Of a stretch of 64,000 nucleotides of DNA, positions 1 through 64,000 are shown piece by piece (positions within the stretch are counted from its first letter, which is position 1; each line of letters opens with the position of its first letter). The DNA lies in assembly GCA_025056455.1 (NCBI GenBank), contig JANWVY010000005.1, positions 310,001-374,000 of the forward strand. The letters are read 5' to 3'. This DNA is from Bryobacteraceae bacterium. GTDB taxonomy: Bacteria > Acidobacteriota > Terriglobia > Bryobacterales > Bryobacteraceae. The notes beneath the pieces were generated by a model. That model saw nothing but the letters and a program-made list of their open reading frames with translations, had not been told where the DNA came from and did not search any database. A program made the translations under genes and the position numbers.

Positions 1-306
1 CATGTGCAGCACCACCACGATGATCATTAAGCTGGCGCCCCAGTGATGCAAGCCACGAATCAGCTTGCCTCCCGTTAGTTCATTCATGATGTACACCACG
101 CTGTTATAGGCTTCGCCGGGTGTAGGCGCGTAATTGAACGCGAGTAAAACTCCCGTAAAAACCTGCACCAGAAAGCAAAACAGCGCTACGCTCCCCAAAA
201 CCTGATGCCACCCTGCTGAGGCCGGGATGTCTTCATAGAGAAACGTTTTGATGGCAGTTTCAAGGCCGGTGCGCGACTCCAGCCAATCGATGACTCTCCG
301 CTTCAT
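1..306 (-). CDS. Cytochrome b (N-terminal part, runs off the window)
   Basis: The 102 visible residues form the start of a cytochrome b/b6-type membrane subunit of a quinol:cytochrome c oxidoreductase. An amphipathic start (MKRRVIDWLESRTG) leads into a first membrane helix around residues 36-58. A second helix begins with GLHHWGAS and ends at VVVLHM. His87 and His101 are 14 residues apart, the spacing of the paired haem b ligands of this family. The ATG lies one base after the Rieske stop codon (TGAGATG), so the two genes are almost certainly co-transcribed and translationally coupled. The gene is cut by the window edge, so a fused b6/subunit IV arrangement or extra domains cannot be judged. 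Confidence 0.9.
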   Translation of the reverse strand, partial: MKRRVIDWLESRTGLETAIKTFLYEDIPASAGWHQVLGSVALFCFLVQVFTGVLLAFNYAPTPGEAYNSVVYIMNELTGGKLIRGLHHWGASLMIIVVVLHM

Positions 307-307
307 C

Positions 308-811
308 TCAACCCTCCGACTTGCGAATCGCTCCGAGGAACAATTTATCGCCCTCAATCCGGACTTCATAGCGGTCTAGCGGTCGCGGCGCGGGCCCATC
401 GATCACGTTGCCCTCCAGGTCGAAATTCGAGGTGTGACACGGGCAGAGAAAGGTTTTTTTTCGCTCCTCCCAGCGGAAGGCGCACCCGAGATGAGTGCAT
501 TGAGGCGCAAAGGCCACCACCACTCTATCGGATTTGCGAACTACCCAGGCGGAAGTTTTTTCGCTTGACACCTTCCAGCCATCGACGCGTTTCCGCCGGA
601 ATACAAGTTCCTCCGGCACGCCGATTTGGAGCCGGCTGACGGTTCCGGCCTCCACCCACTGGTCCTGTTTTTTGGATCGTGGCGGAAACAGCAGATAGAT
701 GGCGGCCGGGGCGGCCAACCCCAGTCCAATGATCGCGCTCAACCCGTAAATTACTGTGATCTGGAACTCTCTTCGATCCAGACGGCGATTTTCAGGGTCC
801 GAAGTTTTCAT
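308..811 (-). CDS. Rieske [2Fe-2S] protein of a cytochrome bc-type complex
   Basis: A 167-residue Rieske subunit that would pass electrons from quinol to cytochrome c beside the cytochrome b encoded directly downstream. The cluster-binding boxes are complete: C105-T-H107-L-G-C110 and C123-P-C125-H126, with the usual GPAPRPL segment after box II. The N-terminus has an RRLDRREFQ segment followed by a hydrophobic stretch (residues 19-42), as in Tat-targeted membrane-anchored Rieske proteins. The open frame extends to 883, but the extra 24 residues are not typical of the family. The ATG at 811 has an AAGGA about 13 bases upstream and puts the twin arginines near the N-terminus, so it is preferred. 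The start is the uncertain point; the function is not. Confidence 0.92.
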   Translation of the reverse strand: MKTSDPENRRLDRREFQITVIYGLSAIIGLGLAAPAAIYLLFPPRSKKQDQWVEAGTVSRLQIGVPEELVFRRKRVDGWKVSSEKTSAWVVRKSDRVVVAFAPQCTHLGCAFRWEERKKTFLCPCHTSNFDLEGNVIDGPAPRPLDRYEVRIEGDKLFLGAIRKSEG

Positions 812-912
812 GGCATTATTGTAGATTCCTTGGCTTGCCGTGCATCCAAAAATGCGGTAATCAACACCATTCAGACTCCTCATAACGGTTGTGAGGTTTG
901 CAAATTCACGCG

Positions 913-921
913 TGCTATACT
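913..921 (+). promoter_or_regulatory. Extended -10 promoter for the tandem VWA genes
   Basis: TGCTATACT is a TGn plus -10 hexamer (TATACT at 916-921), about 28 bases before the ATG at 950. A GGAGG ribosome site at about 935-939 lies between them. No convincing -35 hexamer is found at 16-18 bases, as is common for extended -10 promoters. This is a motif-based prediction. Confidence 0.45.
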
Positions 922-949
922 TTGGGTAGTTTGACGGAGGGACGGTGGA

Positions 950-1975
950 ATGACTACGCGGAAAGTCTCCCTTCTTCTCGCTTCTGTTGTTCTGGCTGTC
1001 AGCGGCTCACTCGCGGAGGAGAAAGTCAAAAGCCCTGCCGATCAGGCCCAAACCGGACCTCAACCCAAGGTAGCGATTGAGCCTCGAACCAAAAAAGGCC
1101 AGGAAGCGCCTTCCCCCCAACAGGGCCGGGCAGCAAACATCCGAGTGGACTCGACTCTCGTCCTGATTCCCGTGACCGTGACGGACCCACTAAACCGCTT
1201 TGTCACTGGTCTCGATAAGGACTACTTCCGGATCCACGAAGACAATGTTGAGCAGACCATCACCCAGTTTTCGAGCGAAGATGCGCCTCTTTCTGTGGGA
1301 TTGGTGTTTGATGCGAGCGGAAGTATGTCCAACAAACTAGGCAAGGCGCGGCAAGCCGCGGCGCAATTCTTCAAAATCGCCAACCCAGAAGATGAGTTCT
1401 TCCTTGTGCAGTTCAATGATCGCGCCGAGCTGATGGTGCCTTTCACGCACAACACCGAAGAGATCCAAAACCGGCTCACGTTTACCCAAGCCAAGGGGCG
1501 CACGGCTTTACTGGACGCGGTTTACTTAGCGATCCACCAGATGAAGAAAGCGAAAAATCCCCGCAAGGCAATTCTCGTTCTTTCCGACGGCGGAGATAAT
1601 TCAAGCCGTTACACGGAAAGCGAGATTCGAAACTTGGTTCGAGAGGCCGACGTCCAGATTTATGCGATGGGAATTTTCGAACCGATTGCCTCTCGTGGAC
1701 GGACGGCGGAAGAGCTCTCCGGGCCCAGCCTGCTGAGCGAAATTGCGGAGCAGACCGGTGGGCGCCATTTCCCGATCGAGAACGTGAATGAATTGCCCGA
1801 TGTGGCGGCCAAGATTGGTATTGAATTGCGGAACCAGTATGTCTTAGGGTACGCTCCCACCAATCTTGCTCGTGACGGCAAGTATCGTCGCGTGCGAGTG
1901 AAAGTGAATCAGCCAAAAGGCTATCCCCAGTTAAGAGCTTTCTACCGAATGGGTTATTATGCCCCTACGCAATAA
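950..1975 (+). CDS. Secreted VWA-domain protein (VWFA-related acidobacterial family)
   Basis: A 341-residue exported protein with a signal peptide (MTTRKVSLLLASVVLAVSGS...) and a short charged linker. A von Willebrand factor A domain follows from about residue 68 to the end. The MIDAS metal site is intact: D121-A-S123-G-S125, with later LSDGGDN. The domain layout (an N-terminal strand region with 'VTVTDPLNRFVTGL', then VWA) matches the family annotated as 'VWFA-related acidobacterial domain', whose role is unknown; extracellular protein or ligand binding is inferred. GGAGG lies nine bases before the ATG. The next gene overlaps its end by 17 bases and encodes a paralogue, so the pair is probably a tandem duplication translated together. 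Confidence 0.9.
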   Translation: MTTRKVSLLLASVVLAVSGSLAEEKVKSPADQAQTGPQPKVAIEPRTKKGQEAPSPQQGRAANIRVDSTLVLIPVTVTDPLNRFVTGLDKDYFRIHEDNVEQTITQFSSEDAPLSVGLVFDASGSMSNKLGKARQAAAQFFKIANPEDEFFLVQFNDRAELMVPFTHNTEEIQNRLTFTQAKGRTALLDAVYLAIHQMKKAKNPRKAILVLSDGGDNSSRYTESEIRNLVREADVQIYAMGIFEPIASRGRTAEELSGPSLLSEIAEQTGGRHFPIENVNELPDVAAKIGIELRNQYVLGYAPTNLARDGKYRRVRVKVNQPKGYPQLRAFYRMGYYAPTQ

Positions 1976-2918
1976 TGGCCTCTTGCTGCTGCTTTTAACA
2001 GCGCGCTTGTTGGGTCAGCAGGAAGACTCTCCCACCTTCACGGCGGATACTCGGCTCGTGGTTTTGCATGCCAGCGTGATGGACAAAAACGGAAAGTTGC
2101 TCAACAACCTGCCGAAAGAAGCCTTTCGCGTCTTAGAGAACGGAGTTGAGCAAAAGATTCGCGATTTTAAGCGAGAAGATATTGCCGTGTCGATGGGTTT
2201 GATTATTGACAACAGCGGCAGCATGCGCGATAAGCGCCTCAAGGTGGAAGCGGCGGCTATGGCCCTAGTGAAAGCTTCCAACCCGAATGACGAAATCATG
2301 ATTGTCAACTTCAACGATGACGCCTTCCTCGATGTTCCCTTCACCAACGATCAGAAAAAATTAGAGGAGGGTTTGGCGCGCATTGATTCGCGCGGGGGCA
2401 CTGCGATGCGAGATGCGCTGAGCATGTCCATCGATGAAGTGAAGGAGAAGGGCAAACGCAACAAGAAAGTCCTGCTCGTGATTACCGATGGCAACGACAA
2501 CACGAGTCAAGTGACTTTGGAGAAGCTGATTGAAAAGGCGCACCGAGCCGAAGTCCTGATTTACTGCATTGGCCTATTAAGCGAAGAAGAGCGCCGTGAA
2601 GCGATGAAGGCGAAAAAGGCCCTGACCGCAATCGCCAACGCTTCCGGCGGCTTAGCGTTTTTCCCCAAGGATCTTGCCGAAGTAGAAAAAATCGCGCTGG
2701 ATGTCGCCTACGAAATTCGCAATCAGTTCATGATCGCCTACACACCCACCAACCAAACCATGGATGGTTCCTTCCGGCAAATCAAGGTGTTGGTGAACGC
2801 TCCTGGAAAGCCTACGGTTCGGACTCGGAGCGGCTACTACGCCACGCCCTTGCCCAAAGGGCCCGCCTCGCCTTCCTCAGCCGCGAGTCGCAACGTCGCC
2901 AATTCGTTCCGGCAATGA
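1959..2918 (+). CDS. Second secreted VWA-domain protein, paralogue of the preceding gene
   Basis: A 319-residue protein with a short hydrophobic signal sequence (NNGLLLLLLTARLLGQ) and a VWA domain with a complete MIDAS start, D84-N-S86-G-S88. The shared layout (VLHASVMDKNGKLLNNL, VLENGVEQ, ITDGNDNTS, YEIRNQFMIAYTPTN) shows it is a paralogue of the upstream gene. It begins inside the upstream gene and its stop overlaps the ATG of the following small gene, which suggests a tightly coupled three-gene transcript. The function is unknown; metal-dependent adhesion or complex assembly at the cell surface is an inference from VWA domains in general. The C-terminal 20 residues are Ser/Ala-rich and probably disordered. 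Confidence 0.88.
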   Translation: MPLRNNGLLLLLLTARLLGQQEDSPTFTADTRLVVLHASVMDKNGKLLNNLPKEAFRVLENGVEQKIRDFKREDIAVSMGLIIDNSGSMRDKRLKVEAAAMALVKASNPNDEIMIVNFNDDAFLDVPFTNDQKKLEEGLARIDSRGGTAMRDALSMSIDEVKEKGKRNKKVLLVITDGNDNTSQVTLEKLIEKAHRAEVLIYCIGLLSEEERREAMKAKKALTAIANASGGLAFFPKDLAEVEKIALDVAYEIRNQFMIAYTPTNQTMDGSFRQIKVLVNAPGKPTVRTRSGYYATPLPKGPASPSSAASRNVANSFRQ

Positions 2919-3115
2919 TAGCTTTCTTGTGGCAAGCAGCGCGGGGTTACCGTCTGAGGCCGTGGCGAAGTCCGTATCTGCGCTGGCGTATCGAAACCTA
3001 TTCGGGGCTCCACGCCGAGCGAATTGGCGCCAAGCAATTCTGGAGATTTCTTTGGGATCACCGGCAACAGCTCTGGCGCTATTTGCGCTGGGTGAGCCGG
3101 CAGCGTCGTAGTTAG
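2915..3115 (+). CDS. Small conserved-looking basic protein, unknown function
   Basis: A 66-residue frame that starts at an ATGA overlap with the second VWA gene. It is rich in Trp, Arg and Tyr (for example RGYRLRPWRSPYLRWRIETY, then AKQFWRFLWDH). The composition is not that of a random shadow frame, and the four-base overlap is typical of real coupled genes. I recall similar small proteins annotated as hypothetical in Acidobacteria but cannot check this here. No signal peptide or membrane helix is evident; the protein is strongly basic. Its last four bases overlap the 3' end of the convergent helicase gene. Confidence 0.65.
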   Translation: MIAFLWQAARGYRLRPWRSPYLRWRIETYSGLHAERIGAKQFWRFLWDHRQQLWRYLRWVSRQRRS

Positions 3116-5460
3116 GCTTTCGAGCCTGAAACAAGCTCTTCCAGGATTCTCAGGGCTGCTTGCTTGCCCCCATCCCCAATTTCGCCGACCGGTCCCACGC
3201 AACTCGGACAACCCTTCTCACACGGGCACTGTAAGATGAGATCCCTTGTGACGGCCAGCAGCTTGTCGCGAAGTTCAAACAAGGGGGTGCTGAGCCCAAT
3301 CCCACCCGGGTAGTTGTCATAAAGGAAAAGATCGGGCTCAAAGCTGGAATGGGTTTTGACAATATCCTCCGTGAGCGCGACGCCGAGATCGCGGGGATCG
3401 CACATGAGCAGGAAGGCCGCCATGGCTCGCATCGCGTTGCCCAAGGCTGTAACGCCATTTTGCTTTTGCGTGGGCGAGAGATCCGGAAATTTCGCAAGAA
3501 AAGCTTCCGGAAAATGCAGCCAGAATGCCGTTGTGTGCATTTCTTGTTCCGGCATGGAGAGCTGTCCGGCGCCCACGTTTTCCAGGGTATAGAACTTGAT
3601 TTTTTTAAAACCAACAATTTGACGGTTCACCCGGACTTCGCCATGCGCGGCAAGGGCTGTGCCTAGTGGAGCTTCGGCGAAGCGCTCGAGCTCTTTCACT
3701 TGTGTGTAATCAATCGCATCGGTGAAGTAATCGCACTCGACTTGACGCACGTAAGCCTTCCGCTGCTCGTAGTCCAGCTGCTCCACCTGGAATTGCTTTG
3801 CCTCGTGGAGATAAATCGCCTTCTCGTGGAGTTCGACAAGCGCCGCCGGAAAAGCAACCTCGGCAATCACGCGCGGCTTGCCCGTTACGTCGATCACGAC
3901 AAAGTTGTCGCTTGTTACTGAGCGCAGGCTAATGGCATCGGCGGGGTAGGTGTCTGACGTCCAGTGCCAAGCGCCAGCGGAGGGATGCAGCAAGCCCAGT
4001 TCTCCCAAAAAACGGCACAGCGGCGCCAGATCCTGGGACCCAAATTTTTCCCCGTCCTGGATTGGCAGTTCAAACGCCGCGCACTTGAGGTGATTGATGA
4101 GGATCTCCAAATTGTTCGGGTTGATATGAGCTTGTTCGGGGGATTGACGGAAGAAGTACTCCGGGTGCTCGACAATATACTGGTCGAGCGGATTGCTGGA
4201 GGCAACCAAGATTGCGAGGGATGTATTTTGCCTCCGTCCAGCGCGCCCGGCTCGCTGCCAAGTTGAGGCGATCGTCCCTGGGTAACCCGCCATCACGACA
4301 ACGTCAAGCGATCCAATGTCGATGCCGAGCTCGAGCGCATTCGTGGCCACAACGCCTCGAATCTCACCCTCACGCAGCTTCCGCTCAATCTCACGCCGTT
4401 CTCGCGGAAGATAGCCTCCACGATAGCCGCGAATGGCTCCGGGAGGCGTTAGGCCTTTCTCGCAAGCGTCTTTGAGATAGGTGACGAGTACTTCGGTGGC
4501 CAGGCGGTTGTTGGCGAAGATCAGTGTTTGCTGACCTCGCTCGATCATTTCGACGGCGATCCGCCGGGTCTCATTCAGGTAACTTCGACGGATACCGAGC
4601 TCTGCGTTGACGACTGGGGGATTGTAAAAGACAAAGTATTTTTCTCCTGATGGAGCTCCGTTGTCAGCGACGAGTTCAAAAGGTTCTTCCAATAAAGACT
4701 CAGCCAGCTGTTTGGGGTTGGCAATGGTTGCCGAGCTGCAAATTACTTGGGGTTTCGATCCGTAAAACCCACAAATGCGCTTCAACCGCCGCAAGACATT
4801 CGCAACGTGGCTGCCATAGACACCGCGATAGAAATGCAACTCATCGATAATGAGGAATTTCAGATTTTCAAAAAACTTCGCCCACTTGGTGTGGTGGGGC
4901 AAAATCCCAGCGTGCAGCATGTCAGGGTTCGTGAGAGCAACGTGGGCCCGCTCTCGAATTGACTTGCGGGCATCTTGGGGTGTGTCTCCATCGTAGGTAA
5001 AGGCGCGGATTTTGGCCCCCATCGCCTCAACCGAGCTGTGAAATTCATGAAGCTGGTCTTCGGATAGGGCCTTAGTGGGGAACAAGTAGAAGGCGCGCGC
5101 CTCGGGGTTTTCAAGCAGCGCATTCCACACGGGCAGGTTGTAGCATAAGGTTTTCCCGCTCGCCGTGGGCGTCACCACGACCACGTTGCGACCCGCAACT
5201 GCGTGGCGAAAAGTTTCCGCCTGATGGGAGTAGAGACGGCGTATACCGCGCTGTTGAAGCATTTCCGCGACGGCTGGGGCTAGCTGCTCAGGAAAGTCAA
5301 CAAGGTGGGCAGCCCGCGCCGGCTCATGGTGAACCGAGCGCACCGGGGAGTTGGGCTGGGCCATCCAATCCTGCATCCGCGCCAGGATGTGATCCAGCGT
5401 CGGCCGGTGGATCACAGCACGGGACTCGGAATCCTCAGAGGCGAATAGATCAAGATTCAC
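3112..5460 (-). CDS. mrfA: DEAD/DEAH-box helicase with C-terminal Cys cluster (MrfA/YprA family)
   Basis: A 782-residue superfamily 2 helicase. Motif I is TASGKT (residues 99-104), motif II is DELH (about residue 217), motif III is SSAT, and motif VI is QRAGRAGRR. After the two RecA-like domains comes a long C-terminal region ending with a metal-binding Cys cluster, CPCEKGCPSC (about 748-757). This is the hallmark of the DUF1998-containing helicases such as Bacillus YprA/MrfA, a 3'-5' helicase in mitomycin-type DNA repair. Length and order fit the family. It stands alone, without the MrfB exonuclease next door. The family assignment is firm; the repair role is carried over from Bacillus. Confidence 0.9.
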   Translation of the reverse strand: MNLDLFASEDSESRAVIHRPTLDHILARMQDWMAQPNSPVRSVHHEPARAAHLVDFPEQLAPAVAEMLQQRGIRRLYSHQAETFRHAVAGRNVVVVTPTASGKTLCYNLPVWNALLENPEARAFYLFPTKALSEDQLHEFHSSVEAMGAKIRAFTYDGDTPQDARKSIRERAHVALTNPDMLHAGILPHHTKWAKFFENLKFLIIDELHFYRGVYGSHVANVLRRLKRICGFYGSKPQVICSSATIANPKQLAESLLEEPFELVADNGAPSGEKYFVFYNPPVVNAELGIRRSYLNETRRIAVEMIERGQQTLIFANNRLATEVLVTYLKDACEKGLTPPGAIRGYRGGYLPRERREIERKLREGEIRGVVATNALELGIDIGSLDVVVMAGYPGTIASTWQRAGRAGRRQNTSLAILVASSNPLDQYIVEHPEYFFRQSPEQAHINPNNLEILINHLKCAAFELPIQDGEKFGSQDLAPLCRFLGELGLLHPSAGAWHWTSDTYPADAISLRSVTSDNFVVIDVTGKPRVIAEVAFPAALVELHEKAIYLHEAKQFQVEQLDYEQRKAYVRQVECDYFTDAIDYTQVKELERFAEAPLGTALAAHGEVRVNRQIVGFKKIKFYTLENVGAGQLSMPEQEMHTTAFWLHFPEAFLAKFPDLSPTQKQNGVTALGNAMRAMAAFLLMCDPRDLGVALTEDIVKTHSSFEPDLFLYDNYPGGIGLSTPLFELRDKLLAVTRDLILQCPCEKGCPSCVGPVGEIGDGGKQAALRILEELVSGSKA

Positions 5461-5600
5461 GGCAGATTCAGCAGCGGCCTAGCGTCACCCCAACCGCCCG
5501 TGGCCCCCATTTCTATAGGGTAACCCGTCTCATCGTTCGTTGCCGGGTCCTAGAACGAGGCTGGCAGAGATCTTCGCCCGTTGGATCTTGGCAGTTGAGT

Positions 5601-5921
5601 TTATGGATTCTTCATTCGAACAAACTCGAACCGTTCTACCGTGGCCGCTACACTGCCTCCACACTGTTGTCCCCGGCTGAGCCTGTCGTCCTTCCGCACC
5701 ACTTTGCCCACACAGCGAAGCCGAGCCTCCGTGGGCAGAGTGATCACAAATTCAATCGACTCCCCAACTTCAATGGCAGTATCCAAGGTGAACAACACTC
5801 CGCTTGCGCTCAGGTTGATGGTTTCGCCCCTTAAACCTACTTGCGTCGATCCCGTCCGGACGAGCTCGAACGGCAGCCGGAGCTCAAAACGCGGATTTCT
5901 GCGTTGATCGATCCAGTTCAC
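5601..5921 (-). CDS. PilZ-domain protein
   Basis: A 106-residue single-domain PilZ protein, probably a cyclic-di-GMP effector. The N-terminal RRNPRFELRLPFEL carries the arginine box (the family pattern is RxxxR). The second motif appears as NLSASG, corresponding to (D/N)xSxxG. The rest of the domain (VGESIEFVITLP, VRCVGKVVR-like segment) fits the six-stranded barrel. A GTG at 5921 is the likely start, with GAAGGG closely upstream. It has no operon partners on this strand. Such stand-alone PilZ proteins often act on motility or polysaccharide secretion, and both systems are encoded in this window, but the target is not shown. Confidence 0.85.
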   Translation of the reverse strand: MNWIDQRRNPRFELRLPFELVRTGSTQVGLRGETINLSASGVLFTLDTAIEVGESIEFVITLPTEARLRCVGKVVRKDDRLSRGQQCGGSVAATVERFEFVRMKNP

Positions 5922-6110
5922 AACCCTTCACTCTAAGTGCCTGGTTCAACCGCCGTCAAGCCGCGAGCTCAGTCTTGTTGCTGTTTGGTACTAAGATTCA
6001 GAACCAAGTTTTCCTAGTACTCTCCCAACCAGAAATCTTTCCGAAACCCAGCCGGGCGGGGCGTGCGTCTGCTTTTGCAGTGTGTGTGCTGCTAATCTGG
6101 AAAGGCAGGA

Positions 6111-6338
6111 ATGAAACGGATCCTTCGGCTTTTCAGTGGTTTTACGCTGCTCGTGGTCGGTTTCATTCTGGCCCTGCCCTTCGTGCCCGGACCGGGTGTC
6201 GCCTTGATGATTCTGGGTTTGGTGATCCTTGGTGAGGAGTTTCCGTGGGCTCGGAGAATTGTGGATTGGGGAAAAAGGAAGCTCGAATCAATCCGGCCAA
6301 GCGGTAGCCGTCAGAACAACCCGCCAGCTATGGACTAA
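6111..6338 (+). CDS. Small membrane protein, PGPGW family
   Basis: A 75-residue protein with two predicted membrane segments (about 6-23 and 29-42). Between them lies FVPGPGVALMILGL, the signature turn of the PGPGW family of small transmembrane proteins. It ends with a basic, Pro/Asn-containing tail. An AGGCAGGA sequence precedes the ATG. The function is unknown. Its 3' end lies five bases from the end of the convergent membrane glycosyltransferase gene. Confidence 0.8.
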   Translation: MKRILRLFSGFTLLVVGFILALPFVPGPGVALMILGLVILGEEFPWARRIVDWGKRKLESIRPSGSRQNNPPAMD

Positions 6339-6342
6339 CCGG

Positions 6343-7845
6343 CTAGGGGGTGGACTGAGGCTCAACTGGGAGGTAGCTCGCGAGGCGGACGCCGGTGAAG
6401 GGGTGTTCGACAACGAGTTGCAATCGCCACCGCTCCATCAAAGACCAATCCGAAGGCGTGAGCAAATAGAGGTCATAGCCAGCTGCAACCGTCGAATTTG
6501 CTGGAGGAAGCTCGAGCCAATCCAGGCGGTACAAATTCCGGTAGAAGGTAACCCCGTGGAGCAGGGGCCAGCTGGCGCTCATCCGAATCGGCCCCCGGCT
6601 TCCATAGCGCGACCGTACTTGGTGCATCAAATCCTTGGTGCTTGCGTCAAAAAGCCATTCATCGTAAAAACGCGTATTCCAGGAAATCAGGAACATCCCG
6701 ATTGCTGCTAGGGCCAGCGTCAAACCTGCCGCTTTGAGGACTCGAGGTGAAACGTCCGTGAGAGCTAGAAAGCTCAGCGTCAGGAGAGGGACATAGTAGA
6801 GTCCCGTTCTCCGCTCCGGATACAGCAAGCCAATCGAGTGGTGCAGCAGCACTTGCACCGCTGCTGTAACCAGTAACGTGGCCAGCAGCCATTTCTGCGT
6901 CACGTCAATTTTCCGCCGGGCAAAGGCAAATCCGGCGAGCACCAAACCAAGGGCGGGAAAAATCCATTTGCCGGCCAGCAAGCAGGCATTTTCCACGATG
7001 GCATGGAATGCGGTGTGCTCAAGGAGGTTTGCCGGACGCCACCAGCAAGCATAAACAAGACTAATTGGGAAGTGAATGAATTCGGTAGAACCTACGTAGA
7101 AACTCTCTCTCTTTGCTGGGAGAAGCGGGATCAGAAGGAGGGTTGAGGCGGTAACAACCCCAGGAATCACAAGGCGATTGAGCAAATGGTCAAACCGAGC
7201 CACCAATCGGCTCCGGTGTTTGCGCGCCGAACCGAGATACCAGGCCGTGAATACGAGCACGAGAACAGTCCCGGGTAGAATGACGGTTAAATTGGCGGCC
7301 GCGGCAAGCGCCAAAGCAAATCCCACGACATGCAGCCGCCACAACTCGGCAACCGACTCTTGAAACCGCAGCATATGGTAAAAGGCAAACAGCAGTAGCG
7401 CCGTTGCCATCCCATATCCGCGCGCAATCGAACAGTAATCAAGCATCAGGGGGTTGAGGGTTAGGCTGGCCACAGCAAGGAGCAAGAAAGGCCCGTCGCG
7501 GAAGAGCATCCGGCACAGCGCAAAAACGGTCCAAAAATACAGCACGCCGCCCGCAAGCGCCGGCATTCGCAAGGTAAACTCCGAGACCCCAAACGCTTGC
7601 GTCGTCAGCTTGCAAAACAAGGTGTGCAGCACGTGGTCATTGGCGTCGAAGTCGCGCCAAAGGTCTGGAATTGGAGTGACCACAGAACGGTTGTAGGTGT
7701 AGGCCTCATCTGTGGTGATGGATTGCGTGGCAGCGCGATACAGGTTGACCCCGAACAGGACCAGCAAGAGAATTTTTGCGCCGAGAAGCCAGACCGACTG
7801 CTGCATCCGCCACAACATAAAAGCAACTCGGCGAATTGACCCCAT
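6343..7845 (-). CDS. Polytopic membrane glycosyltransferase (ArnT/GT39-GT83-like)
   Basis: A 500-residue protein with about ten or more hydrophobic helices. A TTDEAYTYN segment follows the first helix. An acidic pair in the first periplasmic loop is the metal/donor-binding feature of polyprenyl-phosphate-dependent GT-C transferases such as ArnT and the protein mannosyltransferases. It probably moves a sugar from a lipid-phosphate donor to an envelope acceptor; the substrate is unknown. The open frame extends to a TTG at 7881, inside the upstream gene. I prefer the ATG at 7845 because the TTG has no visible ribosome site, but an 11-base overlap start is also possible. It follows the GHL10-type gene on the same strand, so co-transcription is likely. 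Confidence 0.72.
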   Translation of the reverse strand: MGSIRRVAFMLWRMQQSVWLLGAKILLLVLFGVNLYRAATQSITTDEAYTYNRSVVTPIPDLWRDFDANDHVLHTLFCKLTTQAFGVSEFTLRMPALAGGVLYFWTVFALCRMLFRDGPFLLLAVASLTLNPLMLDYCSIARGYGMATALLLFAFYHMLRFQESVAELWRLHVVGFALALAAAANLTVILPGTVLVLVFTAWYLGSARKHRSRLVARFDHLLNRLVIPGVVTASTLLLIPLLPAKRESFYVGSTEFIHFPISLVYACWWRPANLLEHTAFHAIVENACLLAGKWIFPALGLVLAGFAFARRKIDVTQKWLLATLLVTAAVQVLLHHSIGLLYPERRTGLYYVPLLTLSFLALTDVSPRVLKAAGLTLALAAIGMFLISWNTRFYDEWLFDASTKDLMHQVRSRYGSRGPIRMSASWPLLHGVTFYRNLYRLDWLELPPANSTVAAGYDLYLLTPSDWSLMERWRLQLVVEHPFTGVRLASYLPVEPQSTP

Positions 7846-7870
7846 CCTAGAAACGCGCGGAGCCACGACC

Positions 7871-9952
7871 TCAGGGATCAAGCCGGTATTCTGCCGATTC
7901 GAAGACGCCCACGCGCAGACGGATACCCAGAATCCGAACCTCGGGAACCGGCGTGTTGACTTGATAATAGCCCGGGTAGTGGGGCGCTAAGCCAGCAAAC
8001 GAGGGTTCGATCTCTAAAGTTTGCTGGTCCGTGCGCAGCAGGACGCGGCAGGGCAGTGTCAAGCGTGGCAACGGTTCAAACCCGGGAGATCCACCTCCCC
8101 AGACGACGGGTGGATCCACCAAGCCGAGACCAGTCGCATAAATCTCAAGGAAGCCCCTAAGATTGTTTTGAACACCAAGAATCACAGGCCTTGCCGCGAC
8201 CGCTGGCAGCTCAAACGGCTTGGACTCTAGGCCCTGATGTTTGACCACGAGACGCCACTGCGAGGCTTCGCGATAGGGAATCTGAAACTGAATGCGATCG
8301 GGTCTCACTTCGAATAACGGCGCCGGCTCGCCGTTCACCGTGAGTTGCATGTGATGGAGTTCAACTGGCAAAGGAACCTGCATCGCGGCGCCATAGGCTG
8401 TAGAGAAAGCTCTGCCTTCGATGGCGAGAACATCGCCTGGGGCAGCTACAGAGGCCGAAGCCCTCTCCACGACTGGCATCGCCTGCTCAAAGTCCTCGGC
8501 CCGCATGAAGATTTCGAAAGGAACCACCCTCCCAGCCGGGACCTCTTTCGGAGCCGTTCGAAACAGTTCGAGGCCCGCCCGCTCCAGCCGCACCCGGTAG
8601 CGGTCCGGCGGCAGGTCGACTGTACCAAAAAAGCCATTCCCATCGGTGGTCAACCGCCGTATGACATCCGTGCCGGTGTCGGATTCCACAATTGCCGTTG
8701 CCTCATCCTTGAGCCATTCTGGGCCTCCCTCGACACGGAGCCAGCCGTATAGGTGACCCTTCGTGGGCCGGGATTTCCAGGGCAGCTCCGGCGGCTGCGC
8801 AGCGCTGGCAAAGTAGGCTCCGAGAGCGCGATAGAAGTCTGGGTTGCGCAAAGTGGACTCAGAATTCGTCGTGGCGTAGCTGTAAAAGCTAACACCTATC
8901 GGTAGATTGCCCAGAGGCGTAGGCAAGAATACCCTTTGCAGTTGCGCTAGCGTGTCGGGAATGGGATTCAGATAATTGCCAAGCCCGATCATTACGGCCC
9001 GGCCGTACTGCCGGTCTTTGGCGTAGGTCATCCAGCGATCCAGAAACGCCGCGTTGCGCGCTTCGGCAAAGTAATTCATGGGCATGGCAATGTCCAGGAT
9101 GCCCTCTTCGAGCCAGCCTCGCCAATCCTGAAACACGCGCGCGTAGGCATCCAGACTACGATACGATGCATCAAGGTCAGCTCCAGTGGGCCCGTTGCCC
9201 CAGGTGATCACTGCTGCCGAAATCTTGATTCGAGGCTGAATTTCGGTGGCCCGCAAATAAATTTGTCGAACCAGCTGGGTAACTTGGCGGCGCCGAAAGT
9301 CGGACCATCGGGGATCATTTCGCGCCGGCTGGCCGGTGCGGTTCTCAAGCCGCTGGAAGCGCTCGATGGCTTTTGGGTTCCATCCATAATCAGCATCTTC
9401 CGGGTAGCGAATGTAGTCCAGATGGAGCCCGTCGATCTCCGGATAATCGCGAGCTACGTTGACCACGAGATCGGCAAGATACTGGGCAGCAGCCGGATGT
9501 CCCACATCGAGAGAATTGCCAACTTGCCCCGCCGAGCTGATGCTCATCCAGTTGTCATCCCCTTGCGCGCCGGGACCGTGGCGATGCCAGAGGTGGCGCG
9601 GATTCACGGGGGGAGCAGGAGCGGTCCACAAACGCGTGATCACAAACCAGGCGTGGACTTCGATGCCGTGAGCGTGAGCCCTCTGGATGAGATAGTCCAG
9701 GGCGTCGAAATTTGGGTTGTAATTCGGATCCTGGGCCGGCGGCTCCACGGACTTGACATAGTAGACATCTCCCCGGCGGCGAGCCTGCATGAAGATAGCG
9801 TTCACTCGCGCCGTGACCGCATTTTCTACCAGCGCCTCAATTTCTGCCGGGTTTTTAAAACCAGGGTTGAAGGCGTCCACCCAAAAGGCGTGATATTGCT
9901 GGCCGAACAAATTGGCCGTGAGGCTGGCAGCGAGGACTACCCCAAGCAACAC
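7871..9952 (-). CDS. Secreted glycoside-hydrolase-like protein (GHL10/YngK type) with Solibacter-type C-terminal domain
   Basis: A 693-residue protein with a signal peptide (LLGVVLAASLTANLFGQ). Residues 22-360 form a TIM-barrel-like domain of the GHL10 (DUF187/YngK) kind: HAFWVDAFNPGF, HGIEVHAWFVI, IDGLHLDYIRYP and DIAMPMNYF are the recognisable blocks. Next is an Ig/carboxypeptidase-regulatory-like segment (about 400-475). The C-terminal region has VAAPGDVLAIEGRAFS, VNGEPAPLFEVRPDRIQFQ and YATGLGLVDPP, the pattern of the 'Solibacter uncharacterized C-terminal domain'. It probably acts on an extracellular polysaccharide; the substrate is unknown. The start is a GTG at 9952 with only a weak ribosome site. 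Confidence 0.85.
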   Translation of the reverse strand: MLLGVVLAASLTANLFGQQYHAFWVDAFNPGFKNPAEIEALVENAVTARVNAIFMQARRRGDVYYVKSVEPPAQDPNYNPNFDALDYLIQRAHAHGIEVHAWFVITRLWTAPAPPVNPRHLWHRHGPGAQGDDNWMSISSAGQVGNSLDVGHPAAAQYLADLVVNVARDYPEIDGLHLDYIRYPEDADYGWNPKAIERFQRLENRTGQPARNDPRWSDFRRRQVTQLVRQIYLRATEIQPRIKISAAVITWGNGPTGADLDASYRSLDAYARVFQDWRGWLEEGILDIAMPMNYFAEARNAAFLDRWMTYAKDRQYGRAVMIGLGNYLNPIPDTLAQLQRVFLPTPLGNLPIGVSFYSYATTNSESTLRNPDFYRALGAYFASAAQPPELPWKSRPTKGHLYGWLRVEGGPEWLKDEATAIVESDTGTDVIRRLTTDGNGFFGTVDLPPDRYRVRLERAGLELFRTAPKEVPAGRVVPFEIFMRAEDFEQAMPVVERASASVAAPGDVLAIEGRAFSTAYGAAMQVPLPVELHHMQLTVNGEPAPLFEVRPDRIQFQIPYREASQWRLVVKHQGLESKPFELPAVAARPVILGVQNNLRGFLEIYATGLGLVDPPVVWGGGSPGFEPLPRLTLPCRVLLRTDQQTLEIEPSFAGLAPHYPGYYQVNTPVPEVRILGIRLRVGVFESAEYRLDP

Positions 9953-10021
9953 GTTCTTATCTTAACGTGCCCCTTGCGCGGCCCACTGCCCCAGTCCGCG
10001 GTGTCAGCGCTCGGCGTGCCT

Positions 10022-10030
10022 TGCTATGAT
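10022..10030 (+). promoter_or_regulatory. Extended -10 promoter giving a very short leader
   Basis: TGCTATGAT (TG at 10022-10023, TATGAT at 10025-10030) sits only 12 bases before the ATG at 10043. Transcription would start about six bases before the start codon, giving an almost leaderless mRNA. This fits the absence of a ribosome site there. No strong -35 is visible. Confidence 0.4.
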
Positions 10031-10042
10031 CAGGTGTCCGCC

Positions 10043-10972
10043 ATGGAGCAAACACAACCCCAAGCTGAGCAACCGCCGCTTCTGGCCGTCTCGGTTCTGA
10101 TCCTGGCGTTTAATCGCGACGCCCACCTGAGGGGATGTCTGCAGGCCTTGGAAAGATCCTCGGACCGACAGCGTTTGCAAATTATCGTGCTTGATCCAGG
10201 CTCGCAAAATAGCGTCACCTCGCTGCAGCCAGACTTCCCGGACGTGACAATTTTGCGCATGCCGCGAAACTTTGGCGCCACTAAGGCGCTGAACATCGGC
10301 TTGCGAACCGCCAAAGCAGATGTCGTATTCTTTCTCGATCCGGCGGTGATCGTCGAGCCGGACACGATCTGGAGGCTCTTAGCCGGGCTCGAAGCCCATC
10401 GCGAGGCGGCTGCGGTGTGTCCTTTGCGGCTTGATGAACAGCGCAGTCCTTTACCGCAAGTGCGCCAGCTTCCGAACCGCGAGTTGCTGGTCCGGACCTG
10501 GCGAAGCGGCGAAGAGATCCCAGCGGAGATTCCTGCTCCAAAACCCGAAGAGCAGGAACTTGTCAGCGAATACCCGGGCCGCCGCGCTCTGATGATCCGC
10601 CTGAACTTTCTTCGAGGGATGAACTATTTCGATGAGCACTACGGAGAGTGGGGCGCCGACCTCGAGTTAGCCTTCCAAATCCGCCACGCTGGCAAAAAAG
10701 TGCTCATCCTGCGGGATGTCTGTGTGACCGACCGGGGTGCAGACCAGGTCCAAAATTTGTCGGCAGCGGACCGGGCGCTGTTGGCTGCGGACCGCGCCAG
10801 TGGCGTGGCCCGATTTCTCGAGCGCCGGGCCGGGTTTTTCGCTGGATTGTGGTTTCGCCTGAGCGCAGTGCTCAGCACACTGGTGGCCGTGCTCAGCTTT
10901 CAACAACCCGCCGTCTCCTGGAGGCTCTTCCTGCATCTGTTGAGTGGCACGAAAATCGACGGCTCGCAGTAG
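10043..10972 (+). CDS. Family 2 glycosyltransferase
   Basis: A 309-residue GT2 (GT-A fold) enzyme. The nucleotide-sugar domain starts at SVLILAFNRDAHLRGCLQAL. It continues through RNFGATKALNIGL and VVFFLDPAVIVEP, where the usual DxD-type motif reads D-P-A rather than a classical DDD. A downstream GEWGADLELAFQIRHAG matches the acceptor/catalytic region seen in rhamnosyl- and related transferases. The C-terminus (about 265-300) is hydrophobic and may touch the membrane. The same frame is open back to 9263 over the oppositely oriented GHL10 gene, but that part has no family similarity, so the ATG at 10043 is taken. The substrate is unknown. Confidence 0.82.
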   Translation: MEQTQPQAEQPPLLAVSVLILAFNRDAHLRGCLQALERSSDRQRLQIIVLDPGSQNSVTSLQPDFPDVTILRMPRNFGATKALNIGLRTAKADVVFFLDPAVIVEPDTIWRLLAGLEAHREAAAVCPLRLDEQRSPLPQVRQLPNRELLVRTWRSGEEIPAEIPAPKPEEQELVSEYPGRRALMIRLNFLRGMNYFDEHYGEWGADLELAFQIRHAGKKVLILRDVCVTDRGADQVQNLSAADRALLAADRASGVARFLERRAGFFAGLWFRLSAVLSTLVAVLSFQQPAVSWRLFLHLLSGTKIDGSQ

Positions 10973-11082
10973 CACTTTTCCTGTGTCGCCCGACGGTGCG
11001 CCTCTTGCTCGCCTGCCACACGTTGGCCTTGCCTAGTGGAAGGCTTCGCCGCCCTCGCGCAGCTGGACACTTCCCCCCACGC

Positions 11083-11838
11083 TCAGCTTGACTTGACCGT
11101 GTTTTTCAGGCCGGGAACCAGGTCTACCGGGAGCGGAAACACAATGGTTGTATTTTTCTCCGAGCCGATTTCAACGAGCGTTTGCAAGTATCGTAGCTGA
11201 ATGGCGACCGGTTGACGCTGGATCACTTCGGCAGCTTGCGCCAAACGTTCCGAGGCCATGAACTCACCTTCGGCGTGGATTACTTTTGCCCTGCGCTCGC
11301 GCTCGGCCTCTGCCTGACGCGCAATGGCGCGGATCATCGTGTCTGGCAAGTCCACTTGCTTGACCTCTACTTTCGAAACCTTCACCCCCCAAGGTCCAGT
11401 ATCTTGATCCAAGACGCCTTGGAGGCGAAGATTGAGTTTTTCGCGCTGGCTTAACAATTCGTCCAGCTCTACTTCCCCGAGAACGCTGCGCAGGGTGGTT
11501 TGCGCAAGCTGGGAAGTTGTGTAGAGATAGTCTGCGACCTCAAGCACGGCGCGTTTGGGATCGATGACCCGGAAAAAGACCACGGCATTGACTTTCACCG
11601 TGACATTGTCCTTGGTGACAACGTCTTGGGGCGGTACATCCAGTGTCTCCAGCCGCAGCGAGATTCTTACCAAGCGGTCGATGGGCTGAAAGACCAGAAT
11701 CAGGCCCGGACCTTTGGGTTGAGGCAGAACGCGGCCCAAGCGAAAAATCACCCCGCGTTCGTACTCCGCCAAAATCTTAATCGAGGAAAGCAGATACAGA
11801 ATTACAATCACAGCGACCACCAGCGGAAGAGACAGCAT
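11083..11838 (-). CDS. Slipin (SPFH/band 7 membrane scaffold protein)
   Basis: A 251-residue stomatin-family protein. One N-terminal membrane segment (residues 2-18) is followed by the SPFH domain ([40 protein letters not shown]). A helical region rich in Glu/Arg ([16 protein letters not shown]) mediates oligomerisation in this family. It lies 22 bases downstream of the NfeD-type protease gene. In archaea and bacteria the slipin and NfeD are established partners: the protease cuts the C-terminal hydrophobic tail of the slipin. AAAGGAA lies six bases before the ATG. A role in membrane-domain organisation or quality control is inferred from this pair. Confidence 0.92.
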
Positions 11839-11860
11839 AGAATTTCCTTTCTAGATGGAG

Positions 11861-13144
11861 TTAAGCCAGCGGTTCTACATGAAGACGTAACCCTTCGATG
11901 GCAAGGACGCGAACGCTCTGCCCCTTCGAAACAGGGGTTCGAGAAATCGCATCCCAGTATTCACCATGCAGGAGCACCTTGCCTTCCGGCGTTAGGTCCG
12001 TAAACGCGACTCCTGTTTCCTGTACGAAGTTCCACGGGGGAGCCGCTTGCGAGCGAATCACCAGTGAGACCAGAAGCAGGGTAATGAGCGCGAAGGGAAT
12101 GCTGACAGCAAGCGCGGTGGTTGTGCGGATTCGCAGCTCTGGCGGTCCATCGACCAGCAAGATGGCGCCAAGCGTCATGGCGACGGCGCCACCTGCGCCT
12201 AAGATGCCATGCGAGGCGAATTTCGCTTCGAGGACAAACAGGGCCAGCGCGAGCAGCAAGAGTGCGACGCCCGTGAAATTGATGGGCAGAATCGACAGCG
12301 CCCCGAGCCCGAGCAGCATCAAGATGGAGCCCAAAACGCCCGGCAACATGACGCCAGGCATCGAAGCTTCCACATAAAGCAAGATGCCTCCCACGGCCAC
12401 CAGCAGAAAAGCGATGTTGGGATCGGCCAAGGCGGATGTCACACGCTCGCGCAGAGAGAGCGGATAGTTGATGACCGCCGAGCCAGCTAACCGCAGGATC
12501 TGTTTGCGACCGTCAAAGCGGGTAATCTCCCGTCCGTCCAGCTTAGCCAGCAGTTCTGACTCGTCGCGGACGACCAGATCAATCAGTTTTTGTCGAAACG
12601 CTTCTTGTTCCGTGAACGATTTCGCCTCTAGGACAGCAAGCTCGGCTGCTTCCGCACTCCGGCCGCGCGCGCCGGCCAAGCTGCGCACCCAGGCCGCGGC
12701 GTCACTTTCCAATTTTTTGCGCAACACCGGCTCGACGGGTTGGCCAAACAAGAGCACGGGTGTCGCAGCGCCTGTGTGTGTGCCCGGCGCCATGGCGGCT
12801 ACATCGCCAGCTTGGAGCAGGAAAAAGCCAGCCGAGGCGGCACGCCCACCGCTGGGCGTGACAAACATGACCACGGGTACCGGACAAGCCAGCAGCTTTT
12901 CAATCGTTTGCCGCGTGGCTTCTCCCAGGCCCCCTGGGGTGTTCAGACGCACCAAAATGGCTGCTGCGCTCCGTTGTTTCGCCAGCTCGATCCCATGGCC
13001 CACGATTTCGACTGTGATGGGATGAACGACCGACTCCAGGGGAATCGCCACTATGGGGCCTGGGGTAGAAACTGCCACTGGTTGCGCGTCCAATCTCGCG
13101 CTCCCAACACAAACCAGAGCAAACCAAAACCATGTGAGGCGCAT
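11861..13144 (-). CDS. nfeD: NfeD-type membrane serine protease (long form)
   Basis: A 427-residue protein with three parts. A signal peptide (to about residue 20) is followed by a ClpP-like protease domain (about 30-215). Then come four or five membrane helices (about 225-345) and a C-terminal OB-fold NfeD domain (about 365-427). The catalytic serine lies in GGRAASAGFF, matching the Ser/Lys dyad of the Pyrococcus PH1510 protease. NTPGGLGEA is the conserved substrate-groove block. It is the first gene of a two-gene unit with a slipin, the known substrate/partner arrangement. GAGGGCG precedes the ATG. The function is well supported by family and context. Confidence 0.92.
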   Translation of the reverse strand: MRLTWFWFALVCVGSARLDAQPVAVSTPGPIVAIPLESVVHPITVEIVGHGIELAKQRSAAAILVRLNTPGGLGEATRQTIEKLLACPVPVVMFVTPSGGRAASAGFFLLQAGDVAAMAPGTHTGAATPVLLFGQPVEPVLRKKLESDAAAWVRSLAGARGRSAEAAELAVLEAKSFTEQEAFRQKLIDLVVRDESELLAKLDGREITRFDGRKQILRLAGSAVINYPLSLRERVTSALADPNIAFLLVAVGGILLYVEASMPGVMLPGVLGSILMLLGLGALSILPINFTGVALLLLALALFVLEAKFASHGILGAGGAVAMTLGAILLVDGPPELRIRTTTALAVSIPFALITLLLVSLVIRSQAAPPWNFVQETGVAFTDLTPEGKVLLHGEYWDAISRTPVSKGQSVRVLAIEGLRLHVEPLA

Positions 13145-13269
13145 GCTTCGCCCTCGTCTTCAAGCTACACCCGCCAACTGCCAAGTACAACGGGCATGCC
13201 GCGTAGAAATTGTGTTACCTTGCGATTGAATCCCGAGCAAAAACGGACCGGTTCTCCGGAGGAGTACCT

Positions 13270-14139
13270 ATGAATCGACGCCACTTCTTCCAATCAACGG
13301 GAAAAGCCGCGGGCCTGGCCGTGTTCCAAAGCTTTCCCTACCACGCCTATGCGTCAACCACCAAAAAACAAGCCAGCGACCGGATCAAACTTGGCCCCAT
13401 GGGGGTTGAGGTGAGCCGGCTTGCCATGGGAACTGGAACGAATGGAGTCGGCGGAAGCTCAAATCAAACCAAGAAGCTGGGTGTACAGGGTTTGGCGGAT
13501 TTGTTTCAAGCGGCCTTCGATCAGGGCATCACGTTCTGGGATTCCGCCGATCAGTATGGAACGCACCCCCATATGAAGGCTGCCCTGCGGCACGTGAAAC
13601 GGGAGAAGGTGACGATTCTCACGAAAACCCATGCCTCCACGGCACAGGAAATGAAAGCCGACCTCGACCGTTTCCGCCGGGAAATTGGCACAGATTATAT
13701 CGACATTGTTCTCCTCCATTGCATGCTCGATAAGAATTGGCCTGACCGCAAGAAGGGCGCCATGGAGGTGCTTTCCGAGGCCCGCGAGAAGGGCATCGTA
13801 CGGACACACGGCGTGAGCTGTCACACGCTCGAGGCCCTGAAAACTGCTGCGGCTACGGACTGGGTGCAAGTCGATTTGGCCCGCATCAATCCGGCGGGCG
13901 TAGCCATGGATGCTCCGCCCGAAACCGTCCTCGGTGTACTCAAAGAAATGAAGGCGAAAGGCAAGGGGATTATCGGCATGAAGATTCTGGGCGCGGGCAA
14001 ATTACGCGATCAAGCGGATCCGTGCCTACAGTTTGCGCTTGCTCAAGAAGTCATCGATTGTTTCACCATTGGGAGTGAGAGTCGACAAGAAATGCTGGAC
14101 TTGACTCGAAAAATCGCGGCGGCAAGCGTACGCGGTTGA
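13270..14139 (+). CDS. Tat-exported aldo/keto reductase
   Basis: A 289-residue aldo/keto reductase with a twin-arginine leader (MNRRHFFQSTGKAAGLAVFQ), so it is probably folded with its cofactor and exported. The AKR catalytic tetrad is intact: Asp in FWDSADQYG, the following Tyr, Lys in LTKTHAS, and His in VLLHCM. NAD(P)-linked barrels outside the cytoplasm are unusual, although Tat-AKR proteins are recurrent in Acidobacteria and Planctomycetes. A GGAGGAG (13258-13264) lies five bases before the ATG. The upstream in-frame extension to 13210 lacks family features and would bury the Tat motif. It heads a run of exported redox proteins. Confidence 0.88.
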   Translation: MNRRHFFQSTGKAAGLAVFQSFPYHAYASTTKKQASDRIKLGPMGVEVSRLAMGTGTNGVGGSSNQTKKLGVQGLADLFQAAFDQGITFWDSADQYGTHPHMKAALRHVKREKVTILTKTHASTAQEMKADLDRFRREIGTDYIDIVLLHCMLDKNWPDRKKGAMEVLSEAREKGIVRTHGVSCHTLEALKTAAATDWVQVDLARINPAGVAMDAPPETVLGVLKEMKAKGKGIIGMKILGAGKLRDQADPCLQFALAQEVIDCFTIGSESRQEMLDLTRKIAAASVRG

Positions 14140-14194
14140 ACCAAGCTCGAGACTTGTCCTGTAGAAAACGCAAGGAGAGAAAGGAGATCAAGGA

Positions 14195-14743
14195 ATGAAG
14201 GGGCTCTTACGGCATCTCGGGATGGCGGCAGCAATCACGGGTTTAGTGTTGGCCGCAGCGAGTGCACAAGTAAAGAAGAAGACCGGCAAGAAGGGGCCAG
14301 GTATTCTTCAGGCTGAGTGGGGAAAAGTAGAAAAAGGCACCTACGCTGCGCCCATGGGGAAGCTCGGCAGTACCCCCGAGGCGGTGTGGACAGCTACGAC
14401 CATGGGAGCCGCCATTGACGGTAAGCCGAATCCGGCAAAGATCACTACTGTTGTGGGAGAAATTCTGGATTTTTCTTGCTATTTGCAAATCGGCAAGCAT
14501 GGCGAGAAACACCGCTCTTGTGCTCAAAAGTGTTTTAATGCGGGCCAGCCGATTGGGCTACTTGCTGAAGACGGAACGATGTACTTGCTCATGGAGGAAG
14601 AGCATGATCCGCGGCGAGACGGCCTAACTGATTTCCGCAAGGCCGCCATCGAGCACGCGGCTCACATCATGGAAGTGACTGGAACGCTCTCCGAACACGG
14701 CGGTTACAAGGCCCTTTACGTACACGGTTATTTGAAGAAGTAG
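14195..14743 (+). CDS. Exported Cys/His-motif protein of unknown function
   Basis: A 182-residue protein with a signal peptide (residues 1-24), a Lys-rich linker, and a compact domain from about residue 65. The core is VVGEILDFSCYLQIGKHG followed by HRSCAQKCF. Cys95, His102, His106, Cys109 and Cys113 are placed to bind a metal, a haem or an Fe-S cluster, or to form a disulfide. GLLAEDGTMYLLM and VTGTLSEHGG suggest a small beta-barrel. I recognise the motif pattern from hypothetical secreted proteins but cannot name the family. Good ribosome sites (GGAGA and AAGGA) precede the ATG. It sits between a Tat-exported reductase and a c-type peroxidase, so an electron-transfer or redox-maturation role is inferred. 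Confidence 0.78.
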   Translation: MKGLLRHLGMAAAITGLVLAAASAQVKKKTGKKGPGILQAEWGKVEKGTYAAPMGKLGSTPEAVWTATTMGAAIDGKPNPAKITTVVGEILDFSCYLQIGKHGEKHRSCAQKCFNAGQPIGLLAEDGTMYLLMEEEHDPRRDGLTDFRKAAIEHAAHIMEVTGTLSEHGGYKALYVHGYLKK

Positions 14744-14756
14744 CGGAGTGACAGAC

Positions 14757-15785
14757 ATGTATCCCCTGCCGATGTACCGCTGGCTTCTGCTTGCCCTGCT
14801 CTCGATCGCGATGGCTAGGGCTGCTGACAACAAGCGCTCCGTAGCGCCACCCGTGGTTCCACTCGGCCTGTTGCCTGTCCAATGGCCAAAAGACAACCCT
14901 TACTCTGCAGTAAAGGCCGAACTGGGCAGATTGCTTTACTTCGACACCCGTCTTTCGAAAGACAATACGGTTTCCTGCGCCACTTGTCACAACCCGAAGT
15001 TCGCCTTCACCGACGGCCAACCTGTATCCACAGGAATCCGGGGTCAGAAAGGAGGTCGTAGCGCGCCGACCGTGATCAACCGGGCGTACAGTTTGGCTCA
15101 GTTTTGGGATGGGCGTGCACCCACGCTGGAAGAACAGGCCAAGGGACCCATTCAGAACCCAATCGAAATGGGCGAAACCCATGACAATGTTGTGCAGAAA
15201 CTCAAGGCAATCCCGGGTTACCGCAAACTCTTCCAGCAAGCATTCGGAACTGAGGACATCACCATGGATCACGTCGCCAAGGCAATCGCCACCTTTGAAC
15301 GCACAGTTTTATCGGGCAACTCGCCGTACGATCGCTACCGCGCAGGTAACAAGTCGGCCCTAACGCCCGAGCAAGTGCGCGGCATGGACGTCTATTTCAA
15401 CAAAGCCAAGTGCGATCAATGTCACGAAGGGATCAATTTCACCTCGAACGCTTATCACAATCTCGGCGTGGGCATGGACAAGCCGAATCCGGATGAAGGC
15501 CGTTTTGCGGTGACGAAAAATCCTGCCGACTGGGGCGCTTTCAAAACTCCTACGCTGCGCGAGATCGCGCGTACAGCGCCTTACATGCACGACGGCAGCT
15601 TAAAAACGCTTGAAGAAGTGGTCGAATTCTATAACCAAGGTGGTGTGCCCAATAAAAATTTAGACGAGAAAATCAAGCCCCTCCATTTGACGGAGCAGGA
15701 AAAGAAAGATTTGGTCGCGTTTCTCAAGGCCTTAAGCGGGGAAGGATGGCAGAATATTCAGGCTCCCACCAAGTTTCCAGAGTGA
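14757..15785 (+). CDS. Di-haem cytochrome c peroxidase (CcpA/MauG family)
   Basis: A 342-residue periplasmic di-haem protein. The signal peptide is residues 1-21. Haem sites are C74-A-T-C77-H78 and C219-D-Q-C222-H223. Met277 in TAPYMHDGSL is in the conserved position for the second axial ligand of the high-potential haem. The family reduces hydrogen peroxide with electrons from small cytochromes, or oxidises protein/organic partners in the MauG branch. The open frame begins with a GTG at 14748, but GGAG at 14745-14748 is correctly spaced (eight bases) for the ATG at 14757. It lies 13 bases after the Cys/His protein gene and overlaps the next gene by four bases, so a single transcript is likely. 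Confidence 0.92.
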   Translation: MYPLPMYRWLLLALLSIAMARAADNKRSVAPPVVPLGLLPVQWPKDNPYSAVKAELGRLLYFDTRLSKDNTVSCATCHNPKFAFTDGQPVSTGIRGQKGGRSAPTVINRAYSLAQFWDGRAPTLEEQAKGPIQNPIEMGETHDNVVQKLKAIPGYRKLFQQAFGTEDITMDHVAKAIATFERTVLSGNSPYDRYRAGNKSALTPEQVRGMDVYFNKAKCDQCHEGINFTSNAYHNLGVGMDKPNPDEGRFAVTKNPADWGAFKTPTLREIARTAPYMHDGSLKTLEEVVEFYNQGGVPNKNLDEKIKPLHLTEQEKKDLVAFLKALSGEGWQNIQAPTKFPE

Positions 15786-16762
15786 CAACAGTGAATTTCT
15801 GGTTTGCAAGCCGGCGAGCCTTTCTCGCCGGTGTTGCTTTTTCTTTAGCTGGATGCAAGCGGGAAAAAAAACGTGAGATTGCGGTGATCCCGAAAGGCCG
15901 CGCGCACTTGTTCTGGCAGTCTGTTCACGCTGGCGCCATTGCTGCGGCGCGGGAATTCGGCGTAGAAATCATCTGGAACGGGCCTGCCACCGAAACCGAC
16001 TTCAATGGGCAATTGCAGATTGTGGAAGCGATGATCAACCGCAAAGTCGACGCCATCGCCCTGGCTCCCATTGACAAGAAAGTGATGGTGAGTGTTGTCG
16101 AGCGCGCGGACCGGCAGAACATCCCCGTCATTATTTTTGACTCGGGAATTGACACCGACAAGTTCGTCTCCCAGGTGGCCACCGACAACTACGCTGCGGG
16201 CCAGCTAGCTGCCGATCGCATGGGCGAAATCACCGGTGGAAAAGGGAAGGTGGTTATCGTAGCGGTACAGCCTGGTGCAGCCTCTACGATGGCTCGCGAG
16301 CAAGGGTTTGAAGATCGGATCAAAGAAAAATTTCCCGGGATCACCATTGCGGACAAGCGTTTCGGCATGGCCGACTTCGCCAAATCGCTGGCAGTTACAG
16401 AAAACATGTTGACTGCCCATCCTGATTTGGTGGGCTTGTTTGCTTCCAACGAATCCAGCGCCGTTGGTGCTGCGCAGGCCTTGAAGGCGCGGCAAACCAA
16501 GATCAAAATGGTGGGTTTCGACTGGAGTCCAAGCCTTCTCGAGGATCTGAAATCCGGAGTGATCGACTCGCTTGTCGTTCAGCATCCTTTCAAGATGGGG
16601 TATGAATCGGTCAAGGCTGCTGTCGCCAAGCTGAACGGAGAGACTCCTGCGAAGTTTCAAAATCTTGCCCCGAGGCTCATCCGGAAAGAGGATCTCGATA
16701 AGCCGGACGTGAAAGAGCAACTTAATCCCAATCTCGAGAAATACCTGGGTAAGGGGGCCTAA
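15782..16762 (+). CDS. Sugar-binding periplasmic lipoprotein (RbsB-like, orphan)
   Basis: A 326-residue type I periplasmic binding protein. The N-terminus has FASRRAFLAGVAFSLAGCK: a twin-arginine-like start and a lipobox (LAGC), so it is probably lipid-anchored. The body follows the ribose/galactose-binding family: IAVIPKG, AMINRKVDAIALAPID, NIPVIIFDSGID, TDNYAAGQLAA and LFASNESSAVGAA. The GTG at 15782 overlaps the peroxidase stop (GTGA) and is taken as the start; a GTG at 15791 or the ATG at 15746 are alternatives. No ABC permease or ATPase is adjacent, so it may feed a distant transporter or act as a sensor. Its place behind redox genes is unusual. Confidence 0.82.
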   Translation: MTTVNFWFASRRAFLAGVAFSLAGCKREKKREIAVIPKGRAHLFWQSVHAGAIAAAREFGVEIIWNGPATETDFNGQLQIVEAMINRKVDAIALAPIDKKVMVSVVERADRQNIPVIIFDSGIDTDKFVSQVATDNYAAGQLAADRMGEITGGKGKVVIVAVQPGAASTMAREQGFEDRIKEKFPGITIADKRFGMADFAKSLAVTENMLTAHPDLVGLFASNESSAVGAAQALKARQTKIKMVGFDWSPSLLEDLKSGVIDSLVVQHPFKMGYESVKAAVAKLNGETPAKFQNLAPRLIRKEDLDKPDVKEQLNPNLEKYLGKGA

Positions 16763-16862
16763 ACGGCATCCCGCGTCTGCGTCGAGTCAGACCGACGGAT
16801 CTGAGGGGAGCCGTCGTTCCATCCAGTATCTAGCTTGGCTCCATTCGAGCCCGAAGTGCCGC

Positions 16863-16883
16863 CGGCCCGCCAGCTGCGGGCCG
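16863..16883. terminator. Perfect hairpin between convergent genes
   Basis: CGGCCCGC (16863-16870), loop CAGCT, GCGGGCCG (16876-16883) is an eight-base perfect stem in the gap between the binding-protein gene and the convergent Flp pilin gene. No T-run follows on either strand, so it is at best a weak or Rho-assisted two-way terminator. Confidence 0.35.
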
Positions 16884-16907
16884 TCCGCGTACACTTCGTA
16901 ACTTGAT

Positions 16908-17108
16908 TTAGCCTCCGCCGTAAACGATCAACACGCAGTGAACCCGGTTCCAGATGTGACTGAGCGAATCCAGATAGCCGGTGTACGGCACAAGGGCCCA
17001 AATGACCAGCGAAATCATGGCCGCCAAAAGGGCGTACTCAATCAGATCTTGACCCTGTTCGGCACGACGAAGACGAGCCAACACTGGATGCTTGTGGATG
17101 GCCGGCAT
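16908..17108 (-). CDS. Flp/Fap-type pilin
   Basis: A 66-residue type IVb Flp pilin. The prepilin-peptidase site and start of the mature helix are clear: E17-Q-G19 | Q-D-L-I-E24-Y25, with Glu at +5 and Tyr at +6 as in Flp pilins, followed by ALLAAMISLVIWAL. The C-terminus has a short extension with one Cys (VHCVLIVYGGG). The frame opens at 17129, but the ATG at 17108 has GGAG six bases upstream and is preferred. No tad/cpa secretion genes are in the window, so the assembly machinery must be elsewhere. It lies downstream of the 719-aa fibre-like gene on the same strand. Confidence 0.85.
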   Translation of the reverse strand: MPAIHKHPVLARLRRAEQGQDLIEYALLAAMISLVIWALVPYTGYLDSLSHIWNRVHCVLIVYGGG

Positions 17109-17234
17109 CTTGGTCTCCATCCTCATCATCGCCGTTTCCGATGGCGAGCGCCAGCCAAAAAAAACCTTAACTGATTCCTGCCCCTAGCTGCTGTAGCTCC
17201 CGCCCGAGATTAGGACCAAACGGCTGGTGTTCTC

Positions 17235-19394
17235 TCAGGGATTTGTCTGTGCTGGAAGACGCAAAACGCTGAGATTGCGGAGCGTAACCGTCTCGCTTGT
17301 GCTGCTGGACATTTGCGCGCGCAGTTCGACGACGACATCGCCGAGCGGCAGACTGGAGGCGCTTCCGGTGCTTGAAACGAGAATTGTGGCCCAGCTTTGC
17401 GTTGTCCAGTAAAGGTTGGACCCGATCGGTACCGCGTCGCTACGGATTGAAGCTACGGTGTCTGCGGCCAGGCCGCTCCGCGAGCCAAGCAACGTGCTTC
17501 CCCAGTACAGTGCATAGCTAAACCCTGTCGCCGTCCCCTCGTGCGAGAGATCGGCGCGAATTTCAAACCGGTCTCCGTTGCGAACCAGGACTTGCGGAAT
17601 CCGGCAACTTCCCAAGGCTGAGGCGGTTGTCGACGAAGTCGAGACCCCGGCCAGAGAGCAAATCACCTGTGGCAAAGTGTGTGTTTGACCGCCTTCCCGC
17701 GTCTTTCGAACATGCTCGGCTAAGTTGTACCAAGCATGTCCATTGGCCGGACTAGAAGGATCAGCGCTCGTTCCTGTTTCCTGCCAGGCCGCCTTCACCA
17801 CGGTCGAACTGGCGCGAAACGTTGACGCCTGCATGGAGCCATCGGCTTCCACGCGGGCAAGCTCGCTGCCCGCTGCATCTTGCCAGCTCTGGAGTGCTGT
17901 CGTTGATTGGCCCTCGCCCGCACGGACTGTTAGGGTCGTCGACCCGATTCCCGAAGCCGCATCCCGCACGGTCAAGGTCGAGCTCGGCGCATTCGTACCC
18001 ACTCCCAATCTCCGCGCGGAATTATCCCAAAACAGGCGGCTGCTGTTATGTGCTAAATTTCCGGCTGCGTCCACAAAGGGAACCGACCCACCAGGGTAGC
18101 CCGTGAATAAGCAAGCGTTCCACACAACGTCGAGGCCATTTGAAACCAAGCAGCGATTCGCTGCACCCAAGGGCAACCGCGACCATAATGTGGGGTTCGT
18201 TCCAACCCCTACGATCAGGTCACCTCGAGCCACCGTGGCGGGATTGGTATCCTGATGACCCGATCCGAGCAGGGGATGTGGTGTGGGCTGCCGGGGGTTG
18301 GTCATTCGCGGGTCGGCGTCAGTGACATAGCGATTGGAGCCACTGGGTGTGCCCGACGTTCCGAGAAGGGCCTGTTTTTGCTCTGTTGTCGGGTCATTCG
18401 CTGAGGAATGTGTAGGAAAATTCAGGGCCAGCTTCGACTCCGCGATAGCGGCATTCGCCGCTACGTGCTGGTTCATCACAACGCCCTGCGCCAACTGCGG
18501 CTCGGGCAAATTACCCGTTAGCGCACCGCCCACAGCGAGTCCTGGCTGGATGGATCCTCCGAGGCGGTAAGAAGCCAGAAGGATGTCGTTGGCTTGGGGG
18601 ATGGAAGTTGGGGCAAAGGTGATCGTATTGCCAGCTAGCGTGTAATCGAGTCCCGCTTTCTGCATCACACCATTCCGAAACAGCTGAAGGCTGCTGGCCG
18701 GATTGGGTGTATTGGACAGAGTGAAAGTGGCGTTCGAACCATTCAATAAGCCTGCCGGCACTTCATGGTCGACAAAGGCAGGGGTGGCCCCCGAGGCGCA
18801 TGGCCCGACTGTTCCGTTTACGCGGATACAATCGGTGGGTTGGCCCACGGCGCCCTCAATTTCTCCAGCGGCATTAATCACCGCCGCTCTTGAGGGCATG
18901 AACCCCAAGCCCTTTTTGGCGCGGGCCGCCAGCTCCTCGGTTAGACCAACGACGCTGCCAATGTCGATGGGACCATCGTTTGGACTTTGCAGCCAGCCTC
19001 CCGAAGGCGGCGGTCCGACCAGTTGCACATCCTTGATCTTCTTCGGTGTTGTGCTCGGCGGCACAGCCCAGTATTGGGTTGCGTGGACGCGTCCGTTCAC
19101 AACCAGCCGAACCACATAATAGGCTCCGGGAGAGGCCGTGGTAGTAGGCACTAAGTTGACCTTTAACACGCCATCCACAATCCGTACGGTACGGTTATAG
19201 GCGGGGACCGAAGAGTAGTCCGAGGCGAGAAAACTTCGCCATTCAATGAGGGCAATCCCGTTGAACTTGCTTCCGTCTGCGCGGTAGATCGTGTCTTCGA
19301 TGGTTGTCAGTTGAGGCTGCGCCCAAACCGCCAAAGGACAGGACAAACAGGCTACGGCAAACACACCTCGAGCCAAAATCCGATTTCCAAACAT
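17235..19394 (-). CDS. Large secreted fibre-like protein, unknown function
   Basis: A 719-residue protein with a signal peptide (to about residue 25, VWAQPQ). An N-terminal beta-rich domain (about 28-125) has the look of a carboxypeptidase-regulatory/Ig fold. Then come segments seen in phage tail-fibre or minor-tail proteins (NGSNATFTLSNTPNPASSL, LQLFRNGVMQKAGLDY, ITFAPTSIPQANDILLASY). The middle is Gly/Ser/Thr/Asn-rich (VTDADPRMTNPR), and the C-terminus is a beta-rich domain. No enzyme motif is visible. GGAGG lies six bases before the ATG. The downstream gene on the strand is a Flp pilin, which makes an extracellular appendage or adhesin role plausible, but this is inference. Confidence 0.75.
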   Translation of the reverse strand: MFGNRILARGVFAVACLSCPLAVWAQPQLTTIEDTIYRADGSKFNGIALIEWRSFLASDYSSVPAYNRTVRIVDGVLKVNLVPTTTASPGAYYVVRLVVNGRVHATQYWAVPPSTTPKKIKDVQLVGPPPSGGWLQSPNDGPIDIGSVVGLTEELAARAKKGLGFMPSRAAVINAAGEIEGAVGQPTDCIRVNGTVGPCASGATPAFVDHEVPAGLLNGSNATFTLSNTPNPASSLQLFRNGVMQKAGLDYTLAGNTITFAPTSIPQANDILLASYRLGGSIQPGLAVGGALTGNLPEPQLAQGVVMNQHVAANAAIAESKLALNFPTHSSANDPTTEQKQALLGTSGTPSGSNRYVTDADPRMTNPRQPTPHPLLGSGHQDTNPATVARGDLIVGVGTNPTLWSRLPLGAANRCLVSNGLDVVWNACLFTGYPGGSVPFVDAAGNLAHNSSRLFWDNSARRLGVGTNAPSSTLTVRDAASGIGSTTLTVRAGEGQSTTALQSWQDAAGSELARVEADGSMQASTFRASSTVVKAAWQETGTSADPSSPANGHAWYNLAEHVRKTREGGQTHTLPQVICSLAGVSTSSTTASALGSCRIPQVLVRNGDRFEIRADLSHEGTATGFSYALYWGSTLLGSRSGLAADTVASIRSDAVPIGSNLYWTTQSWATILVSSTGSASSLPLGDVVVELRAQMSSSTSETVTLRNLSVLRLPAQTNP

Positions 19395-19653
19395 GCATTG
19401 CCTCCAGGCTTAAGCCCGGCTGTAGAGCGGCCGCCGGGCGCGGCTCCGCCGTGCGAATCAGACGCTCGGTGAAGCGTCACGCGGTTTGCTTTGGGATTTG
19501 GGGGAAGGCGGCTCCGCTGCCCTTAGCTTAGCGGGACGAGGTTTTCCGGCCAGAATTCACCGCTCCCCGACCAGAGCGGTAACTGTTTGAACGCATGACA
19601 CATCGGAAAACCTGCGCAATTTCAAAGTAGTTTGTGAACCGGACCGGACACCG

Positions 19654-20529
19654 CTACTGGCTCAGCCACCACTTCATGGTCTTGGTCACCAAATCGGCAG
19701 CATCCCAGTGTGACCAGTGACCTGCATGGGGAATCGTCACCAGCGTGAGTGGCGCTTCGATCCATTTCCAAGTGTCGTTCAGCGCGCCCGGCAAAAGCGC
19801 CCAGTCCTTCAATCCATGAAACATCAACACCGGGACCTGAATGTTTGGCAGAACTGACCCCTCGGCCCGGTAGGGTTCGCGAGGATAATTCCGTTTGTAA
19901 TAATTCAGCATCGCCTCGAAGTCCGACTTGCGAAATGCATCGATATACTTCTCTCTCTCGGCCGCTGGAACCATCGCGGCCAGGCCCTCCGCGCTGAGCT
20001 TGCGGTGCGCCTCTTCCTGCTGGAAGTTTCTCGCGTACTGGCTATTTTTCTGCTGCTCGGGGTTATGCGCTAATTCCCGTCGTAAGCCGTGGGGGTGGGG
20101 AAGATTGACGATCACCAGCTTGTCTACTGCCGAAGGCGCAAAGGCGGCAACCGACCATGCAATCGCCCCGCCCCAATCGTGTCCAACAATCGTGGCCTTC
20201 TCTTTGCCAAGATGGCGGATCACGGCTAGAACATCTGACACGAGCAAGTTCATGTCGTAGTTTTCTACGCCTTTGGGTTTGTCCGAGAGATTATAGCCCC
20301 GAAGATCCATCGCAACGACTTGAAAATTCTCCGCCAGGGCTTCCATCTGATGCCGCCAGGAATACCAGAAATCAGGAAATCCATGAATCAGGACTACCAA
20401 CGGTCCCTTGCCCAGCGTCACGTAGTGAAGCTTGACGCCTTTGTTGTCTGCATAACCATGTTCGACGCGATCCATCAGGTCAGCTCCCAAGGCAGTCGCC
20501 GCCAGCAGCAGAGAGGCTAGTTGTTTCAT
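19654..20529 (-). CDS. Exported alpha/beta hydrolase, epoxide-hydrolase-like
   Basis: A 291-residue alpha/beta hydrolase with a signal peptide (residues 1-16). [10 protein letters not shown] (from His49) is the oxyanion-hole motif, and GHDWGG supplies the nucleophile Asp118. HAGHWSHWD near the C-terminus gives the catalytic His (about 271). An Asp nucleophile with HGxP is the pattern of epoxide hydrolases; haloalkane dehalogenases share the fold but usually have different halide-stabilising residues. Export of such an enzyme is less common. Its start overlaps the stop of the upstream PLP enzyme by four bases, so the two are coupled. Confidence 0.85.
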
Positions 20530-21623
20530 TGCAATTTCCCACGACCTTCCACTTTCCAGATTTCGACGACCTCGCCTCCGCGAACGCCATAGACGTGCTC
20601 ATGCAAATTCATCACGACACAGATGTGATTCGGAATAATCCGTAAACGGTCGCCTACAGCAAACTCACACTCGGTGCGCTTTAGATCGATGTAGCCGTGT
20701 TCTTCGTTCATCTTGAAGAACACCGCCTCGGGCGCGTCCACCACATAGCCAAAACTCATCTCCGAGGTCCCAGCCAGGCGATCGGAGGAGAAGGTCTTCG
20801 AGCCGCCGTCAATGATCACTTGCCGCGGTCTCGCCGTCGAGACGACGGTCACCAGCACTGAGGCGGCGCAGTCATCCAGCTGACAAGCCTGGCTGGCTAA
20901 CCAGACGTTCTTGTCGTTGAAAATGTAGGTGCCAGGCCGGATTTCGTTCATCCCCGGGATTTGGTGGGACTGCCACAGCAAGGGCGTTGATCCACCGCTC
21001 ACCACGTTCAATGGGAGGGCCGCACGTTTCCATTCGGAGATCATCCATTGAACGAGCGAAGCCAGTTCGGCCAGCTCTTCTGCGCCTTCTCCCTGAGCGG
21101 TTCGAATGTGCCCGGGATAAAAAGCGATTCCTTCCAGGTTGAGATAGGGCAGCCGCGCAATTTGGCGTCCCAATTCGTTTAATTCTTCTCCTGGGGTCAC
21201 GCCAACGCGCCCCATCCCCACGTCCGCTTCCGCCAGAACCGACACCGGAACGCGAGCAGAGCGCGCGGCGTCAGAAAGCTGCCGGGCCGCAAAGAGACTA
21301 TCTAAGCTTACGGTCAGCCGTGTTTTCTTGGCGACTTCCATCAGCCGGTCTAACTTCTTGCGGCCAATCACGGGGTAGGCTACCAGCAGGTCCGGAGTGC
21401 CGGACTGGGCCATGACCTCGGCCTCACCTACCTTCGCCACGGTGAGCCCAATGGCTCCATGCTCCAGTTGCAGGCGACCCAGAGCTGGAATCTTGTGTGT
21501 CTTGGTATGCGGTCTCAACCGTAAATCGTAAGACTTGGCGTAACCGGCCACCCGTTTCAGGTTGCGCTCCATGATGTCCAAGTCAATCACAACCGCGGGC
21601 GTTTCCAGTTCCGAGATCCGCAT
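20526..21623 (-). CDS. Fold-III PLP enzyme: D-serine dehydratase / D-threonine aldolase family
   Basis: A 365-residue alanine-racemase-fold PLP enzyme. The start [14 protein letters not shown] leads to LRPHTKTHK with the probable PLP lysine at Lys41. Later blocks are [29 protein letters not shown] and [11 protein letters not shown]. Near the C-terminus PNHICVVMN gives a His333-x-Cys335 metal pair. As I recall, zinc-dependent D-serine dehydratases have HxC here while D-threonine aldolases have HxD, so a D-serine dehydratase-like activity is slightly favoured. The substrate is not proved. It begins four bases after the upstream gene and overlaps the downstream hydrolase by four bases. Confidence 0.85.
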
Positions 21624-21627
21624 GCAG

Positions 21628-22290
21628 TTACTGTTGAAATTCCAGCGTAAGCTTGCCGGCCTGGCCGCGATAGATCAACGCAAGGTCTTTCGCTTTGTGC
21701 TTCCCCTCGAGAGGAAAATACAGATAACCCTTTACCGGTTGTTCGATCTCGCCTTCCGGCAGACTATTTTTCTTGAGAAATTCAAGCAGAGGGTTCTCAC
21801 TTGATTTCTCCGCTTGTGCCGTCACCTCCGCACTACCTTGGGTGTTGGCGTTTCCAATCTGGCCCCCGTCACCATTCAGTCTGCGAGGACGCCCGCCTCC
21901 AAGGCCACCCCAAATTGGCCCGTTCGGATTGCCGGTAAAAACTCCACCGCCATGCCGCTCGCTGAGCTGGAGTGCGCCGCCTCCGGCAAGCTGCGAGGGA
22001 TGGAACGGCTGCGACTTCTGGCCATCTTTGTAGGAATGCAGCGTGAAATCATCCCCAAAGATTTTGATGGGTTTTCCAGGCCGGGGCGTGACGGTGAGCT
22101 CCAGGACGACAATGTTGCCGCCAAGATCCGTGCCAAGCAATTGCTTGACTGCCTCTTTGTCCAGGTGGGCAATGCATTCCACCTTCAGGTCGGGATTGCT
22201 GGCTCTGGCCGAAATCGGTTTCTTGTCTGCGGCGCTTAACAAAAGGCCGGTAAATACCACCCAAGAGATGGGGCGGAGTGCGCGCGCCAT
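21628..22290 (-). CDS. Secreted hypothetical protein
   Basis: A 220-residue protein with a signal-like N-terminus (residues 1-20). A beta-rich region (LKVECIAHL, NIVVLELTVTP, IFGDDFTLHSY) is followed by a Gly/Asn-rich low-complexity segment (about 100-150, GGVFTGNPNGPIWGG). The C-terminal strand region has GYLYFPLEGKHKAKDLALIY. This resembles acidobacterial hypotheticals, but I cannot assign a family. GGGAGG lies nine bases before the ATG. It is the first of three same-strand genes with near-zero spacing, ahead of the PLP enzyme. Confidence 0.75.
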   Translation of the reverse strand: MARALRPISWVVFTGLLLSAADKKPISARASNPDLKVECIAHLDKEAVKQLLGTDLGGNIVVLELTVTPRPGKPIKIFGDDFTLHSYKDGQKSQPFHPSQLAGGGALQLSERHGGGVFTGNPNGPIWGGLGGGRPRRLNGDGGQIGNANTQGSAEVTAQAEKSSENPLLEFLKKNSLPEGEIEQPVKGYLYFPLEGKHKAKDLALIYRGQAGKLTLEFQQ

Positions 22291-22389
22291 GCTGCTGAAC
22301 CTCCCTGGTTGATTCTACCGCGCCCAGACCGCACCGTTTTTGAGAAAGTTTCTCCGGGCCGACGTTAAAAAGCCTTTTCGGATGCGATT

Positions 22390-24072
22390 TCACAGGAAAT
22401 CGAAATCACAGCCGAGATGGGCTTGTGTGACGTGGTCGAGAAAGAGCTTGCCATAGCCGCGCTGGTAGTGTGGCGGAGGAGGCACAAACTGGGCCAGGCG
22501 CGCTTCCAGCTCGTCATTCGATATCTCGAGCTGCAGAAGCCGGGACTCAACATCGAGCGTCACTTCGTCGCCAGTCCGCACTGCAGCCAGTGGGCCTCCG
22601 ACGGCGGACTCCGGCGCCACATGTAACACAATGGTCCCAAAACTCGTGCCGCTCATCCGGGCATCAGAAATTCGCACCACATCCTGGACGCCTCGCTCGA
22701 GCAGGCGCTTCGGAATTGGAATATGCCCCCACTCGGGAAAGCCAGGTGCTCCCTTGGGCCCGCAGTTCTTCATCACCAGAACTGTCTTTTCGTCTACAGG
22801 TAGGTCCGGCGAGTCGATCTGCTCGCGCATGTGTTCATAGTTCTCAAACACGTAAGCCGGTCCGCGATGGCGCAGCAGAGCGGGGGAGGCGGCGCTCTGT
22901 TTGATGACCGCTCCGTCCGGACATAAATTCCCGCGGAGAACGGCGATCGCTCCTTGCTGGCTCAAGGGACGGTCCAACGGACGAATGATTTCTTCATTCC
23001 AACAGGCCGCTGCTTCCAAGTTCTGGGCAAGCGTTTTGCCGTTGACCGTCAGGCAGTCGCCATTCAAAAGCTCCCGAATCCGCATGAGAAGTGCGGGAAC
23101 GCCCCCAGCAGCAAAAAAATCCTCCATCAAATACTCGCCCGATGGCTTGACATTGGCCAGCGTGGGTGTCCTCCGAGAAATAACGTCAAAATCGTCCAGC
23201 TGGAGTGCGACCCCGGCGCGCCGGGCAATCGCCAGAAGGTGGACAACAGCATTCGTCGATCCTCCTAAGGCCATCATGGCCGTAACGCCGTTCTCGATGG
23301 CTTGCCGGGTCAAGATCCGTGATGGCGTCAGATCCTCTTTCACCATCTCCACGATGCGCATCCCGCTTCGTTCTGCAATTTCATAACGGCGGGAGTCGAC
23401 CGCAGGAATCGCGGCACAGCCCGGAAGGGTCATTCCCATCGCCTCGACGACGCAGGCCATCGTGGATGCCGTTCCCATGACAGCGCAGTGGCCGGCGCTT
23501 CTTGCAATCGCGCCCTCGATTTCAGACCATTCTCGAGGTCCCAGTTCGCCCCGGCGATACTGGTCAAATAAACGCCGGCCGTCAGTGCCCGCCCCCAATT
23601 TCTGATTGCGCCACAAACCACCCAGCATCGGCCCGCCTGGGACCAGAATCGCCGGGATACCCGCACTGATCGCCCCCATTAACTGCGCCGGAGTTGTTTT
23701 GTCGCAACCGCAAAGCAGAACCACCCCATCCAGTGGATTTGCGCGGATTGACTCCTCCACATCCATGGCCATCAAATTCCGCAGCAGCATGCTGGTCGGG
23801 CGAAGAAACATCTCTCCCAGCGAAATTGTTGGGAACTCGAGTGGAACGCCACCACCCACCCACACGCCCCGCTTGACCGCTTCCGCCACCTGACGCAGAT
23901 GCAAATTACAGTTGTTCAATTCGCTCCAGGAATTGCAGATTCCTATGACTGGCTTGCCGTGGAAGATATGGCTTCCCAAACCTTCCGATCGCAACCAAGC
24001 TTTCCGGGAAAAGCCATAATATTCCGGCGTATCGAACCAAGCCGCCGAGCGCAATTTCTTCTGGTTTGTCAT
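22390..24072 (-). CDS. Sugar-acid dehydratase of the IlvD/Edd family (arabinonate dehydratase-like)
   Basis: A 560-residue Fe-S dehydratase. Cys55, Cys123 and Cys196 (in ELNNCN, GCDKTTP and GHCAVMGTASTM) have the 68- and 73-residue spacing I recall for the [2Fe-2S] ligands of L-arabinonate dehydratase. The C-terminal HLGCDFDFL is typical of the sugar-acid branch rather than of true dihydroxy-acid dehydratases (IlvD), so the enzyme probably dehydrates an aldonic acid to a 2-keto-3-deoxy acid. The frame opens at 24201, but the first 43 residues are outside the family and overlap the riboswitch region. The ATG at 24072 is preferred. A TACAAT -10-like box lies just upstream and shares DNA with the divergent lysine-operon promoter. 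Confidence 0.85.
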   Translation of the reverse strand: MTNQKKLRSAAWFDTPEYYGFSRKAWLRSEGLGSHIFHGKPVIGICNSWSELNNCNLHLRQVAEAVKRGVWVGGGVPLEFPTISLGEMFLRPTSMLLRNLMAMDVEESIRANPLDGVVLLCGCDKTTPAQLMGAISAGIPAILVPGGPMLGGLWRNQKLGAGTDGRRLFDQYRRGELGPREWSEIEGAIARSAGHCAVMGTASTMACVVEAMGMTLPGCAAIPAVDSRRYEIAERSGMRIVEMVKEDLTPSRILTRQAIENGVTAMMALGGSTNAVVHLLAIARRAGVALQLDDFDVISRRTPTLANVKPSGEYLMEDFFAAGGVPALLMRIRELLNGDCLTVNGKTLAQNLEAAACWNEEIIRPLDRPLSQQGAIAVLRGNLCPDGAVIKQSAASPALLRHRGPAYVFENYEHMREQIDSPDLPVDEKTVLVMKNCGPKGAPGFPEWGHIPIPKRLLERGVQDVVRISDARMSGTSFGTIVLHVAPESAVGGPLAAVRTGDEVTLDVESRLLQLEISNDELEARLAQFVPPPPHYQRGYGKLFLDHVTQAHLGCDFDFL

Positions 24073-24083
24073 GATGGCGACTA

Positions 24084-24111
24084 TTGTACTGAGGCCACCC
24101 CGTGGTATCCT
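24084..24111 (+). promoter_or_regulatory. Promoter of the lysine riboswitch/operon
   Basis: TTGTAC (24084-24089), 16 bases, then an extended -10 TGGTATCCT (hexamer 24106-24111). The predicted start, about seven bases downstream near 24118, coincides with the first base of riboswitch stem P1. It overlaps the 5' region of the divergent dehydratase gene, whose own TACAAT box lies in the same DNA. Confidence 0.65.
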
Positions 24112-24117
24112 GAGAAG

Positions 24118-24307
24118 TTCTTGGTAGAGGTGCGGCGGCCAAGAGTAGTTGCGCAAGCCGTTCTGGAGCACTCCAGATTGCGCGAGGAAAGGGGCCGGCA
24201 AATGTTCCGCCGAAATCGTTGTCCCAGTAGCTGAGGCAGCGGTTGGGGGTCCAGGCTAATACCTGGCCACTGTCATCCGGTTGATCCGGATGGAGCGCTA
24301 TCAGGGA
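24118..24307 (+). ncRNA. Lysine riboswitch (L-box)
   Basis: The leader carries the conserved L-box blocks in order: AGAGGTGC (24126-24133), CCAAGAGTAG (24139-24148), GGAAAGGGG (24186-24194), GCCGAA (24209-24214), CTGTC (24271-24275) and GGAGCGCTATC (24292-24302). The stems are visible. P1 pairs 24118-24127 with 24298-24307 (ten pairs, three G-U). An arm pairs GCGCAA 24151-24156 with TTGCGC 24178-24183. Another pairs CGTTGTC 24217-24223 with GGCAGCG 24235-24241. Further arms are CCAGG/CCTGG at 24251-24266 and CATCCGG/CCGGATG at 24274-24292. It lies directly before four lysine-pathway genes. The 24308-24378 platform has no T-run terminator, so translational or Rho-dependent control is more likely. 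Confidence 0.92.
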
Positions 24308-24378
24308 AACAGGCCCGCCGTCTGGGCACGCGCTGTCTGTCCCCACCGCTCCGTGATCCTCTCCGCAAGAAGGCAAGC

Positions 24379-25383
24379 ATGGACGTCTTTCAGCTTACTA
24401 GAGCGCTAGTTGATATTGAATCCATCACCGGCAATGAACGCCGCATTGGACAGTACCTGGTAAAGCTCCTTCAAGGCCTTTGCCAGAAGTACGACGGCGT
24501 CGTGGAAGAAATTGAAGTCGAGCCCAACCGTTTTAATGTGCTTGCCTGTTGGGGTGCCCCAACGGTCACCTTTTCCACTCACATGGATACAGTGCCACCG
24601 TTTTTCCCTTCCCGAGAAGACGACGACTACATTTGGGGACGCGGGGCTTGCGACACCAAGGGAATCATCGCGAGCATGATCCACGCCATCGAAGGCTTAC
24701 TCGCCGAAGGCCGGCGAAATCTTGCGCTGTTGTTGGTTGTGGGCGAAGAACGCAATAGCGCGGGCGCCTACTGGATGTCAAAACAGCCGCGCGGCTCTCG
24801 GTATTTGATCAACGGTGAACCCACTGAAAACCAGCTCGCGCTCGGCTCCAAGGGAGCGCTGCGGTTGGAGGTGATCACCCGTGGGAAGATGGCCCATTCC
24901 GCGTATCCGCATCTGGGAGAATCTGCGATCGAAAAAATGCTCGACATCCTCCAAGACTTACGTTCCATGCCGCTTTTAACGGATTCGCTTTTGGGTCCCA
25001 GCACGCTCAATATTGGCACGATCAGCGGTGGTCGCGCGCCCAACATCGTGCCAGATTATTGCCAGGCAGAAATCTTAATTCGCTTGGTGGACGACGGATT
25101 GTCCACCAAGGCGGCCGCTGAACAGCTCATTGGCCAGCGCGGTGAAGTGAAAGAAGTTCTGCGAATTCCAGCGCTCCGGCTGGGAAAACTCGAAGGGTTT
25201 CCCACAACCGTTGTCGCCTACACAACCGACATCCCCGCCTTCGGCGGCACTTGGGGCCAGCCGTTTCTTCTAGGGCCAGGAACCATCCATGTCGCCCATA
25301 CTTCTGAAGAAAGGGTCCCAAAACAGCAGTTGGTGGAAGCAATCGGAATTTATCAATCTATGGCCCAGCAGCTACTCACGTAG
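24379..25383 (+). CDS. dapE: M20 family amidohydrolase, probable succinyl-diaminopimelate desuccinylase
   Basis: A 334-residue di-zinc M20 peptidase-family enzyme. Metal and catalytic motifs are STHMDTVP (His68, Asp70), GRGACDTKG (Asp92), VGEER (Glu123/Glu124) and HTSEERV near the end. A dimerisation domain lies in the middle (about 155-265). The family includes DapE, ArgE and the LysW-lysine hydrolase LysK. Context decides: it is the first gene after a lysine riboswitch and precedes asd, lysC and dapB, so removal of an acyl group from a diaminopimelate intermediate is the best call. GAAGG lies five bases before the ATG. The paralogue-level assignment remains an inference. Confidence 0.8.
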   Translation: MDVFQLTRALVDIESITGNERRIGQYLVKLLQGLCQKYDGVVEEIEVEPNRFNVLACWGAPTVTFSTHMDTVPPFFPSREDDDYIWGRGACDTKGIIASMIHAIEGLLAEGRRNLALLLVVGEERNSAGAYWMSKQPRGSRYLINGEPTENQLALGSKGALRLEVITRGKMAHSAYPHLGESAIEKMLDILQDLRSMPLLTDSLLGPSTLNIGTISGGRAPNIVPDYCQAEILIRLVDDGLSTKAAAEQLIGQRGEVKEVLRIPALRLGKLEGFPTTVVAYTTDIPAFGGTWGQPFLLGPGTIHVAHTSEERVPKQQLVEAIGIYQSMAQQLLT

Positions 25384-25432
25384 TCTGTCTCAGCTTGGTG
25401 CAAATCCTGAACAGAAGCGAAGCGAAAGGAAA

Positions 25433-26485
25433 ATGCAAAAAAAGATCGAAGTCGGCGTTCTCGGCGCCACCGGTATGGTGGGTCAGCATTTTGTGAAATT
25501 TCTCCAGGGCCACCCCTGGTTTGAACTGGTTTGGCTCGGCGCTAGTGATCGATCCGCGGGCAAGAAATATCGAGACGCGACAAGCTGGCGACTGAGCGGG
25601 CTTATGCCGGAACCAGCTGCGAATCTCATGGTCGAAGAGTGTAAGCCGGGGAATGCTCCCCGCCTTTTGTTCTCTGCAACCGATTCCTCCGTGGCCACCG
25701 AAATTGAACAAGCGTTCGCGCGTGCCGGGCACATCGTCGTGTCGAACTCGAAAAACCACCGCATGGACCCTGACGTTCCCCTGCTCGTGCCGGAGTTGAA
25801 CCCAGACCATCTCAAGCTTCTGCCTTTACAGCGCCAGCGGCGTGGATGGAGGGGTGCGATTGTGACCAACCCCAACTGCTCCACCGTCGTCCTCACCTTG
25901 GCGCTCGGTCCGTTCAAACCTTTCGGCATCCGGCGCGTGATCGTTACCACGCTCCAGGCAATTTCCGGGGCTGGATATCCTGGCGTTGCCTCCATGGACA
26001 TCATGGCTAACGTCATCCCTTACATCGGCGGCGAGGAGGAAAAGATCGAAGTTGAAACCCAGAAAATCTTGGGCGAATTTGCAGAGGACCGGATTCAGCC
26101 CCTAGAAGCTGTGGTGAGTGCCCATTGCAACCGGGTTCCCGTCGTCGATGGGCATCTTGCGGCGATCTCCGTAGAGTTCTCTCACAAACCAACTCAAGCA
26201 GAAATGTCCGCCGCGCTCCAGCAATTCCATCCGAGGCCGCAGCAACTCGAGCTGCCCAGCGCACCCCCACGGCCTGTCATCTACATGCCCGAATGCGACC
26301 GCCCACAACCCAGGCGCGATGTGGAGCGAGAAAACGGCATGGCTTGTTTCGTTGGACGCCTGCGCGATTGCCCAGTCTTTCACTATAAGTTTCTCGCTCT
26401 TGGCCACAACACCGTGCGCGGCGCGGCTGGCGCGGCTGTACTCAATGCGGAGCTCATGTACCAAGAGGGGCTGCTCGAGGAATGA
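25433..26485 (+). CDS. asd: Aspartate-semialdehyde dehydrogenase
   Basis: A 350-residue NADP-dependent enzyme that makes aspartate semialdehyde, the branch-point of lysine, threonine and methionine synthesis. The Rossmann start is VGVLGATGMVGQHF. The catalytic cysteine is Cys149 in VTNPNCSTVVL, followed by LQAISGAGYPGV; the later VDGH supplies the catalytic His. Length and these blocks fit the archaeal/fungal-type Asd rather than the E. coli type. The open frame reaches back to 25289 inside dapE, but AAAGGAA just before the ATG at 25433 and the family N-terminus fix the start. It overlaps lysC by four bases. Confidence 0.93.
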   Translation: MQKKIEVGVLGATGMVGQHFVKFLQGHPWFELVWLGASDRSAGKKYRDATSWRLSGLMPEPAANLMVEECKPGNAPRLLFSATDSSVATEIEQAFARAGHIVVSNSKNHRMDPDVPLLVPELNPDHLKLLPLQRQRRGWRGAIVTNPNCSTVVLTLALGPFKPFGIRRVIVTTLQAISGAGYPGVASMDIMANVIPYIGGEEEKIEVETQKILGEFAEDRIQPLEAVVSAHCNRVPVVDGHLAAISVEFSHKPTQAEMSAALQQFHPRPQQLELPSAPPRPVIYMPECDRPQPRRDVERENGMACFVGRLRDCPVFHYKFLALGHNTVRGAAGAAVLNAELMYQEGLLEE

Positions 26486-27852
26486 TTGTCATGAAGTTTG
26501 GCGGAACCTCGGTTGAGTCCGCCAGCGCCTTGGAGCGAGTCGCCTCGATTGTGAAAGCGCGTTTGGACCGCCAGCCCGTGGTGGTCGTTTCCGCCATGGG
26601 AAAAACCACAAACCGGCTCCTCGAGATTGCTACGGCGGCCGCGGAAGGTAAGCAAAATGAGGCTTTAAAATTGCTTAGCGACCTGAAGGAGTATCACCGC
26701 CGGGAAGCGACTCCAGTCATCAAGTCCGACGATGCCGCTGAATTAGAGCAAATCCTCACCGATCACTTCGGCGAATTACAGGACTACGTCGCGCAAATTG
26801 CTGAGGTCGAGGAGTTCTCTCCCCGTTTGGTGGACTCCGTATCTTCTCTTGGAGAGCGGATATCCAGCCGCATCCTCACCCTCGTCTTCCGACACTTCGG
26901 TATCGATGCGGTTCACTTGGACGCACGCCATGTGATCGTCACCGATTCCCGGCACACTCAGGCGTCACCACTACTCAAAAAAACTTACGCCCGGCTGGCG
27001 CAAACCATTCCTCCTCTGGTCGCCAAGCACGTTGTCGTGATGGGTGGCTTCATCGGTTCTGCCGAAGATGGCGCAACCACAACTTTGGGACGCGGAGGGT
27101 CTGACTTTACAGCCTCTATCGTGGGGGCTGGAATTCACGCCGAAGAGATCCAGATCTGGACCGATGTCGACGGAATGTTGACGTGCGATCCGCGAATCGT
27201 AGCTGGTGGCCGGAGGGTCAAGACGATTTCCTTCGCTGAAGCCGCGGAACTGGCTTACTTTGGCGCTAAGGTCTTGCACCCGGCTACGGTTCATCCTGCA
27301 ATTGAGAAAAACATTCCAGTCCTAATTTTGAACTCGCGAAGACCCGAAGTCGAAGGGACGCGAATCGTTTCCACAAGTGTGCCTTGCCGCAATGTGATCA
27401 AGTCCATTGCGGCGAAACCCAATATCACGGTTGTAAAGGTGCAGTCCTTACGAATGTTAATGGCACACGGATTCCTGCGGCGCATCTTCGAGGTGTTTGA
27501 CCGTTATCCCACGCCGGTCGACATCGTGACGACCAGTGAAGTAAGCGTGTCGTTGACCATTGACAATCCCAGGTATTTGACAGAAATTTGCGAAGAACTG
27601 CGGGCCATTGCCGAAGTTTCTGTGGAGAAACAGATGGCGATTGTGTGCGTTGTCGGTGACAGCATTCAGGACACGCCGGGCATTGCAGGGCGCGTCTTTC
27701 GGGCGCTTGGTGACATCAATGTGCGGATGATCTCTCAGGGCGCCTCTCAGCTCAACCTCAGTTTCGTTGTTGCCGAGAATGATATGAAACCTGCAATGCA
27801 GGCTCTTCATGAGGAATTCTTCCGCGACCTCGACCCGGAGGTGTTTGACTAA
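26482..27852 (+). CDS. lysC: Aspartate kinase (monofunctional)
   Basis: A 456-residue aspartokinase catalysing the first step of the aspartate family pathway. MKFGGTSVESASAL is the conserved phosphate-binding start. TTLGRGGSDFTA and WTDVDGMLTCDPR are the substrate and nucleotide blocks. Two ACT domains occupy about 310-456 (VDIVTTSEVSVSLTI, IAGRVFRALGDINVRMISQG) and would bind the feedback inhibitor. The length matches monofunctional lysine-sensitive kinases such as E. coli LysC; no homoserine dehydrogenase domain is fused. The start overlaps asd (ATGA). Control therefore seems double: riboswitch on the RNA and ACT domains on the enzyme. Confidence 0.95.
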   Translation: MIVMKFGGTSVESASALERVASIVKARLDRQPVVVVSAMGKTTNRLLEIATAAAEGKQNEALKLLSDLKEYHRREATPVIKSDDAAELEQILTDHFGELQDYVAQIAEVEEFSPRLVDSVSSLGERISSRILTLVFRHFGIDAVHLDARHVIVTDSRHTQASPLLKKTYARLAQTIPPLVAKHVVVMGGFIGSAEDGATTTLGRGGSDFTASIVGAGIHAEEIQIWTDVDGMLTCDPRIVAGGRRVKTISFAEAAELAYFGAKVLHPATVHPAIEKNIPVLILNSRRPEVEGTRIVSTSVPCRNVIKSIAAKPNITVVKVQSLRMLMAHGFLRRIFEVFDRYPTPVDIVTTSEVSVSLTIDNPRYLTEICEELRAIAEVSVEKQMAIVCVVGDSIQDTPGIAGRVFRALGDINVRMISQGASQLNLSFVVAENDMKPAMQALHEEFFRDLDPEVFD

Positions 27853-27853
27853 A

Positions 27854-28555
27854 ATGCGTAAGCTGGCGCTGGTGGGTTACGGCAAAATGGGGAAACTCTT
27901 AGATCAGCTTGCCCCAGAGTATGGCTTTGAAACGGTTCTGCGTTTGGATGAGGTCAATAACCACGCAGGAGCTGGCATCACGGCGGAAAATTTTCAAGGC
28001 GTGGACGTCGCAATTGAGTTCTCCACCCCCTCCGCTGTTGTCGATAACCTCGAACGCTTGGCCAAGCTGCGAATTCCTACCGTGGTCGGCACCACGGGCT
28101 GGAGCCAGCATCTGCCTCATGTGCAGAAGATTGTTGCTGATTACGAATCCGCCCTCGTCTGGAGTCCAAACTTTTCGATTGGCGTCAACGTTTTCGTGCG
28201 GCTGGTGCGGGAAGCCGCGCGGTGGATGGCCTCCGAGCCCTCCTATGGCGCGTGGGCGTGGGAAATCCACCATGCCACCAAAAAAGACGCTCCTTCCGGA
28301 ACGCTTGAAAAACTGGTTGCCGAAATGAAAAGTGCAGGCTTCAACCGCCGCATCGACATCTCCTCCAACCGTGCCGGATCGCATCCTGGTACGCACGAAA
28401 TCGGATTCGATTCTCCCGCCGACACCATCACCCTCCGGCACTCGGCGCGGAACCGGGAAGGCTTCGCACGCGGCGCGCTTCGAGCCGCGCAATGGCTGCC
28501 CGGGCGCAAAGGATGTTTCGAGTTCGCCGATGTGCTATTCGAAATCCCGGCCTAA
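27854..28555 (+). CDS. dapB: 4-hydroxy-tetrahydrodipicolinate reductase (short form)
   Basis: A 233-residue DapB. The dinucleotide site is VGYGKMGK, with GT-T-GW at 79-83. The signature EIHHATKKDAPSGT (137-150) holds the catalytic His139 and Lys143, placed as in E. coli His159/Lys163. It is shorter than the E. coli enzyme (273 residues), mainly in the N-terminal domain; short DapB proteins occur in several phyla. It begins one base after the lysC stop; the longer frame from 27809 overlaps lysC and is rejected. It confirms that the operon serves the diaminopimelate route. dapA is not in the window. Confidence 0.93.
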   Translation: MRKLALVGYGKMGKLLDQLAPEYGFETVLRLDEVNNHAGAGITAENFQGVDVAIEFSTPSAVVDNLERLAKLRIPTVVGTTGWSQHLPHVQKIVADYESALVWSPNFSIGVNVFVRLVREAARWMASEPSYGAWAWEIHHATKKDAPSGTLEKLVAEMKSAGFNRRIDISSNRAGSHPGTHEIGFDSPADTITLRHSARNREGFARGALRAAQWLPGRKGCFEFADVLFEIPA

Positions 28556-28662
28556 ACGCCCGGGAGAGGAAGGGCGTTCCAGGGGCCGGGAGTGAGTGAT
28601 CCAAGTTGCGGGAGACTGAAAAAAGTGTCTCTGGCGATTTCAGCCGTTCAACGGGCTGCAAG

Positions 28663-28693
28663 TTGGTGGTCAGGGCAGCGAATTGGTTATACT
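28663..28693 (+). promoter_or_regulatory. Probable tRNA-Glu promoter
   Basis: TTGGTG (28663-28668) and TATACT (28688-28693) are separated by 19 bases. Predicted transcription would start about ten bases before the tRNA. The spacing is longer than ideal. Confidence 0.4.
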
Positions 28694-28710
28694 GTGAATA
28701 ACTCCACCGT

Positions 28711-28785
28711 GGCGCTATCGTCTAAGGGTTAGGACAAAGCCCTCTCAAGGCTTAAATACGGGTTCGAATCCCGTTAGCGCTACCA
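28711..28785 (+). tRNA. tRNA-Glu (anticodon CTC)
   Basis: A full cloverleaf with encoded CCA. The acceptor stem pairs GGCGCTA (28711-28717) with TAGCGCT (28775-28781), with a G-U at the first pair. The anticodon stem AAGCC/GGCTT encloses the loop CTCTCAA, with anticodon CTC at 28744-28746. The T arm is ACGGG-TTCGAAT-CCCGT. It reads GAG codons. No integrase or att duplication is visible nearby. Confidence 0.96.
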
Positions 28786-28800
28786 CCGCTCCCCGCCCGT

Positions 28801-28848
28801 CGGCTCTACGGCGCTACGCCAAAAACGGCCTCTGGCTCTACGCCAAAA
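28801..28848 (+). repeat. Short 24-base-period repeat after the tRNA
   Basis: CTACGCCAAAA occurs at 28814-28824 and again at 28838-28848, each preceded by GGCG/GGCT; a partial copy GGCTCTACG lies at 28802-28810. The gap between the tRNA and the next gene (28786-28988) holds this repeat, a possible promoter and a hairpin, but no gene that I can support. Confidence 0.5.
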
Positions 28849-28926
28849 TGGGGAGACACCCTAGCTCCGAGAACCGTTTGCGTCCAGGCAAGAGACGACC
28901 TCGCCAATCGGCTCGCGCTTGCAGTG

Positions 28927-28961
28927 TATCCTGAGAGAAAGAGGCCGGCCCGCTAGGCCGG
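28927..28961 (+). promoter_or_regulatory. Possible promoter and leader hairpin of the sugar transferase gene
   Basis: A -10-like TATCCT (28927-28932) is followed by a perfect inverted repeat, CCGGCC-CGCTA-GGCCGG (28945-28961), 27 bases before the ATG at 28989. A GGGAGG partly inside the hairpin is the only purine-rich ribosome-type site in the leader. The -35 is unclear. Confidence 0.3.
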
Positions 28962-28988
28962 GAGGCAGCGCCTGCTGTTACGCTCTCG

Positions 28989-30365
28989 ATGATCCGACTT
29001 TTCAGCGTTTTCATCCCCACTACCATTCTCGGTCTTCTGCTCTCAGATATTCTTCTTGTATCGGCAGTTTTTGCTGTAGCTTGCTACTTCACCGTAGAGA
29101 GCGGTCTCTATCTTTTCCTGCTTGCGGAAGCCGGTCTTGAAAGGCTGCTCGTGGTGCTAGCGAGCATTATGCTCGGGTTGCACTTTAATGATTTCTACGC
29201 CACAACGCGCATTCCTTCGCGGCTCCTCATTTATCAACAAGTGAGCCTTACGATCGGTACCACGCTCTTATTGCAAGCCGCGATTGCTTATCTCAACGTC
29301 AGCTGGCGCATGCCGCGGAAAGCCATGTTACTCGGTAGCGGCGCCTGCCTAGTGTTACTACCCGCCTGGCGGATTTTCTACAGCAAAGTGATACTGCGAA
29401 TTCTCGGAGCTGAGCGCGTGCTTCTGGTGGGCAGCAGTCCGGCCTTGACCAAACTGGGACTGCATATGCTGGAGCATCCGGAAGTCGGACTGTTGCCCGT
29501 AGGTATCGTGTGCCAAGCTCCAGCGCCGGCAGACTTTGCCCACTTGGGCTCGCTTGGACAACTCTCGCAAATTCTCGCCGAACACAAGCCCTCCCGGCTC
29601 ATTGTTGGACTTGAGCCCCAAGAGGAGCAAAATCTCCAAGGCTTGTTCGAGGCTCGCCAGCAAGGCATCCTTGTGGAGGATGTGGCCAAACTTTACGAAA
29701 GCATTTTAGGGCGGGTTTGTTTAAGCCGCCTGCGCCCCGAAGACGTTGCTGTTGGAAACGAGCTTCAACCCCCCTCACGAAATTATTTGATCCACAATCT
29801 CTACTCCTTTCTCATCGGATTAATCGGGTTAACCCTTGCAGCCCCAATCATGTTGTTGGTAGCCCTTGCGGTACGCATCAGTTCGCCCGGTCCGATCCTG
29901 TTCCGGCAAACGCGCGTGGGCCTTAATAACGCGACCTTTACACTGTATAAATTCCGCTCTATGTACCAAGATGCGGAGGCGCGAACGGGGGCTGTTTGGG
30001 CCCAAGCCAACGATCCCCGCGTGACGCCGGTGGGCCGCTGGTTACGAAGCCTGCGGCTGGACGAGCTGCCCCAGCTTTTCAACGTTCTGCGAGGAGAAAT
30101 GGCCATTGTGGGTCCTCGGCCCGAGCGGCCCGAATTCGTGAAGCCGCTGGCGGAAAAAATTCCCTTTTACCTCCACCGCCACCTGGTAAAACCCGGCATT
30201 ACGGGTTGGGCGCAGATCAACTACCGGTACGGCAACACGATCGAAGATACCGTGGTCAAGCTCGAATACGACCTTTATTACATTCGCCACATGTCGCTGT
30301 CCCTCGATCTTCTCATCATGTTTCATACCGTGAAAACGATGTTGCTCACCCGCGGCGCCTACTAG
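28989..30365 (+). CDS. Undecaprenyl-phosphate sugar phosphotransferase (exopolysaccharide priming enzyme)
   Basis: A 458-residue polyprenyl glycosylphosphotransferase. Four hydrophobic helices (about 1-130) are followed by a CoA-binding-like domain (VLLVGSSPALTKLGL). One membrane/re-entrant helix (about 272-292) leads into the bacterial sugar transferase domain: SSPGPILFRQTRVG, LYKFRSM, LRLDELPQLFNVL, GEMAIVGPRPERPEF and PGITGWAQINYRYG. It starts exopolysaccharide repeat units on lipid carrier. The C-terminus (VKLEYDLYYIRHMSLSLD) resembles the subfamily linked to PEP-CTERM/exosortase loci, but no such partner genes are here. No clear ribosome site precedes the ATG, and it is not flanked by other polysaccharide genes. 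Confidence 0.9.
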   Translation: MIRLFSVFIPTTILGLLLSDILLVSAVFAVACYFTVESGLYLFLLAEAGLERLLVVLASIMLGLHFNDFYATTRIPSRLLIYQQVSLTIGTTLLLQAAIAYLNVSWRMPRKAMLLGSGACLVLLPAWRIFYSKVILRILGAERVLLVGSSPALTKLGLHMLEHPEVGLLPVGIVCQAPAPADFAHLGSLGQLSQILAEHKPSRLIVGLEPQEEQNLQGLFEARQQGILVEDVAKLYESILGRVCLSRLRPEDVAVGNELQPPSRNYLIHNLYSFLIGLIGLTLAAPIMLLVALAVRISSPGPILFRQTRVGLNNATFTLYKFRSMYQDAEARTGAVWAQANDPRVTPVGRWLRSLRLDELPQLFNVLRGEMAIVGPRPERPEFVKPLAEKIPFYLHRHLVKPGITGWAQINYRYGNTIEDTVVKLEYDLYYIRHMSLSLDLLIMFHTVKTMLLTRGAY

Positions 30366-30377
30366 GGCCTCGCCTTT

Positions 30378-30410
30378 AGCTCACCTCACATCTTGTGAGA
30401 GCTTTCCTCT
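30378..30410 (+). terminator. Hairpin terminator-like element before fliW
   Basis: AGCT (30378-30381) pairs with AGCT (30400-30403), and CTCACA (30385-30390) with TGTGAG (30394-30399), around a three-base loop. It is followed by TTCCTCT. The stem is good but the T-run is weak, so partial termination of the upstream gene is the most that can be said. Confidence 0.45.
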
Positions 30411-30433
30411 GCCCCCCGCACGAATTCTAGAGA

Positions 30434-30877
30434 ATGCAGCGTTGCTTCAGCCGGCGTCTCGGTTGGGTGGAATTTTCCGCCGAGTCCGTCGTTGAGTTTC
30501 CAGAAGGGCTGCCCGCCTTTGAAGACGAGACCCAATTCATTCTAATCGAGCGTCCGGAAACCTCGCCCATCCTCTTTCTACAGAGCCTCAAAACGGCAGG
30601 TCTGTGCTTCCTCAGCGTGCCGGTGGAGGTAGTCGATTCGCGCTACGAGTTTACGCTCGACTCTGAGCAAGAGAACCGTCTAGGAACCGCCTCGCGGCAA
30701 GACCTGCTTTGCCTGGCGCTGCTCACCGTGCCTGATTCGGGGCCTCCAACGGCTAATCTCAAAGCGCCCATTGTGATTCACCGCCATCTCCGCAAGGGCT
30801 ATCAAGTGATTCTGAACGAATCCCCCTATTCCTTCACTCACCCTCTGGGGCCGGCGTCGGAGGAAGTATGCTCGTGA
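30434..30877 (+). CDS. fliW: Flagellar assembly factor FliW
   Basis: A 147-residue FliW. Recognisable blocks are FPEGLPAFEDETQFILIE, FLQSLKTAGLCFLSVP and TANLKAPIVIH, with a final YSFTHPL. FliW binds newly made flagellin and, when free, binds CsrA to relieve its block on flagellin translation; this three-part switch is established in Bacillus and Campylobacter. The partner genes csrA (ten-base overlap) and flagellin follow directly, so the switch looks complete here. The first 15 residues (CFSRRLGWVEFS) are less conserved. No strong ribosome site is seen before the ATG at 30434. Confidence 0.93.
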   Translation: MQRCFSRRLGWVEFSAESVVEFPEGLPAFEDETQFILIERPETSPILFLQSLKTAGLCFLSVPVEVVDSRYEFTLDSEQENRLGTASRQDLLCLALLTVPDSGPPTANLKAPIVIHRHLRKGYQVILNESPYSFTHPLGPASEEVCS

Positions 30878-31101
30878 TTGGACGCCGCGTCGGAGAATCG
30901 ATTCTCATTGGCCAGGAAATCGAAATCCTCGTCGTCGACGCCAGTCCCTCTCGCGTGACGCTCGGCATCTGCGCGCCCCGCCAGTGGACGATCCTCCGCA
31001 AGGAGGTACAACAAGCGGCGGAATCCAACCGGCATGCTTCTCACTCAAGCTCCGACCAGGCTTTGAAGCGCCTCGTGCGGAACCTACGCCGAGAAACCTA
31101 G
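30868..31101 (+). CDS. csrA: Carbon storage regulator CsrA
   Basis: A 77-residue RNA-binding regulator. MLVIGRRVGESILIG and VTLGICAPRQWTILRKE carry the conserved strands; the second Arg-containing block (R38 region) is the RNA contact in known CsrA proteins. The tail after residue 52 is longer than in E. coli CsrA (61 residues) and is Ser/His/Arg-rich, similar in length to Bacillus CsrA. It is translationally coupled to fliW by a ten-base overlap. The likely main target is the leader of the flagellin gene just downstream, which carries several GGA motifs. Confidence 0.95.
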   Translation: MLVIGRRVGESILIGQEIEILVVDASPSRVTLGICAPRQWTILRKEVQQAAESNRHASHSSSDQALKRLVRNLRRET

Positions 31102-31165
31102 CCCGACAAAAATATTCCTACTCCTCCGCCTAAGGTGAATTTGGCGGCTCGCGACCCCCTGTAAA

Positions 31166-31173
31166 ACCGATAA
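31166..31173 (+). promoter_or_regulatory. Sigma-28-like -10 box before flagellin
   Basis: ACCGATAA matches seven of eight positions of the flagellar sigma factor -10 consensus (GCCGATAA). A matching -35 (TAAA-type) at the right distance is not found. A start near 31180 would give a leader of about 75 bases. Only a partial promoter can be claimed. Confidence 0.4.
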
Positions 31174-31178
31174 GCCCA

Positions 31179-31250
31179 GCAGGCAATTCCCCTCGAGCTG
31201 GGAGGCGCCTGCATGGGATGGATCCCTACCTACAGTTCGTTTCTAGGAGA
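31179..31250 (+). promoter_or_regulatory. Structured flagellin leader with predicted CsrA-binding GGA motifs
   Basis: GGA triplets occur at 31201-31203, 31216-31218, 31220-31222 and in the ribosome site AGGAGA (31245-31250). GGGA-TGGA-TCCC (31215-31226) folds so that one GGA is in the hairpin loop, the preferred CsrA presentation. Upstream, GCAGGC (31179-31184) can pair with GCCTGC (31207-31212), enclosing TCCC/GGGA. This matches the two-site design of Bacillus hag: one site over the ribosome site and one upstream. Binding is inferred from this pattern and the adjacent fliW-csrA. Confidence 0.6.
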
Positions 31251-31255
31251 GAAAC

Positions 31256-34006
31256 ATGAGTTTTCGAATTAACACCAACGTTCCGTCGCTGGTGGCACAG
31301 GAGAACCTGCGACAGACTTCACTTTTCCAGCAAAAGACCATTGAACGCGTTACCTCCGGGCTCCGGATCACCTCCTCGGGTGATGATGCGGCTGGCCTCG
31401 CGATTGCCAACGGCTTCCGCTCGGATATCGCCGTGCTCACCCAGGGAATTCGCAACGCCAATGACGGTCTGAGCACGCTTCAAATCATCGACGGCGGCAT
31501 TAATAACATCTCCAAGCTCTTGGACCGCGCCCGAACGCTCGCCACCCAATCCGCTTCCAGCACTTTCACCGGTTCACGCTCGGTGTTAAATGCGGAATTC
31601 CAAAGCGTATTGACAGAAATCAACCGTCAAGCGCAGACGATTGGTTTAGACCGTGGCGGGCAATTTGCGAAGGCGTTGAGCGTCTTTATCGGAGGCGGTA
31701 AAGCCAACGGAGGAATCACGGAAATCACCAACGGCTCAGTCGGTGTCGATCTGACCTCATCCACTGTCGACACGCAAAGTCTTGGTTTAAGCGGTGTGCA
31801 GGCGGCAAGCCGGATCGGTACCGACCTTTCGGCCAGCTCTACAACCAGTGTGCAAGCAATTGTGAACGATACGACGAACCGCAATTCCACGGCCGTGGCA
31901 GGGTATACGGATTTCTATTTCCGCGGAGCTGGCTTTTCCGACGCCGATCGAATCAAAGTGTCGGTCAACCTGTCAGGAATTACTAACACTTCGACTTTGG
32001 TGGAAGCCGTGAACTCGGCGATCGCTGCGGCGGGAAATGGCTCGACTTCAGCTGCCACAGCGTTTAAGAACGCCAACATTCGCGCTGTGGTTGTTACGGA
32101 TAAGCAAGCCGACGGGACGGTCAAAGAAAGGCTGGGATTTGTGTCTTCAACGGGAGCCTTTCAGGTCAAGGCCGGCGACCGGTTGTCAAACGCCTTGTTA
32201 GGAAATTTTGTTAATGGGGCTACAGGCAAGGATCTGAGTACGGTGTTTGTGGGCGCTGGTGTCGTGACCGGTACGTCGACCGGCTCGGGTGCGGCCAACG
32301 TCATTGTGCGGGTGCAAGGCAGCGGCTTAGCAAGCCCGGTAGACATCACACTGAATATCACGCAAGGCACCACAACAGCGATTCAACTCGCAAACTCGCT
32401 CAAGACGGCCATTGATAACAACGCCACGTTGCAGGCAGCTGGCATCTCGCTGGACACGCCCGTCGCGGGTGAATCTCTCGTGTTCCGCAGCCGTGCAGGC
32501 GACCGCTTCGAGGTTCTGATCGCAGGGGATAACGACAATCTCCTTGGTTTGGGCAGCTTCCGCCTAGCGACGGACACAGCGACTTCGTTTGACTACACCT
32601 CGGTGACGGGTGGCGCCGTTTCTCTTTCCACGACGTCAGCTCAAACCTTCGAGTTTTCCATCGGCGGCGGACCAGTGCAACAAGTCGTTGTTAACGGGTT
32701 GACGGCCGGTACAGTAACAGCAGCGGTCGCGGCAATTAATGCAGGAATTGCCGCCAATTCAACGTTATCAGCAGCTGGTTTGCAGGCTTCGGTGCAAAGC
32801 GGCGTCATTCAAATTGCGTCCACCAACGGGACGGCATTCCGAATGAACGCCCTGGCGCCCACGCAAGACAATTTCGGCTTCGGAACCAACGCCACCACGG
32901 GTACCGGAACCGCCTTCTCGGCCAATTATGCAGATGCCATCTACTCCACGACAGACGGTCCCTACGCCATCACAGCGTCTTCGAATGACGTTTTTTCGTT
33001 TTCAGTCAACGGAGGGCCGACCACAAATATCACGCTGACGGCGGGTCCAAGCCGGACCGCGACGCAAATTGCCGCGGATCTGAATGGCAACGCGACGTTT
33101 GCTGCTGCAGCGACGGCTTATGTGGTGAATGGCTCCATCTTGATTACGGCCGACTCGCCAAACACCAAGATCACGCTGGTGGATAGCTCGGCGCTTTCCA
33201 CGCTTGGCTTTTCGGTCGGCCAGAGCAACTACGCTGACAAAGCGACGGTGAACTCTGGCGGCGCTTACGCAACGGAATTGGGAACCAAGAAAGAAGTCTT
33301 CAGCTTCAATCCCCTGCGCGATGGTTCCCAAGACCAAACCATCACGCTCTCAGCGGTCGACTCACAAGGAAGCGAGCGATCCATCGCCATCACGCTCCGC
33401 AACGACGCGACCAACCGCAACGCCAGGTCCATCGACGAAGCCATTAAAACCATCAACAGCCAGTTGCAGCAATCCGCCGATCCCACGCTCAAGCAACTGG
33501 TGGCAGTGAAGGAACAAACCTCGGACGGCAAGGAGGAAGGCATTCGCTTCCTAAGCACCCTCAAAGATTTCCGCGTATCGATTGGCGTCAGCTCCGGTTC
33601 GACGGCGGCCAACGAAGTGGGAATTTATGACGGCACGTCAGGAACCGGCGTGCTTGGGCAAGGTCTGGTGACCAAGGCTACGCAATCGGATGGAGGCAGC
33701 CAGCTGGACATCAGCAACATCGAAGGCGCCACAGCAGCGGTCACGGCCCTCGCCAACGCTGTGGCTAGACTTGGCGATGCGCAAGCCGTAGTCGGGCGCG
33801 GCCAAAACCAGTTCAACTACGCGATCAACTTGGCGCAGTCGCAAGTCACGAACATTGCAGCCGCCGAATCCCGGATTCGCGACGCCGACTTAGCGCAAGA
33901 GGCCGCCAATTTGACCAAAGCGCAAATTGTGCTCCAAGCCGGTATCGCCGCCGCCGCTCAGGCCAACTCTGCGCCACAGCAAGTGCTGGCTCTACTCCGA
34001 GGCTAG
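31256..34006 (+). CDS. fliC: Flagellin with very large central domain
   Basis: A 916-residue flagellin. The N-terminal D0/D1 part (about 1-150: FRINTNVPSLVAQENL, RVTSGLRITSSGDDAAGLA) and the C-terminal D1/D0 part (about 835-916: ESRIRDADLAQEAANLTK, ending QVLALLRG) are canonical. Between them lie about 680 residues, rich in Ser/Thr/Ala/Gly, with repeated 'flagellin-IN'-like segments (for example TAGTVTAAVAAINAGI, RTATQIAADLN). Most flagellins are 270-550 residues long. The surface-exposed Ser/Thr-rich insertion is a likely glycosylation substrate for the enzyme encoded next. AGGAGA precedes the ATG. A strong terminator ends the unit. Confidence 0.95.
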   Translation: MSFRINTNVPSLVAQENLRQTSLFQQKTIERVTSGLRITSSGDDAAGLAIANGFRSDIAVLTQGIRNANDGLSTLQIIDGGINNISKLLDRARTLATQSASSTFTGSRSVLNAEFQSVLTEINRQAQTIGLDRGGQFAKALSVFIGGGKANGGITEITNGSVGVDLTSSTVDTQSLGLSGVQAASRIGTDLSASSTTSVQAIVNDTTNRNSTAVAGYTDFYFRGAGFSDADRIKVSVNLSGITNTSTLVEAVNSAIAAAGNGSTSAATAFKNANIRAVVVTDKQADGTVKERLGFVSSTGAFQVKAGDRLSNALLGNFVNGATGKDLSTVFVGAGVVTGTSTGSGAANVIVRVQGSGLASPVDITLNITQGTTTAIQLANSLKTAIDNNATLQAAGISLDTPVAGESLVFRSRAGDRFEVLIAGDNDNLLGLGSFRLATDTATSFDYTSVTGGAVSLSTTSAQTFEFSIGGGPVQQVVVNGLTAGTVTAAVAAINAGIAANSTLSAAGLQASVQSGVIQIASTNGTAFRMNALAPTQDNFGFGTNATTGTGTAFSANYADAIYSTTDGPYAITASSNDVFSFSVNGGPTTNITLTAGPSRTATQIAADLNGNATFAAAATAYVVNGSILITADSPNTKITLVDSSALSTLGFSVGQSNYADKATVNSGGAYATELGTKKEVFSFNPLRDGSQDQTITLSAVDSQGSERSIAITLRNDATNRNARSIDEAIKTINSQLQQSADPTLKQLVAVKEQTSDGKEEGIRFLSTLKDFRVSIGVSSGSTAANEVGIYDGTSGTGVLGQGLVTKATQSDGGSQLDISNIEGATAAVTALANAVARLGDAQAVVGRGQNQFNYAINLAQSQVTNIAAAESRIRDADLAQEAANLTKAQIVLQAGIAAAAQANSAPQQVLALLRG

Positions 34007-34081
34007 AGCCAGTTGATGCGGGTTTCCAGCCGGTCTGGCGTCAACCCAAAGCAACCTTCTCGGCACACACCTTGGCGACTC

Positions 34082-34120
34082 ACCCGCCATCGCCCGCTCT
34101 GCGGTGGCGGGTTTTCTTTT
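34082..34120 (+). terminator. Rho-independent terminator of the flagellin gene
   Basis: ACCCGCCA (34082-34089) pairs with TGGCGGGT (34105-34112), with an inner CGC/GCG (34091-34093 with 34101-34103). It is followed directly by the T-rich TTTTCTTTT. It is the best terminator in the window. Confidence 0.9.
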
Positions 34121-34163
34121 GTTTTACTAAACTTCCGGCTTTCCAAGCCGATCGAAGGGTGGG

Positions 34164-36281
34164 ATGCGTACTCCGCCTTTGCCTGCGGCGTCGGGGTCAC
34201 CGCTGCAAGCGCCCGCCTGGGTGAGCCGGGCCTTCACCACCGCGGCAAAACACTTCGCTGCAGGGCTACACGAAGAGGCTCGGCAAATCCTAATTCTCTT
34301 GCTCGAGCGGTTTCCTCGACACGCTGATTCGCTGTATTTGCTTGCTTCGATTGCGGCGGTTTCGGGAGATGTTTCTCTGGCCGAGGAGCTGGTGCGACAA
34401 GCCCTCGCGATTGACCCACAAAAAGCGCCCTTTTGGGTGCTTCTTGGAAACATCTGGCAAAGTCAAGCCCGCTACGAGGAATCTCTGGCTTGCTACCAGC
34501 GGGCGCAGCAGCTTGATCCAGCCAACGTAGACGTGTACTACAACGCCGGCAATACGTTTGAAAAGCTTGGTCAGAACCTGCAGGCGATTTCTTGTTTTGA
34601 AAAGGCAATCGAACTCGTCCCCAATCATCTTCATGCCTTGAACAATCTCGCCAACCACTACCGCAATCTGGGCCGCTATGAAGATTCGCTACGGCTGCTT
34701 GAGCGCGCTCGGTCACTCAGTCCTCGAGCCATTCCGATTTTGCTGAATCTCGGGAATGTTTTACTGGCTTTGGGACGAGCAAACGAGGCGTTGGAGTGTT
34801 TCGATTGTTGTGTCGGACTCGATTCTCAGAACGGAATTTTCCGTAACAACCGGGCGAACGCCTTACGTTCGCTGGGCCGGCTGTCAGAGGCGGTTGCAGG
34901 CTTTCGCGCCGCACTAGCTCTGGCCCCTGATTGCGCTGAATTCTGGGTGAATTATGCAGCCGCGCTTTCGGCGCAGGGGCGGCAGCGGGAGGCCTGCCAG
35001 GCCTTCCGCCACATTCTCGATCTTTCGCCCGACAATGCCATCGCCCACGGAGCAGCACTATTTTCCATGCATTACGATCCCGCCATTCCCGCGGCTGAAC
35101 TTCTCAAACAGCACCGCTTGTGGGCGGAACGCCATGCGGACCCGCTCACCCCACCTCGCCCCCAGTTCCGGAATCTTCGGGACCCAAACAAGCGACTCCG
35201 GGTGGGTTATGTTTCCTGTGACTTTCGCCAGCACCCGGTCTCGTTTTTTACGCTGCCTGTTTTTCGGCATCACAGTCCAGGGATAGAAGCCATTTGCTAT
35301 TCCGGCGTGACGCAGCCCGATGAATGGACCAAACAGGTCCGCCAAGCCGTATCTGGATGGAGGGATACTGCCGGGATGAGCGATTCGGAATTGTGTGCCG
35401 CCATTCGACAAGATGAGATTGACATTCTCATTGACCTTTCTGGGCACACGGCGGGCAACCGTTTGCTTGCCTTTGCTGGGCGGGCAGCGCCGGTTCAGAT
35501 GAGCTGGCTGGGCTATTTCAACACGACCGGCATGCGCGCCATGGACTACCTGGTGGTGGATTTGGTCCTTGCCCCGGAAAACGAAGAGGCGCCTTTTGTG
35601 GAGCAGCCTTTGCGGCTCGAAGGCTGTTATCTGTGCTACGAGGGGCCTCCGTATGCCCCCGAGGTTGTAGCACCTCCGTCGCAAAGGAGCTCCCAGTTCA
35701 CCTTCGGCTGCTTCAACACCATGGCAAAGATTACGCCGGAAGTGATCGCGCTATGGTCGGGAATTGTCAAACAGGTCCCCGGTTCACGCATTTTGCTCCA
35801 GAATGCGACCTTAGATGATCCGGGTTGCCGCGAGCTTGTGCGTGGCGAATTCTTGCGTCATGGCCTGGGCAGCGAGCAGATTGAACTGCGAGGGGGCTTG
35901 CCACACCGGGAGTTGCTGGCTCGTTACGCGGACGTCGATCTGGCGCTCGATCCTTTTCCTTACAACGGTGGCACAACCACGTGCGAAGCCCTGTGGATGG
36001 GGGTGCCGGTGGTGACTCTGGCCGGTGACCGTTTTGTCAGCCGGGTGGGCGCCACGATTCTTCGCCATGCCGGATGTGCCTGCTGGGTAGCGGAGGGACC
36101 CGAAAGTTATCAACAGCTGGCCGTGGCGCTCGCTCAAGACTCGCAAAAGTTAGCTGAAATTCGTCGCTGTTTGCGGCAGCAGGTCCGGAGCTCGCTGCTC
36201 GGCGACACAAAAGCGTTCACAAGGAGTTGGGAGAATGCACTTCGGATGGTTTGGAGACGGTGGTGCAGTGGTTTGGAGTGA
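34164..36281 (+). CDS. TPR protein with O-GlcNAc-transferase-like (GT41) domain, probable flagellin glycosyltransferase
   Basis: A 705-residue protein. About eight TPR units (residues 20-300; for example LYLLASIAAVSGDVSLAEEL, YYNAGNTFEKLGQNLQAI) precede a GT41/SPINDLY catalytic region. There LRVGYVSCDFRQHPVSFF, IDLSGHTAGNRLLAFAGRAA, QMSWLGYFNTTG, FGCFNTMAKITPEV and DPFPYNGGTTTCEALWMGVP are the diagnostic blocks. The family moves a sugar from a nucleotide donor to Ser/Thr on proteins. Its place just behind a Ser/Thr-rich flagellin, and the known use of related enzymes in flagellin or adhesin glycosylation, suggest flagellin as substrate. The next gene overlaps its end by 47 bases. Confidence 0.9.
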   Translation: MRTPPLPAASGSPLQAPAWVSRAFTTAAKHFAAGLHEEARQILILLLERFPRHADSLYLLASIAAVSGDVSLAEELVRQALAIDPQKAPFWVLLGNIWQSQARYEESLACYQRAQQLDPANVDVYYNAGNTFEKLGQNLQAISCFEKAIELVPNHLHALNNLANHYRNLGRYEDSLRLLERARSLSPRAIPILLNLGNVLLALGRANEALECFDCCVGLDSQNGIFRNNRANALRSLGRLSEAVAGFRAALALAPDCAEFWVNYAAALSAQGRQREACQAFRHILDLSPDNAIAHGAALFSMHYDPAIPAAELLKQHRLWAERHADPLTPPRPQFRNLRDPNKRLRVGYVSCDFRQHPVSFFTLPVFRHHSPGIEAICYSGVTQPDEWTKQVRQAVSGWRDTAGMSDSELCAAIRQDEIDILIDLSGHTAGNRLLAFAGRAAPVQMSWLGYFNTTGMRAMDYLVVDLVLAPENEEAPFVEQPLRLEGCYLCYEGPPYAPEVVAPPSQRSSQFTFGCFNTMAKITPEVIALWSGIVKQVPGSRILLQNATLDDPGCRELVRGEFLRHGLGSEQIELRGGLPHRELLARYADVDLALDPFPYNGGTTTCEALWMGVPVVTLAGDRFVSRVGATILRHAGCACWVAEGPESYQQLAVALAQDSQKLAEIRRCLRQQVRSSLLGDTKAFTRSWENALRMVWRRWCSGLE

Positions 36282-37575
36282 GCAAGATGTCCACACGACG
36301 AGCTGCCCGGCTTGTGGTTTTCATGTCGGGATCCTCTTCTATGATGGTGGACGCCAACCCTTGGCCACGCTGGGCTGGCCTCGTTCCGCGGCTGAAGCGC
36401 GAGCGATGCCAAAGCTCCCACTCCGTTTTGTGCGGTGCTTGGATTGCGGTCACATTTTTAACGCCGCGTTTGACTACGCCGCGGTTCCCTATGGCGATCA
36501 GCCAAACCGCATGTATAACCAAGGATTGCGGTGGAGCGAATTCCTGCGGCGCGTCGCCCGTGAAATCATCCGGCGTTTACCGGCAAACTCCGTTGTCGTG
36601 GAGATTGGACATGGTGATGGCTCGTTTCTGGAATTGCTAGCCAGGATGCAGCCCTCGAGCCGGTTTTATGGATTTGATCCTCATGGGGCCACGGAGAGCT
36701 CTTTGGAGAATGTGAATTACCGTCGGGCGCTTTTCGTCCCAGCAAAACACATGGCAGAGCTGCGGCCGGACCTGCTTATCAGCCGGCACGTTTTAGAACA
36801 CCTCGCCGACCCGCTGGGCTTTGTCCAAAGCCTTTCATTTGCCGCAGCTGCCGCAGGTTTAAATCCCGTCCTTTATCTTGAGGTTCCGTGCATCGACCGG
36901 GCCCTTGCCACCAACCGGACGGAAGATTTTTACTACGAGCACAATTCGCATTTCACCACGGAAAGCTTCTCGCGGATGCTGGCGCGCGGATTCTGTTCCA
37001 TTGATGCCCTCGATCATGGCTATGACGGGGAGGTGGTTTATGCGTTTCTCCGTCTCAAAGGGAAGCTTGAACATCTCCACCAAGCCCGGCAGGCGAAGGC
37101 GTTTCAGAGGATGGCCCAAGCCTCCCGACAAGCCATGATGATGGAGCTAGCCCAACACTACATGTCCGGGCGGAAAGTGGCCTTTTGGGGGGGCACGGGG
37201 AAATGCGCGGCGTTTTTGCAGGCGCACCATGTGGATGCGCACCGCTTCCCTCTCGTTGTCGATTCCGATCCGTCAAAGATTGGCAGCTATGTTCCAGGCA
37301 CCGGGCAATTGATTCAGCCTGCAGCGGTGTTGGTGAAGCAGCGGCCAGACGTGCTGGTGATTCCCACCCAATGGCGTGCCCGTGACATCGTTGAGGAGAT
37401 GGCGCGGCTTGGAATTCAGGCTGGTCAGGTGGTGATTCCACACGAGGGGAGGCTGGTGGACTTTTTGCGGGGACATCACCCTTACCAGCGGCCCCTAGCT
37501 AGCCCAAACAGTCCAAATGGGGCGCCGCAGCCCGATCTGGGGCAAGAGCGCTTAGGAGAAGTTCTTGCCCGCTAA
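36235..37575 (+). CDS. Zinc-finger SAM-dependent methyltransferase (C-methyltransferase type)
   Basis: A 446-residue three-part protein. It starts with a zinc-binding segment with paired Cys (SCPACGFHVG, RFVRCLDCGHIF). The SAM-binding domain has VVVEIGHGDGSFLELLA, FYGFDPHG and LISRHVLEHLADP. The C-terminal Rossmann-like domain has KVAFWGGTGKCAAFL, VVDSDPSKIG and DVLVIPTQW. This matches the Methyltransf_13/23/14 layout of sugar C-3 methyltransferases. AAGGAGTT (36221-36228) sits six bases before the ATG, so the 47-base overlap with the glycosyltransferase is real and they are coupled. It may methylate the flagellin sugar or its precursor. The tail after about residue 400 is unconserved-looking and overlaps the convergent ORF. 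Confidence 0.85.
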   Translation: MHFGWFGDGGAVVWSEQDVHTTSCPACGFHVGILFYDGGRQPLATLGWPRSAAEARAMPKLPLRFVRCLDCGHIFNAAFDYAAVPYGDQPNRMYNQGLRWSEFLRRVAREIIRRLPANSVVVEIGHGDGSFLELLARMQPSSRFYGFDPHGATESSLENVNYRRALFVPAKHMAELRPDLLISRHVLEHLADPLGFVQSLSFAAAAAGLNPVLYLEVPCIDRALATNRTEDFYYEHNSHFTTESFSRMLARGFCSIDALDHGYDGEVVYAFLRLKGKLEHLHQARQAKAFQRMAQASRQAMMMELAQHYMSGRKVAFWGGTGKCAAFLQAHHVDAHRFPLVVDSDPSKIGSYVPGTGQLIQPAAVLVKQRPDVLVIPTQWRARDIVEEMARLGIQAGQVVIPHEGRLVDFLRGHHPYQRPLASPNSPNGAPQPDLGQERLGEVLAR

Positions 37576-37921
37576 GTTGGCGTATTTCCTGGACTGTTTG
37601 CTGGTGAACGACACTGGCTAGGCGGAGCAGATCGTTGAGCCTGTCCAGGGTAACGAAAATGCGGCAAAGATGACTCATTTCTGGCGTAACTCCGTGGCGC
37701 TGGAATTCCGACAGGCAACTAACGACGGTTGCGGTAGCGACGGCGCGGTCGTTGACCAGAGAGGTTGTGCGAGACGACAACCAGTCGTCGCAATCGAGCA
37801 AACACGTGTCGATGGACTCGATTTGGTTTAAGGCATCATGGAGCTTGGTAAGGGTGTCGGCAAGGCTACGACACGTAGGCGCAGGGTCCGACGTGGGGGG
37901 GTCAGTTTTCCTTGCGTCCAT
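37499..37921 (-). CDS. Small helical protein downstream of fliD, possible flagellar export chaperone
   Basis: A 140-residue frame (MDARKTDPPTSDP...) that starts within the last 20 bases of fliD and runs on the same strand. After a short disordered start it is mostly helical (SLADTLTKLHDALNQIESID, VATATVVSCLSEFQRHG, LNDLLRLASVVHQQTVQEIR). That size and composition resemble FliT/FliS/FlgN-type export chaperones, but no family motif is recognised. The frame opens at 37954. Its 3' end overlaps the convergent methyltransferase gene by 77 bases, which weakens the call. Four Cys residues are unusual for such a chaperone. Confidence 0.5.
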   Translation of the reverse strand: MDARKTDPPTSDPAPTCRSLADTLTKLHDALNQIESIDTCLLDCDDWLSSRTTSLVNDRAVATATVVSCLSEFQRHGVTPEMSHLCRIFVTLDRLNDLLRLASVVHQQTVQEIRQLSGQELLLSALAPDRAAAPHLDCLG

Positions 37922-39260
37922 AGAGTGTATAGTTGAGGCTTTGTAAAGAGGCATCCAAGACGCGTTTCTGCGATTGCAAAGAGGCCAGGATTGTGTCAGC
38001 GGCTTGGAGTTTTGCGGAAAGAGTTTTTTTCATTTCTTCGATTCGGCTGCTCAGGATTGTGATTTGCTGTTCGAGGCGCTTTTGCGTTTCGTCGTATTTT
38101 TGGATCTGGAGTTGGGCGAGTCCTGTGACGGAGTCGCTAATTTGACGAAGCTGGGCACCGAAGCCACCGAGGCCGGTTTGTTCTGTTCCCAGGAAGGTGA
38201 ACACATCTTCGAGTTGAGACTCTGAGAGGGAATCGAACTTGGTTCTTTGGAAGCTCGCCATGCCTTTTGAGTCGAACTCAATGCCGAGGTCGGCCAGGGA
38301 TCTAATGCTTCCCGTGCCGCTGTAGCTTGTCAGGGCCCGCAACCGGTCCATTGTTTCGCGGATCAAGAAATCCCCGCTCAAGAGTCCTGCTGCGCTCCCG
38401 ATTTGCCCATTTAGAAACTCGCGCACCGTATTGTAGTTCTGGACCAAGTCTTCTAGCTGGCGGGCAATCTGCGTGCGATCCGTAGCGAGCGTGATGGTGA
38501 TGGTTTCGCCGGCGGAGGTCGTTTTCAGGATGTTGAATTTCAATCCTGGAACCACGTCGTGAATCGTGTTTGACCGTTTGCGAATGGTTACGCCGTTTAG
38601 TTGGAACTCGGTGTCGGCTCCCTGGTTGTTTGTGGTGAGCAGATTGATGTTTGCGCCGCTTGGATCGTCCCGGAGTTCGAGAGTGGTGGCGCCAGCTTGA
38701 TTCGCCGTAATCGACAGGTAGTAGGGATTGGATCCGGTACCTGTCGTCAAGATGCTTGCGGTGACTCCTGCATTGGCCTGGTTGATCTTGTCGCGCAGGG
38801 CCGTTAAGTTATTCTGGCCTGTGATGTTGATGGCATAGGAGCTGGAACCGACTCGGAGAGTGAGCAAGCCGGTGGAAGAAACAGGTGTGGAGGTTGCGCT
38901 TTGATAGCCGCTAAGCGTTGTTTCAGCAGCTGATTTCGCCAGAGAGGTGACATTTGAAATCGTGTAAACCGCAGGAGAGGAAGCGTTGATGTTCATCGCG
39001 GTTAGCTTGGTGCTATCAGAGCTAGTTGCGAGAAGTGCTTTTTGAGAGCTCGTGGCACCCAGGTTCGACAGGCTGGTGGCTAGAGCTCCCACGGCCGAGC
39101 TGAGATTGGAGACGAGGAGTTTCTGCTCGAGCAGATCTTTTTGTTGATTTTGTAGCGCTTTCACTGGTAGGTTCGCGATTTGTGTCGCGCGGTTGAGGAT
39201 CGTTTGGAAATCCTCTGAGAAAGAACTCACACCTGTGAAAGTTAACGGAGTAAGATTCAT
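37902..39260 (-). CDS. fliD: Flagellar filament cap protein FliD
   Basis: A 452-residue hook-associated protein 2. The N-terminal coiled-coil (about 10-70, FQTILNRATQIANLPVKALQ) is followed by the beta-rich D2/D3 region (AYTISNVTSLAKSAAETTL-like, TTSAGETITITL). The C-terminal helical region (about 290-450) has FLNGQIGSAAGLLSGD, LADLGIEFDSKG and LEQQITILSSRIEEMK. It caps the growing filament and places flagellin subunits. The frame opens at 39281, but GGGAG six bases before the ATG at 39260 fixes the start. It converges on the flagellin-modification genes, so filament subunit, modification and cap are encoded together. Confidence 0.93.
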   Translation of the reverse strand: MNLTPLTFTGVSSFSEDFQTILNRATQIANLPVKALQNQQKDLLEQKLLVSNLSSAVGALATSLSNLGATSSQKALLATSSDSTKLTAMNINASSPAVYTISNVTSLAKSAAETTLSGYQSATSTPVSSTGLLTLRVGSSSYAINITGQNNLTALRDKINQANAGVTASILTTGTGSNPYYLSITANQAGATTLELRDDPSGANINLLTTNNQGADTEFQLNGVTIRKRSNTIHDVVPGLKFNILKTTSAGETITITLATDRTQIARQLEDLVQNYNTVREFLNGQIGSAAGLLSGDFLIRETMDRLRALTSYSGTGSIRSLADLGIEFDSKGMASFQRTKFDSLSESQLEDVFTFLGTEQTGLGGFGAQLRQISDSVTGLAQLQIQKYDETQKRLEQQITILSSRIEEMKKTLSAKLQAADTILASLQSQKRVLDASLQSLNYTLYGRKEN

Positions 39261-39339
39261 CCTGGTCTCCCTGTGCTCCATGTCCGGGGGACGCGATCCA
39301 ACAAAGGAAAACTCATTCTTGGCCGGCCCCCCACTTGTC

Positions 39340-39367
39340 TTTTCGGAAAAAAGTGGGAGGTCTCTTA
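39340..39367 (-). promoter_or_regulatory. Possible sigma-28-like promoter of fliD
   Basis: On the minus strand TAAGAGAC (39367-39360), 12 bases, then TCCGAAAA (39347-39340). This partly matches the flagellar sigma consensus (TAAA...GCCGATAA). It lies about 80 bases upstream of the fliD ATG. Tentative. Confidence 0.3.
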
Positions 39368-39423
39368 GGAAGAGAGTGCGATAGGGTAAATTCTGGTAGG
39401 CGCTCGATTGTTAAAATCCGACC

Positions 39424-40908
39424 ATGTTGCGACGTTCGTTTATGCAAGCGACCGCGCTTTCGTTTGCCTCGGCTCCGGCCGTGCGGACGCAACCACCGCG
39501 AAGAAACATGGTGTTCATCCTTTCCGATGATCATCGCTATGACATGGTGGGAGCGCTAGGGCATCCCTGGTTGAGCAGCCATACGCCGCATCTTGACCGG
39601 ATGATCCGGCAAGGCGTGTATTTCCGGAATGCGTTTGTAACGACCTCGTTGTGTTCACCCAGTCGCGCCACGATCCTTACCGGGAAGTACATGCACGCGC
39701 ACGGGGTTTCAGACAACTTCACGCCGCTTGATCGGAAGTTTCCAACCTTTCCTCAGCTTCTACGGCAGAATGGCTACCGCACGGGCTTTTTTGGCAAGTG
39801 GCATATGGGTGGGGATACGGATGAGCCGCAGCCCGGTTTTGATGAGTGGCTAAGTTTTCGCGGGCAAGGAGAGTATGAGAATCCGGAAGTCAACCATAAC
39901 GGTGTCCGGGGACGGCGGCAAGGGAACATTTCGGACATTCTCACCCAGCAGGCCCGCCAGTTTATTCGTCAGAACGCCTCGCGTCCTTTCTGTGTTTACC
40001 TGTCACACAAGGCCGTTCACTCCCCGTTTCAGCCGCCAGCGCGTCACGCGCATCTGTTTCAAGGTCTGACGGTACCCCGGCCCCGGACGATGTGGTGGAA
40101 GGAGGAGTGGTACCGGCAGTGGCCGGAGTGGGTCAAGCGACGCCGCGTTACGCGGCATGGCGTTGACGGGATGCTCGACAGCGATGAAGCTTTCGATGTG
40201 CATTACCGGCGTTACTGCCAGTGTTTGATCGGAATTGATGAAAGCGTGGGGGAGATCTTCGAGGCTCTCGAAGAGAAGCAGCTGCTCGACGACACCCTGG
40301 TGATTTATATGGGTGACAATGGTTATTTGTGGGGCGAGCACGGCTTGATTGACAAGCGCGCGATGTATGAGCCCTCGATTCGAGTTCCCTTGTTTGCGCA
40401 CTGTCCTGCGCGATTTGGAAAGGCCGGCCGAGTGGTAGACCATCTGGCGCTGAATCTTGATTTAGCCCCGACTTTTTTGGAAGCCGCCGGCATCCGTCCC
40501 CTTGAGGGCATGCAGGGCCGCAGCCTGCTACCTCTTGCAGAAGGGCGAACGCCAGAAGATTGGCGCCGGGATTTTCTCTACGAATACGCCTGGGAGCAGG
40601 ACTTCCCCTACACACCGAATATTGTGGGGCTGCGAACGGAAACGCATAGTCTGATGCAATATCCGGGCCTGTGGGACATCCCAGAGCTGTACGATGTGGC
40701 AAAGGATCCCGAACAGATCCGAAACCTGGTTGCCGACGCAGCCATTGGTCCACGGATGCGTGGCCGTTATGTGACGCAGATTCGAAATCCAGAAACTAAG
40801 AGCCTGGTGAAGTCCATGCAGCGGCGGATGGCGGAAATTCTGGCGGCTACGGGGGGTGATCCGCGTTTGGCAGGGGAAGAGAATGAGAACAACCGGTTTG
40901 CCTTGTAA
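39424..40908 (+). CDS. Exported sulfatase
   Basis: A 494-residue type I sulfatase. The formylglycine site is C77-S-P79-S-R81 in TTSLCSPSRATILTGKY, the cysteine form that needs an FGE or anaerobic activator. Metal-binding SDDHRYD, the active-site GKWHMGG, and MGDNGYLWGEHG complete the site. The N-terminus (MLRRSFMQATALSFASA) looks like a Tat-type leader, so it is probably exported. The family hydrolyses sulfate esters of polysaccharides or glycosaminoglycans; the substrate is unknown. No FGE gene is adjacent. It is followed at 150 bases by RraA-like and dehydrogenase genes. Confidence 0.9.
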   Translation: MLRRSFMQATALSFASAPAVRTQPPRRNMVFILSDDHRYDMVGALGHPWLSSHTPHLDRMIRQGVYFRNAFVTTSLCSPSRATILTGKYMHAHGVSDNFTPLDRKFPTFPQLLRQNGYRTGFFGKWHMGGDTDEPQPGFDEWLSFRGQGEYENPEVNHNGVRGRRQGNISDILTQQARQFIRQNASRPFCVYLSHKAVHSPFQPPARHAHLFQGLTVPRPRTMWWKEEWYRQWPEWVKRRRVTRHGVDGMLDSDEAFDVHYRRYCQCLIGIDESVGEIFEALEEKQLLDDTLVIYMGDNGYLWGEHGLIDKRAMYEPSIRVPLFAHCPARFGKAGRVVDHLALNLDLAPTFLEAAGIRPLEGMQGRSLLPLAEGRTPEDWRRDFLYEYAWEQDFPYTPNIVGLRTETHSLMQYPGLWDIPELYDVAKDPEQIRNLVADAAIGPRMRGRYVTQIRNPETKSLVKSMQRRMAEILAATGGDPRLAGEENENNRFAL

Positions 40909-41059
40909 ACGCTGGTGAAATTTGGTTTGCCGGTATATGCTCTCCGCTGGGGAGAACATGCGGAGGCCGGCCTTGGTTGTGCGCAGAGTTTTCGAGACAA
41001 AAATCGGCGTTGGCTGGGATTGCACCTGCCAACGGACAACGACAAATGGATTGCTAGGA

Positions 41060-41752
41060 ATGAAACTTTGGAATGATGATGAGGAATTATTTGAGCTCGC
41101 CCGCAAGGAGTTGTTTGTTGCTGTTGTTGGGGACGTGATGGATCAGATGGGGTTGCGGCGGCAGTTTCTCCCTCCTCAAATTCAACCTCTCAAGCGCGAT
41201 TTGGTGATGATTGGCCGGGCGATGCCGGTGTTGGGTGTTGATTGGTTGGAAGAGGATATCGCCGGGGTGCACAACCCGGCGCTCAAAAAATCCTTTGGAC
41301 TCATGATGGAGGCTCTAGACAGTCTCAAGCCAAACGAGATCTACACGGTGACGGGCTGCTCGCCACAGTATGCTCTCTGGGGAGAGTTGATGTCCACGCG
41401 GGCCATGTATTGCCGGGCGGCCGGGGCGGTGCTAAACGGTTACACCCGGGATCTGCGAGGGATTCTCGCGCTGCAGTTTCCCGTGTTTTGTTGGGGCTCG
41501 TTTGCGCAGGATCAAAGCGTGCGGGGTAAAGTTGTCGACTACGGAATTTCCATCCAGATTGGGCAGGCGGTGATTGCGCCAGGCGATATCCTCTTTGGCG
41601 ATTGCGATGGAGTTTGTGTCGTACCGCGGAAGGCGGAAACGGAAGTATTCCTGGCGGCGATTCAAAAGGCCAGGGCTGAAAAGACGGTGCGAAGCGAAAT
41701 CGAGGCTGGCATGCCTGCCCGGGAAGCTTTTGAAAAGTACGGCATTCTCTAG
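41060..41752 (+). CDS. RraA-family protein (4-hydroxy-4-methyl-2-oxoglutarate aldolase-like)
   Basis: A 230-residue RraA-like protein. VAVVGDVMDQMG near the start, RAAGAVLNGYTRDLRG (the Arg-Asp pair used for metal/substrate in the aldolase group), and GDILFGDCDGVCVVPRKA are the family blocks. Members act as class II aldolases or oxaloacetate decarboxylases; only some E. coli-type members regulate RNase E. Beside a sulfatase and an SDR, a catabolic aldolase role is more likely. The frame opens at 40922; the ATG at 41060 matches the family N-terminus, although TAGGA lies very close to it. Confidence 0.83.
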   Translation: MKLWNDDEELFELARKELFVAVVGDVMDQMGLRRQFLPPQIQPLKRDLVMIGRAMPVLGVDWLEEDIAGVHNPALKKSFGLMMEALDSLKPNEIYTVTGCSPQYALWGELMSTRAMYCRAAGAVLNGYTRDLRGILALQFPVFCWGSFAQDQSVRGKVVDYGISIQIGQAVIAPGDILFGDCDGVCVVPRKAETEVFLAAIQKARAEKTVRSEIEAGMPAREAFEKYGIL

Positions 41753-41770
41753 GGTGGAGGAAAGTTCAAA

Positions 41771-42535
41771 GTGCAACTGGCAGGAAAATCAGCAATGGTT
41801 ACCGGTGGAGGATCTGGGCTTGGGGCGGCGACAGTAAGAGTGCTGGCTTCGGCAGGAGCTCATGTTTTGATTGTGGACCGCAACCAGGCAGCAGCTGAGG
41901 TGCAAGCCGCGCCGTTTGAAAATGTCGCAGTTGCAGTTGCTGATGTAACCCACCCGCAACAGATGTCCGAAGCCGTGGAGATTGCCCGGTCCAAGTTTGG
42001 GACGCTAGACATTTTGGTCAACTGCGCGGGTATTAGTGACCCGGGGCGCGTGCTGGGCAAGGAGGGCCCCATCGCGCTGGAGCGGTTTGCTCGCGTCGTG
42101 GAAGTCAATCTCCTCGGCACGTTTAATGCGATTCGACTCGCGGCAGCGGTTATGGCGGCCAATTCGCCTTCCTCTTCGGGCGAGCGCGGAGTGATTGTAA
42201 ACACTGCGTCGATTGCGGCCTTTGATGGCCAGATTGGACAGGTATCCTACGCGGCTTCCAAGGGCGGGATTGTTGGAATGACTCTTCCTTTAGCACGGGA
42301 TTTCGCCCGTCACGGGATCCGTGTTGTTACCATTGCTCCCGGCATTTTCGATACCCCCATGTTGGCGGAACTGGGCGAGGAGGTACGAGCCTCCTTGGCT
42401 GCGCAAGTGCCGTTTCCCCCAAGGCTAGGACGACCAGAGGAGTATGCTCATCTCGTAAAGGCGATCATCGAGAACGAGATGCTCAACGGGGAGGTCATCC
42501 GCTTGGATGGCGCGCTAAGGATGTCGCCGCGGTGA
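41771..42535 (+). CDS. Short-chain dehydrogenase/reductase (3-hydroxyacyl-CoA dehydrogenase type 2-like)
   Basis: A 254-residue classical [11 protein letters not shown] (11-18) is the NAD(P) site, with Asp in LIVDRN suggesting NAD. NCAG follows, and VNTASIAAF with SYAASKGG holds the catalytic Ser/Tyr/Lys. [13 protein letters not shown] resembles human type 2 (HSD17B10) 3-hydroxyacyl-CoA dehydrogenases. The start is a GTG with GGAGG ten bases upstream. It lies 18 bases after the RraA-like gene, so the two are probably co-transcribed. The physiological substrate cannot be read from sequence. Confidence 0.85.
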
Positions 42536-42638
42536 TTCCTCCTCGGGTTTGCTGGTTTGTATAAAGGCCAGACAAGGCGGAGTCGGACCTTTGTCTAACG
42601 GATTTCCCCACTGTGTTGAAACCGCCCATCAGCCCCTG

Positions 42639-42864
42639 GTGTAGCGGGGGCCTCGTCCTGTGTCGAAACTGCACATCCCTCTCCTGTCTAACGCGTAGCT
42701 TCCTCTTGCCTGACGTGTAGCTTCGCCCCTCTCACGAAACTGCGCCCCTACTGCTGGTCCCGGGGTGTAGCTTCGGCACTCTCACGAAACCGCGCCGGTA
42801 TTACTGGTCCCGGGATGTAGCTTCGCCGCTCTCCGGAAGCCGCGCCCGTCGTGCTGGTCTAGGG
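42639..42864. repeat. Degenerate 50-bp tandem repeat
   Basis: Three adjacent 50-base units at 42715-42764, 42765-42814 and 42815-42864 begin (G/A)TGTAGCTTCG. They share CTCTC(A/C), GAA(A/G)C(T/C)GCGCC and CTGGTC near their ends. Two shorter or diverged units precede them (from 42639 and 42693). The gap between the dehydrogenase and the membrane protein genes (42536-42898) holds this repeat and nothing coding that I can support. There are no spacers of unique sequence, so it is not a CRISPR array. Confidence 0.85.
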
Positions 42865-42898
42865 TTTGGCCTCCTCCCCAAGTCGAACTTGCGTAGCG

Positions 42899-43642
42899 TC
42901 ACCCCTTCGCAAACGGCAAGGAGTTGCGCTGCCGGGAGCAATCATCGATGATGTCGTCCGTGTCGTGGGACACAGTTCGGCTGTTTTCCTGGAGCTGAGA
43001 CGCAGAGCTGGCAACGGGGGAAACCGCCCTCCACAAGGAGAACAGGCAAATGAAATAGCTGGCGGTAATGACGAGGTTTCCCAGCACGACCATATCCCTG
43101 GACAATTGCCTCAGCGAGTGTCCGATGGCCACGCCGGCAAACTGAACGCCAAACGCGGCGACGATCAGCAGCATTTGGCGATTTTTCCGTTGCAGCAGGA
43201 GGGTCCACAGCGTGAGATTGAGAAAGATGGAACCGAAATTGATGTTCCGGAGCGTCTGAGTCATCCAGAGATTTTGATTCTCGTGGTGAGCGAGCCAAAT
43301 TGAGCCGAGAATATAGAGAATGCCTGCTCCGACGACGTGAAGCAATTTACTCCGGTTGTGGCTTCGAACAACCTTCCACAATAGGTGGAGCAAGAGAGCA
43401 AAAATTAGCGTATACTGAAGGGCCTCGCCAATCCAGTAGTATTTGGCGTTTGCTTTCGTCCAGCGCCCCAGATCGAAGTAGGCCGTAGCCATCACTACGG
43501 AATTCAAGACGTCACTCACAGCGTAGGCAAGGAGAAACGGATATTGGCGGTAAGCTCCTTTCAGCAGGGCCGAAATGAGCAGGACTTGCAGGATAACGCC
43601 CAGGGCCAGCGTGGTCCACTGGAAAGTCATGAAGGTCGGCAA
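42899..43642 (-). CDS. Polytopic membrane protein, unknown function
   Basis: A 247-residue protein with about six or seven hydrophobic helices over residues 8-215 (TLALGVILQVLLISALL, LQYTLIFALLLHLLW, LLHVVGAGILYILG, IFLNLTLWTLLL, and others). A polar C-terminal tail with several Asp/Ser follows. I see no enzyme or transporter motif. Similar integral membrane hypotheticals are frequent in Acidobacteria. The start is a TTG at 43642 (GGGG five bases upstream) or the ATG at 43630. It is the last gene of the leftward group behind the hybrid kinase, 83 bases apart. Confidence 0.72.
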   Translation of the reverse strand: MPTFMTFQWTTLALGVILQVLLISALLKGAYRQYPFLLAYAVSDVLNSVVMATAYFDLGRWTKANAKYYWIGEALQYTLIFALLLHLLWKVVRSHNRSKLLHVVGAGILYILGSIWLAHHENQNLWMTQTLRNINFGSIFLNLTLWTLLLQRKNRQMLLIVAAFGVQFAGVAIGHSLRQLSRDMVVLGNLVITASYFICLFSLWRAVSPVASSASQLQENSRTVSHDTDDIIDDCSRQRNSLPFAKG

Positions 43643-43725
43643 CGTTTCCCCTCATTCACTCTATCGGCCTCCGAGTGACTTCGTATTAGCGCTAAGTTCA
43701 GATTTTTCTGAATCAGTGCAAGGTG

Positions 43726-45612
43726 TTAGCCGCGGGATTGGGAAAGCAGCAGGCGAACGGTTTGTAGCAGGACTGAAAGCGAGAAAGGTTTTGCAAGAAA
43801 TGCTTCATAAGGGGCAAGTTTACCTGACGACAGCGCTCTCTCGTCGGAATATCCGGACATGTATACCACTGGCATTCTCTTGTGGATTAATCGTAGCTGG
43901 GCCACGAGTTCCGTCCCGAGCATGTCGGGAAGCATGACGTCACTCACGATCAAGGCAGGTTCGCCTGCGTGCTGGGAGAGAATTTGGAGAGCCTCTTGGC
44001 CGGAAGACGCTTCGAGCACTTGATAGCCTTCGCGGCGGAGCACACGCGCGACTAAGCTTCGAATACTGGCCTCATCCTCCAGCACCAGGATTGTCTCGCG
44101 TGACGGCAAGACGGCTTCCGTTTGCTGAGCTGCAGCGGCTTCTGGCTGGGCCGGCGGCTGAGCGAGCGGAAAGCAGATTTCGTATTCCGCGGCATTGCTG
44201 CGGAAGCGCCTCAGGTAAACATGTGCGCCTGCTCTGCGCAAAGTGGCGCAGGCCGTGGCGACACCGTTCCCCAATCCGTGAAAGGGCTCGTTCCAGCGAT
44301 CCTCAAGCTCGTCGGTCACCTTTTGGAGGGGGCCAAGTCTTAAGAGGACATATTCGCCTGCACCCATGCCAGAGGCGAAGTCAACCATGACATGCGCGCG
44401 TTCCAAATGAATGTAAGGGCTCTCGTCTGTCGTTGTTAGCAGCTCGCGCACAGCTCGCTCCAAGATCGAGGGATCGACCTCAACCGTGGCGGGCGTAGGG
44501 CTGAGAGAAAGACTGGCGGGAAAGCTCATCTGGGTCAGCCAGTCGTTGAGGTTGATGAGCCTGCTGGCCGTTAAAGGCTGTTTTCCGAGCAGCGCCAACT
44601 GCTGATTGATGCTCGCAAAGCGCTCGGTTGCTTGCAGCGCTTCAGAGAGGCTTTCTTTGCGGGCATCGCCGTCGGGCAAACCTTGGAGAGCTTCTTCTAA
44701 ATTCAGTTGAAGCACCATGAGAATATTGTTGAAGTCGTGAGCCAGCTTCCCCGCAAAACGGGAGAGCGCGTCAATTTTTGCCGTGTCCAGGGCGCGTCGA
44801 GTGTCGTGGCGCCGCGAAGTCACATCCGAGGTGAAAACCTGGAGCACAGGTGGGTCACCCTCCACCCGTTGCACCTCGTCGGCGAGCCAAACCCAATCCT
44901 GGTTTCCCCGGTCGAGTCGATAGTCAACGACTCCGCTCATCCCCCCCTTCTCGGTCCCGTCCTCCGTTCCTCGATTGCTGCTTGTGCTCCCCACGCTTGC
45001 GGAGAAAACGGTCTGGTAAACCCGGGCTACGCGCCCAGCATCCGCCTCGAGAATTCGTTGCCGCCATTGCTCGGGCTGCAGGCTGCTAATTCGGGTGAGG
45101 GTGTCGGGGTTGGCGAACTCAAACTCCTTCAGGCTTTCATCCGTCCGCCAGACAACGCCCGGCAGGGCCCGCACCATGGATTGAACACTCGGCGGTAAAC
45201 CCTCCGCTTGCTCAACCACAACCAGGACATCGCTTTCCTCCTGGCTGAACCAGTCGGCAAAAGGAAAGGCTTGAAGACGCAAGTTCTGATCCGGTCGAGA
45301 GGGAAGGCTGCGGCGAAAAAAAACAGGCTCGGTAGCTTGACGGGATTCCCGGCACTGCGCAACGCGACTTAAAACGGCCTCCTCGGCGATGAGCTCGCTC
45401 AGCGTCACGCGCGCCACATCCTCGTGGGCCAAGTCGAACTGTTTTCGGAATGCGCGATTGACCGAGACCAGCGACAAGTCTGCGGCAACGATGGCTAGGC
45501 CCACCGGGACCGAGGCAAGAATCTCCTGGAAGTAACGTTTTTCGTTCTCAAGTAACGTGAGAAGCTTGGCCACTTGGTGCGGTGTCCAGAATTCTAGATC
45601 AGTTCGCTCCAA
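43726..45612 (-). CDS. Hybrid sensor histidine kinase with degenerate ATPase domain and C-terminal receiver
   Basis: A 628-residue soluble protein. PAS-like domains occur at about 20-110 (FQEILASVPVGLAIVAADLS) and 135-260. A HisKA segment follows with KLAHDFNNILMVLQLNLEEA, the phosphoacceptor His in AHDFNN. A HATPase-like region occupies about 355-480 and a receiver about 505-625 (LVLEDEASIRSL, VSDVMLPDMLG, MSGYSD, AKPFS). The ATPase N-box Asn is absent (ILERAVRELLTTTDES) and the G1 DxGxG is not recognisable; only GLGNGVATA resembles G2. The start is a TTG with GGGAG upstream. No membrane helix is present. It lies 292 bases after the PATAN-like gene; that gap shows no supportable gene. Confidence 0.85.
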   Translation of the reverse strand: MERTDLEFWTPHQVAKLLTLLENEKRYFQEILASVPVGLAIVAADLSLVSVNRAFRKQFDLAHEDVARVTLSELIAEEAVLSRVAQCRESRQATEPVFFRRSLPSRPDQNLRLQAFPFADWFSQEESDVLVVVEQAEGLPPSVQSMVRALPGVVWRTDESLKEFEFANPDTLTRISSLQPEQWRQRILEADAGRVARVYQTVFSASVGSTSSNRGTEDGTEKGGMSGVVDYRLDRGNQDWVWLADEVQRVEGDPPVLQVFTSDVTSRRHDTRRALDTAKIDALSRFAGKLAHDFNNILMVLQLNLEEALQGLPDGDARKESLSEALQATERFASINQQLALLGKQPLTASRLINLNDWLTQMSFPASLSLSPTPATVEVDPSILERAVRELLTTTDESPYIHLERAHVMVDFASGMGAGEYVLLRLGPLQKVTDELEDRWNEPFHGLGNGVATACATLRRAGAHVYLRRFRSNAAEYEICFPLAQPPAQPEAAAAQQTEAVLPSRETILVLEDEASIRSLVARVLRREGYQVLEASSGQEALQILSQHAGEPALIVSDVMLPDMLGTELVAQLRLIHKRMPVVYMSGYSDERALSSGKLAPYEAFLAKPFSLSVLLQTVRLLLSQSRG

Positions 45613-45904
45613 ATGATTTTTCTCCCACGTTTTGAGTGTGGAAGGACTTGTCCCGCCTCACAATGGGCTAAACGGTCGAAACACCATGGTACTCCTGATT
45701 TCCCAGTTCCAGTACCTTTCAAGCGCAAATTTCGCGTCACTGTGCGCCACGAGTTGCGGAGTAGCGTGTTTCGGTTCGTTCCGGCGAGCGGACCGCCCGG
45801 GAGATTGTGGATCTGGCGCGCTCGAAAGAAAACACGGAGGGTGATGGTCAAGGGTTCGAGAGCGGAACAGGTTGGGGCGCATCCTGGAGCGACAGGCGCT
45901 TCAC

Positions 45905-47371
45905 TCAAACCGGGATGGCGGTGAAACGGACGCGAAGGATTTCCTGAAGGCGGTGCATTTCGAAACGTTCCGGCTCGCCGAAGTTCCGTCCCTCGAAACG
46001 GACCACCAGGAGATTCTCGCTTCCGGCCACGGGTGTGAGCGCCAGGGTAGCTGTCTTGTTGCTCAGCAGCAAGAAATCACACTCGCCCTCATTTTGTTGA
46101 CGCAGGTAGCGATTTGCGAGTTGATGCAACTCAAACAGCCCCTGAGCTTCGAAGAATGCGGCCTCATCCGGGGGATGACAAGATACTAGGTGGTGGGCGT
46201 TGCAGACCGCCACGGCGGAAAAGAGCGTCGAGTTGAGTTGTTCTTCCGGGGCCGCGGTGTAGTCAAAATCTGGCAACGATTGGGGCTCTTCGGGACGGAA
46301 GTCACTGCCATCACTGCTCGCAGGAATGTCGCCCGCTGTGAAGGAGGACACCCGAGCCCGATTTGCGGCTTCTTCCACTAATAGGATTTCGGTCGGTTCT
46401 TCGACTTGAATTTCAGGTTCAGGATCCCCACTAAAAGTTGGAAACTCCTCGGGTTCGTCCAAGCTCGGATCGGTTGGCGAGGGCGTCCGGGCTGCGGGCC
46501 CGAGCGACGTTAGCGCCAAGTGGTTGGTTTTTAACTGGGATAAAACGGGAAACTCGGTCGGTTCTTCCACGGTGGGAGCGTTTGCCGCGGGGCGTGCGGC
46601 GTAGTCAGTTGGAATCGGTTGTGGCCGTGAGTACAGTTGGGGTGTTTCCGGAGCATTAGCCGCAGCGAGCGGCTCGGTCGAGGGCTCGATCGGAAAGGTT
46701 CCGAGATCGGAAAGGGCAACGTTTAAATTGGATACTGCAAAAGAGGGAAAATCTCGGTACTCAAAGCGGCAAGACTTCCAAGAAAGCAGCCGCGCGAGGG
46801 CCGTTGCGCCCGTCATTCGTCCGGTCTCACAATAGACGGCGCGGCCACCCCGAATACACAGATCGCCGATTTCTCCAGACTCGTGAGAAAAGCGAATCCA
46901 AGCTGCGTCCGGAAAGAGAGCGAATACAGCGAGCAGGTCCCTCGGCGACCAGTCGCAGCGGACCATCTGTTCGAACTCCTGGCAGCCTTGCGCTAGCAAG
47001 CGTTCGAGTTGCTCCTGGCTTAGCTGGGGGTGCGCTACCCGGAGCCCGGACAGATTCGAGGGTAGTCCTGCCAAGACACCGTCACGAAAGATGATGCAAC
47101 GCGGCGGACGATCCTTCAGCCAAGCCTCAACGAGCAGCTCGAGACTACCCGCCTGGGACGGACTTCCGCTTAGCAAAAGCACAGCCACCGGGCCGCGGCG
47201 CAGGATTCGTCCCGCCTCTTCGACATTCGAAACGAAGACCAGCTGGTAGGCCGGGTGATCTTGCCCGAGTTGCCGGAGTGTAGCCACGAAAGGTGCATCC
47301 TCGGAAGCCACAGCAAGCAGGTTATAGGGGGCAGCGCCGCGCGAGGGTTCATTAGTTGTTCGAAAGAACAT
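45905..47371 (-). CDS. PATAN/DUF4388-like regulatory protein with degenerate receiver-like N-terminus
   Basis: A 488-residue protein. Residues 15-100 look like a receiver fold without the phosphate-accepting Asp (VAVLLLSGSPSQ in its place). Residues about 140-225 match the PATAN/DUF4388 pattern (WIRFSHESGEIGDLCIRGG, AVYCETGRMTGATALARLLSW, SCRFEYRDF). A long Pro/Glu/Thr-rich linker (about 230-380) with a repeated EEPTEFP/EEPTEIL motif follows. The C-terminal 100 residues (LFELHQLANRYL, LLLSNKTATLALTPVAGSEN) resemble a Roadblock-type domain. PATAN proteins are partners in cyanobacterial pilus/phototaxis pathways. It is divergent from the chemosensory operon. The function is inferred from context. 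Confidence 0.72.
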   Translation of the reverse strand: MFFRTTNEPSRGAAPYNLLAVASEDAPFVATLRQLGQDHPAYQLVFVSNVEEAGRILRRGPVAVLLLSGSPSQAGSLELLVEAWLKDRPPRCIIFRDGVLAGLPSNLSGLRVAHPQLSQEQLERLLAQGCQEFEQMVRCDWSPRDLLAVFALFPDAAWIRFSHESGEIGDLCIRGGRAVYCETGRMTGATALARLLSWKSCRFEYRDFPSFAVSNLNVALSDLGTFPIEPSTEPLAAANAPETPQLYSRPQPIPTDYAARPAANAPTVEEPTEFPVLSQLKTNHLALTSLGPAARTPSPTDPSLDEPEEFPTFSGDPEPEIQVEEPTEILLVEEAANRARVSSFTAGDIPASSDGSDFRPEEPQSLPDFDYTAAPEEQLNSTLFSAVAVCNAHHLVSCHPPDEAAFFEAQGLFELHQLANRYLRQQNEGECDFLLLSNKTATLALTPVAGSENLLVVRFEGRNFGEPERFEMHRLQEILRVRFTAIPV

Positions 47372-47575
47372 GAAAGATCCGTTCTGCTTGCCACTATAAG
47401 TCAGTCTCTTGCGCCAGGGGTAGACGGCGAAGCACTTAGTTCGGCTTCCCCATGTTGGTGGGTGAAACTCTATAAGGCTTCCGCCCTATATAGGAAGGTT
47501 TCTAAGCGCCGTTAATAGGAGATGTAAGCGTGTTTGGGATTTAGGCTCGCAGTGGGCCTAGACACAAGGGAACCT

Positions 47576-49063
47576 ATGGCGCAAACGCAGGATGCTTTAC
47601 TGCTACGCGAAGCGGTGACAGCCGCCAAGCTCGGTAACAAGGCGGCCGCCCGTCAGCTACTCCGGCAAGCCAGCGTGCACAATCCGAACAACGAATTAGT
47701 GTGGCTGTGGCGGGCGTCGCTTTCGGAATCTCCGAAAGAGGCGATTTTCTACTTGGGAGAAGTGCTTCGCATCAATCCCCAAAACCAAAAGGCGACGGCC
47801 TGGCTAGACAAATGTAAAGGGCAGACTCCGAGCGGAAAAGCTCCTGAGGGTCTAAAACCCGTAGGTCAAAACCTGTCGCAGCCGCCAGAGCCCGAGGCAG
47901 CTTTGGTTGGGAGTGTGCCAACGCAGAGTGCGACCCCTGGCCCGGTTGCGCCCCAGGTGCCGAGCCCCACATCTGGAGGGAATCCTGGCACGCAGCTTCC
48001 CCCCTCTGTTTCCCCCAGTTTCCCCGTCTCGGCCACCTCGAAGCCACAACCGGTGAGCTCGCCCCAAGCTTCAGCCTCTCAAACATCCTTGAGCGGGGCC
48101 CCGTCGGCGGCAAGCGTGACGACAGAGATGCAAAGTTTCGCCAGAAGCGTGCAAGCCTCAGCCGAGAGCGCCGCCACAGCGCCTGCGGCGGGAGCAAGTT
48201 CCGCAACGGTTGGCGCAACTCGAACGCCCGAAGCGGATCCGTCTCCTGCCGCTTTTACCAGAGACTATCCAGCAGGGAAGGCGGCTGAAAGCCGTCCCAA
48301 ACCCACTGTGATTCCCTTTGTGGCGACTAAGGCTTCGGTGGCTCCTGCCCTCAAGCCTTCCCCGGCCGCTGAAAAAGGACCGAAGTGGCGTTGTCCCTTC
48401 TGTCAGCACGCCAGCGAAGCCGTTCTTAAGCGCTGCCCGACCTGCCAGGCCATTACGGTGCTCGAAGACCTGAAAGAGATTGAAAAGAATGAGGGGGTCC
48501 AGGAAAAGTTCATCCGCGAAGCCCTGGCGCGCTACGAGGCGATTCCAGCCGATAAACGCACCTTCGAGCAGAATTCGGCTCTCGCGCTTGGACACCTCAA
48601 TCTTCGCGAGGCGACGCGCGCGATCCCTTATCTCAAAGCTGCAACGGCGCAACGGAGGAATGAGTGGGCCTTGCTCGGCATTCTCGATCAGTTGCAGTGG
48701 CGCAAGGTAATTCTCGTTGTGGATGACAGCCTGACCATCCGGAAAGCGCTCTCTTCCATCCTGGAGAAAAACGACTACCGGGTGCTGACAGCCGAGGATG
48801 GGCCCCATGCTCTGGAGCAACTCAATGAAACCGTGCCAGACCTCGTGCTCCTAGATATCACCATGCCCTGGATGGATGGCTACCAGGTTTGCAAGCAGAT
48901 TAAAGAAAAGGCGCTGACACGAAAGGTGCCCGTGGTGATGCTTTCAGGTAAAGACGGTTTGTTTGATAAGGTGCGGGGCAAGCTAGCTGGCTGCAACGAC
49001 TATGTCACCAAGCCGTTTGATCCTGACATGCTGTTGAAGACCATCAAAAAATATCTGCCATGA
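47576..49063 (+). CDS. TPR / zinc-ribbon / receiver fusion protein (PilG-position response regulator)
   Basis: A 495-residue protein. The TPR-like start (about 8-75, AAKLGNKAAARQLLRQASVH) is followed by a long Pro/Ser/Ala-rich linker (about 80-270). A four-Cys zinc ribbon follows (WRCPFCQHAS, KRCPTCQAI), then a helical TPR-like segment. The C-terminus is a complete receiver (about 375-495: VILVVDDSLTIRKAL, LVLLDITMPWMDGYQV, VVMLSGKDG, YVTKPFD). The receiver resembles PilG/PixG-type regulators. The frame opens at 47534 with a TTG; the ATG at 47576 with AAGGGA upstream is preferred. It heads the chemosensory operon, where PilG would be expected. Confidence 0.85.
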   Translation: MAQTQDALLLREAVTAAKLGNKAAARQLLRQASVHNPNNELVWLWRASLSESPKEAIFYLGEVLRINPQNQKATAWLDKCKGQTPSGKAPEGLKPVGQNLSQPPEPEAALVGSVPTQSATPGPVAPQVPSPTSGGNPGTQLPPSVSPSFPVSATSKPQPVSSPQASASQTSLSGAPSAASVTTEMQSFARSVQASAESAATAPAAGASSATVGATRTPEADPSPAAFTRDYPAGKAAESRPKPTVIPFVATKASVAPALKPSPAAEKGPKWRCPFCQHASEAVLKRCPTCQAITVLEDLKEIEKNEGVQEKFIREALARYEAIPADKRTFEQNSALALGHLNLREATRAIPYLKAATAQRRNEWALLGILDQLQWRKVILVVDDSLTIRKALSSILEKNDYRVLTAEDGPHALEQLNETVPDLVLLDITMPWMDGYQVCKQIKEKALTRKVPVVMLSGKDGLFDKVRGKLAGCNDYVTKPFDPDMLLKTIKKYLP

Positions 49064-49121
49064 CTGCTGGCGCCGGCAAGAGGGGAAAGACCCAAGCTTT
49101 CACGCAGAGAGATAGGTTCCC

Positions 49122-49496
49122 ATGCGAGAAAAGTCGATTTTGGTAGTAGAAGATAGTCCGACGGAGTTGAAGTTGCTAACCACTCTTCTCGAGGGGTGCG
49201 GCTATCACTACACGACCGCCACGGATGGAGAGGAGGCGCTGCAAAAGGCCATTCAGCAAAAGCCCGACTTGATGCTGCTCGACGTCATCCTGCCAAAGAG
49301 AAGCGGTTTTCAAGTCTGCCGTCAGCTCAAAACCTCGCCCGAAACCAAGTCAATCAAAATTATCGTCGTTAGCTCCAAAAACCAGGAATCCGATCGCTAC
49401 TGGGGGCTCAAACAAGGGGCTGATGCTTATTTGTTTAAGCCGGTCAAGCAAGAAGAGTTGCTCAGCGTGATTGCCGAGCAGCTGGCATCCAAGTAG
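49122..49496 (+). CDS. Single-domain response regulator (CheY/PilH-like)
   Basis: A 124-residue receiver with no output domain. The acidic pocket is VVEDSPT, the phosphorylated Asp is in LMLLDVILPKRSG, and the Thr/Ser and Lys are in IVVSSKNQ and LFKPVKQ. DSPTE and FQVCRQLKT are typical of the PilG/PilH group that works with type IV pilus chemosensory kinases. It lies 58 bases after the TPR/REC gene and 22 bases before the CheW gene. It is likely the diffusible output (or phosphate sink) of the CheA encoded downstream. Confidence 0.92.
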   Translation: MREKSILVVEDSPTELKLLTTLLEGCGYHYTTATDGEEALQKAIQQKPDLMLLDVILPKRSGFQVCRQLKTSPETKSIKIIVVSSKNQESDRYWGLKQGADAYLFKPVKQEELLSVIAEQLASK

Positions 49497-49518
49497 GAGC
49501 GAGCACAGAGGACCCGCT

Positions 49519-50730
49519 ATGAAAAGGAAGCGGAAGCCGCAGCGACCGCACACGCCGGAATTCGAAACCTCGGACCAGTCACTGCCAGATGTTACGAACT
49601 TCCAGGACGCGGATCTGCTCGATGCTGGAGGCGGAGAGGATTGTCCTCCAGAGCCTCCCTTCTTGCTGGCCGGGACAACCGCCTCCGATCTTCCGCTTGG
49701 TGAATCCTGGGCGGAAGAAGCAGCCGAATGCTTCGAAGAACCGGAGACTCTGGATGGCTTGTTCGAAGAGCTTCTTGCGCAAGTAAATTCTGCCACGGAA
49801 GCTACCCCGCCGGTCGAAGCAGAGGCCAGCCAAGCGTTGGCTTCTGAGGAGGAGACCCTCCGATCCGGAGCTGTCAAAGCCGGTCCTGCCTACCAAGCGC
49901 CAGAGTCTCAGAAAGGGGCCGTGGACGTCGAAGACCTGGCTGAGACAGAGCAGCTTGGTGAGCCTGAGAAGCTTCGTGAGCCTGAGGAGCTCGGTGAGAT
50001 TGAGGAGCCAACCGAATTATTGCTCGCCTCGATGAATCCCTCCGAGACCGCAAGCTCGGGCGAGCTTACCGCCACGGACGAAATGTTCGCCGAAATGATG
50101 GCGGAGGCGGAAAGCCTTCTGCAAGAGCAACCTGAGTTGGAACAACCGCCAGCGGTTGCCCTGGGACCGCAGCCTGCCTTGGAAGATGTGATCCAAGCCA
50201 TTGACGACGCGCTTGCCCAAGCTCCTAGCCTTAACCTCGCAACCGACACGCCGGCGGTCGCCCACCGCCAGTACAGCCAGTTGGACGACTATGTGGTGTT
50301 CAGCCTGTGTGGAACGGACTACGCCGTATCGGTTGGAGACGTTGCAGAAATTGGCCGTGTCCCAGCCATATCGCGCGTTCCGAACGTTCCAGAGTTTATT
50401 CGCGGGTTAACCAACTTGCGTGGGGAAGTGGTGCCGGTGCTAAGCCTTCAGCTTTTGCTGGGAGTCCAAGAAGGTCCAGCCGGCGGCAAGGGACGTGTGT
50501 TGTTTCTCCGCTCGCGGGATGGAATTGCAGCAAGCGCGTTGCTCGTCGATGACGTGAAAGGGATCCAACGAATTCCTTCCCAACAGCTGGAACAAGTGAC
50601 CGGGCTGATGGATGACAAAGTGACTTCCGTGTTGCGCGGCGTACACGGCCGTGGCGATCGTTTGCTCAATATTCTTGACCTGGAGCGGCTCTTCCAGCTT
50701 CAGGAGATCCGCCAGCTCGAAAACCGGTAA
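49519..50730 (+). CDS. cheW: CheW-domain coupling protein with long acidic N-terminus
   Basis: A 403-residue protein. Residues 1-250 are very rich in Glu and Pro ([19 protein letters not shown] and similar repeats) and are probably disordered. Residues about 258-400 are a CheW domain ([51 protein letters not shown]). The position after the receivers and before the receptor matches PilI/PixI. The frame opens at 49471, but AGAGGA six bases before the ATG at 49519 decides the start. Normal CheW proteins are about 150-170 residues, so the extension is an oddity shared with neighbouring linker-rich proteins. Confidence 0.9.
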
Positions 50731-50776
50731 GGATTTCACCGCTAGGAGACAGGAGATTTTACAGGGAGACGGGAAC

Positions 50777-52978
50777 ATGGCCTCGAATTCGTCGAGCTTT
50801 TTGTCCAACTTACCAATCAAGCAAAAACTAAGCCTGATCATGGGTGTGGCGCTGATCCCCATTCTGGTGCTCACCTATATGCTGCATGCCAGTCGCCAGG
50901 AGCAGATTGAGAATACGCGCAAAGAAATCGCCGGAGTGGAGTACATTGCCGCGCTCCGTAGCTTAGCGGAATCCATTCCCCAGCACCGCGCCTTGATGAA
51001 TGGCGCGCTCAACGGAGACAACACGATGCGGGTCCGCGCCGAGCAGCTACAGCCTTCCATTGACCGCGCCTTTGCGGCTTTGGAAGCCGTTGGCGGCCTG
51101 CATGACGCGCGGTTTGGCACAGCCGAGCGCCTGACGCGACTGAAGCGCGGGTGGCAGGAAGTGAAGACCAACTCGTTCAAGGCGACAGCGCGCGAAAACC
51201 TGGAGTCTCACAATCGGCTCATGCAGGATTTGCTTGAGTACATGCGGGTCATCGGCGAGCGGTCGACGCTGGTGTCGGATCCTCATCTCGATGCCTACTA
51301 CCTCATGGACGCTGCCGTACAACAGCTGCCCGTGATTGTCGACCGAATCAGCTTGCTCGGCTCGCTCGTTGCCAGTGCCTCGCTCAAGAAGACGCCAGAA
51401 GAACGTGTCCCCGTCCAAATTCTCGCCGAGCAGATTGACGCCATGGTCCAGAATATGCAGCGGAACCTCGGTGTCGCCTTTAGCGAAAACCCAGCTTTGG
51501 AGCCGAAAGTGAATGCGGCGCTGGGAAACGCGGTACGGGCTTCGGATAGCTTTCTGCGCCCCCTCAAGGAGGGGAACGTGGACCGGTTTGCGGGGCTTGA
51601 CCGCGCTTCGGAAGGCGCCAATTCCGCTCTGGCCGCGTTTTTCGCGCTCTACGATGCAACACTGCCCAATTTGCGCAACCTGCTCGAGGCCCGGGTGGAG
51701 GATCTGCAAGCGGACGCCACGCGCCGGCTGCTTGGCGTGTTCGTGGTTGTGCTGCTCGTGGGTTTAGCCTTTGGCTGGATTAGCTCGCTCATTACGAAGC
51801 AAATCCGCCAGATCAACAATGTCTTCCAGCAAATCGGCCAGGGAAACTACGAAGTGCGCGTGCCGGTAACAAGCAAGGACGAACTCGGGGCCATGGCGGC
51901 GTCCATGAACGCCGTTTTGGACGACACCCTCAGCCTCATCCAATCGCGCGAGGAACGCAACCGGATCCAGACCAGCATTCAAAAGCTGCTGGATGATATT
52001 AGCGGCGTGGCAGCAGGCGACCTCACTCAAGAGGCGGAGGTAACGGCCGAAATTACGGGCGCAATTGCCGATTCATTCAACTACATGATCTCGGAGCTAA
52101 GACAGCTGGTCTCTAGCGTCAACGTAACCACCACGCACGTCGGCTTATCGGCGCGTTCCGTTTTGGCCACAGCCGAAACGTTGGCTCAGGGTAGCGTCAG
52201 CCAAGCCAACCAGATCGCCGCCGCTTCCGGCTCCATCGAAGCCATGGTGCGGTCCATTCGCGAGGTTTCGGCGACGGCAGCCACTGCCGCTAGCGTCGCC
52301 GAACAGACCTTCCAGCGGGCCAAGCAGGGTTCAGAAGCCGTACAGAAGACCATTGAGGGGATGGGCGGCATTCGAAATCAAGTGCAGGAAACTTCAAAAC
52401 GCCTCAAGGGTCTGGGCGAGAGATCGCAGGAAATCGGCTCCATCGTCCAGCTGATTGGCGATATTGCCGACCGCACCTCCATCCTGGCGCTGAACGCCTC
52501 CATTCAGGCAGCTATGGCGGGCGAAGCGGGGCGCGGATTCGCCGTCGTTGCCGAGGAAGTGGAACGGCTTGCTGAGCGAGCAGCGGAAGCCACCAAGAAG
52601 GTCAGTACACTGATTAAATCCATTCAGGCGGATACTTCGGAAGCCATTACAGCCATGGAGGAAACGACCCGCGAGGTGGTGGAAGGAAGCAATCTCGCCA
52701 ATGCCGCTGGTCGTACGCTCAGCGAAATCGAGTCCGTTTCGGCCGAGCTTTCGAGCTTGATCCGCACAATTTCGCTCGCCTCGGAAGAGCAAGCGCTTGG
52801 TTCGGAAAACATCTCGCGTTCGATGAGCGAAATTTCGATTCACACGCAAGAAACGGCCGAAGGCGCCAAACAGGCGGCTGCCTCCATCCAGCAGCTCACT
52901 GAGCTGACGGAAGAATTACGCCGCAGCATGCAACGCTTCAAGCTCCCGGCAGAAGAGCCGCACTATGCCATGCGGTAG
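50777..52978 (+). CDS. Methyl-accepting chemotaxis protein (PilJ-position receptor)
   Basis: A 733-residue transmembrane receptor. The first membrane helix is about 16-36 ([17 protein letters not shown]). A large helical periplasmic domain follows (about 40-315), including [18 protein letters not shown]. The second helix is about 316-336, then HAMP (about 337-400) and the signalling domain. Its hairpin is at about 560-620 ([35 protein letters not shown]). Gln-Met replaces the usual Glu-Ala-Ala-Arg in part of the hairpin. The frame opens at 50651 inside cheW; GGGAG upstream of the ATG at 50777 sets the start. There is no CheR or CheB gene in the cluster, so methylation control must come from elsewhere or be absent. 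Confidence 0.93.
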
Positions 52979-53086
52979 TCGCCTTGGGGCTCATGCGATT
53001 GTCAAGCGGCCTAGCTCCGAGCCGGCTACTTGTAAGCGCCAGGCGTTATGGCACGTCGAGCCCCGCCCTCAGCAAGGTAGGAAAGC

Positions 53087-56000
53087 ATGACGACAAACCT
53101 TGACCCGGAAATCATCGCGGGCTTCGTGAAGGAAGTCGAAAGCTACCTTCCGAAACTGCTTGAGCAACTCGAACGCTTTCGAGCAAACCCGGAGCGAATG
53201 GAAGAGCTCGAAGAGGCGCACCGTCTCGCCCACGGCATTCGAGGAGCTGGTGCCACGCTCGGGCTGTTCATGCTCAGCCAGCTGGCGAAATACCAAGAAG
53301 ATACGCTTGAACAAATTCTTCAAGGGCAAATCCGCTGGAATGACGAGGTGGGCCGCTTGCTGGAAGCCGCAACGCTTGAAACAGGCGCTTTGCTGCAAGG
53401 TATGGTCTCGGGAGAGATTCCCGATCGGAGCGCGCTCGAGCGGCTGATTCGGTCTTTCCGCCGTCTAATGGCGCTGCCCGAGTCGGAAGACCCCCAAGCC
53501 ATCGAACACTTCTTCAACCCTACCGCTGAGGAAAGCTTGCAGCCGGGACCGGATTCGTCCTGCGAGGTTCCTTTCGACGCGGGAGCGTCTTCCGCTGCCC
53601 TGGGCGATGGCTCGAGTCTCATGCAAACGCTTGACGAGCCCCAGGCGGACGAAGAACTGTGGGCCGCGTTTTCTGAAGAATCCGCCGGGCACTTTCAAAT
53701 CCTCGCCGAATCGCTCGAGAAGTTGCGAGGCGGTGCAGAGGCAGAGACCCTCAAGGCAGTGCGGCGAAGCTTTCATCAGCTCAAAGGTGCTTCCGGCGTC
53801 GTTGGCCTCCGCAACACGAGCAAAATTTGCGCCGCAGCGCAAAAACTTCTGGATGCTATCCACGAGGGCGAAGCGGAGTATCAGCCCGGATTTCGTGATT
53901 TGCTCGAAAGAGCCTTCGAAATCGTGTTAGAAGCGATCGGCGGGCGCGGAACCGGAGCAGGACTGCAACAGCGCGCGCAAGCCTTGCAGTCCGAGTTTGA
54001 AGAAGCCCTAGCGGGTTGTTGTGTGCCGCCACCGCAAGCCGCAAATATGCTCAACAGCCAGGCTGTTTCCCTAGTGCCAGAATCCCCTTCCCGGGTCAAC
54101 TTCGAGGACTCTGTGGAAGCTGGTGATGAGTTATGGGATGCCTTCCAACAAGAGGCTGAAGAACACCTGAATTCCATTAGTGAACTGTTGCGCCAGGCCG
54201 AAATTAGTACGCCGAGTTCGGAATCAATTCAGGCGATGCGTCGCAGCGTTCACACGTTCAAGGGCGCGTGCGGGGTGGTGGGCATGCGCTTAACGGCCGC
54301 GCTCGCACACCGGATGGAAGATTTGCTCGATGCGCTTTACGAAGGACGCCTTGCTTACTCCCCTGAGTTTACTCCGCTGCTGTTTGCCACGTTTGACCTT
54401 TTTAGCGATGCCATGAGCTTGCGAGGTCTGCCGGAGGAGGCAGCGCCGGCGGTCAAAGAACTGCTGGACCGCTATCAGGCCGTGATGGCGGCGGTGCCTA
54501 GCCTAGAGCCCGGCACCGAGGCAGCGCCTGCGGCTCAAAATCTCCCGGCGACAGCTGTGGAGGCTTTGCCTTCTGTCGATTCCGAAGAGCGCCGCGCTGC
54601 GTTTGCGGAAGCCAGCAACCTCGCCGAGGAAGTGCGAAAATCCGCTCAATTTCTTCGCGTGCCCGTGGAGCGCGTCGACGAGCTGGTGCGTCTGGTAAGC
54701 GAACTGGTCATTCATCGCTCTCGCTTTGAGCAGTATCTCGGCGCTTATGTGCGCGAAGTTGATGACCTCCAGCTGAGCATCGAACGGTTGAGCAGGATCT
54801 CGCGCAAGCTGCAGTCTGATTACGAGGCGGTGTGGCTGAAGGAGGCCAACCGCCGGGCCGTTTACGCTTCCGCCCCGTCCCGTTCAGCGGCCGGAACCAG
54901 TAGTGGTTTATCCGATGATTTCGATGCGCTCGAGTTCGACCGCTACACCGAGTTCCACCTTTTATCGCGCGACTTGGCCGAAACCTCGGGTGACATGAAC
55001 AATACGGGCTCTCGGCTGAGCGATCTGATTGCGGATTTCGAAGGGTATCTCAACCGCCTGGGCCAGCTCACCAGCGAGGTCGAAGAAAAGCTCATGCGCC
55101 TTCGCATGCTGCCGTTGCGCCACATTGCTTCACGCATCCATCGCACCGTGCGGGTGACGGCGGAGAGACTCGGAAAGCCCATTAACTTCGTCCTTGAAGG
55201 CGAGGAAGTGGAAATCGACAAAACCGCTATCGAAGAGCTGGCTGGCCCGCTCGATCACATTTTGCGCAACGCGATTGACCATGGGATTGAACCAGTGGCT
55301 GAGCGGCTGGCAGCCCAGAAGCCGGAGCACGGAAACATCTGGCTTCGCGCCTCTCACGAACGTTCGCAGGTCGTGATCCAGATTCGTGACGATGGCCGGG
55401 GCCTTGACCCGGAGAAGTTACGCCAAAAGGCGCTCCAGGCCGGCCTGGTGTCCCGCGAAGAAGCTAAACACTTAAACGATTCAGAACTGTTTAACTTGAT
55501 CTTCTTGCCTGGATTCTCCACTGCCTCAGAGCTCAGCGAGATTTCGGGCCGCGGTGTGGGCTTGGACGTCGTCAAGGCGACGGTGAGCAAGATGCGGGGC
55601 ACTCTTTCCGTCAGCTCGGAACTGGGCAAAGGGACCACCTTTACCATTCGTCTTCCCATCACACAGGCGCTGACCCGCGTGGTGTTGGTGCGATCTGGCA
55701 GCGACACCTATGCGATTCCGCTCTCCTCGATCTTTCAAGTGCTGCGTGTTGAGCCGGAACAGATGGAACTGGTAGGCCGCCGGCCGATGCTGCGGTTGGG
55801 GGCCAATACCGTGACGACGATCCACCTGTCCGAAATCGTGGGCCAGCCCGCCAAGGAGTCCAATCTGTCAAAGCTTAAAGCGATCGTGCTAGCGATCGGA
55901 GAACAGCGGCTGGCGCTCCTGGTGGATCAGGTTCTTGAGGCTCGGGAGGTGGTGGTTAAGCCCCTGAGTGGGATGCTAGGACGGGTTTACGGAGTCATCG

Positions 56001-56518
56001 GCGCAACGTTGATGGGCGACGGCAGCGTAGTGCTGGTGCTGAACCCGAACGACATGCTCCAGCACACCATGGGGCAACACTTCCGTCTGCGAACTCCCCA
56101 GCCGGTAGCCAAGCAGGCCAGCGATGGCTTGGAGGTGCTCGTTGTCGACGATTCGCCGAGCGTACGCCGTGTCGTGGCCAACTTGCTGCGCCATGCGGGT
56201 TGGACGCCGCACACCGCCAAGGATGGATTGGACGCCTTGGAGTTGCTGCACTCTGGCGTGGCTCGTCCGGATGTTGTTCTGCTCGACATCGAGATGCCGA
56301 GGATGGACGGTTATGAGTTCACGGCCACGTTACGTTCCATGCCGCTTTATCGAAATGTCCCAGTGGTAATGTTGACTTCCCGAGCCGGGGAAAAGCATCG
56401 CAAGAAGGCCATAGAAGTTGGCGCCACGGCTTACATGATCAAACCTTATCAAGATGAAGAACTGCTGACGACGGTACGACACGTCGTTCAACAGGCCAGG
56501 CAAGCAGGCAAGCGATGA
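53087..56518 (+). CDS. cheA: CheA hybrid kinase with three HPt domains and terminal receiver
   Basis: A 1143-residue ChpA/PilL-type kinase. HPt domains centre on His49 (LAHGIRGAGATLG), His230 (FHQLKGASGVVG) and His389 (VHTFKGACGVVG). The dimerisation region follows (about 515-620), then the ATPase domain (ILRNAIDHGIEPV with Asn728, IRDDGRGLDP, EISGRGVGLDVV), a CheW-like domain (about 870-1010), and a receiver with Asp1067 (VVLLDIEMPRMDG, MIKPYQDE). The first HPt has Arg where Lys is usual after the His. All catalytic boxes are intact. TAGGAAAG precedes the ATG. It overlaps the next CheW gene by four bases. It is the core kinase of the cluster. Confidence 0.95.
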   Translation: MTTNLDPEIIAGFVKEVESYLPKLLEQLERFRANPERMEELEEAHRLAHGIRGAGATLGLFMLSQLAKYQEDTLEQILQGQIRWNDEVGRLLEAATLETGALLQGMVSGEIPDRSALERLIRSFRRLMALPESEDPQAIEHFFNPTAEESLQPGPDSSCEVPFDAGASSAALGDGSSLMQTLDEPQADEELWAAFSEESAGHFQILAESLEKLRGGAEAETLKAVRRSFHQLKGASGVVGLRNTSKICAAAQKLLDAIHEGEAEYQPGFRDLLERAFEIVLEAIGGRGTGAGLQQRAQALQSEFEEALAGCCVPPPQAANMLNSQAVSLVPESPSRVNFEDSVEAGDELWDAFQQEAEEHLNSISELLRQAEISTPSSESIQAMRRSVHTFKGACGVVGMRLTAALAHRMEDLLDALYEGRLAYSPEFTPLLFATFDLFSDAMSLRGLPEEAAPAVKELLDRYQAVMAAVPSLEPGTEAAPAAQNLPATAVEALPSVDSEERRAAFAEASNLAEEVRKSAQFLRVPVERVDELVRLVSELVIHRSRFEQYLGAYVREVDDLQLSIERLSRISRKLQSDYEAVWLKEANRRAVYASAPSRSAAGTSSGLSDDFDALEFDRYTEFHLLSRDLAETSGDMNNTGSRLSDLIADFEGYLNRLGQLTSEVEEKLMRLRMLPLRHIASRIHRTVRVTAERLGKPINFVLEGEEVEIDKTAIEELAGPLDHILRNAIDHGIEPVAERLAAQKPEHGNIWLRASHERSQVVIQIRDDGRGLDPEKLRQKALQAGLVSREEAKHLNDSELFNLIFLPGFSTASELSEISGRGVGLDVVKATVSKMRGTLSVSSELGKGTTFTIRLPITQALTRVVLVRSGSDTYAIPLSSIFQVLRVEPEQMELVGRRPMLRLGANTVTTIHLSEIVGQPAKESNLSKLKAIVLAIGEQRLALLVDQVLEAREVVVKPLSGMLGRVYGVIGATLMGDGSVVLVLNPNDMLQHTMGQHFRLRTPQPVAKQASDGLEVLVVDDSPSVRRVVANLLRHAGWTPHTAKDGLDALELLHSGVARPDVVLLDIEMPRMDGYEFTATLRSMPLYRNVPVVMLTSRAGEKHRKKAIEVGATAYMIKPYQDEELLTTVRHVVQQARQAGKR

Positions 56519-57531
56519 CGAAACCCATGATGACAACCCGCCGTGTGATCCGTTGTTGGGCGGGACCGCATTCTTTTTGCTTTGACCACGATCTCTTAGA
56601 CGGCGTGCAGAGCGCCGAGGCCCTTTATCCGAGTCGCGGCGCCGACGGTTCAATCGGATGGGTGCGCTGGGGCGAGCAGAAGATTCCCGTTTTCCGCTTG
56701 ACGGACCAGCTCGGAGGTCTCGCGCGCGGATTCACAGGGCAGGGCACGATTGCAATTCTTCGCCGCGGAGATCATAGCTGGGCCTTTTTGGTGGATAAGA
56801 TCGGGTCCGCAGTTGAAGTTGCTTATGAACGGATTTTTCCCTTGCCAGCGGTTACTGGCAATGGGAACGGGCGGTTTCCCTGGGTGGTAGTTGAGGAGCA
56901 AGAACTCGATTTGTATTTAGCTCCCGGGCTTCTCGTACCAGCCGCAGTCTCAGGTGTGGCCGAGCAGCCGCCCTTGCTCAGCCCGCAAACCGCATCGCCT
57001 GTCCGCTTGGCGCTCGAACAAGGCGCCCAGCCTGGTGCCGAGCCGCGCCCCCCGGCACAGAAACAATTGATCACCTTCACCTTGGAGCATCGTTTCTCAA
57101 CCCCGGTTCGCTTCGCCCTCAGCGCCGGGCAAGCGCTCGAAATTGTAAGTCATACCTCTTTGGTAACCGTTCCCCAAGCGCCTGTTTTTGTCCGCGGTTT
57201 AATCAACTGGCGTTCGCTTCCCGTGCCAGTGGTGGATCTAGCGGCTTGGTTCGGGATGCGCCCCACGCAAGAGGGGGTGAGCCGGCGCTTGATGATTTGC
57301 CGCGGCACGGTCGGCCGAAGCAAGCGGGATCCTGGTTTGTTAGCCATTTCCCCCATCGCGGACGTGAAAAAGCTTGATCTTCCGCTGGACTACCGGCCCT
57401 GGCCAGACCCGGTGAACTGGAATGCTTCTTTGGCTCTTGGCGTCTATTCCTACGAACGGAATCTGCTAATAGTTCCTGATTTGGACGCCATTCTGCTTTT
57501 CCAGGGATCGATTTCCGGCCCGATCCAGTAA
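56515..57531 (+). CDS. Tandem CheW-like domain protein
   Basis: A 338-residue protein with two diverged CheW-like halves. The first half is about 10-140 (VRWGEQKIPVFRLTDQLGG, TIAILRRGDHSWAFLVDKI). The second is about 178-335 (ITFTLEHRFSTPVRFALSAG, SLVTVPQAPVFVRGLINWR, PVPVVDLAAWFGM). A Pro/Ala-rich linker joins them. The first half lacks a clean N-terminal strand set. It is translationally coupled to cheA (ATGA). Such double CheW proteins may bridge kinase and receptor in different geometry or couple to a second receptor. It is the last gene of the rightward operon; a short inverted repeat (57540-57556) marks the convergence with the next unit. Confidence 0.85.
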   Translation: MTKPMMTTRRVIRCWAGPHSFCFDHDLLDGVQSAEALYPSRGADGSIGWVRWGEQKIPVFRLTDQLGGLARGFTGQGTIAILRRGDHSWAFLVDKIGSAVEVAYERIFPLPAVTGNGNGRFPWVVVEEQELDLYLAPGLLVPAAVSGVAEQPPLLSPQTASPVRLALEQGAQPGAEPRPPAQKQLITFTLEHRFSTPVRFALSAGQALEIVSHTSLVTVPQAPVFVRGLINWRSLPVPVVDLAAWFGMRPTQEGVSRRLMICRGTVGRSKRDPGLLAISPIADVKKLDLPLDYRPWPDPVNWNASLALGVYSYERNLLIVPDLDAILLFQGSISGPIQ

Positions 57532-57541
57532 TGGGCTCACC

Positions 57542-60037
57542 TCAAGCTGCTTGAGGCCGGAAGGAGAGCAGCAATCCTTTCCACTTGCGCAGAACCAATT
57601 CAAGTAGGTTCAGTGCGAGAGCGGCCCCTAAAAGCCCGGGCCAGAGCCTGAGGCTAGCGGGCTTACCGGGGCCCGGCGCTGTGAAAACATCTTCTGGTTT
57701 GGGTTGGAAGCGCCCGCCGGTAAAGCTTGACAGCTGCTTCAGCAAGAGTTCATCGGCGCCATAGTCGTTCATCTCGTCCTCAGGGCGGTAGTGCCCGATT
57801 TCGGGAAAAGCCTCTGATTCGGCGAGCGGGCGCACGCGAAACAGACCTCGCCGGTTCCCGATTGCCACTTTCCCTCGAAACACTCCCGGGGCCATTTTGC
57901 GCAGTTCCAGCGCCTGTTGAAATCCATTTGGACCAAACACATATAGCTGGGGAACGGTGGCCGGTTCCGGCAGGCGCGCCCCCAGGCGGTAGTCGGCCAC
58001 AAGCTCGCCGCTCGAAGCGTCAAAATCGAGGCGGGCTTCGCCGGGCTGGGAGTGCGGCAACAGATCTCGGAAGAGGTTGGCCCAAAACTTGTCAAATGAT
58101 TTCCACACCACCCAGTCGGCGGCCCAACGGTTCTTAGCGTCCGAAGTAAAAACCATGGCCCGCCCCAAACCATACTGCCAGCGCGCCAAGAGAGGATCGC
58201 GTCCTTCCACGCTGAGGATGGTGTCGGCCGTGGGTTTGGAAATGAACTTCACATATCCTTTCAGCGGGGGAGCTGAAGCAATCTCAACGCCGGCGAGAAT
58301 CTCACTGTTCTTGGTGACCACCGGCAAGATCGGTTTTTCGATTGCCGTGGAGCCGGTGTGCTCCATAACGTCTTTCAACAGAATCTGGGCAAGCCCTGAA
58401 GGATCGTTTAGAAAGTAGGACTTTCCTTTGGCAAATTGAGCGACCTTCTCCAGGTAGGCGCGGTTCACATCCTGCCCAAGTCCTACCGTAGAAATGGTGA
58501 TTCGCTCATTGGCGGCCTCCCGGGCAACCGCCAGCGAGTCTCCCTCCTCGGAGATGCCATCCGTCAGAAGAACGATGTGCTTGAAGGTGGCTCTCACTGG
58601 GATCGATCTCCGGAAAGCTTCGCTGAGCGCCGGAGCGATTTGTGTACCGCCGTCCGGGGTGATTCCCGCCACCAACCGTTTAATGGTTGCACGGTCCTCG
58701 GCTTTGCGGATCGGCACCGCCCACTGAAACGAGTTGTCAAAGATCAAAACTCCGACGAGGTCCACAGGGCGGAGATTTTCGATCACGCCGATGGCGGCGG
58801 TACGGGCGAGCTCCATCTTGCGCCCTTCCATCGAGGAAGACTTGTCAATAATTAGGACGACCATGGTGCCTTCGGGCGAACGGGGCGGCGCTAGCTTCGC
58901 GGGTAGGGCCCGCTCGAGCGGATCTTCTTCTTTCTTGCCTTCGACGAACAGATTTTGCTCGCCCCCGATGACGAGCAAGCCGCCGCCTTCTTTCACGAAG
59001 GTTTCCAGCTCGAGTTTTTTGTTTGCCGGGATAGTCTCCAGATTGTGGTTATTGAAAACCACGATTTGATAGGCCGAAAAACGGCTTGAACTGGCGTTTT
59101 CCACGCGGTCCACTTGGAACTTGCCTGCCTCTAAAACAGCCAGTAAGTGGGAGTCAACCTCGGGCGGATCCTGTGAGACGAAAAGTACGCGTGGTTGGCG
59201 AACGGAGATTGCCTGCTCAAAGCGCACTTCGTCTCCCTGCTGTGTTCGGATCACCCCAGCGAGGTTGAAAGCGCCAGCTGCGCTTAGGCTGGTGAAAATT
59301 CGCACAGCGTTTTCTCCGGCCCCAAGCTCCACGGGATGAGAACCGAGCTGGCGCCCTTCCGCCCACAATTCAATCACTGCGGCGATGGCTTTTGGCGCAC
59401 TGACGACCAGGTCAATCGGGAAACGTTCGCCGGTGAAGGCGACCGACGGGAAACTCAAGGATTCAATGCGCAACGAGGGTTTCGGGCGGCCTTGGAGCAA
59501 GTACGTGTCGATGGGCAAACCAAGCTGGCGCGCTTGCCAAGCGGCTCGGGCAGCGCTCCCCTGATTCTCCTTCCCGTCGGAAATTAGAACTAAGCGCCCG
59601 ATCAGTCCAGCCGGTAACGATGCGGCGCCGTCCCGAATGGCGGCTTCGAGATTCGTAGCTTTTGCGGCCTCTCCTGCGGTGGGTTTCAGGTTCCACTCTG
59701 GCCCGCGCTCGCTGGGAGCAAGCGGCCTAGCCGTCCGGGCGAAAGGAATGACGCGCACCCAATGGCGGCCGCGGGCCTTTTCAATCTGTGAAATGAGCCG
59801 CGAAGCCCTTCTCAAATCTTGCTGGGAGACGCTGTCTGAGGTGTCCACGAGAACCGCCACTGCCATTTTTGTTTCGTTAACGGTAATCTGCGGCTCGGCG
59901 AGCGCGAGCAAAATGGCCAGCAGGGTCGCTGTTTTCAGCACCAATCCGATCCGTGATTTGGCGCGAGGCCATTCCTCAACCAAAAACCAGATCACTAGCG
60001 GAGCAAACAACAAAACCCAACCACGCTCCCAGGTCAT
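57542..60037 (-). CDS. Membrane VWA protein with glutamine-amidotransferase-like segment
   Basis: An 831-residue protein. Two N-terminal membrane helices (about 5-45) are followed by a first VWA-like domain (AVAVLVDTSDSVSQQDL, RLVLISDGKENQGS). An amidotransferase-like segment follows (IVVFNNHNLETIPANKKL, GGGLLVIGGEQNL). The second VWA has an intact MIDAS (LIIDKSSSMEGRKM, VLLTDGISEEG). A C-terminal beta region and a final helix (LWPGLLGAALALNLLELVL) end the protein. The layout is standard for the last gene of MoxR-DUF58-BatA-VWA modules. It starts at an ATGA overlap with the BatA gene. Its function is unknown beyond links to envelope stress and complex assembly. Confidence 0.85.
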   Translation of the reverse strand: MTWERGWVLLFAPLVIWFLVEEWPRAKSRIGLVLKTATLLAILLALAEPQITVNETKMAVAVLVDTSDSVSQQDLRRASRLISQIEKARGRHWVRVIPFARTARPLAPSERGPEWNLKPTAGEAAKATNLEAAIRDGAASLPAGLIGRLVLISDGKENQGSAARAAWQARQLGLPIDTYLLQGRPKPSLRIESLSFPSVAFTGERFPIDLVVSAPKAIAAVIELWAEGRQLGSHPVELGAGENAVRIFTSLSAAGAFNLAGVIRTQQGDEVRFEQAISVRQPRVLFVSQDPPEVDSHLLAVLEAGKFQVDRVENASSSRFSAYQIVVFNNHNLETIPANKKLELETFVKEGGGLLVIGGEQNLFVEGKKEEDPLERALPAKLAPPRSPEGTMVVLIIDKSSSMEGRKMELARTAAIGVIENLRPVDLVGVLIFDNSFQWAVPIRKAEDRATIKRLVAGITPDGGTQIAPALSEAFRRSIPVRATFKHIVLLTDGISEEGDSLAVAREAANERITISTVGLGQDVNRAYLEKVAQFAKGKSYFLNDPSGLAQILLKDVMEHTGSTAIEKPILPVVTKNSEILAGVEIASAPPLKGYVKFISKPTADTILSVEGRDPLLARWQYGLGRAMVFTSDAKNRWAADWVVWKSFDKFWANLFRDLLPHSQPGEARLDFDASSGELVADYRLGARLPEPATVPQLYVFGPNGFQQALELRKMAPGVFRGKVAIGNRRGLFRVRPLAESEAFPEIGHYRPEDEMNDYGADELLLKQLSSFTGGRFQPKPEDVFTAPGPGKPASLRLWPGLLGAALALNLLELVLRKWKGLLLSFRPQAA

Positions 60038-61953
60038 GATGCTTTCCTCTGCGCGGTAAATCTTGAGCGCCGCCAGGGGAACCGGAGCAAATTTGCAGCA
60101 AGCTGGCGAGAACTACCGCGTCCAAACAACATCCATTCCACAACAAGGATGAAAGCCGCTACGAGCGCCAGCCAGTGCCAGGTTTCACGCCAGTAGTTCT
60201 CGCCGCCGCTGACTCTTGCCAAACCTCGCATCACTTGTTTGGGCGGCTCCCACTGGGCCTCACCCACCTCGGGCAGGCTCAACGCCTGAACCACCTCCCG
60301 GTCGCCAAGATTCACGCGGACGATTCCGGGTGCGCCACTAAAGAAGCGAAGCGTGCGGTCGCGGAGCGTGAAGGGCACAGATGTCTGCCCTTCGGAAACG
60401 ACCGATATGCGCTCCGGCTCGTGATCGGCGAGTAGCGGAATCCGAATGAGCCCGATGCTTGTTGCCTGAATTTCAATCCGTTGAAAAGCCTCCGGAGCCA
60501 TCCACTGGAGGATGTTGGCGAACAGGAGCGGGGTGACGAGTTGATAGCGCAGAGCGGAACGGAGAGGATGAAAGCCCATGACGACGATTTTCGGCGGGCC
60601 ATTCCGAGCGACAATGGCCGGACCTCCTTCCACCTCAGCGATGGGGATATCTGATTCGGCCGCGGCGAATACCTGCGTGGATTCAAGCTTGGTATCTTCG
60701 GATCGCAACCCGGCCGCCAGCAACTGGTCGTTACGCCAGCGGAGGGTAATCTCTCGCCTCTCTGTCCGTACAGGAATGGGCGAAGAGGCGCGCGGCGGTT
60801 CAATCCAAAGGCTGCTGCCTTTCGGAGTGGTCAATGGCCGGCAGCGATCGAAAATCAGCAAGTCTGCGGATTCGTTGCTGCGGTCGTCGTTCGGGCGGCG
60901 GAAATCAGCAGTGAGCCGGCGATGGGCAGCAAGCAGAGGCCGGAGCAGTTCAGGTTCAGGAGAGTAAACGGTAACGCGCAGAGTCCTTGCTGCGGGAAGT
61001 TCCACGGTAGCGGAGTCATCTCGGGGAAACGAATCATTGGCTTGGAGCCGCGCCTCGAGCCAGCCAGCGGCACGAGTACGAAACTCAAAAGTGAAATCTG
61101 CCTCCGATTGCGGAGCGAGCGCAAGCAGCCGTGAGGCGACAGGCGCGCCGCCAAAAGACACAATCAGTGGTGCCTCTTTGCGGCGCTGCCCATAATTCCG
61201 CGCCGTGAGATACAGCTGCCATAATTCGGAGTCAGTTGTGGCGCGGCGGGCGCTGAGCTTGCGAATCCCAATGTTTTCGACATGGGCTGGCACCCAGAGC
61301 ACTCGAAGATTACGTGGAGTTGGGGGCAAATCTCGTAATCCGTCTGCCGTGAGGCGTCCTGGACCGGCATAGGCGATTTCGCCTGCGCGTTTGCCCTCCA
61401 GCCGCATGGCCTGCGCGGCGAACTCGAGATTTTGCGCCAAATTCAGCGCCCCCACACCCGGTTGCAGCTGGTTGATGGCCGCCTCGAGCACTGGCTTACG
61501 GCTCTCGAACCCGGTCAGTGGCGTAGCCAAGGCATCGGCCCGCACTACCATCACGCGATCCGAGGACGGCAAGGCGCGCACATACTGGACCGCAAGAGCC
61601 TTGGCCTCCTCCATCAACAGACGGTTACTGGCATTTCGAGCCCCCATCCACGCCGAGGCGTCTACCAACAGGACATGGTCTCGCCAGCTGCGCTCTGGCG
61701 AGCCCAAACGCAGCTGGGCGATCGCCAGCAAGAGCAAACACGAGGCGATCAATTGAAGAAGTAGCGACCAGGGTTGCTGGATTCTGCGCCGGCGCTGGCG
61801 TTGCACGGCCACAGTGGAGTCCTGCCAGAAGCGCAAGGTTGCCACTCGCAACTTTCGACGCGAGCGGTCGAGTAGGTAGAGGAGCAGGACGAAGGAGGAA
61901 ACTGCGCTCAAAAGCGCTACAAACTCTGCCCCGCTGAGATTGAAGAAAAACAT
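60034..61953 (-). CDS. BatA-like membrane protein with VWA-like domain
   Basis: A 639-residue protein. The BatA N-terminal region has two helices (FVALLSAVSSFVLLLYLLD and WSLLLQLIASCLLLLAIAQ) with a basic loop between them. A VWA-like domain follows (VLLVDASAWMGARNASN) in which the MIDAS DxSxS is altered to D-A-S-A-W, so metal binding is doubtful. A beta-rich C-terminal region ends in a membrane helix (WHWLALVAAFILVVEWML). The ATG directly abuts the DUF58 stop codon. BatA-type proteins were named for Bacteroides aerotolerance; the molecular role is unknown. It works in a module with the neighbouring MoxR ATPase. Confidence 0.85.
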   Translation of the reverse strand: MFFFNLSGAEFVALLSAVSSFVLLLYLLDRSRRKLRVATLRFWQDSTVAVQRQRRRRIQQPWSLLLQLIASCLLLLAIAQLRLGSPERSWRDHVLLVDASAWMGARNASNRLLMEEAKALAVQYVRALPSSDRVMVVRADALATPLTGFESRKPVLEAAINQLQPGVGALNLAQNLEFAAQAMRLEGKRAGEIAYAGPGRLTADGLRDLPPTPRNLRVLWVPAHVENIGIRKLSARRATTDSELWQLYLTARNYGQRRKEAPLIVSFGGAPVASRLLALAPQSEADFTFEFRTRAAGWLEARLQANDSFPRDDSATVELPAARTLRVTVYSPEPELLRPLLAAHRRLTADFRRPNDDRSNESADLLIFDRCRPLTTPKGSSLWIEPPRASSPIPVRTERREITLRWRNDQLLAAGLRSEDTKLESTQVFAAAESDIPIAEVEGGPAIVARNGPPKIVVMGFHPLRSALRYQLVTPLLFANILQWMAPEAFQRIEIQATSIGLIRIPLLADHEPERISVVSEGQTSVPFTLRDRTLRFFSGAPGIVRVNLGDREVVQALSLPEVGEAQWEPPKQVMRGLARVSGGENYWRETWHWLALVAAFILVVEWMLFGRGSSRQLAANLLRFPWRRSRFTAQRKAS

Positions 61954-62838
61954 CTAGTAAACCGCCTGGATCTGGCTGAGAGGGCCAAATACGGCTTCTT
62001 CCACCGAGGTGCGGCTCGAAAAGCCAAGATAACGGCCTCCTTTGTGAATTGCCAGCTCACGCAGCCCCCGCGCGTAAGCATCAAAGCGCTCGGTGTAAAG
62101 ACGGCGCGCATCTTCTTCAAAAGAGAGTTGCAAGGTAGCCCCAGTTTCGATGTCCTCCACCTCTAGCTCACCGCTCCAAGGGGGCGTACGGTCCTCCTCG
62201 GCCCAAACATGCAACAGCAAGAGCTCGTGCCCGCAATCTGCAAGATAGCGTAGAGGTCGCTCACATTCATCTTCGCCGAGAAAGTCAGAAATCAGGATCA
62301 GGATGCCGCGTTGCGGGTAGGCTTGCGCGAACTCCCGAGCGACAGAAAAGAACCGGGTGTTGCCGCCCGGCTTCAGTCCACTCAAAAACTCTGCGGCTGG
62401 GGCAAATCGATGCCGGCCACCGCCGCAGCTCAACGATTCTTTGAGTGTCTCGGCGAAAGTTTGCAGCTGGATTGCTTCCAGCCGTACCAAGCCCACATAG
62501 CTTAGTGCTCCAGCAAGTTTGCGCGCGAAGTCGAATTTTTCTGTTCCCGCGCCTGTCGTCATCGAAGAAGAGGTGTCGATCAGGATGCGGACGGGCACCC
62601 GCGGCTCGATTTGAAACATTTTCAGAAACAGTTTTTCAAGCCGCATGTAAGCGCGCCAGTTGATAGCCCGGAAATCGTCACCGTGATGAAAGTGGCGATG
62701 GTCCAGGAACTCTTGCCCGGCGCCCGCAAAGCGCGACGTATTATGACCTCCCACGAGTCCGGCGAAGGATTTCGTCCAGTGAATGGTCAGCCGTTCAAGC
62801 CGCTCGAGAAACTCGCGGTCCAATAAAGGCGCTGGCAT
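61954..62838 (-). CDS. DUF58 protein (MoxR partner)
   Basis: A 294-residue DUF58/VWA-like protein. The signature HFHHGDDFRAINWRAYMRL corresponds to the family's R-x-Y-x-x-GDD-x-R-x-IxW motif. Next is a VWA-type MIDAS start (RILIDTSSSM) and LILISDFLG. No membrane helix is predicted, unlike many DUF58 proteins. It lies ten bases after the MoxR gene and abuts the BatA gene. DUF58 proteins are thought to be client or adaptor proteins of MoxR ATPases. Confidence 0.92.
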   Translation of the reverse strand: MPAPLLDREFLERLERLTIHWTKSFAGLVGGHNTSRFAGAGQEFLDHRHFHHGDDFRAINWRAYMRLEKLFLKMFQIEPRVPVRILIDTSSSMTTGAGTEKFDFARKLAGALSYVGLVRLEAIQLQTFAETLKESLSCGGGRHRFAPAAEFLSGLKPGGNTRFFSVAREFAQAYPQRGILILISDFLGEDECERPLRYLADCGHELLLLHVWAEEDRTPPWSGELEVEDIETGATLQLSFEEDARRLYTERFDAYARGLRELAIHKGGRYLGFSSRTSVEEAVFGPLSQIQAVY

Positions 62839-62848
62839 CGGTCGATCC

Positions 62849-63841
62849 TCAGCGAGCTTTTGCGGCCGTGACGGAATCGATCACTTTTTCAAGCACCGAA
62901 TCCGGCGTTTGGCCATCCGCGTGGGCGTCGAAGTTGAGGATAATGCGATGCCGGAGCACGGAAGGTGCAATCGAGCGAATATCGTCGATGCTTAATTGCA
63001 TCCTCCCACGCATCAGAGCCAGAACCCGGCCACACTCCACAAGGGCTTGTGCGCCACGTGGCGAGCTGCCGTAGCGCACATAGCGGTTCGTCAGCTCGTG
63101 CGCATGCGAAGTGCCGGGCTGTGTTGCCATCACCAGATCGACCGCATAGTCCTGCACATGGCCTGCCACGAGTACGCTCTTACAGATGGCCCGTAGCTGA
63201 AGAATTTCCTCGCGCCGCATGACTTGCTCGACTTCAATTTCTTCACTTTGGATCGTGCGGTCGAGAATTTTGTAGAGGTCGCCGCGCGAGGGGTAGCTCA
63301 CTAAGATCTTCATGAGAAAGCGGTCGAGTTGCGCTTCCGGCAGGGGGTAAGTGCCCTCCATTTCAATGGGGTTCTGGGTAGCCATCACCAGAAAAGGGGC
63401 TTCGAGTTCATGGGTTGTGGTACCGCTTGTCACCGTCCGTTCTTGCATGGCTTCGAGCAGTGCGGACTGCGTTTTGGGGGTAGCCCGGTTGATCTCATCC
63501 GCCAAGACAAGGTTGGCGAAGATCGGGCCCGGTTGGAAGCGCAAAACCTTGTGCCCTCGGTCATCATTTTCCATCACCATGCTGCCGACGATGTCGGCGG
63601 GCATTAAGTCCGGCGTGAATTGAATACGGGAGTAGCGAAGATGAAGAACGCGGGAGAGTGTCCGAAGAAGCGTTGTTTTTCCTAAGCCAGGCACACCTTC
63701 CAGCAGGACATGACCGCCTGCCAGCAGACAGATGAGGACCCCATCCACGACATCCTGCTGGCCCACAATTACTTTGCCGATTTCCTGCCGGACTCGCTCG
63801 AGTTGAGCGCTTGCCTCTAGGATTTGCTGATCGATTAACAC
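62849..63841 (-). CDS. MoxR-type AAA+ ATPase
   Basis: A 330-residue AAA+ ATPase. Walker A is GVPGLGKT (49-56), Walker B is LVLADEINRA (about 112-121), sensor and MoxR-specific blocks are ATQNPIEMEGTYPLPEAQLDR-type (split here: ATQNPIEMEG, LPEAQLDRFL), and a C-terminal lid domain holds the SSPRGAQAL sensor-2 region. MoxR proteins act as chaperones that load metals or assemble complexes with VWA-domain partners, three of which are encoded downstream. The start is a GTG at 63841; no better ATG is in frame. The promoter should lie in 63842-64000, where nothing decisive is visible. Confidence 0.95.
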   Translation of the reverse strand: MLIDQQILEASAQLERVRQEIGKVIVGQQDVVDGVLICLLAGGHVLLEGVPGLGKTTLLRTLSRVLHLRYSRIQFTPDLMPADIVGSMVMENDDRGHKVLRFQPGPIFANLVLADEINRATPKTQSALLEAMQERTVTSGTTTHELEAPFLVMATQNPIEMEGTYPLPEAQLDRFLMKILVSYPSRGDLYKILDRTIQSEEIEVEQVMRREEILQLRAICKSVLVAGHVQDYAVDLVMATQPGTSHAHELTNRYVRYGSSPRGAQALVECGRVLALMRGRMQLSIDDIRSIAPSVLRHRIILNFDAHADGQTPDSVLEKVIDSVTAAKAR

Positions 63842-64000
63842 ACCTTCATTCTAGTGCAAGCGCTCCCTGACTCTCGCGCCATCCGGAGCCAGCGGACCGC
63901 TGGAGTTTCATGGACGACCGCGATGGGCTTTCTGCCGGTTGTGTCGGCTCAGTTACTCCTTTCGCGGTTGTGTGGAGTCTCTTGCCCCCATTCGCAGCGG

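Follow-up and report, generated by a model that had tools for sequence, protein, structure and literature searches.

We describe a lysine riboswitch that precedes a dapE-asd-lysC-dapB operon in a Bryobacteraceae bacterium (phylum Acidobacteriota). We tentatively read it as an OFF switch for the four genes, giving this reading slightly less than an even chance: the riboswitch would block translation of dapE, and termination by Rho may follow. The element is ordinary as a riboswitch, and its value lies in the family-wide set of 112 gathered loci to which it belongs, a set that lets one ask how a riboswitch can act when it has no terminator and little Shine-Dalgarno signal to work with. Coordinates refer to the window, the whole 64,000-nt stretch of DNA that was analysed. 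The riboswitch and its surroundings comprise the following features:

22390-24072, minus strand: dihydroxy-acid dehydratase family gene, divergent from the operon, the start codon being our reading
24103-24111, plus strand: extended -10 element TGGTATCCT, its placement conserved in host-family loci
24117-24308, plus strand: lysine riboswitch aptamer RF00168, 76 bits, with P1 at 24118-24127/24298-24307
24379-25383, plus strand: dapE-like M20 hydrolase, probably succinyl-DAP desuccinylase, with the Pfam domains Peptidase_M20 and M20_dimer over cut-off
25433-26485, plus strand: asd, aspartate-semialdehyde dehydrogenase (TIGR00978, 445.3 bits, cut-off 301.2)
26482-27852, plus strand: lysC, aspartate kinase of the lysine-sensitive type (PRK09084, 523.5 bits, cut-off 455; ACT_9)
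27854-28555, plus strand: dapB, dihydrodipicolinate reductase, with DapB_N and DapB_C over cut-off; the start at 27854 is our reading, the mechanical open reading frame beginning at 27809

An Rfam scan of the whole window returned two features over cut-off, a lysine riboswitch and a tRNA. A preliminary description of this DNA, made from the letters, had placed a lysine riboswitch at 24118-24307 and proposed a covariance-model search, and the search bears it out: RF00168 matches 24117-24308 on the plus strand with an E value of 4.5e-18, above its cut-off of 30 bits and from end to end of the model (positions 1-182 of 182). All the conserved L-box blocks listed there (AGAGGTGC, CCAAGAGTAG, GGAAAGGGG, GCCGAA, CTGTC and GGAGCGCTATC) are present, as is the ten-pair P1, found by direct reading and counting three G-U pairs; the Rfam structure covers only its inner six. 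Five paired arms surround the junction, 49 of the 52 model pairs that remain once gapped columns are dropped being canonical and the other three lying in P3 and P4. Upper-case consensus positions are identical at 45 of 49, with three of the four mismatches in the P2 loop. By its sequence the element is confirmed as a lysine riboswitch of the known class, which would bind lysine. A single copy was found in the 4.98-Mb host genome, which is 98.94% complete.

The aptamer is accompanied by a promoter whose position is conserved. In 103 of 108 host-family loci, the window included, a TAnnnT motif ends 2-16 nt before the aptamer, against 12.6 +/- 3.4 in shuffles, and the extended form TGnTAnnnT precedes it in 45 of the 108 against 0.8. 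This agrees with the extended -10 promoter that had been noticed ahead of P1, and from the position of the -10 element transcription probably starts near 24118. A generic sigma-70 scan of 23900-28800 that also required a -35 element gave no promoter. On the other side of the promoter, about 45 bp separate the aptamer from the likely start of the divergent dihydroxy-acid dehydratase family gene, whose mechanical open reading frame reaches 24201 and overlaps the aptamer. A further divergent gene with Ala_racemase_N and D-ser_dehydrat domains lies at 20526-21623 on the minus strand.

The operon itself holds as described earlier. The asd and lysC products clear their NCBIfam cut-offs, and the M20 and DapB domains are recognised by Pfam; against TIGR00036 the dapB product scores 111.7 bits, below the cut-off of 122. 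LysC passes the cut-off of 'lysine-sensitive aspartokinase 3' and its ACT domain that of Pfam, so that feedback at the protein level through this domain, as earlier suggested, is plausible. For dapE the M20 domains are there, but no DapE model passed its NCBIfam cut-off among the 25 top-scoring of 44, and the ArgE/DapE subfamily model gave 131.9 bits, below its cut-off of 217.6. Adjacent dapA and dapD genes lie on another contig of the host genome (dapA 343.6 bits, cut-off 206.15; dapD 300.7 bits with PRK11830, over the cut-off of 204, and 183.6 with TIGR00965, under 375.4). Because both are encoded elsewhere, a desuccinylase is expected and the pathway probably runs through the succinylase branch; to call the M20 gene dapE is reasonable and the simplest reading, though its own scores are no proof. 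A DapL route was considered and rejected: the best of 11 matches, the sole one examined, scored 414.5 against a DapL cut-off of 593.25 and did best with an alanine transaminase model, also under cut-off. A tRNA-Glu gene (anticodon CTC) directly follows the operon at 28711-28785.

The riboswitch is widespread in the host family. RF00168 has matches in 137 of the 200 family genomes, 136 of them over cut-off, and in 43 of 396 genomes drawn from the phylum; the filtering behind both counts misses some weak matches. Two genomes of another family, f24 (G513 and G537), have two matches each, while the other matching genomes listed have one. From the 137 matching family genomes 112 loci were gathered, leaving 25 not gathered, and a pattern search placed a dapE-type start downstream of the aptamer in 108 of them, at a median of 63 nt; these include one locus (L084) with the start 395 nt away. 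Of the remaining four, L082 ends at a contig edge and L103, L116 and L117 are misses of the pattern.

Part of the family differs. Among the 63 family genomes with no match, 20 were examined and 17 have dapE; a sensitive scan of those 17 dapE loci recovered the aptamer in two (L162 and L165). The other 15 include a partial gene (L178), a locus with 147 upstream bases (L169), one with a partly masked upstream region (L166) and one with no start placed (L171). In L163, L164 and L166-L177 dapE is present and no lysine aptamer was found in the fetched loci; some members of the host family therefore lack the switch or have lost it. The idea that relatives without the aptamer use leaderless mRNAs was dropped, since 4 of 13 loci against 2.1 expected is not significant (43 of 300 shuffles reach it).

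In the 3' part of the aptamer and beyond it, the window leader holds the elements of two alternative structures:

24292-24297, plus strand: GGAGCG of the aptamer core, predicted to pair with 24347-24352 as the 5' arm of an alternative, anti-aptamer helix
24304-24343, plus strand: platform hairpin, in both predicted states
24347-24352, plus strand: anti-core tract CGCTCC, complement of GGAGCG, CTCC being enriched in family leaders
24350-24385, plus strand: predicted OFF-state lock, TCCGTG 24350-24355 with CATGGA 24378-24383

In the ligand-free fold of the whole leader the GGAGCG/CGCTCC helix forms with pair probabilities of 0.66-0.91 and P1 has a probability of 0.0, the minimum-energy fold likewise being without P1. 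The computed core-tract helix and the P1 and core pairings exclude one another. We propose that, without lysine, the 3' core strand of the aptamer pairs with the downstream tract and so undoes the aptamer, and that lysine would lock P1 and the core and release the tract. In the window copy the released tract should, according to the folds, base-pair across the dapE start codon and enclose the weak ribosome-binding site, which would block translation; Rho may then end transcription within the untranslated leader. While the aptamer, the promoter position, the operon and the mutually exclusive pairings come out of the computation itself, we infer lysine binding, the direction of control and the translation step.

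The predicted lock across the dapE start codon recurs in two folds, that of the RNA after P1 and that of the whole leader with P1 enforced, and encloses a CCTCT/AG-AGG hairpin over the weak Shine-Dalgarno sequence AGAAGG (24368-24373). Enforcing P1 in the whole window leader makes the start region 2.3 kcal/mol harder to open (8.1 to 10.4). In another model, which cuts the leader at the aptamer strand (the cut model), opening the start region costs 3.4 kcal/mol more, a change that 1% of 200 shuffles reach. In the model, which ignores tertiary contacts, the P1 state costs 7.7 kcal/mol before any ligand energy. Other measures of the window copy are unremarkable: 0.365 of 200 shuffles do as well as its core-tract duplex, and its fold energy is ordinary for the region (z 0.36 and z 0.11) and for the whole leader (z -0.53). 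Moreover, when no ligand is present the 5' strand of P1 is predicted to bind 24361-24371 and so to cover some of the Shine-Dalgarno sequence. This would hinder translation in the absence of lysine, and the fold alone therefore leaves the direction of control unfixed.

Two results raised the standing of Rho and lowered that of translation: this pairing over the Shine-Dalgarno sequence without ligand, and the freeing of the window tract (-40 to -14), which in the whole leader becomes 5.2 kcal/mol easier to open with P1 enforced (13.4 to 8.2). We still rank control of translation first, with loading of Rho close behind at rather under even odds. In the latter account lysine would act mainly by exposing a C-rich, G-poor tract for Rho, and transcription would end before dapE or early within it. 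The modelled window folds fit a block of translation and Rho loading alike.

The folding tests of family leaders took 103 of the 108 loci, dropping three without a platform and two longer than 130 nt. With P1 enforced, and here without shuffles, the tract becomes easier to open by a median of 4.43 kcal/mol, by more than 1 kcal/mol in 76 leaders and with the opposite change in 10; in the cut model the median is 2.18 kcal/mol against 0.15 in shuffled platforms. Masking of the start shows no such consistency: with P1 enforced, the start region becomes harder to open by over 1 kcal/mol in 34 of the 103 leaders and easier in 35, and in the cut model its change across the family is indistinguishable from that of shuffles (p 0.16; 29% of leaders against 17% of shuffles exceed 1 kcal/mol). 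Release of the tract is the only consistent event predicted across these leaders, and it would fit Rho loading at least as well as masking of the start. Since start masking is no family trait, the lock of the window may be a chance fold.

The composition of the leaders and the quality of the gene starts also speak for Rho loading. The excess of C over G at -60 to -15 is 0.229 +/- 0.096 in family leaders (n=66) and 0.006 +/- 0.109 in 119 control leaders. A Shine-Dalgarno energy of -5 kcal/mol or lower is reached at 19 of 105 dapE starts; among the 119 controls it is reached at 49 when the first ATG is taken and at 59 when the best start is taken. The control starts are putative, being first ATGs of open reading frames from four genomes, and may include the window's own dapE. 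In the first batch of loci the count is 10 of 67 for dapE and 33 of 61 for asd, 9 of 70 asd starts not having been found. Rho is encoded in the host genome (723 bits), and for E. coli the accessible part of the source (PMC5234074) describes riboswitches that act through Rho, and rut sites that are C-rich and G-poor. Against Rho, the C-richness could simply follow from complementarity to the purine-rich aptamer strand; moreover, the window platform is less skewed than those of its relatives (29 C and 19 G of 70), and its tract is not freed in the cut model (-0.09). The open frame that holds the host rho gene (G000:C2:49841-51076) encodes 718 residues against 415 model positions, and the protein may therefore carry a large extension.

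Complementarity to the core is itself visible across the family. CTCC occurs in 59 of 67 family leaders against 45.0 +/- 3.7 in dinucleotide shuffles, none of 200 reaching that number, and with one leader per genus in 41 of 47 against 31.9 +/- 3.0 (1 of 300 shuffles), in a set whose genus labels were typed by hand with some genera left out. Exact CGCTCC is found in 12 of the 67 against 5.4 (3 of 200 shuffles), and TTCC is not enriched (41 against 37.9 expected). The duplex between a 12-nt core strand and the platform is weakly better than in shuffles (mean z -0.32, p 0.065, n=67), and with its energy so near the shuffle level it is no proof by itself of a core-tract switch. In 96 of 103 leaders the minimum-energy fold pairs at least three of the four GGAG bases, shuffles giving 90.8; averaged over the leaders, which are related sequences, the fold energy of the same region is better than in shuffles (Wilcoxon p 1.5e-13, mean z -1.06). 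A consensus fold of 22 related leaders has seven pairs, four in a small inner hairpin, three of which change on both sides, and three between G-rich sequence and the tract, which vary one-sidedly; the GGAG-tract helix is missing from it.

These results allow a formulation for the family as a whole that we consider possible but doubtful: a platform that works without an intrinsic terminator and without masking a Shine-Dalgarno sequence, in which lysine would free the conserved, C-rich anti-core tract for Rho to load on, upstream of a gene start hardly using Shine-Dalgarno pairing, and in one genus a platform that is gone altogether, the aptamer GGAG having become the ribosome-binding site. The genus is g70. 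In all three of its genomes (L071, L079 and L097) the dapE ATG stands 0 nt after the aptamer match and 5 nt beyond P1, and the P5 arm measures 45-46 nt where the RF00168 model has 7. The core GGAG gives a strong Shine-Dalgarno score (-6.7 kcal/mol), although its 13-nt spacing to the ATG is long, and on this sequence it may serve as the ribosome-binding site. The three sequences are near-identical and so probably reflect one evolutionary event.

Such an arrangement recalls the direct translation attenuation class of Barrick and Breaker (2007), of which the consulted part of the paper (PMC2258182) says that it is unclear why it is not commoner in other classes. A start within 15 nt of the aptamer is found in g70 alone, in three of three genomes; in the window the ATG lies 70 nt after the aptamer match and 75 nt beyond the inner P1, and the direct layout fits only the g70 relatives. 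These genomes make the old question of aptamers doubling as ribosome-binding sites testable.

It is improbable that lysine acts here on an intrinsic terminator of unusual form, with a mixed T/C tract behind the hairpin. Terminator-like sites with 5 T of 8 do occur in 12 of 103 family leaders against 5.7 +/- 2.1 in shuffles, and of the 27 loci from other families 12 were scanned in the same way, with a score in six (L032, L033, L034, L039, L049 and L050), TTTTT by eye in L035 and L037, and neither score nor T run in L040, L042, L044 and L051. The window leader, however, has no such site whether 5 or 4 T of 8 are required and none in a generic scan, and thus no hairpin with a T run before the gene. 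The preliminary description had likewise seen no T-run terminator in the platform and had favoured translation or Rho over intrinsic termination, a preference with which the folds under enforced P1 also agree. A relic aptamer that has lost its switching is very improbable: aptamers can be missing from dapE loci of the family, as described above, but in the window 45 of 49 consensus positions are kept, the helices are intact, the -10 element is in register and the core-tract pairing is predicted.

The riboswitch class and its presence in Acidobacteria are already known, on the evidence of the portion of a 2017 survey available to us (PMC5584792). Among the matches listed in a search of the open-licence literature, no title dealt with the platform of an acidobacterial lysine riboswitch, and 'acidobacteri' does not occur in the accessible text of a study that models lysine riboswitches filtered for terminators (PMC13273304). 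With the RF00168 L box in general the window shares a full-length match, the conserved core and a lysine-biosynthesis operon downstream, but its leader has no terminator-like site and the first gene in its family shows little Shine-Dalgarno signal. A table in the same survey lists a lysine riboswitch of Candidatus Solibacter usitatus ahead of asd-lysC (PMC5584792); this is an acidobacterial case with the same kind of genes, whereas the window, compared through that table only, has dapE first and dapB last. The E. coli lysC riboswitch, which the parts consulted of PMC5584792 and PMC5234074 describe as acting through translation and RNase E, resembles our reading of the window in its lysine class, in a predicted anti-P1 stem and in control at the level of translation. 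It differs in that the host family carries a C-rich, G-poor tract throughout.
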